DNA from: Sphingomonas sp. EC-HK361
GTDB taxonomy: Bacteria > Pseudomonadota > Alphaproteobacteria > Sphingomonadales > Sphingomonadaceae
Reading direction: 5' to 3'
Assembly: GCF_902498785.1 (NCBI RefSeq)
Contig: NZ_LR701494.1
Span: 1-64,000, forward strand
Length of the DNA stretch: 64,000 nt
The notes beneath the pieces were generated by a model. The model made no database searches, was not told where the DNA came from, and saw only the letters and a list, made by a program, of their open reading frames with translations. The stretch's first letter is position 1. Each line of letters starts with the position of its first letter. Shown here one piece after another: positions 1 to 64,000 of the stretch. A program made the translations under genes and the position numbers.

Positions 1-896
1 GGTGGGAGGGCGGGGAGGCCCACACCCGCGTCGATGACGGCGTGCGCGAGGGCGGCGAAGTCTCGATGTTCTACGATCCCATGATCGCCAAGCTCATCAC
101 CTGGGCGCCCACGCGAGAGGAAGCGATCGATGCCCAGATCGCCGCGCTCGACGCGTTCGAGATCGAGGGGCCGGGGACCAACCTCGATTTCCTGTCCGCG
201 CTGATGCAGCATCCGCGCTTCCGATCGGGCAACATCACGACCGGCTTCATCGCGGAGGAATATCCCGACGGGTTCCACGGCGCACCCGCATCGGGCGACC
301 TGCTGAAAACGCTGGCTGCGGTCGCCGCTTTCGCCGCGACTGCCGAGGCGGACCGGGCTCGGCGTGCGGACGGGCAGCTCGGGCAACGGCTACGCCCGCC
401 GGCGGACTGGGTCGTGCGCGCGGGCAAGATCGATCATGCGGTCAGCATCTCGACCGACGGGATCGTCGTCGATGGCTACGAACTGGAAATTGGGATCGAA
501 TACACCCCCGGCGACCGGCTGGTTTCGGTCGATACCGACGACGGCGTGCTGTCGGTCAAGCTGGCGCGCACGCGCACCGGGTTCCGACTGACGACGCGCG
601 GCGCGAGCCACGCCGTGCGCGTTCTCCCTGCGCGGATCGCGCCACATGCCGAGCATCTGATCGAGAAGGTGCCCCCCGATCTGTCGAAGTTCCTGATCGC
701 GCCGATGCCGGGGCTGCTCGTCCGGCTCGATGTGAGCGAGGGCGACAAGGTCGAGGCCGGCCAGCCGCTCGCGGTCGTGGAGGCCATGAAGATGGAGAAT
801 ATCCTGCGCGCGGAGAAGTCCGCGGTGGTGAAGTCGCTGTCGGCAAAGGCGGGGGATAGCCTCAGCGTCGATCAGGTCATCCTGGAGCTGGAATAG
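1..896 (+). CDS. pccA: Acyl-CoA (propionyl-CoA) carboxylase biotin-containing alpha subunit, 3' part only
   Basis: This is the C-terminal part (about 297 residues) of the biotin-carrying alpha subunit of an acyl-CoA carboxylase. It carboxylates biotin with ATP and bicarbonate and passes the carboxyl group to a separate beta subunit, which is not in the window. The frame is already open at base 3, so the ATP-grasp core and the start lie upstream. The end of the carboxylase domain is visible first (GEVSMFYDPMIAKL), then a linker domain, then a C-terminal biotinyl domain with the carrier motif AMKMEN; the lysine to be biotinylated is codon 789-791. An intact biotinyl domain fused to the carboxylase favours propionyl- or methylcrotonyl-CoA carboxylase over the split AccB/AccC. 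Propionyl is preferred from overall resemblance, but the substrate cannot be proved from this part. Confidence 0.85.
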   Translation, partial: WEGGEAHTRVDDGVREGGEVSMFYDPMIAKLITWAPTREEAIDAQIAALDAFEIEGPGTNLDFLSALMQHPRFRSGNITTGFIAEEYPDGFHGAPASGDLLKTLAAVAAFAATAEADRARRADGQLGQRLRPPADWVVRAGKIDHAVSISTDGIVVDGYELEIGIEYTPGDRLVSVDTDDGVLSVKLARTRTGFRLTTRGASHAVRVLPARIAPHAEHLIEKVPPDLSKFLIAPMPGLLVRLDVSEGDKVEAGQPLAVVEAMKMENILRAEKSAVVKSLSAKAGDSLSVDQVILELE

Positions 897-904
897 ATAC
901 CGGT

Positions 905-925
905 GACGGGAGGTGGCATCCCGTC
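905..925 (+). terminator. Short hairpin after the carboxylase gene, possible terminator
   Basis: A perfect 7-bp stem (GACGGGA at 905-911, TCCCGTC at 919-925) with a 7-base loop lies nine bases after the stop codon and before the exporter operon. Only a weak GTTCT tract follows, so it may be a weak terminator or simply a hairpin. Confidence 0.35.
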
Positions 926-1010
926 GTTCTGAACGAAGCCGCAGATATCGTCACACATTGCGACACAAAAGCGCTGGACGACGGCCGGTGTGGTGGTCAT
1001 CCATGACGCA

Positions 1011-2480
1011 ATGACGTTTCGTACCCGTTCCCTGCTCCTAAGCGCCGCGGCATTGGCGGGTTGCACCGTTGGCCCGGACTACCGTCCGAAGAGCGCCGCG
1101 GAGTTGGGCGTGCCCGACGCCTATTCGGTCACTGCTGCGCCGACGCGTGAGGATCTGACGCGCTGGTGGAGCAAATTCGACGATCCTGTCCTGGGCCAGC
1201 TCGTCGAGCAGGCTGCGTCCGCCAATCTCGACGTCGCGCAAGCGGTCGCGCGGCTGCGGCAGGCGCGCGAGGCGCTCGTGGTCAGCCGGGCGAGCCTGTT
1301 GCCCAGTCTCAACGGCTCTGCGGGGTATAGCCGGTCGGAGCCGTTGCGCGGCGGCGGCACGACGATCACGCTGCCCGATGGCACGGTGACGACGGCCGGC
1401 GGCGGTGGGCGCAACAGCTTCTCACTCGGGCTCGACGCCAATTATCAGGTCGGCCTTTTCGGCGAGGTGCGGCGCACGGTCGAGGCGAGCCGCGCGCAAT
1501 ATGAAGCGTCCGGTTTCGACTATGCGACGGTGCTGCTGTCGGTCGAGAGCGAGGTCGCGCAGAATTATGTGCTGGCGCGCGCGTATCAGGCGCAGCTTGC
1601 GAACGCGCAGGCGAACCTTGTCATCCAGGACGACAATCTGGAGATCGCCGGATACCGCGTGCAGGCCGGGCTCGTCTCGTCGGTCGATGCCGAGCAGGCG
1701 CGCGCGACGCGCGCACAGACCGCGGCGTCGATCCCGCAGATCGAACAGCAATATAATGCGGCGGTATCGCGGCTCGGCGTGCTGACCGCGCAGGCGCCGG
1801 GTGCGCTGAAGCCGCTGCTCGCTGCGCCCAAGCCAATCCCGCGCGGCCCCGCGACGGTCGGGGCGGGCATCCCCGCCGATGCGCTTCGCCAGCGTCCCGA
1901 CGTGCGCGCAGCCGAACGCAACCTCGCCGCGGCGACGGCCAATATCGGCGTCGCCAAGGCCCAGCTTTACCCAGCGCTCGCGATCAGCGGCAGTCTGGAC
2001 GCCAATGCGACCAGCTTCGGCAATATCCTCGACACGATCACCGGCGGGCTGTTCGCGGGGCTGACTCAGGCGATCTTCAACGGCGGGCGGTTGCGCGCGG
2101 AAGTGCGGTCGAACGAGGCCGCCGCCGACGCGGCCTTTGCCGCCTATAAGTCGACGGTTCTGACCGCACTGGAGGATATCGAGAATGCGGTCGTCGCGAT
2201 GCGGAGCGCCGAGGAGCGCGAGAAGCAGTTTGCGATCGCCTATGACGCGTCGAACAATTCGGCGATCCTTGCGCGCAGCCAGTATCGCACCGGCCTGACC
2301 GATTTCACGACGCTCAACACGCAGGAGGCCGCGCTGATCTCGGCGCGCAACGGGCTGGTTCAGGCCCGGTCCGACAAGGCGACCGCACTCGTCGCGCTTT
2401 ATGTCGCGCTCGGCGGCGGCTGGGATGCCACCACGACACCCACGGCCCCGCCGCGGGTCACCACCCCGGGACAGAATTGA
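1011..2480 (+). CDS. NodT/TolC-family outer-membrane efflux lipoprotein
   Basis: Outer-membrane channel component of a tripartite efflux pump, about 489 residues. It begins with a lipoprotein signal peptide ending in the lipobox LAGC (Cys near residue 18), then the CTVGPDYRPK segment typical of NodT-type channels. Two long alpha-helical OEP repeats follow, rich in Ala, Gln and Glu. The ATG at 1011 is preferred to an in-frame GTG at 990 because it places a short basic n-region directly before the hydrophobic core. Its stop codon overlaps by one base the ATG of the MacA-like adaptor. The adaptor and both halves of a MacB-like transporter follow, so all four probably form one exporter operon. 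The substrate cannot be told from the sequence. Confidence 0.88.
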   Translation: MTFRTRSLLLSAAALAGCTVGPDYRPKSAAELGVPDAYSVTAAPTREDLTRWWSKFDDPVLGQLVEQAASANLDVAQAVARLRQAREALVVSRASLLPSLNGSAGYSRSEPLRGGGTTITLPDGTVTTAGGGGRNSFSLGLDANYQVGLFGEVRRTVEASRAQYEASGFDYATVLLSVESEVAQNYVLARAYQAQLANAQANLVIQDDNLEIAGYRVQAGLVSSVDAEQARATRAQTAASIPQIEQQYNAAVSRLGVLTAQAPGALKPLLAAPKPIPRGPATVGAGIPADALRQRPDVRAAERNLAAATANIGVAKAQLYPALAISGSLDANATSFGNILDTITGGLFAGLTQAIFNGGRLRAEVRSNEAAADAAFAAYKSTVLTALEDIENAVVAMRSAEEREKQFAIAYDASNNSAILARSQYRTGLTDFTTLNTQEAALISARNGLVQARSDKATALVALYVALGGGWDATTTPTAPPRVTTPGQN

Positions 2481-3871
2481 TGGCCGACGAAACCGATGAA
2501 TTTCTGGGTGTGAAGCCGCAGCCGGCGTGGCGTCGCTATGCCAAATGGGGGGCGGTCGCGGTCGGCGTCATCCTGCTTCTGCTGCTGCTCAAGAGCTGCT
2601 TGGGCGGGGCGGCGGCGACCGACTATGCGACGACCCCGGTCGAGCGCGGCGACCTGACGACGACGGTGTCGGCGACGGGCAAGCTCGCGCCGACCAATCA
2701 GGTGACGGTGGGGTCGCAGCTTTCGGGGCTGGTGACGCAGGTGCTGGTGGACGTGAACGACCGGGTGACCGCGGGTCAGCCGCTCGCCCAGATCGATCCC
2801 GAGCAGCTCGACGACCAGATTCGGCAGGGTCAGGCGCAGCTTGCCGCCAACCAGGCGAGCGTCAACCAGGCGCGCGCGACAGTTGCGGAATCACAGGCGC
2901 AGCTCGCGCGGCTGGAGGAAGTCTACAAGCTGTCGGGCGGCAAGGTGCCATCGAAGACCGAGCTCCAGACCGGGCGCGCCGATGCGCAGCGCGCGAACGC
3001 GGCGCTGAAGGTCGCGCAGGCGAACGTCGTGGCGGCGCAGGCGACGCTCGCGCAGAGCCAGACCCAGCGCGCACGGGCGATCATCAAGAGCCCGGTGAAC
3101 GGCGTCGTCCTCGCCCGCCAGGTTGATCCCGGCCAGACCGTCGCGTCGTCGTTCAACACCCCCACGCTGTTCGTCATCGCCGAAGACCTTACCAAGATGA
3201 AGCTGGAAGTCGCGATCGACGAGGCGGACGTGGGATCGGTGAAGCAGGGGCAAAGCGCGTCGTTCACCGTCGACGCTTTTCCCGGCAAGACTTTCCCGGC
3301 GACGATCACGCGGGTCGATGTCGGGTCGAACCTGTCGGTGCAGGCGGCAAGCTCGTCCACGACGACGACCAGCACCTCGACCAGCCAGGTCGTGTCCTAT
3401 GCCGCCGACCTGTCGGTCGCGAACCCGACGCAGGAGCTGCGCCCGGGGATGACCGCGACGGCGGATATCGTGACATCGGCGAAGAAGAACGTCCTCCTCG
3501 TCCCCAACGCCGCGCTGCGCTTCAAGCCGACGAGCGACGGGCCTTCGAGCGCGCAAGGCAGCGGCGGGATCACGGGTGCGCTCACCTTCCGTCCGCGCCG
3601 CGGCAACCGCGCCGATCGCACCGCGACGATCGGGCGCGGCGGCAGCCAGACGGTGTATGTGAAGGGCGAGGACGGCCAGCCCAAGGCGGTGCAGATCACC
3701 ACCGGCGATACCGACGGCACGCAGACCGAAGTCCTCTCGGGCGATCTCAAGCCGGGAATGCAGGTCATCACCGGTCAACTTGCCGGCGGCGGCGATCAGT
3801 CCTCGTCACGCGGCGGCGGTCGCCGGCAGGGCGGCGGCCAGCGTGGCGGCGGGGGCGGTGCAGGTGGCTGA
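2480..3871 (+). CDS. macA: MacA-like periplasmic adaptor (membrane fusion protein)
   Basis: About 463 residues. A single membrane anchor lies near residues 22-38, followed by a barrel-sandwich (lipoyl-like) half motif, a long Ala/Gln-rich hairpin, the second lipoyl half and beta-barrel domains, as in MacA/HlyD adaptors that bridge an ABC transporter to a TolC-like channel. The ATG at 2480 overlaps the stop of the channel gene (TGATG), which suggests translational coupling. Two features are odd for MacA: a Ser/Thr run in the region after the second lipoyl half (about residues 293-305), and a Gly/Arg/Gln-rich low-complexity tail of roughly 28 residues. The tail is encoded where the gene runs into the ATPase gene. 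Confidence 0.87.
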   Translation: MADETDEFLGVKPQPAWRRYAKWGAVAVGVILLLLLLKSCLGGAAATDYATTPVERGDLTTTVSATGKLAPTNQVTVGSQLSGLVTQVLVDVNDRVTAGQPLAQIDPEQLDDQIRQGQAQLAANQASVNQARATVAESQAQLARLEEVYKLSGGKVPSKTELQTGRADAQRANAALKVAQANVVAAQATLAQSQTQRARAIIKSPVNGVVLARQVDPGQTVASSFNTPTLFVIAEDLTKMKLEVAIDEADVGSVKQGQSASFTVDAFPGKTFPATITRVDVGSNLSVQAASSSTTTTSTSTSQVVSYAADLSVANPTQELRPGMTATADIVTSAKKNVLLVPNAALRFKPTSDGPSSAQGSGGITGALTFRPRRGNRADRTATIGRGGSQTVYVKGEDGQPKAVQITTGDTDGTQTEVLSGDLKPGMQVITGQLAGGGDQSSSRGGGRRQGGGQRGGGGGAGG

Positions 3872-4583
3872 CGCGCCGCTCATCTGTCTGCGCGGCGTCA
3901 CCAAGACCTATGGCGAGGGCGCGACGCAGTTCCAGGCGCTGAAGGGTGTCGATCTGGACATCGCCGCCGGCGATTTCGTCGCGGTGATGGGGCCGTCAGG
4001 CTCGGGCAAGTCGACGACGATGAACATCCTCGGCTGTCTCGACGTGCCGAGCGCCGGCACGTTCCTGTTCCGCGGCCATCATGTCGAGGCGCTCGACCGC
4101 GATCAGCGCGCGTTGTTGCGGCGCAAATATCTCGGCTTCGTCTTCCAGGGCTTCAACCTCCTTTCGCGTACGTCGGCGCTGGAGAATGTCGAGCTGCCGC
4201 TGCTCTACCGCGGCGACGAGAAGAAGGCGCGGCGTGAGGCGGCGATGGCCGCGCTCGACAAGGTGGGCCTGAAGGACTGGTGGGATCACACGCCGGCCGA
4301 ACTGTCCGGCGGCCAGCAGCAGCGCGTCGCCATCGCCCGCGCGATCGTCACCAGCCCCGACGTCCTGCTGGCGGACGAGCCGACCGGCAATCTCGATTCC
4401 GAACGCTCGGTCGAGATCATGGAACTGCTGACCGATCTCAACCGGGCGGCCGGCATCACCGTCCTGATGGTCACCCACGAACCCGACATGGCCGCGTTCG
4501 CGCGCACCGTCGTCCACTTCAAGGACGGATTGGTAGAGCGGATCGAAGCCCGGCATGTCCAGGGTGAGGCGGTGAGCGCGTGA
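3864..4583 (+). CDS. macB: MacB-like ABC transporter ATP-binding subunit
   Basis: ATPase of the MacAB-type exporter, about 239 residues. Walker A (GPSGSGKST), the Q-loop region, signature LSGGQQQRVAIARA, Walker B (VLLADEP) and the H-loop (VTHEPD) are all present and in order. The GTG at 3864 is chosen because the protein then begins directly at the ABC core (ADAPLICLRG). The longer frame from 3780 would only translate the repetitive macA tail in another phase. The start overlaps the end of macA by eight bases. In E. coli MacB this domain is fused to the permease; here the permease is a separate gene about 100 bases downstream, with a palindromic repeat between them. Confidence 0.88.
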   Translation: MADAPLICLRGVTKTYGEGATQFQALKGVDLDIAAGDFVAVMGPSGSGKSTTMNILGCLDVPSAGTFLFRGHHVEALDRDQRALLRRKYLGFVFQGFNLLSRTSALENVELPLLYRGDEKKARREAAMAALDKVGLKDWWDHTPAELSGGQQQRVAIARAIVTSPDVLLADEPTGNLDSERSVEIMELLTDLNRAAGITVLMVTHEPDMAAFARTVVHFKDGLVERIEARHVQGEAVSA

Positions 4584-4601
4584 CATCATCGGGGCATATT
4601 T

Positions 4602-4664
4602 CCGTTTGGGCTGAGCGACGTCGAAGCCGCTGCGCGGCCCTTCGACTTCGCTCAGGGCAAACGG
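4602..4664. repeat. Palindromic intergenic repeat, family B, copy 1
   Basis: Two imperfect inverted arms of about 25 bases (4602-4626 and 4640-4664; core GGGCTGAGC...GTCGAAG against CTTCGAC...GCTCAGGGC) around a short GC-rich loop. Related copies lie at 41127-41211 and 62055-62126. This copy sits inside an operon, between the ATPase and permease genes of one transporter, where the RNA hairpin could affect message stability or the relative output of the two genes. Confidence 0.75.
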
Positions 4665-4683
4665 CATGCGGGGTCGGGCGCTG

Positions 4684-5892
<1,209 letters not shown>

Positions 5893-5901
5893 GCGCGGCG
5901 C

Positions 5902-6492
5902 TTACCCCCGCCGTTCGGGGGCGTGGACGAGCTGCATCAGCCGTTCCAGGTCTTCGGGCGTGTCGATGTCGATGAGCTCCGCGGGGCTGGTGACGACGTG
6001 GCGGCCGGCACGGACGAGGTCGCGCGCACCCTGATCGCCCTTCAGCGACTGGAGGAAGCCGAACCGCCCGCGGCCGAAGACGGCGGGCGGGCAGGGGTTC
6101 ACCCCGTCGCTCGAGGTGACGACCGCGTCGTCGCCCTCCACCGCATCGAACAGGCGGTAGATGTGCGTCGCGGTGACGCGCGGCATGTCCGCGAGCGCGA
6201 TCAGCACCGCCTTCGCCTCGGTCTGCGCTGCGCGCGCGACCCCGAGTTTCACCGAATGCGCCATGCCGATTTCCGGCGCGTCGTTGTGGATGACCTCGCA
6301 CGCGGCGAAATGCAACTTTGTCCCGTCCGTGACCACAAAGCGCGCGAGGAACGGCACCGCCTCGAGCGCGGTAACGACGTGCAGCCCGACCGGCTGGGCA
6401 AGGAACTCCGCCTCCAGCTTGTTGCCGCCGGGAAAGCGGGTCGATTGCCCCGCGGCGAGCAGGACGAGGGCAACATCCTCAGCGGCGATCAT
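5902..6492 (-). CDS. MocA-like molybdenum cofactor nucleotidyltransferase
   Basis: About 196 residues of the MobA/MocA-like nucleotidyltransferase fold. The N-terminal nucleotide-binding loop (LLAAGQSTRFPGGNKL) is of the GxxxRxGxxK type, and ADMPR in the middle matches the metal-binding Asp region. Enzymes of this kind add CMP or GMP to molybdopterin to make the dinucleotide cofactor. The gene is last in the minus-strand run with xdhC and a PaoABC-like molybdenum enzyme, and its start overlaps the end of xdhC by 14 bases. It therefore probably makes molybdopterin cytosine dinucleotide for that enzyme. Whether it is strictly MocA (CTP) rather than a GTP user is inferred from context. Confidence 0.8.
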   Translation of the reverse strand: MIAAEDVALVLLAAGQSTRFPGGNKLEAEFLAQPVGLHVVTALEAVPFLARFVVTDGTKLHFAACEVIHNDAPEIGMAHSVKLGVARAAQTEAKAVLIALADMPRVTATHIYRLFDAVEGDDAVVTSSDGVNPCPPAVFGRGRFGFLQSLKGDQGARDLVRAGRHVVTSPAELIDIDTPEDLERLMQLVHAPERRG

Positions 6493-7399
6493 GGAAGGCT
6501 CCTATCATGGCGGCGGCGATCGACAGCGCGATTTCGGACGGGCCAACCGCGCCGATATCGAGCCCGACGGGGGCGTCGATCCGGTCGAGGTGGGTTTCCG
6601 ATACACCCGCCGCGGCGAGCCGTTCGCGCCGTGCGGCATGGCTGCGACGTGAACCGAGCGCACCGACATAGGCGGTGGGTGCGGCGAGCGCGGCAATAAG
6701 CGCGGGGTCGTCGATCTTCGTGTCGTGGCTGAGCGTTACCACGGCGGTCGCCGGGCCGGGAGCATAGGCGGCGACCGCCTCATCGGGCCAGCGATCGTCG
6801 AGGGTGACGCCGGGGAAGCGTTCATTCGTCAGGAAGCGCGCGCGCGGATCGATGACGAGGACCTCGATTCCCAGCGTCTGCGCGAGGGCGGCGAGGCTCT
6901 GCGCGATCTGCACCGCGCCGACGATCAGCAGCCGCCGCGGCGGATCGTAGCGGTTGACGAAGGCCGAGCCCTCAAGGGGGCGCAGCGAGCTCTGGCCGCT
7001 ATCGAGATCGGTCGTGACGGTCAGCGCCTGTCCCGCGTCGCGCGCCTCCGCGATACGATCGAACAGTTCGGGGTCAAAGCCCTCGGCCGACACAGGCTGG
7101 ACGAGCACCGAAATTTCGCCGCCGCAGGGAAGGCCGACTTCCCACGCGGCAGCGTCCGCTACGCCATATGTCTTGAGCTGAAAGGGTTCGCCGGCGATGA
7201 CACCGGCGGCGGCCGCGAGGATATCCGTTTCCACACAGCCACCCGACACCGACCCTTCGAAACGGCCGTCGGCATGGACGATCATATGGCTGCCCCGTGG
7301 GCGCGGCGCCGATCCCCAGGTGGAGACGACGGTCGCAAGCGCCAGCGGCTCGCCCTTCCATGCGCTGGCGGCGGCGAGGACGGTATCATTTTCGGCCAT
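6479..7399 (-). CDS. XdhC/CoxI-family molybdenum enzyme maturation factor
   Basis: About 306 residues. The N-terminal XdhC/CoxI domain contains PRPRGSHMIVHADG and SVSGGCVE, including the conserved Cys. The C-terminal Rossmann-like XdhC domain contains LLIVGAVQIAQSLA. Proteins of this family bind the molybdenum cofactor, help sulfurate it and insert it into hydroxylases; PaoD of E. coli is the closest functional parallel given the neighbouring genes. The ATG at 7399 is used because an upstream extension to 7615 only reads antisense through the oxidoreductase gene. The gene starts 10 bases after the large-subunit gene ends. Confidence 0.83.
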   Translation of the reverse strand: MAENDTVLAAASAWKGEPLALATVVSTWGSAPRPRGSHMIVHADGRFEGSVSGGCVETDILAAAAGVIAGEPFQLKTYGVADAAAWEVGLPCGGEISVLVQPVSAEGFDPELFDRIAEARDAGQALTVTTDLDSGQSSLRPLEGSAFVNRYDPPRRLLIVGAVQIAQSLAALAQTLGIEVLVIDPRARFLTNERFPGVTLDDRWPDEAVAAYAPGPATAVVTLSHDTKIDDPALIAALAAPTAYVGALGSRRSHAARRERLAAAGVSETHLDRIDAPVGLDIGAVGPSEIALSIAAAMIGAFHDRR

Positions 7400-7409
7400 C
7401 AGGCGTCCT

Positions 7410-9623
7410 TCAGAGATCGGGCAGGCCGGCGAGCAGCTTGTCGGGCGTGATCGGAAAATCGCGCACCCGGACCCCGCACGCATTGTAGATCGCATTGGCG
7501 ACCGCCGCCGCCGCACCCGAAATGCCGAGCTCGCCGATCCCCTTCGCGCCGACCGGGTTGGCGTGACGATCGATCTCCTCGACGAACGACGCCTCGATCT
7601 GGGGGACGTCGGCATTTGCGGGAATGTGATATTCGCCGAGGTCGCGGTTCACATACGCGCCGGTGCGCTGATCGACGACGGCATGTTCGTGGAGCGCATA
7701 GCCCAGACCCCAGATCATCCCGCCGATCGCCTGGCTGCGCGCGGTCTTGGCATTGAGGATACGGCCGCAATCGAAGACGCCGAGCATCCGTTTCACACGC
7801 GTCTCGCCGGTCACCGCATTGACCCGGACCTCGGCGAATTGGGCGCCGTGGGTGGCTTGCGAAAAGCTGCTGTTGTTCTTGCCCGGATGGATCGTACCGA
7901 TCGCTTCGATCTGCGCGTCGCCGACCAGATCGGACAGCGCGACGCGCCGATTGCCGGCGATGGCGTGGCCGTCCTTCAGGGTCATGTCGGACGGTTTGGC
8001 GTCCATACGCTTCGCGATCTCCGCAACGACATCCTCGCACGCGAGCGCGACCGAGGATGCGCTGGAGGCGGCGCCGAACGACCCGCCCGACCCTGCGCCG
8101 GTCGGGAAGTCACTGTCGCCAAGCCGCACGTCCACGTGATCGACGGGCAGGCCAAGCGCTTCGCCCGCGACCTGGGCCAGGATCGAGTAGGTGCCGGTGC
8201 CGATATCGGTCATGTCGGTTTCGATGGTCGCATGGCCATCGCCCGACAGCCGCACGCGGGCCGACGAGTCCGCTAGGAAATTGACCCTCGCCGCGGTCGC
8301 CATGCCGAGTCCGATCAGCCATTCGCCTTCACGCCGCGCGCCGGGTTGGGGGTTCCACGCATCCCATCCGAACGCCTTCGCACCCTCGTCGAAGCAATCG
8401 AGCAGGCGACGCGAGGAAAAGGGCTTGCCGCTCGTCGGATCGACCTCAGGCTCGTTGCGGCGGCGCAGTTCGAGCGGATCGATCCCGAGCTTCTCGGCAA
8501 GTTCGTCCACCGCGCATTCCAGCCCGATCATCCCCACCGCCTCGCCCGGCGCGCGCACCGCGCCGGTGGGGGTGAGGTTCAGCGTCACGATTTTCGTCGT
8601 GAAGCGGCGCGCGGGCGCTGCGTAGAGCCCGACCGAGCCGAGCGCCACGGGCTCGAAAAAGCCGCCGCCCGGCTTTTGGCTGACATGGCTGTCCTGCCCG
8701 ATCCCGGTCAGCGTGCCTTCGCTGTTCGCCGCGAGGCGCAACCGCTGCTGCGTGTCGGACCGGCCATAGACCGAATGAAAGAGCTGCTGCCGGGTCAGCG
8801 ACACCTTGCATGGCCGGCCGAGTCGCTGCGCGCCGATCGCGGCAAGCACCGTTTCCGGCCCGCCGATCTTCCCGCCGAATCCGCCGCCGATATAGTGTGA
8901 GATGATCCGCAGCTTGTCCGGCGCCAGATCGAGCGACTTCGCGATCATGCCCTGCGCGAAGCCGAAGAGCTGGATCGAGCCGTAGAGCGTCAGCGTATCG
9001 CCGTTCCAGTCCGCCATCGCCGCATGCGGCTCCATTGCCGCATGGACCTGGCGCGGCGTGTCGTAGGTGACGTCGATCGCGGCATCGGCGGACGCCATCG
9101 CGGCGTCGAGATCGCCTTTCACGACGTCAGGCAGCATCGCGCCCTCCGCCGGCCCGCTCGCTGCGTCGGCGTTCGCCATCATGGCGTAGTCGCCGTTCTC
9201 CGCGACATGGACGACGTCCACCGCGAGCGCCGCAGCGCGTGCGGCCTCGAAACTGTCGGCAAAGGCGACGCCGACGATCTCGCCATAGCTTTCGAAGGTG
9301 CCGGTGACGCGGTTCATCATCTCGGCGCGGATCAGCGGGCTTTCGCGCGGCAGGCGCGGATCGTCGGTGATGATGGCGAGGACACCGGGCAGGCGTTCCG
9401 CCGCTCCCGTGTCGATCCGCGTCACCCGGCCCTTGGCTGCGGCGACTGTGATCGCGACGCCGTAGGCGATCGGCCGGTCGAACGCGAACTCCGCGGCATA
9501 GGTCGCGGCGCCGGCGACCTTGGCGGGGCCGTCCTTGCGGTCGATCGGCTGGCCGAGCACGCCCTGCACCCCGCGATCGAGCGCCAGGCCCTCATGCGCT
9601 GCGTCCATGCGGTATTCGGTCAT
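7410..9623 (-). CDS. paoC: PaoC-like molybdopterin-binding subunit of aldehyde oxidoreductase
   Basis: Large catalytic subunit of a three-part molybdenum hydroxylase, about 737 residues. It has the N-terminal Ald_Xan_dh_C domain (GPAKVAGAATYAAEF) followed by the molybdopterin-binding domain, with GGGFGGK, the RAPGE loop and a C-terminal KGIGELG that holds the catalytic Glu. Size and order match E. coli PaoC (YagR) rather than the larger classical XdhB. The companion FAD subunit carries the Cys-rich insert found in PaoB, which supports the Pao assignment. It probably oxidises aldehydes to acids; the exact substrate is unknown. No signal peptide is visible. It is third in the run paoA-paoB-paoC-xdhC-mocA. 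Confidence 0.85.
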   Translation of the reverse strand: MTEYRMDAAHEGLALDRGVQGVLGQPIDRKDGPAKVAGAATYAAEFAFDRPIAYGVAITVAAAKGRVTRIDTGAAERLPGVLAIITDDPRLPRESPLIRAEMMNRVTGTFESYGEIVGVAFADSFEAARAAALAVDVVHVAENGDYAMMANADAASGPAEGAMLPDVVKGDLDAAMASADAAIDVTYDTPRQVHAAMEPHAAMADWNGDTLTLYGSIQLFGFAQGMIAKSLDLAPDKLRIISHYIGGGFGGKIGGPETVLAAIGAQRLGRPCKVSLTRQQLFHSVYGRSDTQQRLRLAANSEGTLTGIGQDSHVSQKPGGGFFEPVALGSVGLYAAPARRFTTKIVTLNLTPTGAVRAPGEAVGMIGLECAVDELAEKLGIDPLELRRRNEPEVDPTSGKPFSSRRLLDCFDEGAKAFGWDAWNPQPGARREGEWLIGLGMATAARVNFLADSSARVRLSGDGHATIETDMTDIGTGTYSILAQVAGEALGLPVDHVDVRLGDSDFPTGAGSGGSFGAASSASSVALACEDVVAEIAKRMDAKPSDMTLKDGHAIAGNRRVALSDLVGDAQIEAIGTIHPGKNNSSFSQATHGAQFAEVRVNAVTGETRVKRMLGVFDCGRILNAKTARSQAIGGMIWGLGYALHEHAVVDQRTGAYVNRDLGEYHIPANADVPQIEASFVEEIDRHANPVGAKGIGELGISGAAAAVANAIYNACGVRVRDFPITPDKLLAGLPDL

Positions 9624-9678
9624 GCCCGGTTCTCCTGCCGACGAACGGCGCGCGTTTCGGTGCCTGCGATGCGGGGAT

Positions 9679-10665
9679 TCATCCTGCGATCCCCGTCAAT
9701 TGCCGCAGCGACGCAATGAGCGTGCGGCGCATCAGCGGAATCTTGAAATCGTTCGCGCCGAACCCGCGTGCATCGGCGAGCAGCGCATCGGCCGCGGCGT
9801 TGAACGCGTCGTCGCCCGGCGCCTCGCCGACCAGCACCGCCTCCACGCCCTCGTCGCGCCAGGGCATTGGACCGAGTCCGCCGAAAGCGAGGGTAGCGGA
9901 GGCGATCTTCCCCTCCGCTACCCGCACCACCCCCGCGACCGAAACAAGCGCGAAGGCATAGGACGCGCGGTCGCGGACCTTGCGGTAGAGGTGCCGCGCA
10001 CCCTCGACGGGGGCGGGCAGCTCGACATGGGTGATGAGTTCGCCCGGCTCCAGCACGGTCTCGATCTCGGGCGTTTCGCCGGGGAGGCGGTAGAAATCGT
10101 GGATCGATATCCGCCGCCGGTCGCCGTCCGGCTTGAGCGTCAGGATCGTCGCATCGAGCGCGCGCATCGCGACGGGCATGTCGCCGGGATGGGTCGCGAT
10201 GCACTGTTCGCTCGTCCCCAGCACCGCGAGGATACGGTTGAACCCGTCGCGCGCATCGCAACCGCTGCCGGGGTCACGCTTGTTGCAGCGCGCGGCGATG
10301 TCATAAAAATAACAGCAGCGCGTCCGCTGGAGCAGATTGCCGCCCGTCGTCGCCTTGTTGCGCAGCTGCCCCGATGCGCCAGCGAGCAACGCGCGCGCTA
10401 ATACTTCATACTTCGCGATGACGCGCGGATCGGCGGCGAGATCGCTGTTCGGAACGAGCGCGCCGATCGTCAGCCCGCCATCCCCGCGCTCCTCGATCCC
10501 GGCCAGATCGAGCCGGCTGATATCGACGAGCTTCGTCGGGGTTTCGATCTGCAGTTTCATCAGGTCGAGCAGGTTGGTGCCGCCCGCGATGAACCTCACG
10601 CCCGCGCCGCTGGCCCGGACCGCGGCTTCGGGGCTGTCGGCCCTCGCGTAATCGAACGTCCTCAT
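9679..10665 (-). CDS. paoB: PaoB-like FAD-binding subunit with [4Fe-4S] insert
   Basis: FAD-binding subunit, about 328 residues. The N-terminal FAD loop ([14 protein letters not shown]) and the second FAD motif ([12 protein letters not shown]) are present. A Cys-rich insert follows ([15 protein letters not shown]...GSGC...EQC), the segment that binds an extra [4Fe-4S] cluster in E. coli PaoB and is missing from most xanthine dehydrogenase FAD subunits. The close match along the whole length to PaoB is the main reason for calling this operon Pao-type rather than xanthine dehydrogenase. Its start codon overlaps the stop of the iron-sulfur subunit gene by four bases (ATGA). It passes electrons between the 2Fe-2S subunit, the extra cluster and FAD. 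Confidence 0.87.
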
Positions 10666-11180
10666 TCCGCCGCCTCCGCAAGCCCGGTGTCGGCCGCGGC
10701 AACTTCGCGGATCGCGTCAACGATGTTCGGGTAGGCCGAGCAGCGACACAGATTGCCGCTCATCCGTTCCGAAATCTCGTCGTCGTCGAAGCCGGGACGG
10801 GCCAGGTCGGCCGAAACATGGCTCGGCCAGCCCTTCGCCACCTCATCCAGCATGCCGACCGCCGAGCATATCTGCCCCGGTGTGCAATAGCCGCATTGAT
10901 AGCCGTCAGCCTTCACGAACGCCGCCTGCATGGGCGAGAGATTGTCGGGCGTGCCAAGTCCCTCGATCGTCATAATGTCATCGTCCTGATGCATCACCGC
11001 CAGCGTGAGACAGCTATTGATCCGCCGCCCGTTCACCAGCACCGTGCACGCCCCGCACTGGCCGTGGTCGCAGCCCTTCTTGGTGCCGGTCAGCCCCAGA
11101 TGTTCGCGCAATACGTCGAGCAGCGAGGCGCGGATGTCGGGTTCGGCGTTCAGCGTCGCGCCGTTGATGGTGAAATGCAT
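10662..11180 (-). CDS. paoA: PaoA-like 2Fe-2S subunit of aldehyde oxidoreductase
   Basis: About 172 residues with two [2Fe-2S] domains. The plant-type ferredoxin cluster ligands are in [16 protein letters not shown] and the following SC; the second cluster ligands are in QCGYCTPGQ and NLCRCSAYP. The start at 11180 ([11 protein letters not shown]) has a good Shine-Dalgarno (AGGGGCG). Unlike E. coli PaoA, no twin-arginine signal peptide is seen, so the complex is predicted to stay in the cytoplasm. It is the first gene of the minus-strand operon. Its ATG overlaps head to head with a possible ATG of the divergent glycerophosphodiesterase gene. Confidence 0.87.
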
Positions 11181-12312
11181 GGCTCGCCCCTTGGAGTTCG
11201 CTTTCGAAACGCTTTCGCGCCGGTTGGTTTCCGCAATCCGCTTCACCGGCCCGGTCACTGGCCTCGTCTTCATCGCGCTGGCGTCGCAGCCTGTCGCGGC
11301 GCAGACTGCGCCGATGACCAGCAACGCGCTTTCCGCCCCGATCGTCATCGCGCACCGCGGCGCGAGCGGGCTGCGCCCCGAACACACGCTCGCGTCCTAT
11401 GAACTCGCGATCGAGCAAGGCGCGGACTTCATCGAGCCGGACCTCGTGCCGACGAAGGACGACATCCTCGTCGCGCGGCACGAAAACGACATCACCGATA
11501 CGACCGACGTCGCCGGGCACCGCGAATTCGCGGACCGCAGGACGACGAAGACGATCGACGGGGAGAAACACACCGGCTGGTTCGTCGAGGACTTCACGCT
11601 TGCCGAGCTGAAGACGCTGCACGCGAAGGAGCGCCTGCCGCTGCTGCGCCCGGCCAATGCGAAGTTCGACGGCCGGTTCGAAATTCCGACGCTCGCCGAG
11701 ATCATCGCGCTCGCCAAGCGCGCCACGAAGGTGACAGGGCGCACGATCGGCATCTATCCGGAAACCAAGCATCCGACCTATTTCGCGAGCATCGACCATC
11801 CGACTGACACGCTTTTGGTGAACCAACTACGCGACGCGGGGTGGGACTCGGCCGATGCGCCGGTGTTCATCCAGTCGTTCGAGGTGAAGAACCTGCAGCA
11901 TATCGCGACGCTCACGAAAATTCGCCTGATCCAGCTCGTCGATGGCGCGGGCGGGCCTGCGGACGGCGCCGCGCCGAGCTACGCCGCGATGACGACCGCT
12001 GACGGGTTGAGAGCGATCGCGCGCTATGCCTGGGGAATCGGCCCGAACAAGGCGCAGCTGTGGAACGGGGACGCGCCAACCGCGCTCGTCGCCGACGCCC
12101 ATGCGGCGGGGCTGCGCGTCCATCCCTGGACCTACCGCGCGGAGAATTATTTCCTGCCCTCCCGGTTTCGCAAGGGGATCAATCCGCGCGGTGCGGGCGA
12201 CGTGGTGGGCGAAATCCGCGCCGCGCTGGCGCAGGGCATCGATGGCTTTTTCACCGATTTTACGGCATTGGGAGTTGAGGTCCGTAATGGCGGGCGCGGG
12301 GAGCACGAGTAA
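11179..12312 (+). CDS. Periplasmic glycerophosphodiester phosphodiesterase (GlpQ-like)
   Basis: Hydrolyses glycerophosphodiesters to glycerol-3-phosphate and an alcohol. The catalytic start of the TIM barrel is clear: IAHRGASGLRPEHTLASY, then GADFIEPDLVPTKD with metal-binding Glu and Asp, and HENDI. A signal peptide (hydrophobic segment ending ALASQPVAAQ) indicates export. The start is uncertain: the ATG at 11179 overlaps the divergent paoA start, while a TTG at 11224 would give a more compact signal peptide; neither has a good Shine-Dalgarno. Length (362-377 residues) suits periplasmic GlpQ. The stop overlaps the start of the next small lipoprotein gene (TAATG). Confidence 0.83.
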   Translation: MARPLEFAFETLSRRLVSAIRFTGPVTGLVFIALASQPVAAQTAPMTSNALSAPIVIAHRGASGLRPEHTLASYELAIEQGADFIEPDLVPTKDDILVARHENDITDTTDVAGHREFADRRTTKTIDGEKHTGWFVEDFTLAELKTLHAKERLPLLRPANAKFDGRFEIPTLAEIIALAKRATKVTGRTIGIYPETKHPTYFASIDHPTDTLLVNQLRDAGWDSADAPVFIQSFEVKNLQHIATLTKIRLIQLVDGAGGPADGAAPSYAAMTTADGLRAIARYAWGIGPNKAQLWNGDAPTALVADAHAAGLRVHPWTYRAENYFLPSRFRKGINPRGAGDVVGEIRAALAQGIDGFFTDFTALGVEVRNGGRGEHE

Positions 12313-12593
12313 TGCGTAAGATGCTGATTGTTCTGGCCTTGCCGCTGGCGCTCGGCCTTGGCGGGTGCGTGAAAACGGTGGCGAGCGTGGTGAAGGCACC
12401 CTTCCAGGCGGCAGGACAGGTGGTCGACTGGACGACGACGAGCCAGGACGAGGCCGATCGCAACTACGGCCGCAAGATGCGCAAGAAGGAAGCGCGCGAA
12501 GGACGCGAGCGCCGCGATTACGAGAAGCGCTGCCGCAAGGATCCGCAGAGCTGCCAGGGCTATGACGGCTATCAGGCCGCGGTGGACCAATAG
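12312..12593 (+). CDS. Small basic lipoprotein of unknown function
   Basis: A 93-residue protein with a lipoprotein signal peptide and lipobox LGGC (Cys19). A VKAPFQAAGQVVDWTT segment follows, then a strongly charged, mostly basic stretch (about residues 52-77) and a C-terminal part with two Cys. I do not recognise the function; similar small alphaproteobacterial lipoproteins are usually left as hypothetical. Its ATG overlaps the stop of the glycerophosphodiesterase gene, so the two are probably translated together. Confidence 0.7.
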   Translation: MRKMLIVLALPLALGLGGCVKTVASVVKAPFQAAGQVVDWTTTSQDEADRNYGRKMRKKEAREGRERRDYEKRCRKDPQSCQGYDGYQAAVDQ

Positions 12594-12615
12594 TCGACGC
12601 TATGCTGCGTCACTC

Positions 12616-12650
12616 GATCAGTCTCATGACTTTAAGTGATTGGACAGATC
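12616..12650. promoter_or_regulatory. 35-bp dyad upstream of katG, candidate OxyR/LysR-type operator
   Basis: A symmetric element centred on base 12633. Outer blocks GATCAGTC (12616-12623) and GACAGATC (12643-12650) and an inner ACTT/AAGT pair share the same centre; 13 of 17 position pairs are complementary. It ends 60 bases before the katG start, next to a possible -10 (GATAAC, 12678-12683) without a good -35. That layout is usual for an activator-dependent promoter. The spacing resembles LysR/OxyR sites but the bases are not the E. coli OxyR consensus. Confidence 0.4.
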
Positions 12651-12682
12651 AGCGGTGTGGGTCGAGGATCGCCCTTCGATAA

Positions 12683-14923
<2,241 letters not shown>

Positions 14924-14962
14924 CGCCACGCTTCGGGTCGCACCGGGCGGACAGGGACGGGG

Positions 14963-14990
14963 TCTGGCGCGGTGCGCCGGATTCCGTTTT
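14963..14990 (+). terminator. Rho-independent terminator after katG
   Basis: An 8-bp GC-rich stem (14963-14970 with 14974-14981, one G-T pair) closed by a 3-base loop and followed directly by TTCCGTTTT. It lies 40 bases after the katG stop and before divL. Confidence 0.6.
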
Positions 14991-15099
14991 GCCGCTAAAT
15001 GGATGCGCGATGAGCGGCATCTGCGGATCGTGGCTGGCAGAAGGCGAGCGCACGTAGTACCCGCCAGATGGTAAGCATACGGGCGCAAGAGGGGCTGGC

Positions 15100-17451
15100 T
15101 TGGTCGAACTGTCGGTAATTGCCGTGTCGCTGGGCGGCGGTTTGCTGGCGCTCCTCATCCTTGGCGCCGGGATTTTGTTCTATAAGGGACTGCGCCTGCG
15201 CGAGGCGACGGCTGCGGCGGAGGAAACGAACGTGCGACTGGCGGCGCTGCTGGCCAGCGCGCCGGCGATGGCGTTCACCGTTCGCGCGGATCGGCGGATC
15301 GACATGGCGCCCGCGCTGGCGACGGTCTTCGGCTTCGACCGTGCCCCGGCCGATCTTGGCGGGCTGCGCGGCGACAGTGCCGGATTGGGCGCGGAGGACC
15401 ACGCTGCGCTCGCCCGCGGGGTCGAGGCGGCGCGCACGGCGGGGCGCGACTTCTCGCTTGTGATCATCCCGCAGGGCGGTGCTCGCACGCTGGTGCTCCG
15501 CGGCGCGCGGGCAGGCGATGGTTTCGGCACGCCGGGCGCGGTCGTGATCTGGGTCTTCGACGCGACCGACAGCGAGGCGCGGATGGCGCGGCTGCGCGAC
15601 GAGCGCGACGGGCTGGCGCAGGCCTATGATGCGCTGACCGGGCTGATCGAGGCGGCGCCGTTGCCGATGTGGTATCGCGGCGGCGACCTGAAGCTGTCGA
15701 TGGTGAACAGCGCGTATGTCGCCGCGGTCGAGGCGCGTGATGCGGGGGAGGTCATCGCGCGCGGGCTGGAACTGGTCGAGGCGGTCGGCGCGGGCGGGCC
15801 GCTTGCCGGGGCGGCAGCAGCGAAGGAGGGCGGGCGACCGCACGATCAGGCGGTGCCGGTGACGATCGACGGCGCGCGGCGGATGATGCGGGTGATCGAC
15901 GTGCCGCTGCCGACCGGCGGGGTCGCCGGGTTCGCGCTCGATATCGACGAGCTGGAGCAGGCGCAGGGGCGGCTGGTCCGTTTCGGCGAGGCGCAGCGCG
16001 CGATGCTCGACCGGCTGTCGGCGGGGGTCGCGCAGTTCAGCGCCGATCGCAGCCTCATCTTCTGCAACCAGCCGTTTCGCCGCATGTTCGCGATGCGCAC
16101 CGAATGGCTGGCCGACCGTCCTGAGTTCGACCGCGTGCTCGATCGCATGCGCGAGGCGAACCGGCTGCCGGAAGTGCGCGACTTTCCCGGATGGAAGGCG
16201 GAGCGGCGCGACTGGTTCGTGCCCGCAGAGGGCGCGATCGAGGAGACGTGGCATCTCGTCGGCGGCACGCACATTCGCGTCGTCGCGCAGCCGCTGCCCG
16301 ATGGCGGCCTGCTGCTGATCTTCGAGGACCGGACCGAGCAGGTGCAGCTGGCGAGCGCGCGCGACACGCTGCTGCGGGTGCGCACCGCGACCTTCGACAA
16401 TCTGTTCGAGGCGCTGGGCGTCTTCGCGGCGGACGGCCGCTTGCAGCTGTGGAACAACCGCTTCCGGGCGCTGTGGGGGTTCGAGGAGGAGTTCCTGAGC
16501 GCGCATCCGCGCGTCGATACCTTCGCGCAGGCCGCTGCGGATCGTCTCGCCAACCCTGCCCGCGCGTCGCTGATCGGCGAGCTGGTGCGATCCGCCACGA
16601 TCGATCGCCAGCAGCGCGGCGGACGGGTGGCGTTTGCCGATGGGCGGCATTTCGAGTTCGCCGCAGTCCCTCTTCCGGATGGCAACGCGCTCTTCACGAT
16701 GCTCGATATTTCCGACAGCCGCCGGATCGAGCAGGCGCTGCGCGACCGCAACGAAGCGCTGGTGGCGGCGGACAGCGTGAAGACCGCGTTCGTCGCGAAC
16801 ATGAGCTACGAACTGCGCACGCCGCTGACCTCGATCAGCGGCTTCGCGGAGATGCTTCACGGCGGCTATGCCGGCAAGCTGTCAAAGGACGCGGACGGCT
16901 ATGTCGAGGCGATCCTCGATTCGGTCGAGCGGCTCGGCGTGCTGGTCGATGATGTGCTCGACCTCACCCAGTCGGAGGCCAATGCGGCGCTGACCCGCGA
17001 GGACATCGATCTGGGCGACGTGGCGCGTGCCGCCGTCGATACGCTGATGCCGCTGGCGACGCGCCGGAAGGTCGATTTCGTGGTGGAGATTTCGCGCACG
17101 GTGGGGCGCGCCTCGGGCGACCCGAAGCGGATCCGGCAGGCGGTCGAGCATCTGCTGCGCCACGCGATCAGCGCGGTTACAGAGGGCGGTCGTGTGCTGC
17201 TCCACGCCGACGGCAGCGCGACGCGGGCGCGGATCGTGGTGTCCGACGATGGCGCCGGGATGGATGCGGATGCCGTGGCGCACGCCTTCGATCGCTTCGC
17301 ACGGCCGGGTGTGACGGGCGAGGGCGAGCGCGCGCTCGGCCTCGGCCTGCCGCTTGCGAAGCAGTTCGTCGAGGCGCACCGCGGCACGGTGCAGTTGGTG
17401 AGCGAACCCGGCGCGGGGACGCTCGTCACGATCGAGCTGCCGCGGCGATGA
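15100..17451 (+). CDS. divL: DivL-like PAS-domain tyrosine pseudo-histidine kinase
   Basis: About 783 residues: one N-terminal membrane helix (residues 5-27), PAS-like regions, a dimerisation helix and a HATPase_c domain. The H-box reads ANMSYELRTPLT, so the phospho-accepting His is replaced by Tyr (Tyr570), the hallmark of Caulobacter DivL (Tyr550). The N-box is also altered (LLRHAI where LLxNAI is usual), while the G1 box (DDGAGM) and G2 box (GLGLPLAK) are kept. DivL is known to work with CckA and DivK in control of CtrA and asymmetric division; that role here is by homology. The start is a TTG with AAGAGGGG at 15087-15094. The stop overlaps tsaE by four bases. Confidence 0.85.
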   Translation: MVELSVIAVSLGGGLLALLILGAGILFYKGLRLREATAAAEETNVRLAALLASAPAMAFTVRADRRIDMAPALATVFGFDRAPADLGGLRGDSAGLGAEDHAALARGVEAARTAGRDFSLVIIPQGGARTLVLRGARAGDGFGTPGAVVIWVFDATDSEARMARLRDERDGLAQAYDALTGLIEAAPLPMWYRGGDLKLSMVNSAYVAAVEARDAGEVIARGLELVEAVGAGGPLAGAAAAKEGGRPHDQAVPVTIDGARRMMRVIDVPLPTGGVAGFALDIDELEQAQGRLVRFGEAQRAMLDRLSAGVAQFSADRSLIFCNQPFRRMFAMRTEWLADRPEFDRVLDRMREANRLPEVRDFPGWKAERRDWFVPAEGAIEETWHLVGGTHIRVVAQPLPDGGLLLIFEDRTEQVQLASARDTLLRVRTATFDNLFEALGVFAADGRLQLWNNRFRALWGFEEEFLSAHPRVDTFAQAAADRLANPARASLIGELVRSATIDRQQRGGRVAFADGRHFEFAAVPLPDGNALFTMLDISDSRRIEQALRDRNEALVAADSVKTAFVANMSYELRTPLTSISGFAEMLHGGYAGKLSKDADGYVEAILDSVERLGVLVDDVLDLTQSEANAALTREDIDLGDVARAAVDTLMPLATRRKVDFVVEISRTVGRASGDPKRIRQAVEHLLRHAISAVTEGGRVLLHADGSATRARIVVSDDGAGMDADAVAHAFDRFARPGVTGEGERALGLGLPLAKQFVEAHRGTVQLVSEPGAGTLVTIELPRR

Positions 17452-17888
17452 TCCTGAAGAACGCGGCAGCCACCGAGGCGATCGGAGCGGACCTCGCACG
17501 GGTGGCGCGGGCGGGGGACGTCATCACGCTCGCCGGGCCGCTCGGCGCGGGCAAGACGAGCATCGCGCGCGGATTCCTCGCCGCACTCGGGTTAGCAGGC
17601 GAGGCGCCGAGCCCGACCTTTGCGATCGTCCAGCCCTATCAACCGCCTGAAGTGCGGATGCCGGTGCTGCACATCGACCTCTACCGGATCGACGCCGTTG
17701 CCGAGATCGAGGAGCTTGGTCTGGACGAGGCACGCGCGGATTCCGTGCTGCTCATCGAGTGGGCGGAGCGTGCGGGGGCCCACGCATGGCCCGACGCGCT
17801 CGCGCTGACGCTGGCGATCGAACCGGACGGCGCACGATGCTTGACTTGGGTGCGGCCAGCGGCATGGGAAGGCCGATGGAAAGCCTGA
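17448..17888 (+). CDS. tsaE: tRNA threonylcarbamoyladenosine biosynthesis ATPase TsaE
   Basis: About 146 residues with the TsaE/YjeE P-loop (GPLGAGKTS), the PSPTFAIVQPY segment and a Walker B-like IDLYRID. It supports TsaB-TsaD in making N6-threonylcarbamoyladenosine on ANN-decoding tRNAs. Its ATG overlaps the divL stop (ATGA), and its end overlaps the kinase gene amgK by 13 bases, placing it firmly in the divL run. Confidence 0.92.
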   Translation: MILKNAAATEAIGADLARVARAGDVITLAGPLGAGKTSIARGFLAALGLAGEAPSPTFAIVQPYQPPEVRMPVLHIDLYRIDAVAEIEELGLDEARADSVLLIEWAERAGAHAWPDALALTLAIEPDGARCLTWVRPAAWEGRWKA

Positions 17889-18898
17889 CGCTGCCGGGAG
17901 CGGCGACCCCTGATATGACGCCGCCTGCGGGCGCGCCTGCCTTTCTCGCCGCGCATGGCTGGGGCGGAGCGGACATCCTGCCGCTCGCCGGGGACGCGTC
18001 ATTCCGTCGCTATTTCCGCGTGCGCATGGGAGAGCGCGGGGCCGTGCTGATGGACGCGCCGCCGCCGCATGAGGACCCGCGCCCCTTCCTCGCGATCGCG
18101 CGCTGGCTGGTCGAACGCGGCTTTCCCGCGCCTGCGATCCTGGCAAGCGACGAGGCGGCGGGACTGGTCCTGATCGAGGATTTCGGCGACGCCCGGATGC
18201 GCGAGGCGATCGATGCCGCACCCCACGCCGCGACCGATCTCTATGCCGCCGCGATCGACCTGCTCGTCGCGCTGCGCGGGCACCCGGCAGGGGCGCTCAG
18301 GCCCTATGACCGGCGGGAGCTTCACCGCGAGGCGGCGCTGCTCACCGAATGGTATTGCCCGGCGATCGGGCTCAACGTCGATGTCGCGGGCTACACGCGC
18401 GCGTGGGGCGATGTCTTCGGCCGCTGGGTCGATGCGCCGCCGGTGGTGGTGCTGCGCGATTATCATGCCGAGAATCTGATGCTGCCCGGCGATGGCCGCG
18501 TGCTCGGGCTGCTCGACTTCCAGGACGCGCTGGCGGGGCATCCGGCCTATGACCTAGTCTCGCTGCTGCAGGATGCGCGACGCGATGTGGAGCCGTCGCT
18601 GGAGGACATGATGCTCGCGCGCTACCGCCAGGCGACGGGCGAGGGCGACGATTTCCTCGACGCCTATCACGTCCTCGGCGCGCAGCGGAACGCGAAGATC
18701 ATCGGCATCTTCACCCGGCTGTGGAAGCGCGACGGCAAGCCGCGCTATCCCGGCATGTGTCCGCGCGTCTGGGCCTATCTCGAGCGCGACCTGTCCTTCC
18801 CCGCGCTCGCGCCGGTCGCGGACTGGTTCGACGCGAACATCCCGCCCGAACTGCGCGGCGATCCGATGGTGTTGAGCGGGACGGACGCCCGCGCATGA
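17876..18898 (+). CDS. amgK: Anomeric N-acetylmuramate/N-acetylglucosamine kinase AmgK-like
   Basis: An aminoglycoside-phosphotransferase-fold kinase of about 340 residues, with GDASFRRYFRV near the N-terminus, the catalytic loop RDYHAENLM and the metal-binding LLDFQDA. In Pseudomonas AmgK phosphorylates the anomeric hydroxyl of MurNAc and GlcNAc for cell-wall recycling, and its partner MurU makes UDP-MurNAc. A MurU-like gene follows with a four-base overlap, which is the main reason for this name rather than an antibiotic-resistance kinase. The ATG at 17876 follows GGGAAGG. Confidence 0.82.
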   Translation: MESLTLPGAATPDMTPPAGAPAFLAAHGWGGADILPLAGDASFRRYFRVRMGERGAVLMDAPPPHEDPRPFLAIARWLVERGFPAPAILASDEAAGLVLIEDFGDARMREAIDAAPHAATDLYAAAIDLLVALRGHPAGALRPYDRRELHREAALLTEWYCPAIGLNVDVAGYTRAWGDVFGRWVDAPPVVVLRDYHAENLMLPGDGRVLGLLDFQDALAGHPAYDLVSLLQDARRDVEPSLEDMMLARYRQATGEGDDFLDAYHVLGAQRNAKIIGIFTRLWKRDGKPRYPGMCPRVWAYLERDLSFPALAPVADWFDANIPPELRGDPMVLSGTDARA

Positions 18899-19650
18899 CC
18901 CGGCCCGTCAATCTCCGTCCCGATCCTGGCGCGCCCGTGCCGAAGACCGCGATGGTGATGGCGGCGGGGCTCGGCAAGCGGATGCGCCCGTTGACCGCGA
19001 CCCGGCCCAAGCCGCTGGTCGAGGTGGCGGGCAAGGCACTGCTCGATCACGTATTCGACCGGTTGCGATCTGCCGGGGTGGAGCGAGCGATCGTCAACGT
19101 TCATTACCTTGCCGACGCGCTGGAGGCGCACCTCGCCAACCGGGTGAAGGGGATTGCGGTCACGGTGTCGGACGAGCGTGGGCGGCTCATGGAGACCGGC
19201 GGCGGCATCGTCCAGGCGCGTGATCTGATCGGCGATGACCCGTTCCTCGTGGTCAACAGCGACAATCTGTGGGTCGATGGCCCGACCGACGCGATCCGGA
19301 TGCTGGCTGCGCGGTGGGACGATGCCACGATGGATGCGCTGCTACTGCTCGTGCCGCTGGCGCGCGCGCACAATCACGGCGGGCAGGGTGATTTCCACCT
19401 CGACGCGCAGGGGCGGATCGTGAAGCGGCGCCAGAGCGGCCGATTGGCGCCCTTCGTCTATACCGGTGTCCAGATCCTGTCGCCGCGCGTCATCCGCGAC
19501 TGGCCGGACGGTCCGTTCTCCACAAATTTGTTCTGGAACCGCGCGATCGAGACGGGGCGCGCCTACGGCCTCGTCCACCAGGGACTGTGGTTCGATGTCG
19601 GCACGCCGGCGGCGATCGGGCGGACGCAGGCGATCCTTGCCGATGGCTGA
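18895..19650 (+). CDS. murU: MurU-like N-acetylmuramate-1-phosphate uridylyltransferase
   Basis: A nucleotidyltransferase of about 251 residues. The N-terminal motif MVMAAGLGKRMRPLT and KPLVEVAGK are the nucleotide-binding and substrate loops of sugar-1-phosphate uridylyltransferases, and VNSDNLW supplies the metal-binding Asp. With AmgK it would form the shortcut that converts recovered MurNAc to UDP-MurNAc. The ATG at 18895 overlaps the amgK stop by four bases, and the gene end overlaps addB by eight. Confidence 0.85.
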   Translation: MTRPVNLRPDPGAPVPKTAMVMAAGLGKRMRPLTATRPKPLVEVAGKALLDHVFDRLRSAGVERAIVNVHYLADALEAHLANRVKGIAVTVSDERGRLMETGGGIVQARDLIGDDPFLVVNSDNLWVDGPTDAIRMLAARWDDATMDALLLLVPLARAHNHGGQGDFHLDAQGRIVKRRQSGRLAPFVYTGVQILSPRVIRDWPDGPFSTNLFWNRAIETGRAYGLVHQGLWFDVGTPAAIGRTQAILADG

Positions 19651-22612
19651 GGGCCGGCGGCCCCGGCTCTACACTATCCCGGCGCACCGCGCGTTCGCGG
19701 ATGCGCTGGTCGCGGGGCTGATCCGGCGCTTTGGCGGCGAACCACTGAGCCTCGCACGCGGCATGGTGCTGCTACCCAACAACAGGTCCAAGCTCGCGGT
19801 GACGCAGGCGTTCGTGCGCGCGAGCGGGGGGGCGTTGCTGTTGCCGCGGCTCGTGGTGCTGGGCGATATCGAGGCGGGAGAGGCAAGCGCGGCGGCGCTC
19901 GATCCCGCGGGCGATGGCGAGGCGGTGTCGCCAGCGATCGATCCGCTCGCCCGGCGGATGATCCTCGCGCGGCTGGTGCAGGACGAGCGTGCCGCGGGCG
20001 GCCGGCCGATCGACGGGGCGGAGGCGGTGCGGCTCGCCGGCGATCTGGCGCGGACGCTCGATCAATTGACGGTCGAGGAGGTGTCGCCGCGGCGGCTGCG
20101 CGACCTCGATATCGCGCCCGACCTTCCGCGACACTGGCAGACTTCGCTCGATCTCTTCAATCTCGTCATCGATCGCTGGCCCGAGGAGCTGGCGCGGCTT
20201 GGGCGGATCGATGCGGCGGACCGACGTTCGCGACTGCTGCGGCGAATGGCGGAGCGCTGGAAGGCTACGCCGCCGGAAGGGTTCGTGTGCGCGGCCGGCA
20301 TATCCGATCCCGCGCCCGCCGTCGCGCAGGCGCTGCGCTGCATCGCGGACCTGCCGAACGGTCTGGTCGTGCTTGCGGGGCTCGGCACCGGCCTTAGCGA
20401 CGAGGAATGGGACATGATCGGGCCGCACGCGCCCGATCCGGTCACCGGGCGGCGCCGGCGATCGATCGAGACGCACCCGCAGTTCCAGCTGAAGCTGCTG
20501 GTCGAACGGATGGGGGTTGCGCGGGGCGAGTTCTCCACCTGGCGCGACGGCAGCGATCTCGACGCGAGCATCGCGCGCGGACGCGCCATCGCCGCTGCGC
20601 TTGCGCCGCCCGAGCTTACCGCGCGGTGGGGCGATCTCCGGCCCGAGCATCGCCGGCTCACCGGCGTGACCTTTGCCGAACTCGCGACCCCGGCGGAGGA
20701 GGCGCAGGCGATCGCGCTTGCGTTGCGCGAGGCGCTGGAAGCGCCCGAGCGGACGGCGGCGCTGGTAACCCCCGATCGCGGGCTCGCGCGGCGCGTGGCG
20801 GCGCTGTGCCGGCGCTGGGGGATCACGGTGGACGATTCGGCGGGAAGGCCACTGTCGATCCTGCCGCCCGGCACGTTGATGATCGCGATCCTGGAGGCGG
20901 TCGCGCAGGACTTCGCGCCGCTCGCGCTGATGAGCCTGCTCAAACATCCGCTCGTTCGATCCGGCGAGACGCGCGCTGCATGGACGGACGGCGTGCGGTT
21001 GCTCGACCGTGCGTTGCGCGGACCGCGCTGTGCCCCGGGTCTTTCGGGTGTGACGGCGCATCTGGCCGATGGCCCGGAGCGCGAGCGCGGCATTCGCGCG
21101 GCCGCTGCGGCGTGGTGGCCGGAAGCGGCGGCGGTTCTCGAGCCGGTCGAGCGCACGCTCGGCGCGGCGCGGACGCTCACCGAAATGGTCGGCGCGCTGC
21201 GCGAGGCGGCGTCGGCGCTCGCCGGCGATGCGGTCTGGGCGGGGCCGGCGGGGCGCGCGGCGGCGGAGATGCTCGCCGACCTCGAACGCGAGGCGGCGCG
21301 GGGGCCGGCGGGGCTTTCGGCCGAGACACTGGCGACGATGCTCGGCACGCTGATGGACGAGGTTGCGGTGCGTCCGCAGCAAGGCGGGCATCCGCGGCTT
21401 GCCATCTATGGGCTGATCGAGGCGCGGTTGCAGAGCGCGGACCTTGTGGTGCTCGGTGGACTTAACGAGGGGAGTTGGCCGTCGGTGCCTGCGCCCGATC
21501 CGTGGCTCGCGCCGCGCATCCGTGCCGAACTCGGGCTGGCGGGGCTCGAGCAGCGCATCGGCGTCGCGGCGCATGATTTCGGGCAGGCGCTTGGCGCGGC
21601 AGAGGTGCTGGTGACGCGCAGCCGACGCGACGCGCGCGGGCCTGCGATCGCGTCGCGACTGTGGTTGCGACTGGAGGCGCTGGCGGGCGAGCGGTTCGAG
21701 CGCGCGCGCGATCTGGAGGCTTGGACGCACGCGCTCGACGCGCCGGGTGAGCATGTCCCGGCCGATCGCCCAGCGCCGATGCCGGCGCGCGCGCTTCGCC
21801 CTACCGCGATCTCGGTGACCGAGGTCGATCGGCTGAAGGCGGACCCTTACGCATTCTACGCGCGGCGCGTGCTGAAGCTGATGCCGCTCGACGCGATCGA
21901 TGCCGATCCGTCGGCGGCGTGGCGCGGCACCGCAGTCCACGGCGTCCTGGAGGCTTGGGCGAAGGAGGATGACTGCGCGCTCGATGCGCTGCGTCCGCGC
22001 GCGCTGGCGATGCTCGACGATCCGGCGGCGCACCCGCTGCTGCGCGCGTTGTGGCAGCCGCGCCTGATCGCCGCGATCGACTGGATCGCCGATCGTATCG
22101 CCGCCAACCGGGCAGAGGGGCGCGACGTGCTGCGTGCCGAAGGGCAGGGGGGAATCGAGATTGCGGGCGTGACGCTGTCCGGCCGGTTCGACCGGATCGA
22201 CCGGCTGGCGGACGGCACGCTCGGCATCATCGACTACAAGACCGGTTCGGCGCCGTCCGCCAAGGCGGTGCGCGCGGGTTACAGCCAGCAATTGGGGCTG
22301 CTGGGGTTGATCGCGGAACGTGGCGGGTTCGAAGGCCTTGCGGGCACCGCGATGGCGTTCGAATACTGGTCGATGGCGCGTGACGGTGATGGTTTCGGCA
22401 AGATCTCGACCCCGGTCGACGCGGCCGAAAAATACGGGCGGATCAAGACCGAGGATTTCACCGCGATCGCCGCGCACAATTTCAGCGAGGCGGCGGGGAA
22501 ATGGCTGACCGGGGACGAGTCCTTCACCGCCAAGCTTGTCCCCGAATACGCGCCCTTTGCCGACTACGACCAGCTGATGCGCCGCGACGAGTGGTATGGC
22601 CGTGACCGCTGA
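19643..22612 (+). CDS. addB: Double-strand break repair protein AddB (alphaproteobacterial type)
   Basis: About 989 residues. The helicase-like part is degenerate at the N-terminus, as usual for alphaproteobacterial AddB, with no standard Walker A (PNNRSK in its place). The C-terminal RecB-type nuclease domain has GTAVHGVLEAW and GIIDYKTGSAPS with the catalytic Asp and Lys. The four Cys that hold the Fe-S cluster in Bacillus AddB are not present: the segment where the first would lie reads KADPYAFYARR. With AddA it processes double-strand ends for RecA loading. It overlaps addA by 17 bases. Confidence 0.9.
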   Translation: MAEGRRPRLYTIPAHRAFADALVAGLIRRFGGEPLSLARGMVLLPNNRSKLAVTQAFVRASGGALLLPRLVVLGDIEAGEASAAALDPAGDGEAVSPAIDPLARRMILARLVQDERAAGGRPIDGAEAVRLAGDLARTLDQLTVEEVSPRRLRDLDIAPDLPRHWQTSLDLFNLVIDRWPEELARLGRIDAADRRSRLLRRMAERWKATPPEGFVCAAGISDPAPAVAQALRCIADLPNGLVVLAGLGTGLSDEEWDMIGPHAPDPVTGRRRRSIETHPQFQLKLLVERMGVARGEFSTWRDGSDLDASIARGRAIAAALAPPELTARWGDLRPEHRRLTGVTFAELATPAEEAQAIALALREALEAPERTAALVTPDRGLARRVAALCRRWGITVDDSAGRPLSILPPGTLMIAILEAVAQDFAPLALMSLLKHPLVRSGETRAAWTDGVRLLDRALRGPRCAPGLSGVTAHLADGPERERGIRAAAAAWWPEAAAVLEPVERTLGAARTLTEMVGALREAASALAGDAVWAGPAGRAAAEMLADLEREAARGPAGLSAETLATMLGTLMDEVAVRPQQGGHPRLAIYGLIEARLQSADLVVLGGLNEGSWPSVPAPDPWLAPRIRAELGLAGLEQRIGVAAHDFGQALGAAEVLVTRSRRDARGPAIASRLWLRLEALAGERFERARDLEAWTHALDAPGEHVPADRPAPMPARALRPTAISVTEVDRLKADPYAFYARRVLKLMPLDAIDADPSAAWRGTAVHGVLEAWAKEDDCALDALRPRALAMLDDPAAHPLLRALWQPRLIAAIDWIADRIAANRAEGRDVLRAEGQGGIEIAGVTLSGRFDRIDRLADGTLGIIDYKTGSAPSAKAVRAGYSQQLGLLGLIAERGGFEGLAGTAMAFEYWSMARDGDGFGKISTPVDAAEKYGRIKTEDFTAIAAHNFSEAAGKWLTGDESFTAKLVPEYAPFADYDQLMRRDEWYGRDR

Positions 22613-25600
22613 CTTCGCGAAACCGCTACCTCCGCTGAAAGGCGCGCAGGGGCAGGCCAGCGATCCGGCGACGCATGTCTGGCTGTCGGCGTCGGCCGGG
22701 ACGGGCAAGACGCAGGTGCTCGCGGCACGGGTGTTCCGCCTGCTCCTCGCCGGTGTCGATCCGGCTGCGATCCTGTGCCTGACCTTCACCAAGGCAGGCG
22801 CGGCCGAGATGGCAGGGCGGATCAGCCAGCGGCTGGCGGCGTGGGTGCGGATGCCGTCGACGGAATTGAGCATGGACCTTTCCGCCCTCGGTGAGAGTCC
22901 AAACCCTGTTCTGAAGGACCGCGCGAGGACACTGTTTGCCAAGGTGCTCGAAGCGCCGGGCGGTGGTTTGCGCATCCAGACGATCCACGGTTTTTGCCAG
23001 GGTTTGCTCGCCGGTTTTCCGGTCGAGGCGGGGCTGGTGCCCGGTTTCCGGCCGCTTGAGGCGCGCGAAGAGACGTTGCTGGCGCGCGAGGCGCTGGCGG
23101 CGATGCTCGTCGAGGCAGAGGCGGCGGGACGCAGCGGGCCGGTGGAGGCGATCGGCGTGCTGTCGCTGCGATTGGGCGAGGAGGGGGCGGAAGGCTTCCT
23201 GCGCGACTGCGCGCGGGCCCGCGACGCGCTGGAGGCGTTGCCATCCGGTATCCCGCCCTTCCTTCGGCGCGCGTTCGATCTGCCCGCGGGCGATGTCGAG
23301 GCAGCGATCCTCGACGCGTGCGGGGACGACGCGATCGACCGCGAGGCGCTGGAGACGATCGCTGCGCTCAACCGTGCATGGGGAACGAAGGGGGGCATCG
23401 GGCGCGCCGACGCGATCGGCCTGTGGCTCGCGGCCGAACGTGAGCAGCGTGCCGCGACGCTCGATCAGCTCCATGCGGTCTGGGCGAAAGCGGACGGCGA
23501 TCCGCGGTCATTTGACAGGGGGCAGGCGCCATCCGACCCGGCCTATGCCGATCTCGCGATGCGGATGCATGGGCACTGCGGCCGCCTGCTCAACCTGCGC
23601 GTGCAGGCCGCCTATGCCGATCTGCTCGCGTCGGCGCTCGAGGTCGGCCGCGACTATGCCCGCGCCTATGCCGCCGCCAAGCGCGCGCAGGGCGCGGTCG
23701 ATTTCGACGATCTGATCGCGGCGACGGTGGCGCTGCTCCAGCAGGACGGGATCGGCGACTGGATCCGCTACAAGCTCGACCAGACGACCGAGCATGTCCT
23801 GATCGACGAGGCGCAGGACACCAACGTCGCGCAGTGGACGATCGTGCGTGCGCTGGTGGACGAATTCTTCGTCGGGCGCGGCATCCATGCGCCGTCGACG
23901 CGCACGCTGTTCACGGTCGGCGACTACAAACAGGCGATCTTCGGCTTCCAGGGCACCGATCCGCAATTCTTCGAAGCCGCGCGGGTGTTTTTCGACGCGA
24001 AGGCGAACGCGGCGCGGGGCGATGACGACATGCCCGATGACGAGCGCGGCGCGCCGATGGCGCAATTGTCGCTCGTCCATTCCTTCCGCTCGACCGAGCC
24101 GATCCTGGAATTCGTCGATTCGGTGATCGACACCGTCGGCGCCGATGCGCTCGGCCTCGCCGACGGGGTCGAGCCGCATGCGAGCCAGGTGCCGGGGGCG
24201 GGAACGGTGACGCTGTTGCCGCCCGTCGTCGCAGGCGGCTCCGGCGACGACGAGGAGGGCTGGATCGACGATGCCGTGCGCGAGAATGCGACGCGGATCG
24301 CCAGGATGGTGCGCGGCTGGATCGATGAGGGGCTGCCGCTGCGTGGCGGCGCGGTCACGCCAGCCGATGTGATGATCCTCGTCAAGCGGCGCGGCGATCT
24401 GGCGCAGTTGCTCGTCGCCCGCCTGCATGCCGAGGGGGTGCCGGTCGCGGGCGTCGATCGGCTCCGGCTGAACGCGCCGCTCGCGGTGCAGGACCTGCTG
24501 GCCGCGGTGCGCTTCGTCCTGCAGCCCGACGACGATCTGAGCCTTGCGAGTCTGCTCGTCTCACCGCTGATCGGCTGGTCGCAGGAGCAGCTGCTGGCGG
24601 CGGCCGCGCCGCGCTCGGGGAGTCTCTGGCGGCATCTGCAACGCAATCCAGCGATCGATCTTTCGGCCCTGCTCGGCCTGCTGGCGCGCGCCGATTTCAC
24701 CACGCCGTATCAGTTTCTCGAGGAGATCCTGTCGGGGCCGCTCGACGGGCGGCGCCAGCTCATCCGGCGCCTCGGCGAAGAGGCACGCGACCCGATCGAG
24801 GAGCTTCTGAACGCGAGTCTCGCCTTCGAAACGCAGAGCACGCCGTCGCTCCAGCGCTTTCTCGACTGGTTCGACCGCGGCGATGTCGAGATCGTGCGCG
24901 ATGCCGGGGCGCCATCGGATGCGGTGCGGGTGATGACCGCGCACGCGGCGAAGGGCCTGCAGGCGCCGGTCGTGATCCTGGCCGACGCGACGTCGGACCC
25001 CGATTCCTCGCCGCGATCGGTGCTGCGCTGGACGCCGGAGGGACTCGACGCGGCGATCCCGGTCATCCGCCCGCGCACCGCCGAGCGGATCGAGGCGCTG
25101 GCACCGGTGATCGACGACGCGAAGGCGCGCGAGCGGGCGGAGCATTGGCGGCTGTTCTACGTCGCGGCGACGCGTGCGGAAGAGCGACTGGTCGTGGCGG
25201 GGTCGCTGAGCGCGAAGTGGAATGGCGTGCCGCCCGAGGCGAGCTGGTATGCCGCCGCGGACCGCGCGCTCGAAGCGCTGGGCGCGCCGACGGTGGAGGG
25301 CGAACGGCACTTCGAGGGGCGCGCGCCGCAACCGGCGGTGCGGGGCAAGCGTGCCGCTCCGAGCGTCGCGGTGGCGCCCGCCTTGCCCGGTTGGGCGCAT
25401 ACAGCCGCGCCGCAGGAGGCCCGCCCGCCGCGCCCGCTCTCGCCGTCCTCGCTCGGCGACGACGCGGTCCCCGATCCGCCGCCGACGCCGGCGATGCGTG
25501 CCGCGGCCGAGCGCGGGCGGCTGATCCATGCGCTGTTCGAGCGACTGCCCGGCATCGCCCCCGCCGATCGCGAACGTGCGGCGGATCGATGGCTGGCCGA

Positions 25601-26036
25601 AGTCGGGCAGGTCGAGGATTCGAACACGCGCGCGACAATCGCGGGGGCCGTGCTTTCGGTGTTGGCCGATCCAGCGATGGCCGATCTCTTCGGTCCCGAT
25701 TCGCTCGCTGAGGCGCCTATCACCGCCGTCGTCGGCGACGGGCTGGTTGTCGCCGGCACGGTCGATCGGTTGCTGGTGCGTGGCAATCAGGTGCGCATTG
25801 TCGATTTCAAGACGGGTCGCCAGGTGCCGCGCGGGATCGAGGAAGTGCCCGAATATCACCTGCGCCAGATGGCCGCCTATGCTGCCGCGCTGCAGGTAAT
25901 CTTTCCGGCAGCGACGGTGGAGGCGGCGCTGCTCTATACCGCCGCGCCCCGCCTCATCACGCTGCCGCCTGACATGCTGGAGGCGCACAAGCCGCGCTTG
26001 ACCGCGCGCGAGGAAGGCTTGGCCGCCGGCGCTTGA
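22596..26036 (+). CDS. addA: Double-strand break repair helicase-nuclease AddA
   Basis: About 1146 residues. It is an SF1 UvrD-like helicase with Walker A (SASAGTGKTQ), motif Ia (CLTFTKAGAAEM), motif II (HVLIDEAQDT), motif III (GDYKQAIFGFQG), motif V (TAHAAKGLQAPVV) and motif VI (YVAATRAEERL). A C-terminal RecB-family nuclease domain follows, with LIHALFERLP and VDFKTGR. AddA is the main motor and one of the two nucleases of AddAB. The gene overlaps addB and is followed by trxA, whose promoter begins over the addA stop codon. Confidence 0.95.
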   Translation: MAVTADFAKPLPPLKGAQGQASDPATHVWLSASAGTGKTQVLAARVFRLLLAGVDPAAILCLTFTKAGAAEMAGRISQRLAAWVRMPSTELSMDLSALGESPNPVLKDRARTLFAKVLEAPGGGLRIQTIHGFCQGLLAGFPVEAGLVPGFRPLEAREETLLAREALAAMLVEAEAAGRSGPVEAIGVLSLRLGEEGAEGFLRDCARARDALEALPSGIPPFLRRAFDLPAGDVEAAILDACGDDAIDREALETIAALNRAWGTKGGIGRADAIGLWLAAEREQRAATLDQLHAVWAKADGDPRSFDRGQAPSDPAYADLAMRMHGHCGRLLNLRVQAAYADLLASALEVGRDYARAYAAAKRAQGAVDFDDLIAATVALLQQDGIGDWIRYKLDQTTEHVLIDEAQDTNVAQWTIVRALVDEFFVGRGIHAPSTRTLFTVGDYKQAIFGFQGTDPQFFEAARVFFDAKANAARGDDDMPDDERGAPMAQLSLVHSFRSTEPILEFVDSVIDTVGADALGLADGVEPHASQVPGAGTVTLLPPVVAGGSGDDEEGWIDDAVRENATRIARMVRGWIDEGLPLRGGAVTPADVMILVKRRGDLAQLLVARLHAEGVPVAGVDRLRLNAPLAVQDLLAAVRFVLQPDDDLSLASLLVSPLIGWSQEQLLAAAAPRSGSLWRHLQRNPAIDLSALLGLLARADFTTPYQFLEEILSGPLDGRRQLIRRLGEEARDPIEELLNASLAFETQSTPSLQRFLDWFDRGDVEIVRDAGAPSDAVRVMTAHAAKGLQAPVVILADATSDPDSSPRSVLRWTPEGLDAAIPVIRPRTAERIEALAPVIDDAKARERAEHWRLFYVAATRAEERLVVAGSLSAKWNGVPPEASWYAAADRALEALGAPTVEGERHFEGRAPQPAVRGKRAAPSVAVAPALPGWAHTAAPQEARPPRPLSPSSLGDDAVPDPPPTPAMRAAAERGRLIHALFERLPGIAPADRERAADRWLAEVGQVEDSNTRATIAGAVLSVLADPAMADLFGPDSLAEAPITAVVGDGLVVAGTVDRLLVRGNQVRIVDFKTGRQVPRGIEEVPEYHLRQMAAYAAALQVIFPAATVEAALLYTAAPRLITLPPDMLEAHKPRLTAREEGLAAGA

Positions 26037-26061
26037 GTGCGACCCCGCGCATCCCTAGATT
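26032..26061 (+). promoter_or_regulatory. Sigma-70 type promoter of trxA
   Basis: CTTGAG (26032-26037), a 17-base spacer and CTAGAT (26055-26060), close to the alphaproteobacterial CTTGAC-N17-CTATAT form. The -35 covers the addA stop codon. Transcription would start near 26067, just ahead of the AAGGAG at 26073-26078. It lets trxA be expressed apart from the long upstream run. Confidence 0.6.
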
Positions 26062-26087
26062 GCCCTTCAAGCAAGGAGAATTTTCCG

Positions 26088-26411
26088 ATGGCCACCAAGA
26101 AGATCACCGATTCCAGTTTCGATGCCGACGTGCTCGGCGCCGACAAGCCGGTGCTCGTCGATTTCTGGGCGGAGTGGTGCGGGCCGTGCAAGATGATCGG
26201 GCCGAGCCTGGAGGAGCTGTCCGACGAACTCGGCGAGCAGGTGACGATCGCCAAGATCAACATCGACGAAAACCCCGACGCGCCGGGCAAATACGGCGTG
26301 CGCGGCATCCCGACGATGATCCTGTTCAAGGGCGGCGCGCCTGCCGCGACCAAGGTCGGCGCGGAGCCGAAGGGCCGGATCAAGGCGTGGCTCGAGGACG
26401 CGCTGGCTTAA
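26088..26411 (+). CDS. trxA: Thioredoxin
   Basis: A 107-residue standard thioredoxin with the active site [10 protein letters not shown] and the cis-Pro loop GIPTMILF. It is a cytoplasmic disulfide reductant, for example for MsrA, which is also in this window. The start at 26088 is supported by a strong AAGGAG. It has its own promoter although it follows addA by only about 50 bases. Confidence 0.97.
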
Positions 26412-26435
26412 CGACTTTACGGTTGATGGCATGGG

Positions 26436-26466
26436 AGGCCGGGATCTGATCGACGGATTCCGGCCT
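26436..26466. terminator. Hairpin between convergent trxA and argJ
   Basis: An 11-bp stem (26436-26446 with 26456-26466, one G-T pair) around a 9-base loop lies in the 74-base gap between the two converging genes. There is no clear T tract on either side, so termination efficiency is uncertain. Confidence 0.45.
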
Positions 26467-26485
26467 GCGTGTGTGGGTGCCCGCG

Positions 26486-27724
26486 CTAGCTTCGGTAATC
26501 GGCGTTGATCGAGATGTAGCCGTGGGTCAGGTCGCACGTCCAAACGGTCGCGCGGCCATCGCCCAGCCCAAGATCGACCCCGATTTCGATCTCTTTGCCC
26601 TTCAGATGGGCGGAGACTGGCGCCTCATCATAGCCTTCGACCGCCAGACCGTCGCGTGCGACCTCCGTATCGCCGAAGCGGATCGACAGGCTGTCGCGCT
26701 CGGCCGGCTCGCCTGCCTTACCGACCGCCATGACAACACGGCCCCAATTCGCGTCCTCGCCCGCGATCGCGGTCTTCACCAGCGGCGAGTTCGCGATGCT
26801 CATCGCGATGCGGTGGGCCGATCGGTCGCTCTCGGCGCCGGTCACAGCAATCTCGATCAGCTTCGTCGCGCCCTCGCCGTCGCGCACCACGAGCATCGCG
26901 AGCTGGCGGCACAGGTCGTTCAGCGCCGAGCGGAAGGCATCGGCGCCGGGGCTGTCATCATCGGTAAGCGGCACGTTGCCCGCCTTGCCGGTCGCGAAGG
27001 CGAGCACGGTGTCGCTGGTCGAGGTGTCGCCGTCCACCGTGATGCACGAGAAGCTCGGCGCGTTGGCGGAGAGCAGCGCGCGCTGGAGCCAGTCCGCCTC
27101 CACCGCCGCATCGGTGAAGATGAAGCCAAGCATCGTGGCCATATCCGGCGCGATCATCCCCGATCCCTTGATGATGCCGGCGAGCGTCACCGTGCGCCCG
27201 TCGACGACCGCAGTGGTCACCGCGCCCTTGGGATAGGTGTCGGTCGTCCCGATCGTCTCCGCCGCCGCGCGCCAGTCGGCGGGGTCGGCGGTGAACGCCG
27301 CATCAAGCCCGGCTTCGGCCTTGTCGATCGGCAGCGGCACGCCGATCACCCCTGTAGAGGCGACGAACACATCGGAAGGCTTGCACCCGAGATGCCCCGC
27401 CGTCCGCGCCGCGATCGCCTCCACCGCTGCCCGCCCGCGGCTGCCGGTAAAGGCGTTCGAATTGCCCGCGTTGACGACGAGCGCGCGCGCCTCGCCCAGA
27501 ACCAGCGCCTTGCGGCACCACTCCACTTCGGGAGAGGGGCATTTGCTCTGCGTTAGCACGCCCGCGACCGCGGTGCCGGGATCGACCGTCACGAAGGTCA
27601 GATCGCACCGATCCCAGGTCTTATATCGCGCGCGCGCGACGCGAACCGACACGCCCGCGATGGCTGGCATTTCGGGGAAGGGCAAGGCGAGCGGGGAGAT
27701 GGACGTGTGCATGCAGGGCGACAT
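26486..27724 (-). CDS. argJ: Bifunctional ornithine acetyltransferase/N-acetylglutamate synthase ArgJ
   Basis: About 412 residues of arginine biosynthesis. It moves the acetyl group from N-acetylornithine to glutamate and in many bacteria also makes N-acetylglutamate from acetyl-CoA. The autocleavage and catalytic site is visible as KGSGMIAPDMATMLGFIFTDA, cleaved before the Thr of ATML. NAGNSNAFTGSRG and the C-terminal NWGRVVMAVGKAG are also typical. The start is placed at 27724 (MSPCMHTS); the ATG at 27712 is about equally possible. The toxin-antitoxin promoter lies in the divergent gap. Confidence 0.94.
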   Translation of the reverse strand: MSPCMHTSISPLALPFPEMPAIAGVSVRVARARYKTWDRCDLTFVTVDPGTAVAGVLTQSKCPSPEVEWCRKALVLGEARALVVNAGNSNAFTGSRGRAAVEAIAARTAGHLGCKPSDVFVASTGVIGVPLPIDKAEAGLDAAFTADPADWRAAAETIGTTDTYPKGAVTTAVVDGRTVTLAGIIKGSGMIAPDMATMLGFIFTDAAVEADWLQRALLSANAPSFSCITVDGDTSTSDTVLAFATGKAGNVPLTDDDSPGADAFRSALNDLCRQLAMLVVRDGEGATKLIEIAVTGAESDRSAHRIAMSIANSPLVKTAIAGEDANWGRVVMAVGKAGEPAERDSLSIRFGDTEVARDGLAVEGYDEAPVSAHLKGKEIEIGVDLGLGDGRATVWTCDLTHGYISINADYRS

Positions 27725-27756
27725 AATCCGCCCAAGACGAATGTCACGGCCGAAAG

Positions 27757-27785
27757 CTTGACCAAGAGGGTTGGCCAAGCCATCT
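27757..27785 (+). promoter_or_regulatory. Promoter of the toxin-antitoxin pair
   Basis: CTTGAC (27757-27762), a 17-base spacer and CCATCT (27780-27785). The expected start site is within a base or two of the antitoxin ATG at 27793, and no Shine-Dalgarno precedes that ATG, so the antitoxin message may be leaderless. Confidence 0.5.
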
Positions 27786-27792
27786 TCGTTCC

Positions 27793-28095
27793 ATGACGAT
27801 TCACGTCAACATCGGAGAAGCCAAGACGCGATTGTCCGAACTGGTCGCGGCGGCCGTGCGCGGCGAAGACGTCGTTCTTGCCAAGGCCGGCGAACCGCAG
27901 GTGCGGCTGATTCCGGTCAGCGGCATCGAGGCAAGCCAGCAGGCGCGCGAGCGGATCGCGACCGGTCGTCGCGCGGCTATCGGGATGTGGCGCCACAAAT
28001 TCCAGACGATGCCGCAATTCGATATCCGGTCGATGACGATGTCGGATGCCGAGTGGGAAGAGCATTATCGGAAGAAATTTGGCGATCCTGCTTGA
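27793..28095 (+). CDS. Phd/YefM-family antitoxin
   Basis: A 100-residue antitoxin of the Phd/YefM family. The N-terminal DNA-binding fold is clear (VNIGEAKTRLSELVAAAVRGEDVVLAKAG, cut here at AAVRG and continuing). The C-terminal part (from about residue 50) is charged and aromatic (MWRHKF, AEWEEHYRKKF) and is the expected toxin-binding tail. It overlaps the PIN toxin gene by 17 bases. Such antitoxins usually repress their own promoter together with the toxin; a promoter is visible directly upstream. Confidence 0.85.
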   Translation: MTIHVNIGEAKTRLSELVAAAVRGEDVVLAKAGEPQVRLIPVSGIEASQQARERIATGRRAAIGMWRHKFQTMPQFDIRSMTMSDAEWEEHYRKKFGDPA

Positions 28096-28453
28096 TACCC
28101 ATGCGCTGGTCTGGGTGGGGATTGGCGATCCCCGGCTGAGTGAGGCGGCGCGAAACGCTATCCTCGATCCGGACCAGCAGGTTCTCATCAGCGCGGTGAC
28201 GGCCTACGAGTTCGTCGACCTCAATCGACGCGGGCGTTTCGGTGCGGACTTGCCATTTGCGGAAATCGCGACGCAACTGGGCGCGTCGATCATGGACTAT
28301 CCAGCTGCATGCTCGGTCATCGCCGGGTTGTTGCCACTGCTGCACCTCGATCCCGTCGACCGCATGCTAATCGCCTTTGCCGTTCATTCGGACCTGCCGA
28401 TCGTGACGGCAGACGCCACGATCCGCCAGTATCCCGTGCGCGTCATCTGGTAA
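28079..28453 (+). CDS. VapC-like PIN-domain toxin
   Basis: About 124 residues with the PIN-domain acidic residues in order: LLDTHALVW (first Asp), TAYEF (Glu), DPVDRMLIA (Asp) and VTADATI (Asp). PIN toxins are ribonucleases that cut tRNA or rRNA when freed from the antitoxin. The TTG at 28079 is chosen because GGAAG lies at 28070-28074 and the protein then starts at the first PIN strand; an ATG at 28046 is the alternative. The pair sits between argJ and secA and may maintain itself as a small selfish or stress module. Confidence 0.85.
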   Translation: MAILLDTHALVWVGIGDPRLSEAARNAILDPDQQVLISAVTAYEFVDLNRRGRFGADLPFAEIATQLGASIMDYPAACSVIAGLLPLLHLDPVDRMLIAFAVHSDLPIVTADATIRQYPVRVIW

Positions 28454-28463
28454 GCGAATTGGA

Positions 28464-28492
28464 TTGGACGGAAGGCCGCCGACTTCCTATGT
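28464..28492 (+). promoter_or_regulatory. Possible promoter of the small ORF-secA unit
   Basis: TTGGAC (28464-28469), a 17-base spacer and CTATGT (28487-28492), close to the alphaproteobacterial consensus. The expected start site falls at about 28499-28503, that is at or just before the ATG of the small ORF (28503), which has no Shine-Dalgarno; translation may be leaderless. Confidence 0.4.
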
Positions 28493-28502
28493 CCCGCCTG
28501 CG

Positions 28503-28760
28503 ATGAACCTTCTGCTCCTTCTCTCTGCCCTGATTTCGGCGCTGACCGGCGTCGGTGGCGGCGTGCGGGATGGGCAGGCGGTCCAGGCGGTGGCGGAGCG
28601 GCGGGCGACTGCAGTTGCGGCCGCTACGGTCGTGCGGACACAGACCATTCGCCCTGTAATGTCTTTGCCGACGCTTGCCCGGCAGGCGTTCCCGACCGCA
28701 TTTGTCCTGGTTTTCGTGAATCCGTTTGCTCCGATTTATGCGAGCCGCCGGCGCGAGTAG
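28503..28760 (+). CDS. Small secretory ORF upstream of secA, candidate secretion monitor (arrest peptide)
   Basis: An 85-residue predicted protein, no family recognised. It starts with a hydrophobic Sec-signal-like segment ([16 protein letters not shown]). An Ala/Val/Arg-rich middle and a hydrophobic C-terminal stretch follow, ending [15 protein letters not shown]. The stop is 110 bases before the secA ATG. Bases 28703-28711, coding for residues about 67-70, are complementary to bases 28854-28862 that include the secA Shine-Dalgarno. A secreted short ORF just ahead of secA with its 3' coding part able to mask the secA ribosome site is the arrangement of E. coli secM. The SecM and RAPP-type arrest motifs are not present, so a new arrest motif would be needed. 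The role is inferred; the ORF itself is quite likely real. Confidence 0.62.
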
Positions 28761-28862
28761 CGAGATGCCCGTCGCCCGAAATTGCGGCGATCCTCGTGAC
28801 ATTTTCTCCCAATCGGCGCGGCCCGCTTTCACGCAGGCCCGCGCGTTCAGACCATCAGGACA
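28703..28862 (+). promoter_or_regulatory. Candidate RNA pairing that masks the secA Shine-Dalgarno
   Basis: TGTCCTGGT (28703-28711) can pair with ATCAGGACA (28854-28862) over nine positions: seven consecutive Watson-Crick pairs, one G-U and one further A-U. The second arm contains the AGGA (28857-28860) that serves the secA ATG at 28871. The first arm lies 15-17 codons before the end of the small ORF, where a ribosome halted near its C-terminus would cover or open it. No folding calculation was possible. Confidence 0.35.
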
Positions 28863-28870
28863 CCACCGTC

Positions 28871-31621
<2,751 letters not shown>

Positions 31622-31638
31622 GGACTGCGGCATGAGAA

Positions 31639-31673
31639 AAAAGGCCTCGCGGATCGTCTCCGCGGGGCCTTTT
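31639..31673 (+). terminator. Strong hairpin terminator after secA
   Basis: A 15-bp stem (31639-31653 with 31659-31673, one G-T pair) with a 5-base loop, beginning AAAA and ending TTTT. It lies between secA and a converging lipoprotein gene and can serve both strands. Confidence 0.8.
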
Positions 31674-31695
31674 CTACAAGACGAAGCTGGTTGCT

Positions 31696-32292
31696 TTACC
31701 GCTTGGGCAGCACCACCGTCGGTCCGATCCGGTCGGCGACTTCGCGCGCATTGAAGGCGCGGACGTTGTCGGGGCCGGGATTGCCCTTGCGCATCACGAT
31801 CTCGGCGCTCGCTTCGTAGCGATCGACGGTGCGGACGTCGAAATCGTCCCAGCCGAACCCGCCGAAGCCGCCATAACCGAAGCCGCCACCGAACCGGCGC
31901 CAGCCATAAGGCCGACCGTAGAAATTCCACGAGGGACCCCAGAACCCGCCAAAGCCATAGCGCGGGCCGAAACCGGGCGTCGAATAGGTCTGCGCCTGAC
32001 GATCGGTGTCACGCTGGACCATGATGAAATAGTCATAGCCGTTCTGGAGCGTCAGTTCGGCCGCACGGAACAGCAGATACCGCTCCACCGTGTCGCGATC
32101 GGTCACCGTATTGCCGGCAAACGTCACCAGGAACCGGTTCGATTCGACCTGCCGCTCGCTATAGCCGGTGCGGTTGAAGCCCGATCCCGTCGCCGGGCGG
32201 TAGGGGGTTTCCGTGGCGCAGGCCGACACCAGCAGCGTCGTTCCGGCCAGTGCGGCGATGACGGCACCGCGACCCAGTTTACTTGCTCTCAT
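31696..32292 (-). CDS. CC0125/CC1285-type lipoprotein with Gly/aromatic-rich segment
   Basis: About 198 residues. A lipoprotein signal peptide ends at LVSACAT. The core with GYSERQVESNRFLVTFAG and VERYLLFRAAELTLQNGYDY resembles the CC0125/CC1285 lipoprotein family of Caulobacter relatives, where a hydrophobic beta-alpha domain is conserved. Between about residues 105 and 150 there is a low-complexity stretch of Gly, Phe, Tyr, Trp, Arg and Pro, then a charged strand (RYEASAEIVMRKG) and a C-terminal NAREVADRIGPTV. The function is unknown; the probable location is the inner leaflet of the outer membrane. Confidence 0.8.
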   Translation of the reverse strand: MRASKLGRGAVIAALAGTTLLVSACATETPYRPATGSGFNRTGYSERQVESNRFLVTFAGNTVTDRDTVERYLLFRAAELTLQNGYDYFIMVQRDTDRQAQTYSTPGFGPRYGFGGFWGPSWNFYGRPYGWRRFGGGFGYGGFGGFGWDDFDVRTVDRYEASAEIVMRKGNPGPDNVRAFNAREVADRIGPTVVLPKR

Positions 32293-32474
32293 TTGTCCGT
32301 CTCCGTGTTCGCCGAGGGGCGAAACGCTCCTGCGTTTTAGTGTCCCCCAGTGGAACGTGCGATGAACGACTTGGCTCCGTCAACCAACGGTTCGTCGCGG
32401 CGCCCGGTCGCGGCAGGTTCGAGCGTGTTTGGGGGCTGGCGGCAAAGCGCCGGGGGCGCTAGCCAGCGCGCGGC

Positions 32475-33053
32475 ATGAAGCACGCAGGCATCAAGAACGG
32501 GGGCATGAAGGACTGGCTCCACTTCGCGACCCGCTTGGCGCGCAACCCGCGCGCGGTCGGCGCGATCGCGCCGTCGGGGGCGCGGCTTGCCCGGCTGATG
32601 GCGGCGGAGGTGGATTCGATCGGCCATGGCCGCGTGCTGGAATTGGGGCCGGGCACGGGATCGATCACCCGCGCGCTCGTCGCGCACGGCATCGCGCCCG
32701 ACCGAATCGTCGCGATCGAGGCCGATGCGCGTTTCGCGCGGACGATCGCGAAGAAGTTCCCCGGCATCACCGTCATCCAGGGCGACGCCTTCGATCTGAA
32801 GCATCTGGAAGGCGATGAGCCGTTCGATGCGGTGATTTCCGGGATTCCGCTGCGCAATTTTCCCGGCGAGCGCGGGCAACAACTGATCGAGGGCATGCTC
32901 GATCGGCTACCCGGCCACGGGCTGTTCGTGCAGTTCTCCTATGGGTTGCGCCCGCCTGTCGAACGCCGCAATGGCCTGGGCGTGCGGCTGGCGGGGACGA
33001 GCTGGCGCAACGTGCCCCCAGCGCGGGTCTGGGTGTATCGCAAGACTGCGTGA
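32475..33053 (+). CDS. Class I SAM-dependent methyltransferase, PmtA-like
   Basis: About 192 residues. The SAM-binding motif I is VLELGPGTGSIT, followed by the acidic VAIEAD after the second strand and VIQGDAF as motif II. An N-terminal amphipathic stretch (LHFATRLARNPRAVGAIAPSG) and the overall size are typical of Rhodobacter/Agrobacterium-type phospholipid N-methyltransferases (PmtA), which methylate phosphatidylethanolamine, and of related KsgA-like enzymes. The start may be 32475 or the ATG at 32505. Its substrate cannot be fixed from sequence alone. Confidence 0.75.
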   Translation: MKHAGIKNGGMKDWLHFATRLARNPRAVGAIAPSGARLARLMAAEVDSIGHGRVLELGPGTGSITRALVAHGIAPDRIVAIEADARFARTIAKKFPGITVIQGDAFDLKHLEGDEPFDAVISGIPLRNFPGERGQQLIEGMLDRLPGHGLFVQFSYGLRPPVERRNGLGVRLAGTSWRNVPPARVWVYRKTA

Positions 33054-33104
33054 TTGTCGGGAAAGAAGGCGATGAGCGCAACCGCATCGCGGCGTTCGCT
33101 TCGG

Positions 33105-33179
33105 TGGCTCCCTGAGTAGGATTCGAACCTACGGCCGCTCGATTAACAGTCGAGAGCTCTACCGCTGAGCTATCAGGGA
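33105..33179 (-). tRNA. tRNA-Asn (GTT)
   Basis: A full cloverleaf on the minus strand. The 7-bp acceptor stem is TCCCTGA/TCAGGGA, the D arm contains AGCTCAGCGGTAGAGCT, the anticodon loop CTGTTAA has anticodon GTT (33145-33147), the T arm contains GGTTCGAATCC, and discriminator G with CCA is encoded in the DNA. It lies just downstream of nadK on the same strand and has its own promoter. Confidence 0.97.
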
Positions 33180-33196
33180 TCGTTGCCGAGGGCGCG

Positions 33197-33224
33197 TCTA
33201 TAGCCCGCGCGCGGCGGGATGCAA
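33197..33224 (-). promoter_or_regulatory. Promoter of tRNA-Asn
   Basis: On the minus strand TTGCAT (33224-33219), a 16-base spacer and TATAGA (33202-33197), with the expected start about ten bases before the mature tRNA 5' end at 33179. It lies in the short gap after nadK. Confidence 0.6.
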
Positions 33225-33241
33225 CCCAGATTGTGGGCCGA

Positions 33242-34021
33242 TTATGACAGAAACTGCTCCATCGTGATCCGGTCGTCGAGCGCATGTTCGGGGTCGAACA
33301 GCAGCGTCAGTTCGCGGGCGCGGTCCATCGCGATATCGACCTGCGCCACGTCGCGAATCTCGCGCTGGTCCGCGACGGCGGAGACGGGCCGCTTGTCGGG
33401 TTCGAGGATGCGCAGGGACACCCGCGCCTTGTCGGGCAGGATCGCCCCGCGCCAGCGCCGCGGGCGGAACGGGCTGATCGGGGTCAGCGCGACCATGCCC
33501 GAGCCGAGCGGCAGGATCGGTCCCTGCGCTGAGAGGTTGTAGGCGGTCGAGCCGGCGGGGGTCGCGACGAGGATGCCGTCACAGGCCAGTTCTTCCAGCA
33601 CGATGCGGTCGTTCACGGTGATCTCGATCTTGGCGGTCTGCCGCGTCTCGCGCAGCAGCGACACCTCGTTGATCGCGGGGAGGCGGTGAATGCGACCGTC
33701 GATCCCGGTCGCGGTCATCAGCAGCGGCGTGACCTTGAACGCCTTCGCGCGCTCCAGCCGACTGTCGATGTCGTGCGGGCGCCATTCGTTCATCAGGAAG
33801 CCGACGGTGCCGAGGTTCATGCCGAATACTGGCACCGCAGGTTTGCGCCATTCGAGCATCGTGTGGAGCGTCTGGAGCAGGAAACCGTCGCCGCCGAGCG
33901 CGATGATGACGTCGGCCTTCTCGATATCGACCCAGTCATATGCGTCGGCGAGCGCGTTTGCGGCCGCCTGCGCCGGCGGGGTCGGTGAACTGACGAGCGC
34001 GCGCCGTGGGTAGAGGGTCAT
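33242..34021 (-). CDS. nadK: NAD kinase
   Basis: About 259 residues. It phosphorylates NAD to NADP. The family motif GGDGF is seen in IIALGGDGFLLQTLH, followed by GMNLGTVGFLMNE, the NE motif in INEVSLLRE and the glycine-rich DGILVATPAGSTAYNLSAQG. The ATG overlaps the moaA stop by four bases, so the two are likely co-transcribed. Confidence 0.95.
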   Translation of the reverse strand: MTLYPRRALVSSPTPPAQAAANALADAYDWVDIEKADVIIALGGDGFLLQTLHTMLEWRKPAVPVFGMNLGTVGFLMNEWRPHDIDSRLERAKAFKVTPLLMTATGIDGRIHRLPAINEVSLLRETRQTAKIEITVNDRIVLEELACDGILVATPAGSTAYNLSAQGPILPLGSGMVALTPISPFRPRRWRGAILPDKARVSLRILEPDKRPVSAVADQREIRDVAQVDIAMDRARELTLLFDPEHALDDRITMEQFLS

Positions 34022-35079
34022 CCGCCAGTCACGCTCATGTGGCGGCTGACGGCCGGCGCCTCCCCGGCGCCGATGCGGAAATCGTGCGCGCGCGGTTTCG
34101 TTGCGACCGCCGAGTCGATTGCTGCATCGAGCCCGGCGACGCCGCCTTGGCGCAGCGCGGCCTTCAGATCGACCGCCTCCTCATGCCCCAGGCAGGCGTG
34201 AAGCTTGCCCTCCGTCGTCAGCCGGACGCGGTTGCAGCCGTCGCAGAAATTGTTGGTAAGGGGCGAGATCAGCCCCAGCCGCGTCCTGGTCCCCTCCACG
34301 CGCCAGTATCGTGCCGGACCGCCGGTGCTGCTGTCGTCGCGCACCAGCGGAAACAGCGCGGAGAGGTCGTCGAAGACGGCGGTCAGCGGCACGAACCGAT
34401 CCGCGCGATCCTCATCGATGGCGCCGAGCGGCATCGTCTCGATGAGGGTCAGGTCGTGACCCTCGGCGATGCACCAACGCAGCATGTCGGCGATGGCGTC
34501 GTCGTTCAGGCCCTTCAGCGCGACCATGTTGATCTTGACCGCAAGCCCCGCGTCGCGTGCCGCGGCGATGCCGCCGAGGACCTGATCGAGATCGCCGTGG
34601 CGCGTGATGAAGCGGAATGTCCCGGCGTCGAGGCTGTCGAGGCTGACGTTGATCCGCCGCATGCCGGCATCGAACAGCGCGCCCGCATGGTCCGCCAACC
34701 GGGTCGCGTTGGTCGTCATCGTCAGCTCGTCGAGGCCCCCTTGCGGACCATTAGCGCCGACATGGCGGCCGAGGCGCCGCGCGAGGTCGATGACATCGCG
34801 CCGCACGAGCGGTTCGCCGCCCGACATGCGCACCTTGCGCACCCCGCGGGCGATGAAGCGTTCGGTGATGATCGCCAGTTCGTCCAGGCTCAGCAGCGCC
34901 GCGCGCGGAAGGAAGGTCATCTGCTTCGCCATGCAATAGCGGCAGCGCAGGTCGCAGCGATCGGTCACGGAAATGCGCAGATAGCGGATTGCCCGTCCGA
35001 AGCCGTCGACGAGCCCGGACGGCGGCGACAGCAAAGCCTCCGGGGGTAAAACGTCGCGGGGTGCGGGGGCGTCGGCCAT
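34018..35079 (-). CDS. moaA: GTP 3',8-cyclase MoaA
   Basis: A radical SAM enzyme of about 353 residues that makes the first molybdopterin precursor from GTP. The N-terminal cluster motif is CDLRCRYC. The C-terminal second [4Fe-4S] cluster Cys residues are in CDGCNRVRLTTEGKLHACLG, and the protein ends in the Gly-Gly pair that is essential in MoaA. It supplies cofactor for the PaoABC-like enzyme elsewhere in the window. It is transcribed with nadK. Confidence 0.96.
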   Translation of the reverse strand: MADAPAPRDVLPPEALLSPPSGLVDGFGRAIRYLRISVTDRCDLRCRYCMAKQMTFLPRAALLSLDELAIITERFIARGVRKVRMSGGEPLVRRDVIDLARRLGRHVGANGPQGGLDELTMTTNATRLADHAGALFDAGMRRINVSLDSLDAGTFRFITRHGDLDQVLGGIAAARDAGLAVKINMVALKGLNDDAIADMLRWCIAEGHDLTLIETMPLGAIDEDRADRFVPLTAVFDDLSALFPLVRDDSSTGGPARYWRVEGTRTRLGLISPLTNNFCDGCNRVRLTTEGKLHACLGHEEAVDLKAALRQGGVAGLDAAIDSAVATKPRAHDFRIGAGEAPAVSRHMSVTGG

Positions 35080-35185
35080 CTGTGCCGAGCTAGGACGTCA
35101 CGCCGGCGATGTGAAGGGCCACGCGGCATTTGCGCCGGCTGCGGCTCGGGCTACAGCGATGCGTGTGGGGGAGCGACAGGAACAC

Positions 35186-36694
35186 ATGCAGACAGACGCG
35201 CCGGACGCCGTTTCGATCCACGGTGACGCGCCGGGCATCGCGGCGGCGGCGCTGCAGGCGGGGTTGCGGATTGCTGATGACGGTGCGGTGATCGTGGTCA
35301 CGACGATCATGGCGGTCGAGGATGCGGCGGACGAGGCCCGGCAACGGCGCCAGGCGCTTGTTGCGATCGTCGGCGCCGATGACGCGGATGCCGCGATCGA
35401 GGCGGGGGCGACGCATGTCGTGAGCGCGAACGCCGATCCGGCCGAGGTCGCGCGCACACTGCGGCTGGCGGTGCGCCACGTCCGCCGCCTGCGCGACCTG
35501 CCCTCGCCCGCGCGCCGCCGGGGGGAGAGCGAGGTGGTGCCGGCGTGGGTCACGGCGGCGCGCCCGGTGGCGCTGGCGCTCATCGCGCTGACCCGGTTCG
35601 ATGTCGTGAACGCCGCCTATGGCCGTGCACGCGGCGACCGGCTGCTGGAGAGCGTGCTGGCGCGGCTGCGGAGCGTGGTCGGGCCGGGTGCGCAGGTTGA
35701 GCGGCTCGACGGGGCGGAGGTGCTGATCGCCTGGCCAGACCCGGCCGGGGCGAGCGACGACGCGATCGAGCAGGCGCTGGCGGAGCCGTTCGATATCGAT
35801 CGCACCGCGATTCTGCTCGGCAGCCGAGTCGCGGTGCTTCCCGTCGTGCAGGGCGATGTGGCGGACACGCTGCGGCATCTGCGGTTGCGGATCGAGGAGC
35901 CGTCGGCGTCGCCGCTGACCGGATCGGTGCTTGTCGAGCAGCTCGCGATCGACGTCCACCGCGCGATCGAGAATGGCGAGATCGGCGTCCTCTTCCAGCC
36001 GCAGGTCGTGATCGCGACCGGAGCGATCAGCGGAGTGGAGGCGCTGGCGCGCTGGGCGCACCCGACCCGCGGCGAGATCGGTGCCGAACTGCTGTTCGCC
36101 GCGGCTGAGCGCGCGGACGTTGCGCTGCCGCTGTCGGAGCATGTCCAGGCGGCGGCCATCGCGGCGGCGGCGGCGTGGCCCGAATCGCTCGCGCGGCTCC
36201 GGCTGTCGATCAACGTGACGGCGGCCGATCTTGCCCGCAGCGACTTCGCGCCGAGGCTGCTCGCGCAGGTGGATGCCAGCGGCTTCGCGCGCGGGCGATT
36301 GACGGTCGAGATCACCGAAAGCGGGCTGATCGCCGAGCTCAATTCGGCCGCGCGCCTGCTGTCGCATCTTCGCGGCGCGGGGTGCCACGTCGCGATCGAC
36401 GATTTCGGGACGGGCTATTCCAGCCTCGCCTATCTGAAAGCGCTGCCGCTCGACTATCTGAAGATCGATCGCAGCCTGACCGTCGACATCGCCGGCTCCG
36501 ACCGCGACCGGGTGGTGGTGCGCGGGGTCATCGCGATGGCGCGTTCGCTGGGGCTGGAGACGATCGCGGAAGGGGTGGAGGATGCGCGCCAGCGCGATCT
36601 GCTCGCGGCGGAGGGTTGCACGCTGTATCAGGGCTATCTCTGCGCGCCGCCGCTGACCGGCGCGGCGCTGGTCGATCTGGTGGAGGGGCGATGA
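35186..36694 (+). CDS. EAL-domain protein with receiver-like and degenerate GGDEF domains
   Basis: About 502 residues. The N-terminus is receiver-like but degenerate (ALVAIVGADDADAAIEAGATHVV). A GGDEF-type domain follows, whose signature position reads LDGAEVLIA, so diguanylate cyclase activity is not expected. The C-terminal EAL domain is intact: VEALARW, SINVTAADL, VEITESGLI, IDDFGTGYSSLAYLK, LKIDRS, IAEGVED and QGYLCAPP. It is therefore predicted to hydrolyse cyclic di-GMP, with the degenerate domain as a possible GTP sensor. The ATG at 35186 has AGGA in place; an ATG at 35159 is possible. It overlaps the next gene by four bases. Confidence 0.86.
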   Translation: MQTDAPDAVSIHGDAPGIAAAALQAGLRIADDGAVIVVTTIMAVEDAADEARQRRQALVAIVGADDADAAIEAGATHVVSANADPAEVARTLRLAVRHVRRLRDLPSPARRRGESEVVPAWVTAARPVALALIALTRFDVVNAAYGRARGDRLLESVLARLRSVVGPGAQVERLDGAEVLIAWPDPAGASDDAIEQALAEPFDIDRTAILLGSRVAVLPVVQGDVADTLRHLRLRIEEPSASPLTGSVLVEQLAIDVHRAIENGEIGVLFQPQVVIATGAISGVEALARWAHPTRGEIGAELLFAAAERADVALPLSEHVQAAAIAAAAAWPESLARLRLSINVTAADLARSDFAPRLLAQVDASGFARGRLTVEITESGLIAELNSAARLLSHLRGAGCHVAIDDFGTGYSSLAYLKALPLDYLKIDRSLTVDIAGSDRDRVVVRGVIAMARSLGLETIAEGVEDARQRDLLAAEGCTLYQGYLCAPPLTGAALVDLVEGR

Positions 36695-37116
36695 GGCATA
36701 TTCTGGCGGCGACAGCGGTCGTGATTGTGGCGGCGACGCCCGCGGCCGCGCAGGCGCAATCGGCGCAGCAGGCGATCACGGCGGAAATGGCGAAAAGCGC
36801 CGCCGGCTGGAACGGCGGGAATCTCGATGCCTTCGTTGCGGTGTATGCCTCGGACGCCATCTACGCCGCGGGTAACGAGATCGCGCGAGGGCGCGACGCA
36901 ATCGCCGCGCGTTATGCGAAGAGCTTCGCGAACGGCACGAACACGCGCGGGCGGCTCGCGTTTCAGCCCGTCGCGTGGCGAACTTTGAGCCCCGTGCACA
37001 TGCTCTTCGTCGCGCGCTGGACGCTGACGGGAGCGAAGACCGAAACCGGGCTGACGACGCTCTTGTTCGAGCGGCGGAAAGAGGGCTGGCGGATCATTTC
37101 GGATCACAGCAGCTAG
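36691..37116 (+). CDS. Exported NTF2-like (DUF4440/SgcJ-type) protein
   Basis: About 141 residues: a signal peptide (MRHILAATAVVIVAATPAAAQ) followed by an NTF2-like fold with the SgcJ/EcaC pattern, WNGGNLDAFVAVYASDAIY near the start, an ARGRDAIAARYAKSF helix, and C-terminal strands ending GWRIISDHSS. Such proteins bind small ligands or have poorly known enzyme roles. The ATG overlaps the EAL gene stop (ATGA), so it is probably coupled to it; no functional link is known to me. Confidence 0.78.
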   Translation: MRHILAATAVVIVAATPAAAQAQSAQQAITAEMAKSAAGWNGGNLDAFVAVYASDAIYAAGNEIARGRDAIAARYAKSFANGTNTRGRLAFQPVAWRTLSPVHMLFVARWTLTGAKTETGLTTLLFERRKEGWRIISDHSS

Positions 37117-37126
37117 GAGCGAGAAT

Positions 37127-37230
37127 ACTCCCCTCCCTGGAAGGGAGGGGAGGGGTGGGTGGGCTTCCACAAACGCTGAGCCAACCGGAGAGCAACCCAC
37201 CCCCGGCCCCTCCCTTCCAGGGAGGGGAGT
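37127..37230. repeat. Palindromic intergenic repeat, family C, copy 1
   Basis: Left part from 37127 (ACTCCCCTCCCTGG) and right part ending at 37230 (CCAGGGAGGGGAGT) are mirror complements, with further C-rich/G-rich sequence inside, giving one long imperfect hairpin of about 104 bases. The right end touches the mfd stop codon. A related element follows topA at 61071-61190. Confidence 0.75.
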
Positions 37231-40200
37231 CAGGACCCCGCCGCCTTCGCCAGCCCCTTCGACAATTGCAGCGCGCCGTTCAGCCGCGCCTGCGGGTCCG
37301 GCCAGTTCCGCGTCAGCGCCAGCTTCGAATCCGGGCGCAGCTTCGCGATGCCGCCCAGCCTTTCCACATAGGCGAGCAGCCCGTCGATGTTCGGCGGCTT
37401 GTCGTCGTGGAAGGCGACGAGGGCGCCCTTGGGTCCGACGTCGATCTTCGCGACGCACGCAATCTTAGCGTTCAGCTTGATCTCGATGACCTTGACCAGA
37501 TTGTCGGTCGCGTCGGGCAGCGGGCCGAACCGGTCGATCATCTCGGCAGCGAACGCATCGATCTCGCGGCGGTCGTCGAGCTCGTTCAGGCGGCGGTAGA
37601 GCCCCATGCGAAGGTCGAGATCGGGGACATACTCTTCCGGGATCAGGATCGGCGCATCGACGGTGATCTGGGGGGAGAAGTCGCGCGGGCGCTGGAACGC
37701 GCCGCCGGCCTTGGCGTCCATGATCGCCTCCTCCAGCATCGCCTGGTAGAGTTCGTAGCCGACCTCGCGGATATGCCCGGACTGCTCATCGCCCAGCAGG
37801 TTGCCCGCGCCGCGAATGTCGAGATCGTGGCTCGCCAGCTGGAAGCCGGCCCCCAGCGAATCGAGGTCGCTCAGCACCTTCAGCCGCTTCTCTGCGGTGT
37901 CGGTCATCTGTCGCTCCGGCGGGGTCACCATATAGGCGTAGGCGCGGGTCTTCGATCGCCCGACCCGCCCGCGCAGCTGATAGAGCTGGGCGAGGCCGAA
38001 GCGGTCGGCGCGGTTGACGATGATCGTGTTGGCGCTCGGGATGTCGATCCCGCTTTCGATGATGCTGGTCGAGACGAGCACCTCGAACTGCTTGTCGTAG
38101 AATGCGCTCATCCGTTCCTCGACCTGCGCCGGCGCCATCTGGCCGTGCGCGATGACGTAGCGGATCTCCGGCACGTCCTTGCGCAGATACTCCTCGATAT
38201 CGGGCAGGTCGGCGATGCGCGGCGTCACGAGGAAGCTCTGCCCGCCGCGATAATGTTCGCGCAGCAGTGCCTCGCGCAGCACCACGGGATCCCACGGCAT
38301 CACATAGGTGCGCACCGCGAGGCGATCGACCGGCGGGGTCTGGATCACCGAGAGCTCGCGCAGGCCCGACATCGCCATCTGCAGCGTGCGCGGGATCGGC
38401 GTCGCGGTGAGCGTTAGGACATGGACGTCCGCCTTCAGCGCCTTCAGCCGCTCCTTGTGCGTCACCCCGAACCGCTGTTCCTCATCGACGATGACGAGGC
38501 CGAGGCGCTTGAAGTCGACGCCCTTGGCGAGCAGTGCGTGAGTGCCGACGACGATGTCGATGCTGCCGTTTGCCAGACCGTCCTTGACCTGTTTCGCCTC
38601 CGCTGCACCGACGAGCCGCGACAGCCGCCCGATCTCGATCGGAAACCCCTCGAACCGGCTCGAGAAGTTGATCGCGTGCTGGCGCGCGAGCAGCGTCGTC
38701 GGGCAGACGACTGCGACCTGCATCCCCGCCATCGCCGCGACATAGGCCGCCCGCAGCGCGACCTCGGTCTTGCCGAAGCCGACATCGCCGACGACGAGCC
38801 GGTCCATCGGCTTGCCCGCGCCGAGATCGCCGAGCACATCGCCGATCGCGCGGTCCTGATCGTCGGTTTCCTCATACGGGAAACGATCGACGAAACTGGG
38901 GTAACCGCTGTGATCCGGTTCCGCGACCTGCCCCTCGCGCAGCGCGCGTTCGGCGGCGACCGCGATCAGCTCACCCGCGATCTCGCGGATGCGTTCCTTC
39001 ATGCGGCTCTTGCGCCGCTGCCACGCCTCGCCGCCGAGACGGTCGAGCGCCGCGCCGTCCTCGCCCGATCCGTAGCGCGACAGGACCTCGAGATTCTCGA
39101 CCGGCACGTAGAGCTTGTCGCCGCCCGCATATTCCAGCGCGACACAGTCGTGCGGCGCCTTGGCGACCGGAATCTGGGTCAGCCCGATATAGCGGCCGAT
39201 GCCGTGATCGACATGCACGACGAGATCGCCCGGCGACAGCGTCGCGAGCTCGGCGAGAAACGCGTCGGCCGACTTGCGTCGCTTGGCGCGGCGGATCAGC
39301 CGGTCGCCGAGCATGTCCTGCTCGGTCAGCAGCGCAATTCCGGGCGCGGTGAAGCCGTGGTCGAGCGGCAGGACGATGAGCGCCGTCTGCGTTTCGCCGA
39401 CGCCGAGCGCCTCCTGCCACGTCTCGACCGCCTTCGCGCCGGTCAGGCCGTGATCGTTCAGCAGGTTTGCGAGCCGATCGCGCGCGCCGACCGAATAGCT
39501 GGCGAGAATGGCCTTGCGCTTGTCCTTGCGCAGCTTGCCGATGTGATCGACGACCGCCTCATAGACGTTCGCTGCGTTCGCGCGCTCGGGCGCGAAATCG
39601 CGCGGGCCATCGACATCGAAATCGAGGACGGTCGCGCTTTCGGGCTCGTGAAACGGGCTGACGAGATGCGCGGGCGCGGCGGCAAGCCCTGCGGCCCACT
39701 CCGCTGGGTCGAGATAGAGCGACGCGGCGGACAGCGGGCGATAGCTTCCTGGCTGCGATCCCTCCGCGCGCATGCGGTTCTCGTAATAATCGGCGATCGC
39801 TTCGAAACGTTGCTCGGCGGCCGCCGCGACGCCCGAATCGCGCACGACGATGGCACCTTCTCCCAGATGGTCGAAGAACGTGGACAGCTTGTCCTCGAAC
39901 AGCGGCAGCCAATGCTCCATCCCCGCCAGCCGCCGCCCTTCGCTCACCGCCTGGTAGAGCGGGTCGCCGGTCGCGGTCGCGCCGAAGCGGTCGCGGTAGC
40001 GCGCGCGGAAACGCTTGATCGATTCGTCATCGAGCAGCGCTTCGGACGCCGGTAGCAGGGTGAACCCGTCGATGCGGCCCGTCGTGCGCTGATCCTCGGG
40101 CGCGAAGGTGCGCACGCTCTCGATCTCGTCGCCGAAAAAGTCGAGCCGCAGCGCCTGTTCCTCCCCGCTCGGGAACAGATCGACGATGCCGCCGCGCACT

Positions 40201-40688
40201 GCATATTCGCCCGCGTCGTGGACGGTATCGGTGCGGACATAGCCGTTCGCCTGCAGCAGCGCGCCGAGCGTGTCACGCCCGATCCGCTCGCCCGGCGCGA
40301 GCTTCGCCACGAGCTGACGGATGCGGAACGGGGTCAGCACGCGCTGCGCAGCCGCATTGGCGGTGGTGACGACGAGCTGCGGACGCGTCGCCTTCGCCTG
40401 CAGCCGGTGGAGCGCGGCAACTCGCTCTGCCATCACCCGCAGCGTCGGCGACGCGCGATCGTAGGGCAGGCAGTCCCAGGCCGGAAAGGTGACGACCTCC
40501 AGCTCGGGCGCGAAATACGGTGCGGTCGCGGCGATGGCGCGCATCGCGTTCTCGTCGGGGGCGATGAACACTGCCCGCGTCGTCGCGGCACGCGCGAGAT
40601 CGGCGAGGAGCGGGGGCAGGAAGCCGTTTGTTACGCCCGAAAGGGTCAGCGGGGCCTTGGCGGCGAGGATGGTCTTCAGGTCGGGCAT
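37230..40688 (-). CDS. mfd: Transcription-repair coupling factor Mfd
   Basis: About 1152 residues. The UvrB-homology region is N-terminal (PAWDCLPYDRASPT). It is followed by the RNA-polymerase-interacting domain (DLVVHVDHGIGRYIGL) and a RecG-like SF2 translocase with Walker A (VGDVGFGKTEVALRAA), DEEQRFG, TATPIPRTLQ and QLRGRVGRS, then a C-terminal TRCF domain. It removes stalled RNA polymerase and recruits UvrA. The start at 40688 (MPDLKTIL) is used because the upstream extension would translate a palindromic repeat. Confidence 0.96.
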   Translation of the reverse strand: MPDLKTILAAKAPLTLSGVTNGFLPPLLADLARAATTRAVFIAPDENAMRAIAATAPYFAPELEVVTFPAWDCLPYDRASPTLRVMAERVAALHRLQAKATRPQLVVTTANAAAQRVLTPFRIRQLVAKLAPGERIGRDTLGALLQANGYVRTDTVHDAGEYAVRGGIVDLFPSGEEQALRLDFFGDEIESVRTFAPEDQRTTGRIDGFTLLPASEALLDDESIKRFRARYRDRFGATATGDPLYQAVSEGRRLAGMEHWLPLFEDKLSTFFDHLGEGAIVVRDSGVAAAAEQRFEAIADYYENRMRAEGSQPGSYRPLSAASLYLDPAEWAAGLAAAPAHLVSPFHEPESATVLDFDVDGPRDFAPERANAANVYEAVVDHIGKLRKDKRKAILASYSVGARDRLANLLNDHGLTGAKAVETWQEALGVGETQTALIVLPLDHGFTAPGIALLTEQDMLGDRLIRRAKRRKSADAFLAELATLSPGDLVVHVDHGIGRYIGLTQIPVAKAPHDCVALEYAGGDKLYVPVENLEVLSRYGSGEDGAALDRLGGEAWQRRKSRMKERIREIAGELIAVAAERALREGQVAEPDHSGYPSFVDRFPYEETDDQDRAIGDVLGDLGAGKPMDRLVVGDVGFGKTEVALRAAYVAAMAGMQVAVVCPTTLLARQHAINFSSRFEGFPIEIGRLSRLVGAAEAKQVKDGLANGSIDIVVGTHALLAKGVDFKRLGLVIVDEEQRFGVTHKERLKALKADVHVLTLTATPIPRTLQMAMSGLRELSVIQTPPVDRLAVRTYVMPWDPVVLREALLREHYRGGQSFLVTPRIADLPDIEEYLRKDVPEIRYVIAHGQMAPAQVEERMSAFYDKQFEVLVSTSIIESGIDIPSANTIIVNRADRFGLAQLYQLRGRVGRSKTRAYAYMVTPPERQMTDTAEKRLKVLSDLDSLGAGFQLASHDLDIRGAGNLLGDEQSGHIREVGYELYQAMLEEAIMDAKAGGAFQRPRDFSPQITVDAPILIPEEYVPDLDLRMGLYRRLNELDDRREIDAFAAEMIDRFGPLPDATDNLVKVIEIKLNAKIACVAKIDVGPKGALVAFHDDKPPNIDGLLAYVERLGGIAKLRPDSKLALTRNWPDPQARLNGALQLSKGLAKAAGS

Positions 40689-40730
40689 GGAGGTTCCTGC
40701 GAACGTACGCGAGAGGCCTAGGTCAAAATG

Positions 40731-40782
40731 TGCTCTCGCGAAGGCGGGAGCCCAGGCTGGATTCCCGCCTTCGCGGGAATAC
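40731..40782. repeat. Palindromic intergenic repeat, family A, copy 1
   Basis: An inverted repeat with core CGCGAAGGCGGGA and TCCCGCCTTCGCG, about 52 bases, between mfd and sdhE, about 45 bases upstream of the mfd start codon. It shares its core with copies at 45728-45805 and 47889-47941. Confidence 0.75.
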
Positions 40783-40806
40783 AAATGGCTTCAAAGACTT
40801 CGGCCG

Positions 40807-41073
40807 CTACTTCGCCACCGCCACGTAATCGATATCCCGCATCGCCTGCATCATCGACCCCTCCCAACGCGCCGGGACCGATTGCGTGCCGAGCGCCCAG
40901 GCCATGATATCGACGTCCTGCTCTTCCAGCAGCGCTTCGAACAGATCGATCTCGTTCGCCGACCAGCCTGCGGAATACGCGTCGAAATACCCGCCGATCA
41001 TCATGTCGGCCTCGCGCGTGCCACGGTGGTGGGCGCGAAAGTGCAGGCGCTTCAGTCGGGTCTCGCGGTCCAT
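40807..41073 (-). CDS. sdhE: FAD assembly factor SdhE (succinate dehydrogenase assembly factor 2)
   Basis: An 88-residue protein that helps attach FAD to the flavoprotein subunit of succinate dehydrogenase. The conserved RGxxE motif is present in HHRGTREADMMIGGYFD, and LFEALLEEQDVDIMAWALG is the typical second helix pair. The ATG at 41073 is chosen; the longer frame to 41223 would translate a palindromic repeat. It is divergent from recG. Confidence 0.93.
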   Translation of the reverse strand: MDRETRLKRLHFRAHHRGTREADMMIGGYFDAYSAGWSANEIDLFEALLEEQDVDIMAWALGTQSVPARWEGSMMQAMRDIDYVAVAK

Positions 41074-41126
41074 CACGGCTCCATAGGCAAACGCCCCGTC
41101 GCCGATTGGCGCGAGGATCAATCTTC

Positions 41127-41211
41127 TCCGTTCGCCCTGAGCTTGTCGAAGGGCCGTCTTTTCTCCTACCGAAGCGAAGAACGGGGCTTCGACACGCTCA
41201 GCCCGAACGGA
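41127..41211. repeat. Palindromic intergenic repeat, family B, copy 2
   Basis: Inverted arms with CCCTGAGCTTGTCGAAG on the left and CTTCGACACGCTCAGCCCG on the right, about 85 bases with a longer loop than the other two copies. It lies in the divergent gap between sdhE and recG, so any promoter for either gene has to lie around or inside it. Confidence 0.75.
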
Positions 41212-41231
41212 GTGTTCGCGCACAGATAGGC

Positions 41232-43286
41232 ATGCGACCCGATATCCTCAATCCACTCTTCGCAGAGGTCGCGGCGCTCAAGGGCGTTGGGCCAGCGCTC
41301 GCCAAGCCGCTGGAACGGCTGGGACTCGCGCGCGTCGTCGATGTCGCCTTCCATCTGCCGAGCGGGTGGATCGATCGTCTGCCGCGCACCGAGCTTGATG
41401 CGGCGGATGCCGGGCGCACGATCGCGATCACCCTGACCCCGCGCGACATCAGGACCTCCAGCTCTGCCCGCGGACCGACCCGCGTCAACGCCTTCGATGC
41501 GGCGGGCAATCACGTCAGCCTCGTCCATTTCGGCGGCTCGTCGGGCTGGGTGCGGAAGCTCTATCCGCTTGGCGAGCCGATCCGCGTCTCGGGCAAGCTC
41601 GAGATGTATGGGCAGGAACTCCAGATCATCCATCCCGAGCAGTTGGAGGAGGGCGCGCTGCGCGAGCGCGAGGCGATCTACCCGCTGTCCGAAGGCATCA
41701 CCTCGCGCCGTGTCGCTGCGCTCGCCGAACAGGCGATCGCCCGCGCGCCCGACCTTCCCGAATGGATCGAGCCGGGCTTGAAAGCAAAGCATGGCTGGCC
41801 GGGCTGGCTCGCCGCGCTTGCCGCGATCCACGCCGACCCCGCCGACGCGAAGGCACGCGAGCGGCTCGCTTATGACGAACTGTTCGCGAACCAGCTCGCG
41901 CTGATGATCGTGCGGGCGGACACCCGAAAGCGTCGCGGGCGGGCGCTGAAAGGCGATGGGCGGCTGCGCAACCGGGTGACGCTCCCCTATCCGCTCACCG
42001 GGGCGCAGGCGCGCACGATCCGTGAGATCGAGGGCGATCTGGCGCAGGACGCGCCGATGCTGCGGTTGCTCCAGGGCGATGTCGGTTCGGGCAAGACGGT
42101 TGTCGCCGCCGAGGCGCTGCTGATCGCGGTCGAGGCTGGCGCGCAGGGCGCGTTTCTTGCGCCGACCGAAATTCTCGCGCGCCAGCATTACGACACGCTG
42201 CGGGCGCTGCTTGGCGGACTGCCGGTCAACATCGCCGTCCTCACCGGCCGCGACAAGGGCCGCGCGCGCGAATCGACGCTGATGGGGCTGGCGTCGGGCG
42301 AGATCGACATCCTGATCGGCACCCATGCGATCTTTCAGGAGGCGGTCACCTATCGCGATCTCGGCCTCGTCATCGTCGACGAGCAGCACCGTTTCGGCGT
42401 CGCGCAGCGGATGCTGCTGCAGGCGAAGGGCCAGCGCCCGCCGCATTTGCTCGCGATGACCGCGACCCCGATCCCGCGTACGCTGACGCTCGCCCAATAT
42501 GGCGAGATGGATCAGAGCCGCCTCGACGAGATGCCGCCGGGGCGCGAGCCGGTGGAAACGCGCGTGATCTCGGAGGATCGCCTCGACGAGGTCGTCAACG
42601 CGCTCGGCCGCCATCTGGCGGAGGGAAAGCAGGCCTATTGGGTCTGCCCGCTGGTGGAGGAGAGCGAGAAATCGGACATGGCGGCGGCGGCGGCGCGGGC
42701 CGCGATGCTCGCCGCGCGGTTCGGGGCGGAGCGTGTCGGTCTCGTCCACGGCCGGATGCGGCCGGTGGAAAAGGATGCCGCGGTCGAGGCGTTCGCGTCG
42801 GCGCGCACCGGGGTGCTCGTCGCGACGACGGTGATCGAGGTGGGGGTCAACGTGCCCAACGCGACGCTGATCGTGATCGAGCACGCCGATCGCTTCGGGC
42901 TTGCCCAGCTTCATCAGTTGCGTGGCCGGGTCGGGCGCGGTGGCGGGCAATCGATGTGCCTGCTCATCCGTGGGAGCGCGCTGTCGGAAACCTCGCGCGC
43001 GCGGCTCGCGCTGATGCGCGAGACGAATGACGGCTTCCGCATCGCCGAGGAGGATTTGCGCCTGCGCGGCGGCGGGGAGATTCTCGGCACGCGCCAGTCG
43101 GGCGAGGCGGCGTTTCGACTTGCGACGCCGGAAATCCTGACGGAACTCCTGCCCGCGGCGACCGACGATGCGCGGCTGCTGATCGACCGCGACGGCGGGC
43201 TGGAGGGGCCGCGCGGGCAGGCGGCGCGGACGGCGCTCTATCTGTTCGAGCGCGACGCCGGTGTCGCGCTCTTGCGGTCGGGTTGA
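41232..43286 (+). CDS. recG: ATP-dependent DNA helicase RecG
   Basis: About 684 residues. The wedge domain with an OB fold is N-terminal (LKGVGPALAKPLERLGLARVVD). An SF2 helicase follows with Walker A (LLQGDVGSGKTVVAAEA), DEQHRFGV, TATPIPRTL and QLRGRVGRGGGQ. RecG reverses and remodels stalled forks. The ATG at 41232 begins the conserved N-terminus. It ends one base short of the converging CoA-ester lyase gene. Confidence 0.96.
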   Translation: MRPDILNPLFAEVAALKGVGPALAKPLERLGLARVVDVAFHLPSGWIDRLPRTELDAADAGRTIAITLTPRDIRTSSSARGPTRVNAFDAAGNHVSLVHFGGSSGWVRKLYPLGEPIRVSGKLEMYGQELQIIHPEQLEEGALREREAIYPLSEGITSRRVAALAEQAIARAPDLPEWIEPGLKAKHGWPGWLAALAAIHADPADAKARERLAYDELFANQLALMIVRADTRKRRGRALKGDGRLRNRVTLPYPLTGAQARTIREIEGDLAQDAPMLRLLQGDVGSGKTVVAAEALLIAVEAGAQGAFLAPTEILARQHYDTLRALLGGLPVNIAVLTGRDKGRARESTLMGLASGEIDILIGTHAIFQEAVTYRDLGLVIVDEQHRFGVAQRMLLQAKGQRPPHLLAMTATPIPRTLTLAQYGEMDQSRLDEMPPGREPVETRVISEDRLDEVVNALGRHLAEGKQAYWVCPLVEESEKSDMAAAAARAAMLAARFGAERVGLVHGRMRPVEKDAAVEAFASARTGVLVATTVIEVGVNVPNATLIVIEHADRFGLAQLHQLRGRVGRGGGQSMCLLIRGSALSETSRARLALMRETNDGFRIAEEDLRLRGGGEILGTRQSGEAAFRLATPEILTELLPAATDDARLLIDRDGGLEGPRGQAARTALYLFERDAGVALLRSG

Positions 43287-43287
43287 G

Positions 43288-44124
43288 CTAAGCCGACGCG
43301 AGCAGCCGCTGGGCTGCTTTCAGATGCGGCGCGTCCACCATCTTTCCGTCGAGCTGCAGCGCGCCCGCGCCGGGATTGGCGGCGAACAGGTCGACCACCG
43401 CCTGTGCGTGCGCGAGCTCTTCTGCCGAGGGCGTGAAGGCGGCGTTGATGACTGCGATCTGGCTTGGGTGGATCGCCATCATGCCGGTAAAGCCGTCACG
43501 CCGCCCGCGCGCGGCATAGGCGGCAAGGCCATCGGTATCGCGGAAATCGGGATAGACCGTCTCGATCGCGGGCACGGCGGCGGCGTGCGCGCCGAAGAGG
43601 GTCAGTGACCGGACCATCTCGTAGGGTGCCGTGTAGCGGCCATCGGCCTCGCGCGCGGAGGCCGCGCCGATCGCGGCGGGCAGATCCTCCGCCCCCCAGG
43701 TCAGCCCCGCGAGCCGGGAGCCGACAAGGCGGTAGCTGCCGAGCTCGAAGATCGCAGCGGGCGTTTCCGTCGCGACGGGCAGGACGCAATAGTCGCCGGG
43801 GAGCCGCGTCATCAGTGCCTCGACCGAGGCGGCACCTTCCGCCTTGGGCAGGACGATGCCGTCGATCGGCACCCCCGACAGCGCGGCGATATCCTCTGCC
43901 GCTTCGTCGCTCGTCACGGGGTTGATCCGCACGAAGATCGCGACGTCACCGATCCGTTCGCTGAGAAAGCGGACGACCGCGCCGCGCGCCTCCGCCTTTT
44001 TCTCCGGCGCGACCGAATCCTCGAGATCGAGGATCAGCGCGTCGGCACCGAGGCCCAGCGCCTTTTCCATCCGTTCCGGCCGGTCGCCCGGCACGAACAG
44101 CAGCGAGCGCAGCCGGCCGATCAC
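43288..44124 (-). CDS. HpcH/HpaI-family CoA-ester lyase (CitE-like)
   Basis: About 278 residues. RSLLFVPGDRPERMEKALG, DALILDLEDSVAPEKK with the metal-binding Asp/Glu, and the C-terminal GFTGMMAIHPSQIAVIN are typical of citrate-lyase-beta-like CoA-ester lyases, which cleave citramalyl-, malyl- or similar CoA esters. There are no lyase alpha or gamma subunits nearby, so it is a stand-alone enzyme; substrate unknown. Its start overlaps the galE stop by four bases. Confidence 0.85.
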   Translation of the reverse strand: MIGRLRSLLFVPGDRPERMEKALGLGADALILDLEDSVAPEKKAEARGAVVRFLSERIGDVAIFVRINPVTSDEAAEDIAALSGVPIDGIVLPKAEGAASVEALMTRLPGDYCVLPVATETPAAIFELGSYRLVGSRLAGLTWGAEDLPAAIGAASAREADGRYTAPYEMVRSLTLFGAHAAAVPAIETVYPDFRDTDGLAAYAARGRRDGFTGMMAIHPSQIAVINAAFTPSAEELAHAQAVVDLFAANPGAGALQLDGKMVDAPHLKAAQRLLASA

Positions 44125-45116
44125 CGCCCCATCTCCGCGAGTTTGCGTTCCCAGGCGAGCGCGTCGCGGACGATCCCGTCGAGGTCGTCGCGCTCGGGTC
44201 GCCAGTCGAGCGTCGCGAGGATCGCGGCATTGTCGGCGACGAGCATCGCGGGATCGCCAGCGCGGCGGCCTTCCAGACGGCGCTCTATCGTGCGGTTGGT
44301 GACCCGATCGACCGCGTCGAGCACCTCGAGAACCGAGAAGCCGCGGCCATAGCCGGCGTTGAGCGTGTGGCTCTTCGCCGGTTCCGCGACGAGCAGCTCC
44401 AGCGCCGCGACGTGCGCTGCGGCAAGATCCGACACATGGATATAGTCGCGCACGCCGGTGCCGTCGGGGGTGTCGAAATCGGTGCCGTAGACGCCGACCG
44501 CGTCGCGCTTGCCCGTCGCCGCCTCGACCGCGATCTTGATGAGATGGGTCGCGCCGACCGTCGACTGGCCCGAGCGTGCCTGCGGATCGGCGCCCGCCAC
44601 GTTGAAATAGCGCAGCGCCGCGTAGTTCATCGGATGCGCGGCCGCGACATCACGCAGCATTGCCTCGGTCATCAGCTTCGACATCCCGTAGGGGTTGATC
44701 GGCACGGTCGGATCACCCTCGGCGATGGGCACGCGGTCGGGCGTGCCGTAGGTCGCGGCAGTGGAGGAAAAGATGAAGTGCGGCACGCCGCCCGCGACCG
44801 CGCTTTCGATCAGCGACCGCGAGGCGGCGGCGTTGTTCCGGTAATATTTCAGCGGATCGCTGACCGATTCCGGCACCACGACCGATCCGGCAAAGTGCAT
44901 CACGGCGCGCACGCGGTGTTCGCGGATCACCTCCGCGACGCGCGAGTCCTCTACCGCCATCTCGACCAGCGTCGCGCGAGAATCGACCGCCCAGTCGAAT
45001 CCGGTGACGAGATTGTCGATAACGACGACCTGATAGCCTGCATCACACAGCGCCAGCACCGCGTGGCTGCCGATATAGCCGGCCCCGCCCGTCACCATCA
45101 CCTTGCCGTCGATCAT
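44121..45116 (-). CDS. galE: UDP-glucose 4-epimerase
   Basis: About 331 residues of the extended short-chain dehydrogenase family. NAD-binding VTGGAGYIGSH, the SSTAATYG Ser/Thr site, the catalytic Tyr-x3-Lys in PYGMSK and the substrate loop with RYFNVAGADP are visible. It interconverts UDP-glucose and UDP-galactose for envelope polysaccharide. It overlaps the downstream CoA-ester lyase gene by four bases; no functional link is obvious. Confidence 0.93.
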   Translation of the reverse strand: MIDGKVMVTGGAGYIGSHAVLALCDAGYQVVVIDNLVTGFDWAVDSRATLVEMAVEDSRVAEVIREHRVRAVMHFAGSVVVPESVSDPLKYYRNNAAASRSLIESAVAGGVPHFIFSSTAATYGTPDRVPIAEGDPTVPINPYGMSKLMTEAMLRDVAAAHPMNYAALRYFNVAGADPQARSGQSTVGATHLIKIAVEAATGKRDAVGVYGTDFDTPDGTGVRDYIHVSDLAAAHVAALELLVAEPAKSHTLNAGYGRGFSVLEVLDAVDRVTNRTIERRLEGRRAGDPAMLVADNAAILATLDWRPERDDLDGIVRDALAWERKLAEMGR

Positions 45117-45183
45117 GTCACGCGCGCTCCAGCTATTCCGCTCGCGTTAGCGGCTTCCTATCTTTCGGGCAAAGGAGACTGCG

Positions 45184-45726
45184 ATGACCGACTATGCGAT
45201 TGTGGCGGGTGGATGCTTCTGGTGCACCGAGGCGGTGTTCAAGGACGTGATCGGCGTGGAAAGCGTCGAGAGCGGCTATATTGGGGGCCATGTCGCTAAC
45301 CCGACCTACAAGCAGGTGTGCGGCGGCGACACCGGCCATGCCGAGGCGATCCGTATCGGCTTCGATCCCGAACAGCTGTCTTACGGCGACCTGCTCGACA
45401 TCTTCTTCGCGACGCACGACCCGACCCAGCTGAACCGGCAGGGCAATGATGTCGGCACGCAGTATCGCTCGGCGATCTTCCCGACGACGGTGATGCAGGA
45501 AGAACAGGCGAATGAGGCGATCGCGCGGGCTCAGACAGATCATTCGCAGCCAATCGTGACGACGATCGAGGACTTGGCGGAATGGTATCCGGCGGAAGGG
45601 TATCACCAGGATTACTGGGAAACCTCGGGTCGGTCGAACCCCTATTGCATGGCGGTGATCCCGCCGAAATTGCAGAAGCTCAGGAAGAGCTTCGCGGCAA
45701 GGTCGAAGGCCGCGGTGGAGGCGTAA
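45184..45726 (+). CDS. msrA: Peptide-methionine (S)-S-oxide reductase MsrA
   Basis: About 180 residues with the active site [11 protein letters not shown], then [24 protein letters not shown] and [23 protein letters not shown]. It reduces methionine-S-sulfoxide using thioredoxin. AAAGGAG precedes the ATG. It is monocistronic and ends in a palindromic repeat that separates it from the converging dehydrogenase gene. Confidence 0.96.
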
Positions 45727-45727
45727 C

Positions 45728-45805
45728 GTATTCCCGCGAAGGCGGGAATCCAGAGTAACGAAGCGCAACTCTCGCGACTCTGGATTCCCGCCTACGCGGG
45801 AATAC
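45728..45805. repeat. Palindromic intergenic repeat, family A, copy 2 (near-perfect)
   Basis: Two 29-base arms (45728-45756 and 45777-45805) that are reverse complements except at one position, around a 20-base loop; core CCCGCGAAGGCGGGA. It fills the gap between the converging msrA and 3-hydroxyacyl-CoA dehydrogenase genes, and its RNA would form a strong hairpin in either direction. Confidence 0.85.
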
Positions 45806-45814
45806 TGTCGGCTG

Positions 45815-46684
45815 CTACCGCGTCGGGACGGGCGTATCCCCGGAATAGTCGTAGAACCCGCGCTTGGTCTTGCGGCCGAACCACCCCGCCTCGACATATT
45901 TCACCAGCAGCGGCGCCGGCCGGAACTTCGGGTCGCCGGTCCCCTCGAACAGAACGCGGGTGATTTCCAGGCACGTATCCAGCCCGATGAAATCCGCCAG
46001 CGTCAGCGGCCCCATCGGATGGTTCAGGCCCAGCTGGCACGCCGCGTCGATATCGGGGATCGTCGCCACCCTCTCGCCCAGCGCGAAGCATGCCTCGTTC
46101 AGCATCGGCATCAAAACGCGGTTGACGATGAAGCCCGGCGCATCGTTCGCCCGCACCACGCGCTTGCCGAGCGCCTTCGCATAATCCTCGACGATCGCCA
46201 CCGTCGAATCCGAGGTGGCAAGCCCGCGGATCAGCTCGATCAGCCCCATGACCGGCACGGGGTTGAAGAAGTGAACGCCGACGAAGCGCGCCGGATCGGG
46301 CGTCGCCTGCGCCAGCCGGGTGATCGGGATGGACGACGTGTTCGATGCCAGCACCGCCTCCGCGCCCAGCACCTTGCCGATATCGGCGAAGATCGCGCGC
46401 TTGATCTCCTCGCGCTCGGTCGCCGCCTCGATGACGAGTTCGGCGGATGCCATTGCGCTTACGCCCTCGACGGCTTCGATCCGCGCGAGCGCCGCATCGC
46501 GCGCGGTCGCGTCGATCTTCTCCTTCTCGACCGCGCGGGCGAGTTGCTTCGCGATCCCCGCCTTGCCCGCCTCGGCACGCTCCAGCGACACATCGGTGAG
46601 GAGCACGCGATAGCCCGCCTGCGCCGAAACCTGCGCGATCCCCGCGCCCATCTGTCCCGCGCCGATGACGCCGATCGTCTGCAT
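45815..46684 (-). CDS. 3-hydroxybutyryl-CoA (3-hydroxyacyl-CoA) dehydrogenase
   Basis: About 289 residues. NAD-binding [14 protein letters not shown], the catalytic region [12 protein letters not shown], and [14 protein letters not shown] are typical of stand-alone HBDH/PaaH-type enzymes of fatty-acid or butanoate metabolism. The start at 46684 is used because the extension to 47245 reads antisense through the next gene. It ends ARG-less in DTPVPTR just before the palindromic repeat. Confidence 0.9.
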
Positions 46685-46757
46685 GGCCAATCTTCCTGAA
46701 ATCCGTGACTGGCGGCCTCCTAGCCGCTTGGTTAGGCTGGCGCAAAAGGAGAGAAAT

Positions 46758-47876
46758 ATGCGGGTCGTCGGCTTGATGGGGTGCCTTGCGCTGGTCGCTT
46801 GCGGGGACGACCGCGGCAGTGACAACGCAGCGGCGTTCAACGTGGTCGCGGCGACCAGCGCCCCATCGTCACCCGCGTCGTCACCGGCGACGCCGGTGGC
46901 AGCGGCCCCGACGGATTCCCGCGCGACGCCGAAGCCGGGCATGCTTAAGACCTTCGGCGACTGGACGGTAGGGTGCGACAATGTGCTGACCTGCCAGGTG
47001 GGATCGCTGCTGCCCGAGGGGGATTTCGACGGAGCGGTGACCGTCGCGCTGTTGCGGGAAGCGGGGGAGCCGGGTGGGATCACCGTCTCGGCCTCTCCGC
47101 GTGAGGATAATATCGCGCCGGCGGCGATCCTGATCGACGGTAAGCGGATCGCGGGCACGGCGGCCGATGGCCGGGTGAGGGGTGCTGACGCGGTGGCGCT
47201 CGCGCGGGCGATGACCAACGGCACGACGATGGACGTGATGGGCAAGGCCGGGCGGATCGGCCGCGTGTCGCTGAAAGGCGCGTCGGCGGCGCTACGCTAT
47301 ATCGACGCGGCGCAGGGGCGGGCCGGAACGCAGAGCGCGATCGTCGCGCGGGGCGGCAAGCCGGACACGACGATAGCGCCATCTCCGCCGACGATCCTCG
47401 CGGTAAAGGCCGAGGGCAAGCCCGTGACCCCGAGTGCGACGCAAATCGCCGAGATGAACCGAACGGGCGCGTGCGCGATGCCGGACGGCGTCGACGTGAA
47501 GCCCGTTCTCGGCGCGCTTGGCGGCGGGAAGACGCTGGTGATCCTGCCGTGCTCGACCGGCGCCTACAACCTGATCGGCGCGCTGTTCGTCGTCGACGGT
47601 GTCGCGATCACACCGGCGCAGGTCGACAGCCCGTCGGGATTCGAAGCGACGGGCGCGGATTCGCAGACGCCCGTGCACAGCGTCATCAATGGCGACTTCG
47701 CAAAGGGCGTGCTGTCGAGCTACGCCAAGGGGCGAGGGCTCGGCGACTGCGGGGTTTCGCAGGAGTTCGTCTGGGACGGCACCCGGTTTCGCCTTTCGAA
47801 GCAGACCGAAATGGGCGAGTGCCGGGGAAATATCGATTACATCACGACGTGGCGGGCAAAGGTCGTGCGTAGGTAG
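46758..47876 (+). CDS. DUF1176-family lipoprotein
   Basis: About 372 residues. A short lipoprotein signal ends in LVACGDD, then a Thr/Pro/Ala-rich linker, then the DUF1176-like domain with [15 protein letters not shown] and paired Cys through the protein. AAGGAGAG precedes the ATG at 46758. The function of DUF1176 is not known; such proteins are exported. Confidence 0.8.
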
Positions 47877-47888
47877 GGCAAGTCCTTC

Positions 47889-47941
47889 GTGTCCCCGAGA
47901 AGGCGGGGACCCAGTCTGGACTCCCGCCTTCGCGGGAGCAC
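47889..47941. repeat. Palindromic intergenic repeat, family A, copy 3
   Basis: An inverted repeat of 53 bases with arms sharing the AAGGCGGG core and CCCGCCTTCGCGGG, located between the converging DUF1176 gene and egtD. Confidence 0.75.
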
Positions 47942-47954
47942 GACGAGCGCCGGA

Positions 47955-48932
47955 CTAGGGCGCTGGCCGCTCCGCCTGCGCCTCGGCGAGATATACCGCG
48001 AACCTGTCCTCGGGGTCGGTCCATTCCGTGACCGGCGTCCACCCGCCCGACCGCAACAGGATGCGTGCGTCGCGTGGGCCGTATTTGTGGCTGTTCTCGG
48101 TGTGAATCGTCTCGCCCGCTGCGATCGTGAACGGCCGTCCATCGATCGTGAAGGCGGCGTCGCGCTCCGCCTCCAGGTGCATTTCGATGCGCGCGCGGTC
48201 GTCGTTCCAGATAGCGCGGTGGCGGAAGGCATCGACAGGAATTGTGCCCGAAAGCTCGCGGTTGATGCGATCCAGCAGGTTCAAATTGAACGCCGCCGTC
48301 ACGCCCTGCGCGTCGTCATAGGCGTTGACGAGCACGTCCGCATCCTTGATCCGGTCCATCCCGATGAGCAGCATCGCGCCGACCCCGAGCGAAGCCCGCA
48401 TCGCGCGGAGCAGATCGACCGCCATCAACGGAATCATGTTGCCGATCGTCGATCCGGGAAAGAACCCCAGCTTCCGCGCCTCCGCGATCGTCCGAGGCAA
48501 AGCGAGCGGGCGCATGAAGTCCGCCTCGAACGGCAGCACGAGCAGGTCGGGAAAGGCCTGGCTGATCGCGCGCGAGGACTCGCGCAGGAATTCGCCCGAA
48601 ATGTCGATCGGGACATAAGCGGACGGCTTCGCATGGCGCAGCAGGATCGGTGTCTTGGTCGAGGAGCCGGAGCCGAACTCGACGACCGCGCGGCCCTCGC
48701 CGATCCGGTCGGTCAGCGTCGGGCAAAGCGCTTCGAGGATCGCGGTCTCGGTGCGGGTCGGGTAGTATTCGGGCAGGTCGGTGATCGCCTCGAACAGCTC
48801 CGATCCGCGGTGATCGTAGAACCAGCGCGCCGGAATAGCGCGCGGCCGCGCCTCGAACCCGCGCAGCACGTCGGCGCGGAATTGCGGATCGGCGAGCGAG
48901 GCCTGGCCGTCCTCGATTTCCTGGCGGAGCAT
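47955..48932 (-). CDS. egtD: L-histidine N(alpha)-methyltransferase EgtD
   Basis: About 325 residues. It makes hercynine, the trimethylated histidine precursor of ergothioneine. RWFYDHRGSELFEAIT, LPEYYPTRTE and the SAM site VVEFGSGSSTKTPILL are characteristic. The ATG at 48932 overlaps the egtB stop by three bases. EgtC/E are not nearby, so EgtB probably uses cysteine or gamma-glutamylcysteine and the rest of the route is elsewhere or by the two-step type. Confidence 0.95.
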   Translation of the reverse strand: MLRQEIEDGQASLADPQFRADVLRGFEARPRAIPARWFYDHRGSELFEAITDLPEYYPTRTETAILEALCPTLTDRIGEGRAVVEFGSGSSTKTPILLRHAKPSAYVPIDISGEFLRESSRAISQAFPDLLVLPFEADFMRPLALPRTIAEARKLGFFPGSTIGNMIPLMAVDLLRAMRASLGVGAMLLIGMDRIKDADVLVNAYDDAQGVTAAFNLNLLDRINRELSGTIPVDAFRHRAIWNDDRARIEMHLEAERDAAFTIDGRPFTIAAGETIHTENSHKYGPRDARILLRSGGWTPVTEWTDPEDRFAVYLAEAQAERPAP

Positions 48933-50191
48933 CACAGGTCCTTTGCGAGCCGGACGCCGGTGAACTGCCAGCGCTGATGGGGATAGAAGAAGTTGCGGTA
49001 GGAGGCGCGCGCATGGCCGCGGGGCGTGGCGCACGAACCGCCGCGCAGCACGAACTGCCCGCTCATGAACTTGCCATTATACTCTCCGACCGCGCCCTCG
49101 GCCGCGCGAAAACCGGGATAGGGGCGGTAGGCGCTGCCGGTCCATTCCCACACATCGCCGAAGAAGGCGGGGCCTTCGGTGGCGGGGCGTGGCTCGACCG
49201 GCCCGGCGGCGTCCATGAAGTGACCGATGTTCGCATCGTGCGTTTGCGCGGCGGCTTCCCATTCGGCCTCGGTCGGCAACCGCGCGCCGGCCCAACTCGC
49301 ATAGGCATCCGCCTCGAAGAAGCTGACATGGGTGACGGGCGCGGCAGGATCGATCGGGCGGCGGCCATCGAGCCCGAAGCGGGTCCATGCGCCATCGCGC
49401 TGTTCCCAATAGAGCGGCGCGGCGATACCCTCGGCTTTCACCCACGCCCAGCCATCGGACAGCCAGTGGCGCGCGTCGGCATAGCCGCCATCGGCGATGA
49501 ACGCCGCCCATTCGCCGTTGGTGACGGTGCGGTCTGCAATGGCGTGCGGTGTCAGCAGAACCTCATGGCGCGGCCCCTCGCAATCGAACGCGAAAGCGCC
49601 TCCGTCATGGCCGATCGTCGCGATTCCGCCGGAGGGTGAAATCCAGCCTACCGGCCCTGGCATTGCCACCGGCACCTTGCGCGCCGCAGGCCACAGCGCC
49701 GGTTCGAGCGGATTCTCCGAAAACAGGTGTAGGATGTCGGTGACGAGGAGTTCCTGATGCTGCTCCTCATGGTGGCAGCCGAGCGCGACGATTGCCCGGG
49801 CGTCATCCCCCAGCGTCGGCAGCGCCGCCGCCATCGCCGCATCGACATGCGCGCGGTATGCCCGCACCTCGTCCAGCGTCGGCCGCGTGATCATCCCGCG
49901 GCGGTCGCGGGCATGGCGGCGGCCTTCCGCCTCGTAATAGCTGTTGAACAGAAACGGCCAGCGTTCGTCATGCAGCCGGTAGCCAGGCACCGAATCGCGC
50001 AGCACGAAGGTTTCGAAGAACCACGTCGTGTGCGCCAGATGCCATTTGGCGGGCGACGCGTCGGGCATCGACTGCACCGTCGCGTCCGCATCGGACAGGG
50101 GTGCGGCGAGCGCAAGACTCAGCGCGCGGACGGATTCGTAACGGCGGGCAAGCGGCTGGTCTTGGATGGATGCCGCGGCAGGTGCGCGCAT
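48932..50191 (-). CDS. egtB: Ergothioneine biosynthesis sulfoxide synthase EgtB
   Basis: About 419 residues. The N-terminal DinB-like domain has HLAHTTWFFETF and the iron-binding HHEEQHQELL. The C-terminal formylglycine-generating-enzyme/sulfatase-modifying fold includes VTNGEWAAFIADGGY, RLPTEAEWEAAAQ and VWEWTGSAYRPY. It joins hercynine to a thiol by an O2- and Fe(II)-dependent C-S bond. It is the first gene of a two-gene operon with egtD. Confidence 0.95.
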   Translation of the reverse strand: MRAPAAASIQDQPLARRYESVRALSLALAAPLSDADATVQSMPDASPAKWHLAHTTWFFETFVLRDSVPGYRLHDERWPFLFNSYYEAEGRRHARDRRGMITRPTLDEVRAYRAHVDAAMAAALPTLGDDARAIVALGCHHEEQHQELLVTDILHLFSENPLEPALWPAARKVPVAMPGPVGWISPSGGIATIGHDGGAFAFDCEGPRHEVLLTPHAIADRTVTNGEWAAFIADGGYADARHWLSDGWAWVKAEGIAAPLYWEQRDGAWTRFGLDGRRPIDPAAPVTHVSFFEADAYASWAGARLPTEAEWEAAAQTHDANIGHFMDAAGPVEPRPATEGPAFFGDVWEWTGSAYRPYPGFRAAEGAVGEYNGKFMSGQFVLRGGSCATPRGHARASYRNFFYPHQRWQFTGVRLAKDL

Positions 50192-50228
50192 GGCTCTCTC
50201 CAGATCGTGAACACGTGGGATTACAACA

Positions 50229-50241
50229 CGCGGGAATACAA
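50229..50241. repeat. Possible remnant of repeat family A
   Basis: The 13-base stretch CGCGGGAATACAA is shared with the right arm of family A copy 1 at 40772. There is no partner arm nearby, so it looks like a solo fragment or chance match. Confidence 0.35.
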
Positions 50242-50265
50242 GGGGCTTTCCACGCTACGCTGGAC

Positions 50266-50829
50266 TTAACGCACGCCCCCAGGAACCCACAGAACGTCTC
50301 CCGCCCCGTTTTTGTTCACGGATCGTGCCGCGACGAACAGAAAATCCGACAGCCGATTGAGGTAGGTTAAGGCCTCAGGGTTGATCGGCGCCGCAACCGC
50401 GACTGCCGCACGTTCTGCCCGCCGCACGATCGCGCGGGCGAGGTGGAGCGCGGCCGCGCCCGACGAGCCGCCCGGCAGGATGAAGCTGGTGAGCGGCGGC
50501 ATGGCCGCGTTCATCGCGTCGATCTCCGCCTCCAGCCGCGCCGGCTGCGCGGCGACGATCCGGAGCGTCATCTCAGACGGCGCGAAATCGTCGCCTGGTG
50601 TCGCAAGGTCGGCGCCGAGATCGAACAGGTCGTTCTGGATGCGGGTCAGCGCCGCCGCCAACGGGTGCTCGCCAAGCGCCGCGATCGCGACGCCGATCGC
50701 GCTGTTCGCCTCATCGACATCGCCGATCGCCGCCATCCGCGCGTCGGCCTTGGACACGCGGCTGCCGTCGACGAGGCCGGTCGTGCCGTCATCACCGGTG
50801 CGCGTGTAGATCTTGTTGAGCTTGACCAG
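50266..50829 (-). CDS. PduO-type cob(I)yrinic acid a,c-diamide adenosyltransferase, CTG start
   Basis: About 187 residues. It transfers the adenosyl group from ATP to cob(I)alamin. The PduO/EutT-like ATP site KLNKIYTRTGDDGTTGL is encoded from 50823 onward. The conserved part begins at LVKLNKIYTRTG, and there is no ATG, GTG or TTG in frame before it. The first usual start codon (GTG at 50757) would cut the ATP site off. The likeliest start is therefore CTG at 50829, four bases after the stop of the HIG1-type gene. Later features SRVSKADARM and LPGGSSGAAALHLARAIVRRAE are typical. It is the last gene of the gluQRS-HIG1-cobO run. Confidence 0.8.
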   Translation of the reverse strand: MVKLNKIYTRTGDDGTTGLVDGSRVSKADARMAAIGDVDEANSAIGVAIAALGEHPLAAALTRIQNDLFDLGADLATPGDDFAPSEMTLRIVAAQPARLEAEIDAMNAAMPPLTSFILPGGSSGAAALHLARAIVRRAERAAVAVAAPINPEALTYLNRLSDFLFVAARSVNKNGAGDVLWVPGGVR

Positions 50830-50833
50830 CGGC

Positions 50834-51061
50834 TCAGGTCCGGCCGGCGGCGAACAGCAGGATCACGACGATCACCACCGCGATCGCCTGGAACAGGATA
50901 CGCTGCTGCATCATCCGGTTCGATTTCAGCGCCGACGCGCTTGGCGCATCGCCATGCGCCTCTGCGGTGGACTGCTGAAGGAAGGTGACGATCCCGCGGA
51001 CGAGCGCCACGACCGTCGCGATCATCGCGGCAATCAGGAGGATGACGAGGAAGGTCTGCAT
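50834..51061 (-). CDS. HIG1-domain twin transmembrane protein
   Basis: A 75-residue membrane protein with two transmembrane helices (residues 2-28 and about 51-71) joined by a short polar loop with an R-x3-Q element (QQRILFQ), like bacterial HIG1/twin-transmembrane proteins, whose mitochondrial relatives assist cytochrome oxidase and respiratory supercomplexes. The gene is between gluQRS (10 bases upstream) and the cobalamin gene (four bases downstream). The role in bacteria is not established. Confidence 0.82.
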   Translation of the reverse strand: MQTFLVILLIAAMIATVVALVRGIVTFLQQSTAEAHGDAPSASALKSNRMMQQRILFQAIAVVIVVILLFAAGRT

Positions 51062-51071
51062 GGCCGCAAGG

Positions 51072-51947
51072 CTAGGCGCTTGCGACGCCGTTGGGAAGGC
51101 GTCCGGCACGGATTTCGTCCGCCAGCGGGCGCCCATCCGCCCCGGCCTCGCGCATCGCCGCCAGTGTCGGTGCGCCATGCCGCTTGGCGAGGCGTTGACC
51201 ATCGGCACCCAGCAGCAATGGATGGTGGTGATAGCGCGGTGTCGGCAGCCCCAGCAGCGCCTGGAGCAGCCGGTGGATATGCGTCGCATCGAACAGGTCT
51301 TGTCCGCGCACCACATCAGTCACGCCCTGCGCGGCATCGTCGACCGTCACCGCGAGGTGATAGCTCGACGGCACGTCCTTGCGCGCCAGCACGACATCGC
51401 CCTGCGCCAGCGGATTCGCGGCGACCTCGCCCGTGCACTCGTCCCACCATGTCAGCGGCCCGGCTTCCGCCACCGCCTTCGCCATGTCGAGCCGCCAGCA
51501 ATGCGCGTCGTCCATCCGCGCCGACGGGTCGATCGCGCGGCAGGTGCCCGGATAGACCGGCCCTGCATCGCCGTGCGGTGCGGAGGCGCTCGCCGCGATC
51601 TCGGCGCGCGTGCAGAAGCAGGGATAGACGAGCCCGCGCGCTTTTAGCGTCGCCAGCGCGGCGGCATAGAGCGCCAGCCGCTCCGACTGAAAGACGACCG
51701 GCCCGTCCCATGCCAGTCCCAGCCAGGCGAGGTCGGCCAGAATCGTCTCGACATGCTCCGCCCGGCTGCGCGTGCCGTCGATATCCTCGATCCGCAGCAG
51801 GAAGTGCCCGCCAGCCGCGCGGGTCAGATCATGCGCGCGGATGGCGGAGAGCGCGTGGCCGATGTGCAACCGTCCCGTGGGACTCGGCGCAAAGCGGCCG
51901 ATCACGCACGCCGACTCTTGACCGGGCGAGTCGCTCGCTGTCATCAT
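51072..51947 (-). CDS. gluQRS: Glutamyl-Q tRNA(Asp) synthetase
   Basis: About 291 residues, a truncated class I glutamyl-tRNA synthetase. It attaches glutamate to queuosine on tRNA-Asp rather than to the acceptor end. The HIGH-like RFAPSPTGRLHIGHALS is present, the Zn-binding Cys are in CFCTRAE and the KMSKS loop is replaced by LAKRHGAP. There is no anticodon-binding domain. The ATG at 51947 is chosen (51944 is also an ATG). Confidence 0.94.
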   Translation of the reverse strand: MMTASDSPGQESACVIGRFAPSPTGRLHIGHALSAIRAHDLTRAAGGHFLLRIEDIDGTRSRAEHVETILADLAWLGLAWDGPVVFQSERLALYAAALATLKARGLVYPCFCTRAEIAASASAPHGDAGPVYPGTCRAIDPSARMDDAHCWRLDMAKAVAEAGPLTWWDECTGEVAANPLAQGDVVLARKDVPSSYHLAVTVDDAAQGVTDVVRGQDLFDATHIHRLLQALLGLPTPRYHHHPLLLGADGQRLAKRHGAPTLAAMREAGADGRPLADEIRAGRLPNGVASA

Positions 51948-52027
51948 GGCGTCACGGACGTAGGCGATTGCGACCACCGACACGCCGGGCCGGATGGCTT
52001 CCGGGCTGGCAAGCCTTGGGAGGATAC

Positions 52028-52594
52028 GTGTTTCATCCCGATCTGATCCGCCATCCCGACAGTTGCCCCACGCTCGTCCTGAATGCCGATTATACCCCGC
52101 TCTCCTATTATCCGCTGAGCGTCTGGCCCTGGCAGACCGCGATCAAGGCGGTGTTCCTCGACCGCGTCGATATCGTCGCGCACTATGAGCGCGAGGTGCA
52201 TAGCCCCACCCACACGATGAAGCTGCCCTCGGTCATCGCGCTGAAGCAGTTTGTCCGGCCCTCGCAATTTCCCGCCTTCACCCGGTTCAACCTGTTCCTG
52301 CGCGACAAGTTCTCGTGCCAATATTGCGGGCACGGCCGCGATCTGACCTTCGATCACGTCATCCCGCGCGCGCAGGGTGGGCGGACGACGTGGGAGAATG
52401 TCGTCACCGCCTGCGCGCCTTGCAACCTCAAAAAGGGCGGGCGGACGCCGAAGCAGGCGCACATGCCGCTCCACATCGAGCCGATCCGGCCGACCAACTG
52501 GCATCTGCAGGAGCATGGCCGGCGCTTCCCGCCCAACTACCTGCACGAGACGTGGCACGATTGGCTCTATTGGGACGTTGAACTGGAAGCCTGA
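52028..52594 (+). CDS. HNH endonuclease
   Basis: About 188 residues. The central and C-terminal parts hold the HNH fold: CQYCGHGRDLTFDHVIPRAQGG, then WENVVTACAPCNLKKG with a CxxC pair on each side for zinc. N-terminal PTLVLNADYTPLSYYPLSVWPW is a conserved addition of this widespread HNH family, seen as a stand-alone gene in many alphaproteobacteria; the role is not known but it is not part of a restriction system here. The GTG at 52028 follows GGGAGG at 52019-52024. The longer open frame starting at 50813 is antisense to three real genes. Confidence 0.87.
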   Translation: MFHPDLIRHPDSCPTLVLNADYTPLSYYPLSVWPWQTAIKAVFLDRVDIVAHYEREVHSPTHTMKLPSVIALKQFVRPSQFPAFTRFNLFLRDKFSCQYCGHGRDLTFDHVIPRAQGGRTTWENVVTACAPCNLKKGGRTPKQAHMPLHIEPIRPTNWHLQEHGRRFPPNYLHETWHDWLYWDVELEA

Positions 52595-52625
52595 CCAAGC
52601 TAGCCGGGCGAAGAGGGAGACGTCG

Positions 52626-53057
52626 ATGCTGAATGTCCGTGGCGGGGCGCCGATGATTGTCGCGGCGCTGATGGTGGCGGCCTGTTCGGGCAAGGGCGAG
52701 GACCATGCCGACAATATCGCGGCGGTCAGCAACTATATCCCGCCCTCGGTCACATCCCGCCTCGACTTCGGCAGCTCGATCGAGCGGCGCTTCCAAGCGC
52801 TCGATCGCAACGCGGATGGCAAGATCACCAAGGACGAGCTGCCGCGGCAGGATTCTCGGCTGGCAAGGCTCGACAAAAATGGCGATGGTGTGATTTCAGC
52901 GGACGAGTTCAGCAAGGGCTTGCTCGCGCGGTTCGACAGCTGGGACCTGAACAAGGACGGCAGCGTGACCACCGAAGAACGCCGCCGCGCGGAAGCGCAG
53001 CAGGCAACGGGCGAGAACTCCGCCGCGCCAGCGAATTCGAACGCGCCAAGCCGCTGA
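52626..53057 (+). CDS. EF-hand lipoprotein
   Basis: About 143 residues: a lipoprotein signal (LMVAACSG), then three EF-hand-like calcium loops (DRNADGKITKDE, DKNGDGVISADE, DLNKDGSVTTEE) and a polar Ala/Asn-rich tail. It probably binds calcium at the outer membrane; the partner is unknown. An unrelated EF-hand appears in the OmpA-like protein at 63304. Confidence 0.83.
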   Translation: MLNVRGGAPMIVAALMVAACSGKGEDHADNIAAVSNYIPPSVTSRLDFGSSIERRFQALDRNADGKITKDELPRQDSRLARLDKNGDGVISADEFSKGLLARFDSWDLNKDGSVTTEERRRAEAQQATGENSAAPANSNAPSR

Positions 53058-53096
53058 TGCGTTGACCGGGGCGATAGTGCGGTGCAGCATGAAGCG

Positions 53097-55784
53097 ATGG
53101 CAGCCCTTCCCCCCGTCACCAACAATCCCGACATCCGCTATCTGGGGCGCGTCCTCGGCGATGTGATCCGCGCTTATGGCGGGGAGCGGCTGTTCGATCG
53201 GACCGAGGCGATTCGCGCTGCCTCGGTCGAACGGCACCGAATTGGCGGGGGCGAGGGCGCCAGCGACGCAGCGTCCGATCCGCATCTGGAAACGCTAAGC
53301 CTCGACGAGACGCTCGATTTCGTCCGCGGCTTCATGCTCTTCTCGATGCTCGCCAATCTCGCCGAGGACCGGCAGGGCATCGCTGCCGACCCGGACGCCG
53401 ATGTCGCCGCCGCATTGAAGGCGCTGGCGAAGGAAGGAATCGACCGCACCCGGGTGCTCGAACTGCTGAACCACGCGCTCATTGCGCCCGTCCTGACCGC
53501 GCACCCGACCGAAGTGCGCCGCAAGAGCATGATCGACCACCGCAATCGCATCGCCGCGCTGATGACGGTGCGCGACAGCGGCGCCCCTACGACGCCGGAC
53601 GGCGACGACGTGGACGAGGCGATCCGCCGCCAGATCGCGCTGCTCTGGCAGACCCGCGTGCTGCGCCGCGAGCGGCTGTATGTGAAGGACGAGGTGGAGA
53701 CAGCGCTCAGCTATCTGCGCGACGTGTTCCTGCCGACGATCCCTGCGCTCTACCAGCGCTGGGACCGCGCGCTCGGCGAGCGCGTGCCGAGCTTCCTGCG
53801 CCCCGGAAGCTGGATCGGCGGCGACCGCGACGGCAATCCGTTCGTCACCGCGGATTCGCTCCGCACCGCGCTCGCCGTCGCCAGCGAGGCGGTGCTCGGC
53901 CATTATCTGGATGCGGTGCACGCGCTTGGCGCCGAGCTTTCGATCGCAACCGGCCATGCCCACGTGGCCGATGACGTGCTGGCCCTCGCCGAGCGGAGCG
54001 GCGACGAAGCCGAGAGCCGCAGCGACGAGCCCTATCGGCGCGCCCTGTCCGGCGTCTATGCGCGCCTCGCTGCGACCCATCAGGCATTGACCGGGAAGCC
54101 CGCGCCCCGGGCCCATTGGCTGATGGGCGATCCCTATCCCGACCCGGTGTCCTTTCGCGCCGATCTCGTCACGATCGCGCGAGGGCTGCGCGCGGACGGG
54201 GAGGGGGTGCTGGCGTCGGGCGGCCAGCTGGGGCGGCTGATCCGCGCCGTCGATGTCTTCGGCTTTCACCTCGCGACACTCGATCTTCGCCAGAACAGCG
54301 CCGTCCACGAACGCGTCGTCGCCGAGCTGCTCAGGGTCGCGGGCGTCGAGGCGGATTACCTCGCGCTCGACGAAGCGCAGCGGGTGATGCTGCTCCGCCA
54401 CGAACTGTCGAACGCGCGGCCGCTCGCCAGTGCCTTTGCCGATTATTCCGACGAGACCCGCAGCGAACTCGCGATCGTGAAAGCGGCGGCGGAGGCGCAT
54501 GCGCAATACGGCCCGGCCGCGATCCGCCAGTATATCGTCTCGATGGCGAAATCGGTGTCCGACCTGCTCGAGGTGAACCTGTTGCTGAAGGAGGTCGGGC
54601 TTTACCGCACAGGCGATGAAGCGAGCGCCGCGATCATGGCGGTGCCGCTGTTCGAGACGATCGAGGACCTCGAAGCCGCGCCCGCGATCATGGCCGAATG
54701 GTTCGCGCTGCCCGAGGTCAAGGCGATCACCGCCGCGCGCGGCCATCAGGAAGTGATGATCGGCTATTCCGACTCGAACAAGGACGGCGGCTACCTCACC
54801 TCGACGTGGCAGCTGTCAAAGGCCTCGACCGCGCTGAAACCGATCTTCGAGGCGGCGGGCGTCGGGATGCAGCTGTTCCACGGCCGCGGCGGCGCGGTGG
54901 GGCGCGGCGGCGGCTCGGCCTTCGCGGCGATCCGCGCACAGCCGCCGGGAACGGTGCAGGGCCGCATCCGCATCACCGAACAGGGCGAGGTGATCGCGGG
55001 TAAATACGGCACGCGCGAGAGTGCTGCGACCAATCTGGAGGCCATGGCGGCGGCGACGCTGCTCGCCACGCTCGAGCCGCCGCCGCTTTCGAACAGCGAG
55101 GCGGCGCGGTTCGGCGCGGCGATGGACGCGCTGTCGGATGCCGCCTTCCGCGCCTATCGCAACCTCGTCTACGGCACCGACGGCTTCACTACGTTTTTCC
55201 GCCAGATGACCCCGATCGCGGAGATCGCCGGCCTCAAGATCGGCAGCCGGCCGGCCGCCCGCAAGAAATCCGACGCGATCGAGGATCTCCGCGCGATCCC
55301 CTGGGTGTTCAGCTGGGCGCAGGCGCGCGTCATGCTGCCGGGCTGGTACGGCGTCGGCCAGGCGATGGCGGCGTTCGAGGACAAGGCGCTGCTCGCAGAG
55401 ATGGCCGAGGGCTGGCCGCTGTTCGCCGCGACGCTCGCCAACATGGAAATGGTGCTCGCGAAATCCGACATGGGGATCGCGGCGCGCTATGCCGGGCTGG
55501 TGGAAGATGCGACGTTGCGTGACACGGTGTTCGGGCGAATCCGCGACGGCTGGCAGGCAACACATGACGGCCTGCTCACCGCGACCGCGCAGTCGCGGCT
55601 GCTGGAAAAGCACCCGGCGCTCGACGCGTCCATCCGGCTACGGCTTCCCTATATCGAGCCGCTGAACCTCCTCCAGATCGAGCTGATGAAACGTCACCGC
55701 GCCGGCGAGGACGATGCGCGGATCGGCGAGGGTATCCTCCTGTCGATCAACGCGATCGCGACGGCGCTGCGCAACAGCGGCTGA
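53097..55784 (+). CDS. ppc: Phosphoenolpyruvate carboxylase
   Basis: About 895 residues. It makes oxaloacetate from phosphoenolpyruvate and bicarbonate. The active-site motifs TAHPTEVRRKSM, GGDRDGNPFVT and FHGRGGAVGRGGG are intact, as is the C-terminal RNSG, typical of the family (RNTG). The ATG at 53097 is used; a GTG at 53082 is in frame. It ends 19 bases before the converging murI. Confidence 0.96.
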   Translation: MAALPPVTNNPDIRYLGRVLGDVIRAYGGERLFDRTEAIRAASVERHRIGGGEGASDAASDPHLETLSLDETLDFVRGFMLFSMLANLAEDRQGIAADPDADVAAALKALAKEGIDRTRVLELLNHALIAPVLTAHPTEVRRKSMIDHRNRIAALMTVRDSGAPTTPDGDDVDEAIRRQIALLWQTRVLRRERLYVKDEVETALSYLRDVFLPTIPALYQRWDRALGERVPSFLRPGSWIGGDRDGNPFVTADSLRTALAVASEAVLGHYLDAVHALGAELSIATGHAHVADDVLALAERSGDEAESRSDEPYRRALSGVYARLAATHQALTGKPAPRAHWLMGDPYPDPVSFRADLVTIARGLRADGEGVLASGGQLGRLIRAVDVFGFHLATLDLRQNSAVHERVVAELLRVAGVEADYLALDEAQRVMLLRHELSNARPLASAFADYSDETRSELAIVKAAAEAHAQYGPAAIRQYIVSMAKSVSDLLEVNLLLKEVGLYRTGDEASAAIMAVPLFETIEDLEAAPAIMAEWFALPEVKAITAARGHQEVMIGYSDSNKDGGYLTSTWQLSKASTALKPIFEAAGVGMQLFHGRGGAVGRGGGSAFAAIRAQPPGTVQGRIRITEQGEVIAGKYGTRESAATNLEAMAAATLLATLEPPPLSNSEAARFGAAMDALSDAAFRAYRNLVYGTDGFTTFFRQMTPIAEIAGLKIGSRPAARKKSDAIEDLRAIPWVFSWAQARVMLPGWYGVGQAMAAFEDKALLAEMAEGWPLFAATLANMEMVLAKSDMGIAARYAGLVEDATLRDTVFGRIRDGWQATHDGLLTATAQSRLLEKHPALDASIRLRLPYIEPLNLLQIELMKRHRAGEDDARIGEGILLSINAIATALRNSG

Positions 55785-55803
55785 ATGCGCAGCAACGGGG
55801 AAA

Positions 55804-56601
55804 CTAGAGCGCCTCGATCGTGGAAAATGCACGGGCCGCGAGCGCCGGGGCAAGCGCGCGTTCGCGATCGGTGAGTGCGGTGAAAACGGCGACGTCGCCA
55901 CCGGTCCGCCGCCAGCTTTGGCCCGCGGTCAGAAACGCGATGCGCCGCGCGATGCCGGGACCGCCATCGACGAAGACAACCGGACGCGGCGCGGCCGTCG
56001 CAAGCTCGTCCTCCACCAGCGGAAAGTGGGTGCAGGCGTTGACGATGACGTCGATCGCGGCGCCGCCCGGCTGATCGAAGAGCCCGGCCAGCACCGCGCG
56101 GTAGGCGGCGGGGTCGTTCGCTTCGCCGCGCAGCTTGGCCTCCGCGAGCTCGACGAGCGCGGCGGAGCCGTGGCGCAACACCGTGCAGTCGGCGGCGAAC
56201 CGCTGCGCGAGGTCGTCGACATAGGCTTGCCGCAAAGTGGCGTCGGTGCCGAGCACCCCGATCGTCCGCGTCTTGGAAATCGCGGCGGCAGGCTTGATCG
56301 CGGGCACCGTCCCCACGATCGGCAGGTCAAGCGCCGATCGCACCGCCGGCAGCGCGATGGTCGAGGCGGTGTTGCAGGCGATGACGATCAGCCGCGGGCG
56401 GTAGCGTTCCGCCAGCCGACCAAGGAGTGCTGGCACGCGCGCCGCGATCTCGCCTTCCGACTTGGTGCCGTAGGGGAAGCCAGCCGAATCGGCCGCATAG
56501 ACGAAGCGCGCGTCCGGCAACAGCGCGCGCGCCGGCGCGACGATCGACAGGCCGCCCACGCCAGAATCGAAGAACAGGATCGGGCGGTCGGCGGCATCCA
56601 T
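55804..56601 (-). CDS. murI: Glutamate racemase
   Basis: About 265 residues. It supplies D-glutamate for peptidoglycan. FFDSGVGGLSIV at the N-terminus, the catalytic Cys in IACNTAST and the second catalytic Cys in VNACTHFPLV are present. It is divergent from plsY and converges on ppc. Confidence 0.95.
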   Translation of the reverse strand: MDAADRPILFFDSGVGGLSIVAPARALLPDARFVYAADSAGFPYGTKSEGEIAARVPALLGRLAERYRPRLIVIACNTASTIALPAVRSALDLPIVGTVPAIKPAAAISKTRTIGVLGTDATLRQAYVDDLAQRFAADCTVLRHGSAALVELAEAKLRGEANDPAAYRAVLAGLFDQPGGAAIDVIVNACTHFPLVEDELATAAPRPVVFVDGGPGIARRIAFLTAGQSWRRTGGDVAVFTALTDRERALAPALAARAFSTIEAL

Positions 56602-56700
56602 GCGCGCGCTCTAACGAAAAGCGCCAAGTTGATACAGATCGTTGTCAGAGCGTCACGGGATGCGCTAGGCATCGGGAACAAACGGGGGAAACGCCGAGTC

Positions 56701-57309
56701 TTGGCAACCGAAACGCTCTGGATCAACCCGACGGCTGCGCTGCTGATCGGCTATCTGCTGGGCTCGATCCCGTTCGGCATCCTGCTGACGCGCGCGTTCG
56801 GCGCGGGCGATCTGCGCCAGATCGGATCGGGCAATATCGGCGCCACCAACGTGCTGCGTACCGGTCGCAAGGGGCTGGCGGCGGCAACGCTGCTGCTCGA
56901 CATGCTGAAGGGCTTCGCTGCGGTCATGATCGTCGCGGCGCTGCTGCCCGGTGAGGAGCAGCTGGCCGCGGCTGGCGCGTTCATCGGGCATTGCTATCCG
57001 ATCTGGCTGCGCTTTCGCGGCGGCAAGGGCGTCGCCACGCTGATGGGGATCGTGCTCGCGCTGCACTGGCCGGTCGGGCTTGTCTATGCGGTGGTGTGGC
57101 TTGGGCTGCTGGCGACGCTGCGGATATCCTCCGTTGCGGGGATGGCGGCGGCGGTCAGCACCCCGGTGTCGGCCGCCGCGGTCGATCGGATGGACCTGGT
57201 GCCCCTGTTCCTGGCGCTTGCCGCCCTGGTATTGTGGACGCACCGCGCGAACCTCGGTCGTCTGATCGAGGGTACCGAGCCGCGGATCGGCGGGGCGAAG
57301 AGCGCCTGA
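56701..57309 (+). CDS. plsY: Glycerol-3-phosphate acyltransferase PlsY
   Basis: About 202 residues, a multi-spanning inner-membrane enzyme that acylates glycerol-3-phosphate from acyl-phosphate. The three signature motifs GSIPFG, SGNIGATNVLRTGRK and RGGKGVAT are present. The start is TTG at 56701; no ATG is in frame nearby. Its stop codon overlaps the best dprA start by three bases. Confidence 0.92.
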   Translation: MATETLWINPTAALLIGYLLGSIPFGILLTRAFGAGDLRQIGSGNIGATNVLRTGRKGLAAATLLLDMLKGFAAVMIVAALLPGEEQLAAAGAFIGHCYPIWLRFRGGKGVATLMGIVLALHWPVGLVYAVVWLGLLATLRISSVAGMAAAVSTPVSAAAVDRMDLVPLFLALAALVLWTHRANLGRLIEGTEPRIGGAKSA

Positions 57310-58412
57310 GCCGCGGGGACGACAACGCGAACGACGGCGAGGCCGCGACCGCGCGGCTGCGGCTGATCCGCACGCCGAAGGTCGGCCCTGTGACCTATCG
57401 CCAGCTGATCGCCCGCTTCGGCAGCGCCGATGCGGCGATCGCAGCGTTGCCCATGCTCGCGAGCCGGGGCGGCGGGGCGCCCCCGCCGATCGCGACCGAC
57501 GACGATGCGCGACGCGAGATCGCGCGGGCGGCGAAACTCGGCGCCCGGCACCTCTTTCTCGACGACGCCGATTATCCGCCGCTGCTGTGCGAACTCGACA
57601 ATGCGCCGGCCGCGATCGTTGTCCGCGGCGATATCGCGCTGGCGCGGCGGACGTGCATCGCGATGGTCGGCGCGCGCAACGCCTCGGCTGCGGCCTGTCG
57701 CTTCGCGCGCAGCCTTGCGCACGACCTCGCCGCCGAGGGCGCCAGCGTCGTCTCGGGTCTGGCGCGCGGGATCGACACGGCCGCGCATGTCGGATCGCTC
57801 GACGGTGGGACGATCGCGGTGATCGCGGGCGGCATCGATATCGCCTACCCCCCGGAAAACGCGGCGCTGCAGGATCGCATCGCCGAGACGGGGCTGCTGA
57901 TCGCCGAGATGCCGCCGGGGACCGAGCCGCGTGCACGCCACTTCCCCTATCGCAACCGGATCATCGCCGGTCTGTCGGTGGGCACCGTCGTGGTCGAGGC
58001 GGTGCCCAAATCCGGCTCGCTCATCACCGCGCGGCTGGCGGGCGAGGCGGGGCGCGAAGTCATGGCGGTGCCCGGCCATCCGCTCGATCCGCGCGCGCAG
58101 GGCTGCAACCTGCTGATCCGCGAAGGCGCGACGTTGGTGCAGTCGGCGGCCGACATCCTGGAACAGGTCCGCCCGATCGACGTCCGCGCCGTTCGCGCGC
58201 CGGGATCGTCCTATGGCGCGCCGCCGCTCGAGGATGCGAACGATGCCGACCGCCGCGTGGTCGTCGCGCTGCTCGCGCCCGTTCCGGTCGCGGTCGACGA
58301 GCTGATCCGTCAGGCCGGTCTGAGTCCCGCGATCGTCCAGACGGTGCTGCTCGAACTGGAACTTGCCGGACGGATCGAGCGTCACGCCGGCGCGCGCGTC
58401 AGCCTGTCCTGA
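57306..58412 (+). CDS. dprA: DNA-processing protein DprA, best start CTG
   Basis: About 368 residues. It protects incoming single-stranded DNA and loads RecA. The Rossmann-like fold is visible with MVGARNASAAACRFA, VSGLARGIDTAAH, AVIAGGIDIAYPPEN and SLITARLAGEAGREV; a C-terminal winged helix follows. The conserved part begins at ARLRLIRTPKVGP. There is no usual start codon between it and the plsY stop. The best start is CTG at 57306, giving a CTGA overlap like the ATGA overlaps elsewhere in this window. A GTG at 57234 inside plsY is the alternative. Confidence 0.85.
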   Translation: MSRGDDNANDGEAATARLRLIRTPKVGPVTYRQLIARFGSADAAIAALPMLASRGGGAPPPIATDDDARREIARAAKLGARHLFLDDADYPPLLCELDNAPAAIVVRGDIALARRTCIAMVGARNASAAACRFARSLAHDLAAEGASVVSGLARGIDTAAHVGSLDGGTIAVIAGGIDIAYPPENAALQDRIAETGLLIAEMPPGTEPRARHFPYRNRIIAGLSVGTVVVEAVPKSGSLITARLAGEAGREVMAVPGHPLDPRAQGCNLLIREGATLVQSAADILEQVRPIDVRAVRAPGSSYGAPPLEDANDADRRVVVALLAPVPVAVDELIRQAGLSPAIVQTVLLELELAGRIERHAGARVSLS

Positions 58413-58504
58413 CTTGCGGCTTGCGGGCAGCGCCCCACTTGACGCACATCGCCGGGCATCGCCACCCTCGCGCGTATACGTGAGAGACTTCACCAAAGGC
58501 CCCC

Positions 58505-61072
58505 ATGCAGCTTGTCATCGTCGAATCGCCCGCCAAGGCGAAAACCATCGAGAAATATCTGGGCTCCGACTACCGGGTGCTCGCGAGTTACGGCCATGTC
58601 CGCGACCTGCCGCCGAAGGACGGGTCGGTGAACCCCGATGACGGGTTCGCGATGGAGTGGGAGAATTACGGCGACAAGGCCAAGCAGCTGAAAGCGATCG
58701 CCGACGAGGCGAAAAGGGCCGACCGGCTGATCCTCGCGACCGACCCCGACCGTGAGGGCGAGGCGATCAGCTGGCATGTGCAGGAGGTGCTGCGCGCGAA
58801 GAAGGCGCTGCCGAAGGACGTCGAGCGCGTCACGTTCAACGCGATCACCAAGGCGGCGGTGACCGAGGCGATGCAGCGCCCGCGCGAGCTCGATACCGAT
58901 CTGATCGATGCCTATCGCGCGCGGCGTGCGCTCGATTACCTCGTCGGTTTTACGCTGTCGCCGGTGCTTTGGCGCAAGCTGCCGGGGGCGAAATCCGCCG
59001 GGCGGGTGCAGTCGGTGGCGCTGCGCCTGATCGTCGAGCGCGAGCGCGAGATCGAGGCGTTTCGTGCGCAGGAATACTGGTCGGTCACCGCGCAGCTGGA
59101 GCAGGACGGCGCGCCGTTCACCGCGCGGCTGGTGCAGTGGGCGGGCAGGAAGCTCGATCGGCTGTCGATCGGCGCGGAAGGCGACGCGCTGAAGGCCAAG
59201 GCCGATGTCGAGGCGGGGCGGTTCAGCGTCCAGTCGGTCGAAACCAAGCCAGCGGGCCGCAACCCGCCGCCGCCCTTCACGACCTCGACCCTCCAGCAGG
59301 AGGCGGCGCGCAAGCTGGGTTTTTCTGCCGATCACACGATGCGGATCGCGCAGAATCTCTACGAGGACGGCGCGATCACCTATATGCGCACCGACGGCGT
59401 GCAGATGGACGGCAGCGCCATCTCGGCGGCGCGCAGGGCGGTCGCCGATCGCTATGACGCCAGCTACGTGCCCGACAAGCCGCGCCAGTATCAGACGAAG
59501 GCCAAGAACGCGCAGGAAGCGCACGAGGCGATCCGCCCGACCGATTTCGGCAAGGATCGGGTCGGCAGCGGCGACCATGCGCGGCTCTACGAGCTGATCT
59601 GGAAGCGCGCGCTGGCGAGCCAGATGGCGTCGGCCCGGATGGAGCGCACGACGATCGAACTCGCCGACGGCACCGGGCGTCACATGTTGCGCGCGACCGG
59701 GCAGGTGGTCCTCTTCCCCGGCTATCTCGCGCTCTACGAAGAGGGCCAAGACGACAAGGGATTTGTTGCCGGCTCTGGCCAACAGGCCGACGCCGGTGAC
59801 GACGACGCCAAGCGCCTGCCGCGGATGAAGGAAGGCGACGCGCCCGCGAAGAAGGGTGTCGAGGCCGAGCAGCATTTCACCCAGCCGCCGCCGCGCTTTT
59901 CGGAGGCGAGCCTCGTCAAGCGGATGGAGGAGCTCGGCATCGGGCGGCCGTCCACCTATGCATCGATCATCAAGACGCTGAAGGACCGTGCTTACGTCCG
60001 CGTCGAGAAGAACCGCTTCTTCGCCGAGGAAAGCGGCCGACTGGTGACGGCGTTCCTCGAGCGCTTCTTCGAGAAATATGTTGGGTTCGACTATACCGCC
60101 GAGCTGGAGGAAGAGCTGGACGACGTGTCGGGCGGCCGTGCCGCGTGGCAGGCCGTACTCGAAGCGTTCTGGCGCGACTTCAAGCCGCGCACGGCCGAGG
60201 TCATGGAGCAGCAGCCCTCGGCGATCACCGCGGAGCTCGACACCTTCCTGGCGCCCTACCTGTTCCCCGAAAAGGTGGACGGCAGCGATCCGCGGCTCTG
60301 CCCCAATTGCGGGGTCGGGAAGCTGGCACTGCGCGGCGGCAAGTTCGGCGCGTTCATCGCGTGCAGCAACTATCCGGACTGCAAATACACCCGCCGCTTC
60401 GCGCAGCCGGGCGGCGATGCCGGCGAGGATACAGGCCCGGAGACGCTGGGGCAGGACCCCGACACCGGCTTGCCGGTCGAACGCAAATCGGGGCGGTTCG
60501 GGCCGTATATCCAGCTCGGTGAGGGCAAGGAGGCAAAGCGTGCGTCGATCCCGAAAGACCTGCCGGGCGAACTCGATCTCGAATGGGCGCTGAAGCTGCT
60601 GAGCCTGCCGCGCACGGTCGGCTCGCATCCGGAGAGCGGCAACCCGATCACGGCCTCGATCGGCCGCTATGGCCCATATCTGGCGCATGACGGGAAATAT
60701 GCGCGGCTTTCCTCGACCGCGGAGGTTTTCGAGACGGGAATGAACGCCGCGGTCGTGAAGCTGGCCGACGCAGCGGCTGGCGGTAGGCGTCCACAGCGCG
60801 GAAGTCGCGAGCCGCTGAAGGTGCTTGGCGCACATCCCCGCACCGAGCTGGAGCTGAAGCTGATGGAGGGCCGCTATGGTCCTTACGTCACCGACGGCAC
60901 GACCAACGCGACGCTCCCCAAGACGATCGCGCCCGACGCGCTGACGCTGGAGGAGGCCGCGCAGCTGATCGATGCGCGCGCGGCGGCGGGGCCGGCGAAG
61001 GGGAAGAAAAAGGCCGCGCCGAAGAAGAAGGCCGCGGCGAAGAAGGCGCCGGCGAAGAAGAAGGCCGGCTAA
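58505..61072 (+). CDS. topA: DNA topoisomerase I
   Basis: About 855 residues, type IA. The TOPRIM domain is N-terminal (VIVESPAKAKTIEKYLG, ATDPDREGEAISW), the active-site Tyr is in ITYMRTDG, and LPGAKSAGRVQSVALR is typical. A C-terminal zinc motif (CPNCG...CSNYPDCKY) and further repeats follow, and the protein ends in a Lys/Ala-rich tail (KKKAAPKKKAAAKKAPAKK). Relaxes negative supercoils. Its stop codon lies in a palindromic repeat. Confidence 0.95.
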   Translation: MQLVIVESPAKAKTIEKYLGSDYRVLASYGHVRDLPPKDGSVNPDDGFAMEWENYGDKAKQLKAIADEAKRADRLILATDPDREGEAISWHVQEVLRAKKALPKDVERVTFNAITKAAVTEAMQRPRELDTDLIDAYRARRALDYLVGFTLSPVLWRKLPGAKSAGRVQSVALRLIVEREREIEAFRAQEYWSVTAQLEQDGAPFTARLVQWAGRKLDRLSIGAEGDALKAKADVEAGRFSVQSVETKPAGRNPPPPFTTSTLQQEAARKLGFSADHTMRIAQNLYEDGAITYMRTDGVQMDGSAISAARRAVADRYDASYVPDKPRQYQTKAKNAQEAHEAIRPTDFGKDRVGSGDHARLYELIWKRALASQMASARMERTTIELADGTGRHMLRATGQVVLFPGYLALYEEGQDDKGFVAGSGQQADAGDDDAKRLPRMKEGDAPAKKGVEAEQHFTQPPPRFSEASLVKRMEELGIGRPSTYASIIKTLKDRAYVRVEKNRFFAEESGRLVTAFLERFFEKYVGFDYTAELEEELDDVSGGRAAWQAVLEAFWRDFKPRTAEVMEQQPSAITAELDTFLAPYLFPEKVDGSDPRLCPNCGVGKLALRGGKFGAFIACSNYPDCKYTRRFAQPGGDAGEDTGPETLGQDPDTGLPVERKSGRFGPYIQLGEGKEAKRASIPKDLPGELDLEWALKLLSLPRTVGSHPESGNPITASIGRYGPYLAHDGKYARLSSTAEVFETGMNAAVVKLADAAAGGRRPQRGSREPLKVLGAHPRTELELKLMEGRYGPYVTDGTTNATLPKTIAPDALTLEEAAQLIDARAAAGPAKGKKKAAPKKKAAAKKAPAKKKAG

Positions 61073-61190
61073 TCCTCCCCTGCAAGGGGAGGGGGACCAG
61101 CGAAGCTGGTGGAGGGGTGTCGCGCTATCGAGAGGGCGCTACCCCTCCGTCAGCGCTACGCGTTGCCACCTCTCCTTTCAGGGGAGGATT
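61071..61190. repeat. Palindromic intergenic repeat, family C, copy 2
   Basis: Outer arms AATCCTCCCCTGCAAGGG (from 61071) and CTTTCAGGGGAGGATT (to 61190) are mirror complements with small differences, and inner blocks (GGAGGGGTGTCG, GCGCTACCCCTCC) extend the fold to about 120 bases. The left edge includes the last two bases of the topA stop codon. It resembles the element at 37127-37230. Confidence 0.75.
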
Positions 61191-61198
61191 GGACGGAG

Positions 61199-61227
61199 CT
61201 TGACCCAACCCCGCTCATTCCTTATTA
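61199..61227 (+). promoter_or_regulatory. Promoter of the Coq4-family gene
   Basis: CTTGAC (61199-61204), a 17-base spacer and TTATTA (61222-61227), the best promoter match in the window. The expected start site is near 61234, 20 bases before the ATG at 61254. The -10 is inside an inverted repeat that may be an operator. Confidence 0.65.
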
Positions 61228-61245
61228 ACACACGTGTCAGTAAGG
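61220..61245. promoter_or_regulatory. Candidate TetR-type operator over the Coq4-gene promoter
   Basis: Half-sites CCTTATTAAC (61220-61229) and GTCAGTAAGG (61236-61245) are inverted repeats with 8 of 10 positions matching around a 6-base spacer. The element covers the -10, the expected start site and part of the Shine-Dalgarno (AAGGA, 61242-61246), so a bound dimer would block transcription. TTAxTxAC-type half-sites are usual for TetR-family repressors; no regulator gene lies next to it. Confidence 0.5.
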
Positions 61246-61253
61246 AATCGCGC

Positions 61254-62045
61254 ATGACCGAAGCCCGAATCGCCGACAGCTACAAGCGCAACTGGGGCGC
61301 CGCGCTCCGTGCGCTGCGCAAGCTCCTCGCCAATGGCGACGACACGCAGCAGGTGTTCATCATCATGCGGTCGTTGAACGGCACGTCCACGCGCAAAGGC
61401 TATGACCGGCTGTTGCAGGACCCGGCGGGGGCGCGGATGGCGTATGAGCGGGTCGAGCTGGCCGAGCGGCTGTCCGATCCCGACTATGTCGCCGGCTTCG
61501 CGCCCGGCACGCTGGGCGCGGCCTACCGCGATTTCCTGGCCGAGACGGGCTATACGGCGGCAGGGCTGGTCGAGGTGTCGAACATCGACAACCCGCTGGA
61601 GCAGATCCGCCACCCCTATGCCTGGTTCGGCCGGCGGACGCGCGACGTCCACGATCTGTGGCACGTCCTGACCGGCTACAAGGCCGACGAGACGCTCGGC
61701 GAAGCAGCACTGGTGGCGTTCAGCTATGCGCAGACCGGCGGCCTCGGCTGGGCATGGATCGGTGCGGGCGCGGCCTTGAAGAGCCTGCGCGAGACGAAAT
61801 CGACGCTGTTCGCAAAGGGCGTGTGGGAGGGCTATCGCCACGGCAAGCAGGCGCACTGGCTGCTGGGCGAGGATTGGGATGTCCTGCTCCACCAGCCGAT
61901 CGACGAAGTCCGCGCGCGGCTGAACATCCGCGAGCCAGTCGCCTATCGGCGGGCGCAGCGCGAACTTGGCGCGGCGCTGGCTTCCTATGCCAGCAAGCAG
62001 AAGGCGAAGGCCGAAGCGCAGGCGGTCGACGCAGCGCTGGCCTGA
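61254..62045 (+). CDS. Coq4-family protein (ubiquinone biosynthesis-like)
   Basis: About 263 residues. The core of the Coq4 family is present with the metal-binding HDLWHVLTGY (HDxxH) and acidic residues downstream (DETLGE). Eukaryotic Coq4 is part of the ubiquinone synthesis complex and has been linked to oxidative C1 decarboxylation; bacterial members are often of unclear role and this one may instead serve another pathway. The ATG at 61254 follows AAGGA. It has its own promoter and a likely operator, and is separated from topA by a palindromic repeat. Confidence 0.8.
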   Translation: MTEARIADSYKRNWGAALRALRKLLANGDDTQQVFIIMRSLNGTSTRKGYDRLLQDPAGARMAYERVELAERLSDPDYVAGFAPGTLGAAYRDFLAETGYTAAGLVEVSNIDNPLEQIRHPYAWFGRRTRDVHDLWHVLTGYKADETLGEAALVAFSYAQTGGLGWAWIGAGAALKSLRETKSTLFAKGVWEGYRHGKQAHWLLGEDWDVLLHQPIDEVRARLNIREPVAYRRAQRELGAALASYASKQKAKAEAQAVDAALA

Positions 62046-62054
62046 TCAAACCGT

Positions 62055-62126
62055 TCCGTTCGGCCTGAGCGCAGTCGAAGGCCAGGCGCAACGACGTGCC
62101 CTTCGACTGCGTTCAGGGTGAACGGA
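62055..62126. repeat. Palindromic intergenic repeat, family B, copy 3
   Basis: Arms TCCGTTCGGCCTGAGCGCAG and CTGCGTTCAGGGTGAACGGA with GTCGAAGG/CCTTCGAC inside, 72 bases in all, between the Coq4-family gene and recF. Confidence 0.75.
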
Positions 62127-62172
62127 GATTGGGTGATTCCAGTGCGCCCGGCTTTCTTCTAGGGCGGAGGCG

Positions 62173-63216
62173 ATGCTGTCGCGCCTCGTCCTTACCGATT
62201 TCCGCAATCACGCCGCGCTGACGCTGACGCCGGGCGACGGGTTCGTCGTGCTGACGGGCGCGAACGGGGCCGGCAAGACCAACATCCTGGAGGCGGTATC
62301 ACTGCTCGCGCCTGGGCGTGGGCTGCGCCGCGCGCCGCTTGGCCAGATGGCGCGTGAGGATGGGTCGGGCGGCTTCGGCATCGCCGCGAACCTCGCCCGC
62401 GACATGACGATCGCGACCGGCACGCAGCCGCCAGCGACCGAGCGACGGATCGTGCGGATCAACGGCGCGGCCACCTCCGCCAATGCGCTGGCCGAGCGGC
62501 TGTCGGTGCTGTGGCTGACCCCGGCGATGGACCGGCTGTTCGTCGAGCCGGCGAGCGAGCGGCGGCGCTTCCTCGATCGGCTGACGCTGGCGTTCGCGCC
62601 CGCCCATGCGGTTCACGCCGCGCGCTATGAAGCTGCCATGCGCGCGCGCAACCGGCTGATCGTGGAGGAGATGCCCGACACGGCATGGCTGAGTGCGCTG
62701 GAGGGCCAGATGGCGACGCACGGCGCGGCGATATCGGCGGCGCGGACAGAGACGGCGGCGCTGCTCGCCGACCGGCTGGCAATCCCGAACGGCGAGTTTC
62801 CGAGCGCCGGCTTGTCGCTGGAGGGATGGGCAGGCGATGCGCCGGCGCTTGCCGCGGCGCTCGCCGAGGGCCGCGGGCGCGACGGGGCAGCGGGTCGCAC
62901 GCTCGTCGGCCCGCACCGCAGCGACCTGATCGTCACCCACCGCGACAAGGATCGCGCGGCCGCGCTCGCCTCGACGGGCGAGCAGAAGGCGCTGCTGTTG
63001 TCGATCGTTCTTGCTCATGCCGATCTGGTCGCCGAACGGACTGGGCGTGCGCCCGTACTGTTGCTCGATGAGGTGGCGGCGCACCTCGATCCGGCACGGC
63101 GTTCGGCGCTGTTTGCGCGGCTGAGCGGCCGGGGACAGGTGTGGATGACGGGAACCGAGCCGGCGTTGTTCGAAGGGATCGACGCCGCGACGCGGATTGC
63201 GCTGCCGCTGGCCTGA
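62173..63216 (+). CDS. recF: DNA replication/repair protein RecF
   Basis: About 347 residues. It is an SMC-like ATPase that helps load RecA at gaps. [15 protein letters not shown] at the N-terminus, Walker A ([15 protein letters not shown]), the signature region [17 protein letters not shown] and Walker B ([13 protein letters not shown]) are visible. It stands alone here, not in a dnaA-dnaN-recF cluster, as in many alphaproteobacteria. Confidence 0.95.
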
Positions 63217-63274
63217 ACCGCGGCTGTCGGGGCGGATCATCGGCAATTCACCCGAAACCGGGCAATTCGGCGCG

Positions 63275-63290
63275 CGTAGCGGGGGCTACG
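63275..63290 (+). promoter_or_regulatory. Hairpin directly upstream of the OmpA-like gene's ribosome site
   Basis: CGTAGC (63275-63280) and GCTACG (63285-63290) form a perfect 6-bp stem with a GGGG loop, ending one base before AAGGAG (63291-63296). Two direct copies of GGCAATTC lie upstream (63243-63250 and 63261-63268). It could protect the message or affect ribosome access; no known riboswitch is recognised. Confidence 0.4.
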
Positions 63291-63303
63291 AAGGAGAATT
63301 GCG

Positions 63304-64000
63304 ATGAAGACACCCCTGATATGTGCGGCCCTCGCCACCACGATGCTCGCCGCGATGCCGGCGGATGCGCAGCGCCGGCTCGACTGGGGGCCTGGCGACC
63401 GCGCCTATCGTCTGGACGGGGCGGGCGTTCCCATCCTCTACCCCGAACTGCGCGGCACGGTGCGCGGGCGCGCGTTCGTGATGCGCAATTTCGACTGGAA
63501 CGACGACGGCTTCATCAACCCGCGAGAAGCGCGCGCCGCGAACCGCGCCTTTGCCGACGCCGCCGGCCCGAATCGCGCGCGGTTCGACTGGGATCATCCG
63601 ACCCGCGTCGTCGTGGTCGAGCGTGACGGCCCCGTGCGCGGCGGGTGGGATCGCGGCGCGATGCGCGACTATCACTTCCGCCAGACGCCGCGCGGCGCGA
63701 CGCTGACGCTGCAGGAAGACGTGCTGTTCGCGACCGACAGTTCGGTGCTGCGCCCGGGCGCGATCGAGAAGCTGCGTCCGCTCGCCGCCTATCTGCGCGC
63801 CAATGCCGGGGTGCGCGTCGCGATCGACGGGCACACCGATTCGCGCGGTACCGATGCGCACAACGATGCGCTGTCGCTGCGCCGCGCCGATTCGGTGCGC
63901 GCCGCCTTCGACCAGATGGGCGTGACCCGCGCGCGCTTCTCTGTTCAGGGTCACGGCGAGCATCAGCCGGTCGCGACCAATGCGACGGCCGCGGGCATGC
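63304..64000 (+). CDS. EF-hand/OmpA-domain exported protein, 5' part
   Basis: The frame is open from the ATG at 63304 to the end of the window (about 232 residues). A signal peptide (MKTPLICAALATTMLAAMPADAQ) is followed by a region with an EF-hand-like calcium loop (DWNDDGFINPRE, residues about 61-72). The OmpA/MotB-type peptidoglycan-binding domain follows, with VLFATDSSVLRPGA, the DGHTDSRGTDAHNDALSLRRADSV core (in two pieces: DGHTDSRGTD and LSLRRADSV) and FSVQGHGEHQPVATN. The combination of an EF-hand loop and an OmpA domain in one protein is uncommon. AAGGAG precedes the start by a few bases, with a small hairpin just before it. It probably anchors to the cell wall; the end lies beyond the window. 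Confidence 0.85.
   Translation, partial: MKTPLICAALATTMLAAMPADAQRRLDWGPGDRAYRLDGAGVPILYPELRGTVRGRAFVMRNFDWNDDGFINPREARAANRAFADAAGPNRARFDWDHPTRVVVVERDGPVRGGWDRGAMRDYHFRQTPRGATLTLQEDVLFATDSSVLRPGAIEKLRPLAAYLRANAGVRVAIDGHTDSRGTDAHNDALSLRRADSVRAAFDQMGVTRARFSVQGHGEHQPVATNATAAGM

Follow-up and report, generated by a model that had tools for sequence, protein, structure and literature searches.

The small ORF directly upstream of secA in the window (the whole stretch of 64,000 nucleotides of DNA analysed here) belongs to a family of short peptides that we find at secA in many sphingomonads, and its product is probably a leader peptide that senses export and acts in cis on this gene. An earlier note on the same DNA had read the ORF as a possible SecM-like secretion monitor, with an arrest motif near its C-terminus and an RNA structure masking the start of secA, an interpretation that is partly supported by the present analysis. 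The components of the locus from which that reading started (an 85-codon ORF with no Shine-Dalgarno seen ahead of its ATG, a gap of 110 bases to the secA ATG and a promoter-like element before the ORF) are all present as claimed (Table 1). Further upstream, positions 27793-28453 hold a toxin-antitoxin pair (a Phd/YefM-like antitoxin, just under the Pfam cut-off, and a PIN-domain toxin) between the leader ORF and an opposite-strand ORF, 26486-27778, that looks like argJ. At one sampled locus, L109, the leader peptide is missing and an ORF that by eye resembles the C-terminus of the window PIN toxin lies directly before secA, ending 101 nt from it, as if toxin-antitoxin modules were landing at the pre-secA site.

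Table 1 Features of the secA leader locus in the window
Feature	Position	Strand	Remarks
Promoter-like TTGGAC-N17-CTATGT	28464..28492	+	TTGGAC 28464-28469, 17-nt spacer, CTATGT 28487-28492; ten bases from the end of the −10 to the ATG at 28503
secA leader peptide ORF	28503..28760	+	85 codons plus TAG
Hydrophobic signal-like N-terminus, first 24 codons	28503..28574	+	Delimited by column information; median dN/dS 0.15
5′ pairing arm of the earlier note, TGTCCTGGT	28703..28711	+	Codons 67-70; pairs with 28854-28862
C-terminal R-R-R-E, TAG stop and next base C	28746..28761	+	Member of the [D/E]-R-x-x-E-TAG-C signature
Hairpin followed by CATTTTCT, just past the leader stop; weak terminator-like candidate	28761..28807	+	
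3′ pairing arm of the earlier note, ATCAGGACA	28854..28862	+	Takes in the secA Shine-Dalgarno AGGA, 28857-28860
secA	28871..31621	+	ATG at 28871; Pfam SecA_DEAD (2.1e-129), P-loop_SecA and other SecA domains, with a query that began at the sixth codon

Compared with genome contigs, the 85-residue peptide matched at least three Sphingomonas loci, 45–48% identical and each with secA just downstream. A profile built from four peptides (the window and these three loci) was searched in 397 whole genomes, the family of Sphingomonas sp. Leaf339 (one of the three relatives), and returned at least 27 matches, 27 of 27 lying just upstream of secA; because few candidates were scored per genome, this count is a lower bound and many members were missed. 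Searched with SecA, the same genomes gave matches in 387 of the 397, and 150 leaders were sampled from the SecA matches listed, those most like the window SecA. Together with 30 loci from the peptide search and the window itself, they made up 181 loci and 153 distinct leaders, 152 of which were analysed after one short leader was dropped. An iterated profile recognized a relative in 88 of these 152 distinct sphingomonad secA leaders (window included), a count that, like all leader counts given here, comes from related and non-independent sequences. Among leaders chosen by SecA similarity alone, 84 of the 149 usable ones carried the uORF and 65 did not, so secA manages without such a uORF in many relatives.

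A class-wide profile search of 385 genomes matched 12, of which five were full-length matches, all at secA and all from genomes already in the family sample, and seven were partial matches elsewhere, at loci without secA. The class sample also contained 28 other secA loci (SecA 63–70% identical), at none of which a relative was found at E below 0.01. On a poorly resolved SecA tree (152 rows by 140 columns, no outgroup), leader presence took 24 changes compared to 48.9 with shuffled labels, which marks presence as clustered but patchy on a tree that does not separate gain from loss. Based on the class-wide matches, the 28 negative loci and the tree, the leader peptide looks confined to this sphingomonad family and patchy within it. 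In the searches run, every full-length relative lay immediately upstream of secA.

The 88 peptides measure 82–95 residues (mean 88.3, s.d. 2.9), end 73–156 nt before secA (median 99.5 nt) and are conserved at both ends, in the hydrophobic N-terminus and in the last five residues, around a variable, faster-evolving middle of ~50 residues. Codon-level comparison of 40 pairs of relatives (which share sequences and are not mutually independent) gave a median dN/dS of 0.36 overall, with regional medians of 0.15 (N-terminus), 0.47 (middle) and 0.23 (last 12 codons); the leader ORF is a conserved coding sequence under purifying selection. Long open frames are plentiful in GC-rich genomes, but the relatives, the purifying selection and the constant length of the peptide refute a chance ORF, an explanation to which we give practically no weight. 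On sequence grounds, the window ORF exceeds chance by virtue of its relatives upstream of secA and the selection acting on them. The alignment across sphingomonads thus bears out the expected variable middle and conserved C-terminus, both by dN/dS over the 40 pairs and when relatives are selected without their last 25 residues (see below). A signal-bearing leader peptide of secA in this group is likewise supported, in 88 of the 152 leaders, where hydrophobicity is the sole basis for calling the signal: the N-terminus is strongly hydrophobic and under purifying selection, an AxA motif falls at residues 15–32 in 62 of the 88, and the n-region of the window signal has no positive charge. If arrest occurred at the stop, the spacer between signal and putative arrest site would exceed 30 residues, with 82–95 residues in all and an N-terminal block of about the first 24.

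The placement of the arrest motif proposed in the earlier note needs refining. A conserved C-terminus was found, but its conserved part is an R-x-x-E at the stop codon and not the hydrophobic FVNPFAPIY stretch. Counted from the C-terminus, Glu stands at −1 in 69 of the 88 peptides, Arg at −4 in 80 and Asp or Glu at −5 in 65; 19 endings lack the Glu (8 of them have Val), R(−4) is absent in 8, and the window ORF departs from the signature in having Ser rather than D/E at −5 and GAG rather than GAA as its last codon. Since the profile could itself favour this ending, the last 25 residues were removed before ORFs were re-selected. This procedure recovered 64 ORFs, all among the 88, and R(−4) and E(−1) occurred together in 42 of them compared to 0 of 329 other ORFs in the same leaders; TAG stops were likewise more frequent (46/64) than in other ORFs (60/323).

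Selection appears to extend to the stop codon and its surroundings. Stops among the 88 members are TAG in 69, TAA in 13 and TGA in 6; of the 61 genes that served as background (from the window and three Sphingomonas loci), 13 end in TAG. As a termination signal, UAG is weak when the next base is C. A C follows TAG in 54 of the 88 members (54 of the 69 TAG stops, compared to 1 of 19 other stops), but it also follows 6 of the 13 background TAG stops, so the link between TAG and C is only partly special. The last Glu codon is GAA in 62 members and GAG in 7, against 495 GAA and 1035 GAG in the background, and Glu at −5 is encoded by GAG in 21 members and GAA in one, which makes the GAA preference particular to the last codon. 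Nucleotide conservation drops sharply a few bases past the stop. Stop identity, the next base, the GAA bias and this drop in conservation together point to selection on events that take place with the stop codon in the ribosomal A site, and the text of PMC5373646 describes the fourth base, after the stop codon, as important for termination.

This anatomy (signal, variable middle and conserved stop-proximal end) suggests an arrest-type export monitor acting at termination, and it is by joining it to published criteria, to arrest data for X-stop leaders and to the TnaC model (all compared below) that we read the family as termination-arrest export monitors. Specifically, nascent R-x-x-E at the peptidyl-transferase centre would slow release at a UAG in poor context and so bring the ribosome to a pause while the stop codon occupies the A site. 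The ~60 residues that follow the signal would suffice for the signal to reach SecA/SecY during the pause; active export would then pull the chain and end the pause, and limiting export would lengthen it and increase secA expression. Coupling between the pause and secA would not proceed via conserved Shine-Dalgarno unmasking and would more likely involve a blocked terminator or blocked Rho access in the ~100-nt spacer, as for TnaC, or protection of the mRNA.

A small protein exported to the periplasm or membrane, with an ordinary function there and merely sharing the secA operon, would account for the signal-like N-terminus and its AxA motif, but we consider it unlikely given that full-length relatives occur at secA only (in the searches run), that the middle is variable while the extreme C-terminus is conserved, and that the stop and the last codon are biased. 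Domain searches also speak against such a protein: the window ORF had no Pfam match up to E 10, none of 77 scanned members (of the 88) matched Pfam, and two NCBIfam matches of the window member (17.8 and 15.8 bits) fall far under their cut-offs of 116 and 247; one further member had a weak NCBIfam match.

A monitor that copies SecM in mechanism, with C-terminal stalling that opens an RNA structure hiding the secA Shine-Dalgarno, is in our judgement quite improbable. In the window, the two arms (Table 1) do pair as the earlier note had claimed, through nine pairs of which seven are consecutive Watson-Crick, all nine occur in the predicted minimum-energy fold, and removing the uORF end lifts predicted Shine-Dalgarno accessibility from 0.33 to 0.57. 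That fold is nevertheless no better than those of shuffled sequences (z −0.28; 78 of 200 shuffles as good). About 2% of shuffled copies contain a Watson-Crick run of at least seven, which predicts one or two such leaders among the 88; the window is the one leader of the 88 with a run of seven, and its pairing is thus at chance level. Nor are the arms conserved, the longest Watson-Crick run being 3–5 in the seven close relatives looked up. Over all 88 leaders, masking was tested by longest complementary run, which came out at chance, and by partition function, which gave Shine-Dalgarno accessibilities of 0.510 with the uORF end and 0.530 without it (shuffles 0.496 and 0.501), and removing the uORF end raised accessibility by more than 0.1 in 13 of the 88 compared to 16% of shuffles. 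Accessibility therefore equals that of shuffled controls, and the proposed masking of the secA Shine-Dalgarno is not supported across the family. The 5′ arm also lies 16–19 codons before the stop and would have been left behind by any ribosome that stalls on the stop codon.

Further folding analyses agree. Spacer folding z averaged −0.33 (3/88 below −2) in leaders with the uORF and −0.60 (6/64 below −2) in uORF-less leaders, and by this measure neither a conserved spacer hairpin nor excess RNA structure was found in the 88 leaders. Rfam returned nothing up to E 5 on positions 28000-29200. A candidate hairpin around the stop, CGC-GAATA-GCG, drawn from the consensus, was discarded as unsupported (permutation z 1.3 for mean stem length; at least four pairs in 14 leaders compared to 10.6 expected). 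The accessibility, folding-z and stop-hairpin tests thus revealed no RNA element that is conserved and that stalling could alter.

The spacer bears on another explanation, transcription attenuation of secA (by an intrinsic terminator or Rho) coupled to leader translation but without export sensing. Terminator-like hairpins end within 60 nt of the stop in 18 of the 88 leaders compared to 6.9 in dinucleotide shuffles (s.d. 2.8, maximum 14) at the loosest of five hairpin thresholds, the four other thresholds give 6–10 compared to 1.6–5.8, C exceeds G in the spacer (2858 to 2030), and good-looking terminators occur at, for example, L045, L079 and L143. However, uORF-less leaders are at least as enriched at looser thresholds (22/64 compared to 6.2 at score 16 or more; with strong T-tails, no enrichment, 3/64 compared to 2.1), so the hairpin excess is not clearly tied to the uORF, and C outnumbers G to a similar degree in these leaders (1900 to 1448). 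When hairpins are counted over the entire spacer at T 3.0 or more, the excess disappears (13 compared to 11.8), and the terminator scan finds none in the window, where the hairpin just past the leader stop is absent both from the scan and from the 45 best hits listed. Attenuation would also leave the conserved signal sequence and the strict C-terminus unexplained, and we rate it as improbable. The mild and unspecific enrichment of stop-proximal, terminator-like hairpins is a weak lead. At L045, L079, L143, L121 and L023, good-looking intrinsic terminators begin 0–12 nt past the leader stop, close enough to be blocked by a ribosome positioned on that codon.

Initiation of the leader peptide appears to follow two modes. 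A stricter version of the promoter pattern (TGGAC, 14–19 nt, YTA-like −10) is present in 52 of the 88 relatives no more than 75 nt from the start and in none of the 300-nt control stretches further upstream, so that, at the level of sequence patterns, the promoter is beyond chance; a sigma-70 consensus scan reported no promoter at the window element. Transcription typically starts ~7 nt past the −10, and leaderless translation favours AUG. Among the 57 ATG-start members, 42 have a −10 (looser pattern) ending no more than 12 nt before the start, and 0 of these 42 have a Shine-Dalgarno-like 4-mer. TTG-start members (26) show a close −10 in none, a farther −10 in 15 and no pattern in 11, and 16 of the 26 carry a Shine-Dalgarno-like 4-mer compared to 15% at random positions. 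ATG-start members therefore look mostly leaderless and TTG-start members look leadered, often with a Shine-Dalgarno. Starts were called by a script that prefers ATG, and finding two start modes for the same peptide supports these calls. The close −10 pattern among ATG-start members and the two modes suggest that the mRNA from which the window ORF is translated has no leader or almost none.

Some leaders that lack the R-x-x-E peptide carry another one in its place. L160 and L165 encode a peptide that begins MNVYIASFMLLLFNAVG, has a variable middle and ends GDKLEH-x-EGAP-stop; the signal of this second class reads MN-x-YIASFMLL or similar. Searching the 397 genomes with one EGAP peptide matched 17 at E 0.01 or better, and the best 8 of the 17 (L221-L228, E 2.7e-5 or better) are each found 103–109 nt upstream of secA, with the EGAP ending in 8 of 8 and TAG-C in 6 of 8. 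As Pro-stop endings of other leaders arrest at termination, the presence of such endings at this place supports the termination-arrest reading of R-x-x-E. Separately, L151 has a secA uORF with a signal-like start that ends HFTGKP-TGA, 133 nt before secA, possibly another Pro-stop leader. A bolder account joins these elements: a peptide translated without a leader would, through its nascent R-x-x-E, block release at UAG-C and raise secA by preventing termination by RNA polymerase or Rho in the spacer, and R-x-x-E-stop and E-G-A-P-stop would have replaced each other in place with the UAG-C context mostly kept. As a whole, this account is tentative and rather doubtful.

To our knowledge, secA feedback via an arrest peptide has been worked out in detail only for SecM of E. 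coli. If the export-sensing reading is true, the sphingomonad peptides would form a second, unrelated class, with an acidic last residue, a bias in the stop context and translation that is predicted to be leaderless; export sensing would then be buildable on inhibited termination with a different peptide code, and the 88 natural variants would help to work out how release factor 1 is blocked by a nascent chain. Screens of annotated genes could miss such ORFs because many have a TTG start or no Shine-Dalgarno, and the screen of PMC10987492, the largest that we found, relied on annotated genes. Its main text does not name an R-x-x-E-stop motif: the strings Sphingomonadales, EGAP and DRARE are absent from it, and its only match to “sphingo” is Sphingobacteriaceae, although the supplements, outside this scope, might list the cluster. 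In the literature searched, no paper on a sphingomonad secA leader was evident by title or abstract start; the texts compared also include PMC7897499 and PMC9973294.

Comparison with known systems places the family between several of them. Like SecM of E. coli and its relatives, the peptide lies upstream of secA with a signal-like N-terminus and a conserved C-terminus. SecM also has a variable middle. Unlike SecM (170 residues), the sphingomonad peptide is half the length, at ~88 residues, its motif sits at the stop codon and it is often leaderless by prediction. The F-x4-W-I-x4-G-I-R-A-G-P motif is absent from the last 30 positions of the 88 relatives, and the counterpart of the SecM stem-loop over the secA Shine-Dalgarno is not conserved, is at chance level and is predicted in the window alone. 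ApdP, the RAPP/RQH family and CutF of Rhodobacter capsulatus are likewise exported or signal-bearing leader peptides, with ApdP and CutF found in alphaproteobacteria, as here. These peptides, however, have RAPP-like or proline-rich motifs and lack a stop-adjacent R-x-x-E, and ApdP and CutF precede secDF or cutO; no R-A-P-P-like motif was found in the last 30 positions of our 88 relatives. TnaC is not known to carry an export signal. As described in the text of PMC10941005, the ribosome that stays on the TnaC leader stop denies Rho access to the spacer. Arrest at the stop codon (putative for our family) and a conserved last residue are shared with TnaC of E. coli, which senses tryptophan and ends Arg23-Pro24-UGA, whereas the sphingomonad leader ends R-x-x-E.

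A further comparison is with the X-stop leaders of PMC10987492. The criteria for monitoring substrates given there (a uORF of a sec or yidC gene, a signal, a conserved C-terminus and a spacer of more than 30 residues) describe features that the sphingomonad family has, with its signal predicted from hydrophobicity: it is a small uORF without annotated function directly upstream of a sec gene, and its C-terminus is conserved among homologues. According to the text of PMC10987492, peptidyl-tRNA builds up in vitro on leaders with the endings NSP-stop, NAP-stop and DGMK-stop in a manner that needs the stop codon, Pro-stop leaders of secA and secDF arrest at the stop codon, and toeprints place that codon in the A site (for DGMK-stop, as the likelier reading). 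Theirs come from Bacteroidota and Firmicutes and end in Pro or Lys, whereas ours form an alphaproteobacterial family ending in Glu, within R-x-x-E. Both are leaders of a sec gene with a signal and with conserved residues that reach the stop codon. A last residue of Pro, or an ending in GMK, is seen here only in the EGAP-stop class, with E last in 69 of the 88, and it is this second class that stands closer to the X-stop leaders described in PMC10987492 than the R-x-x-E class does.
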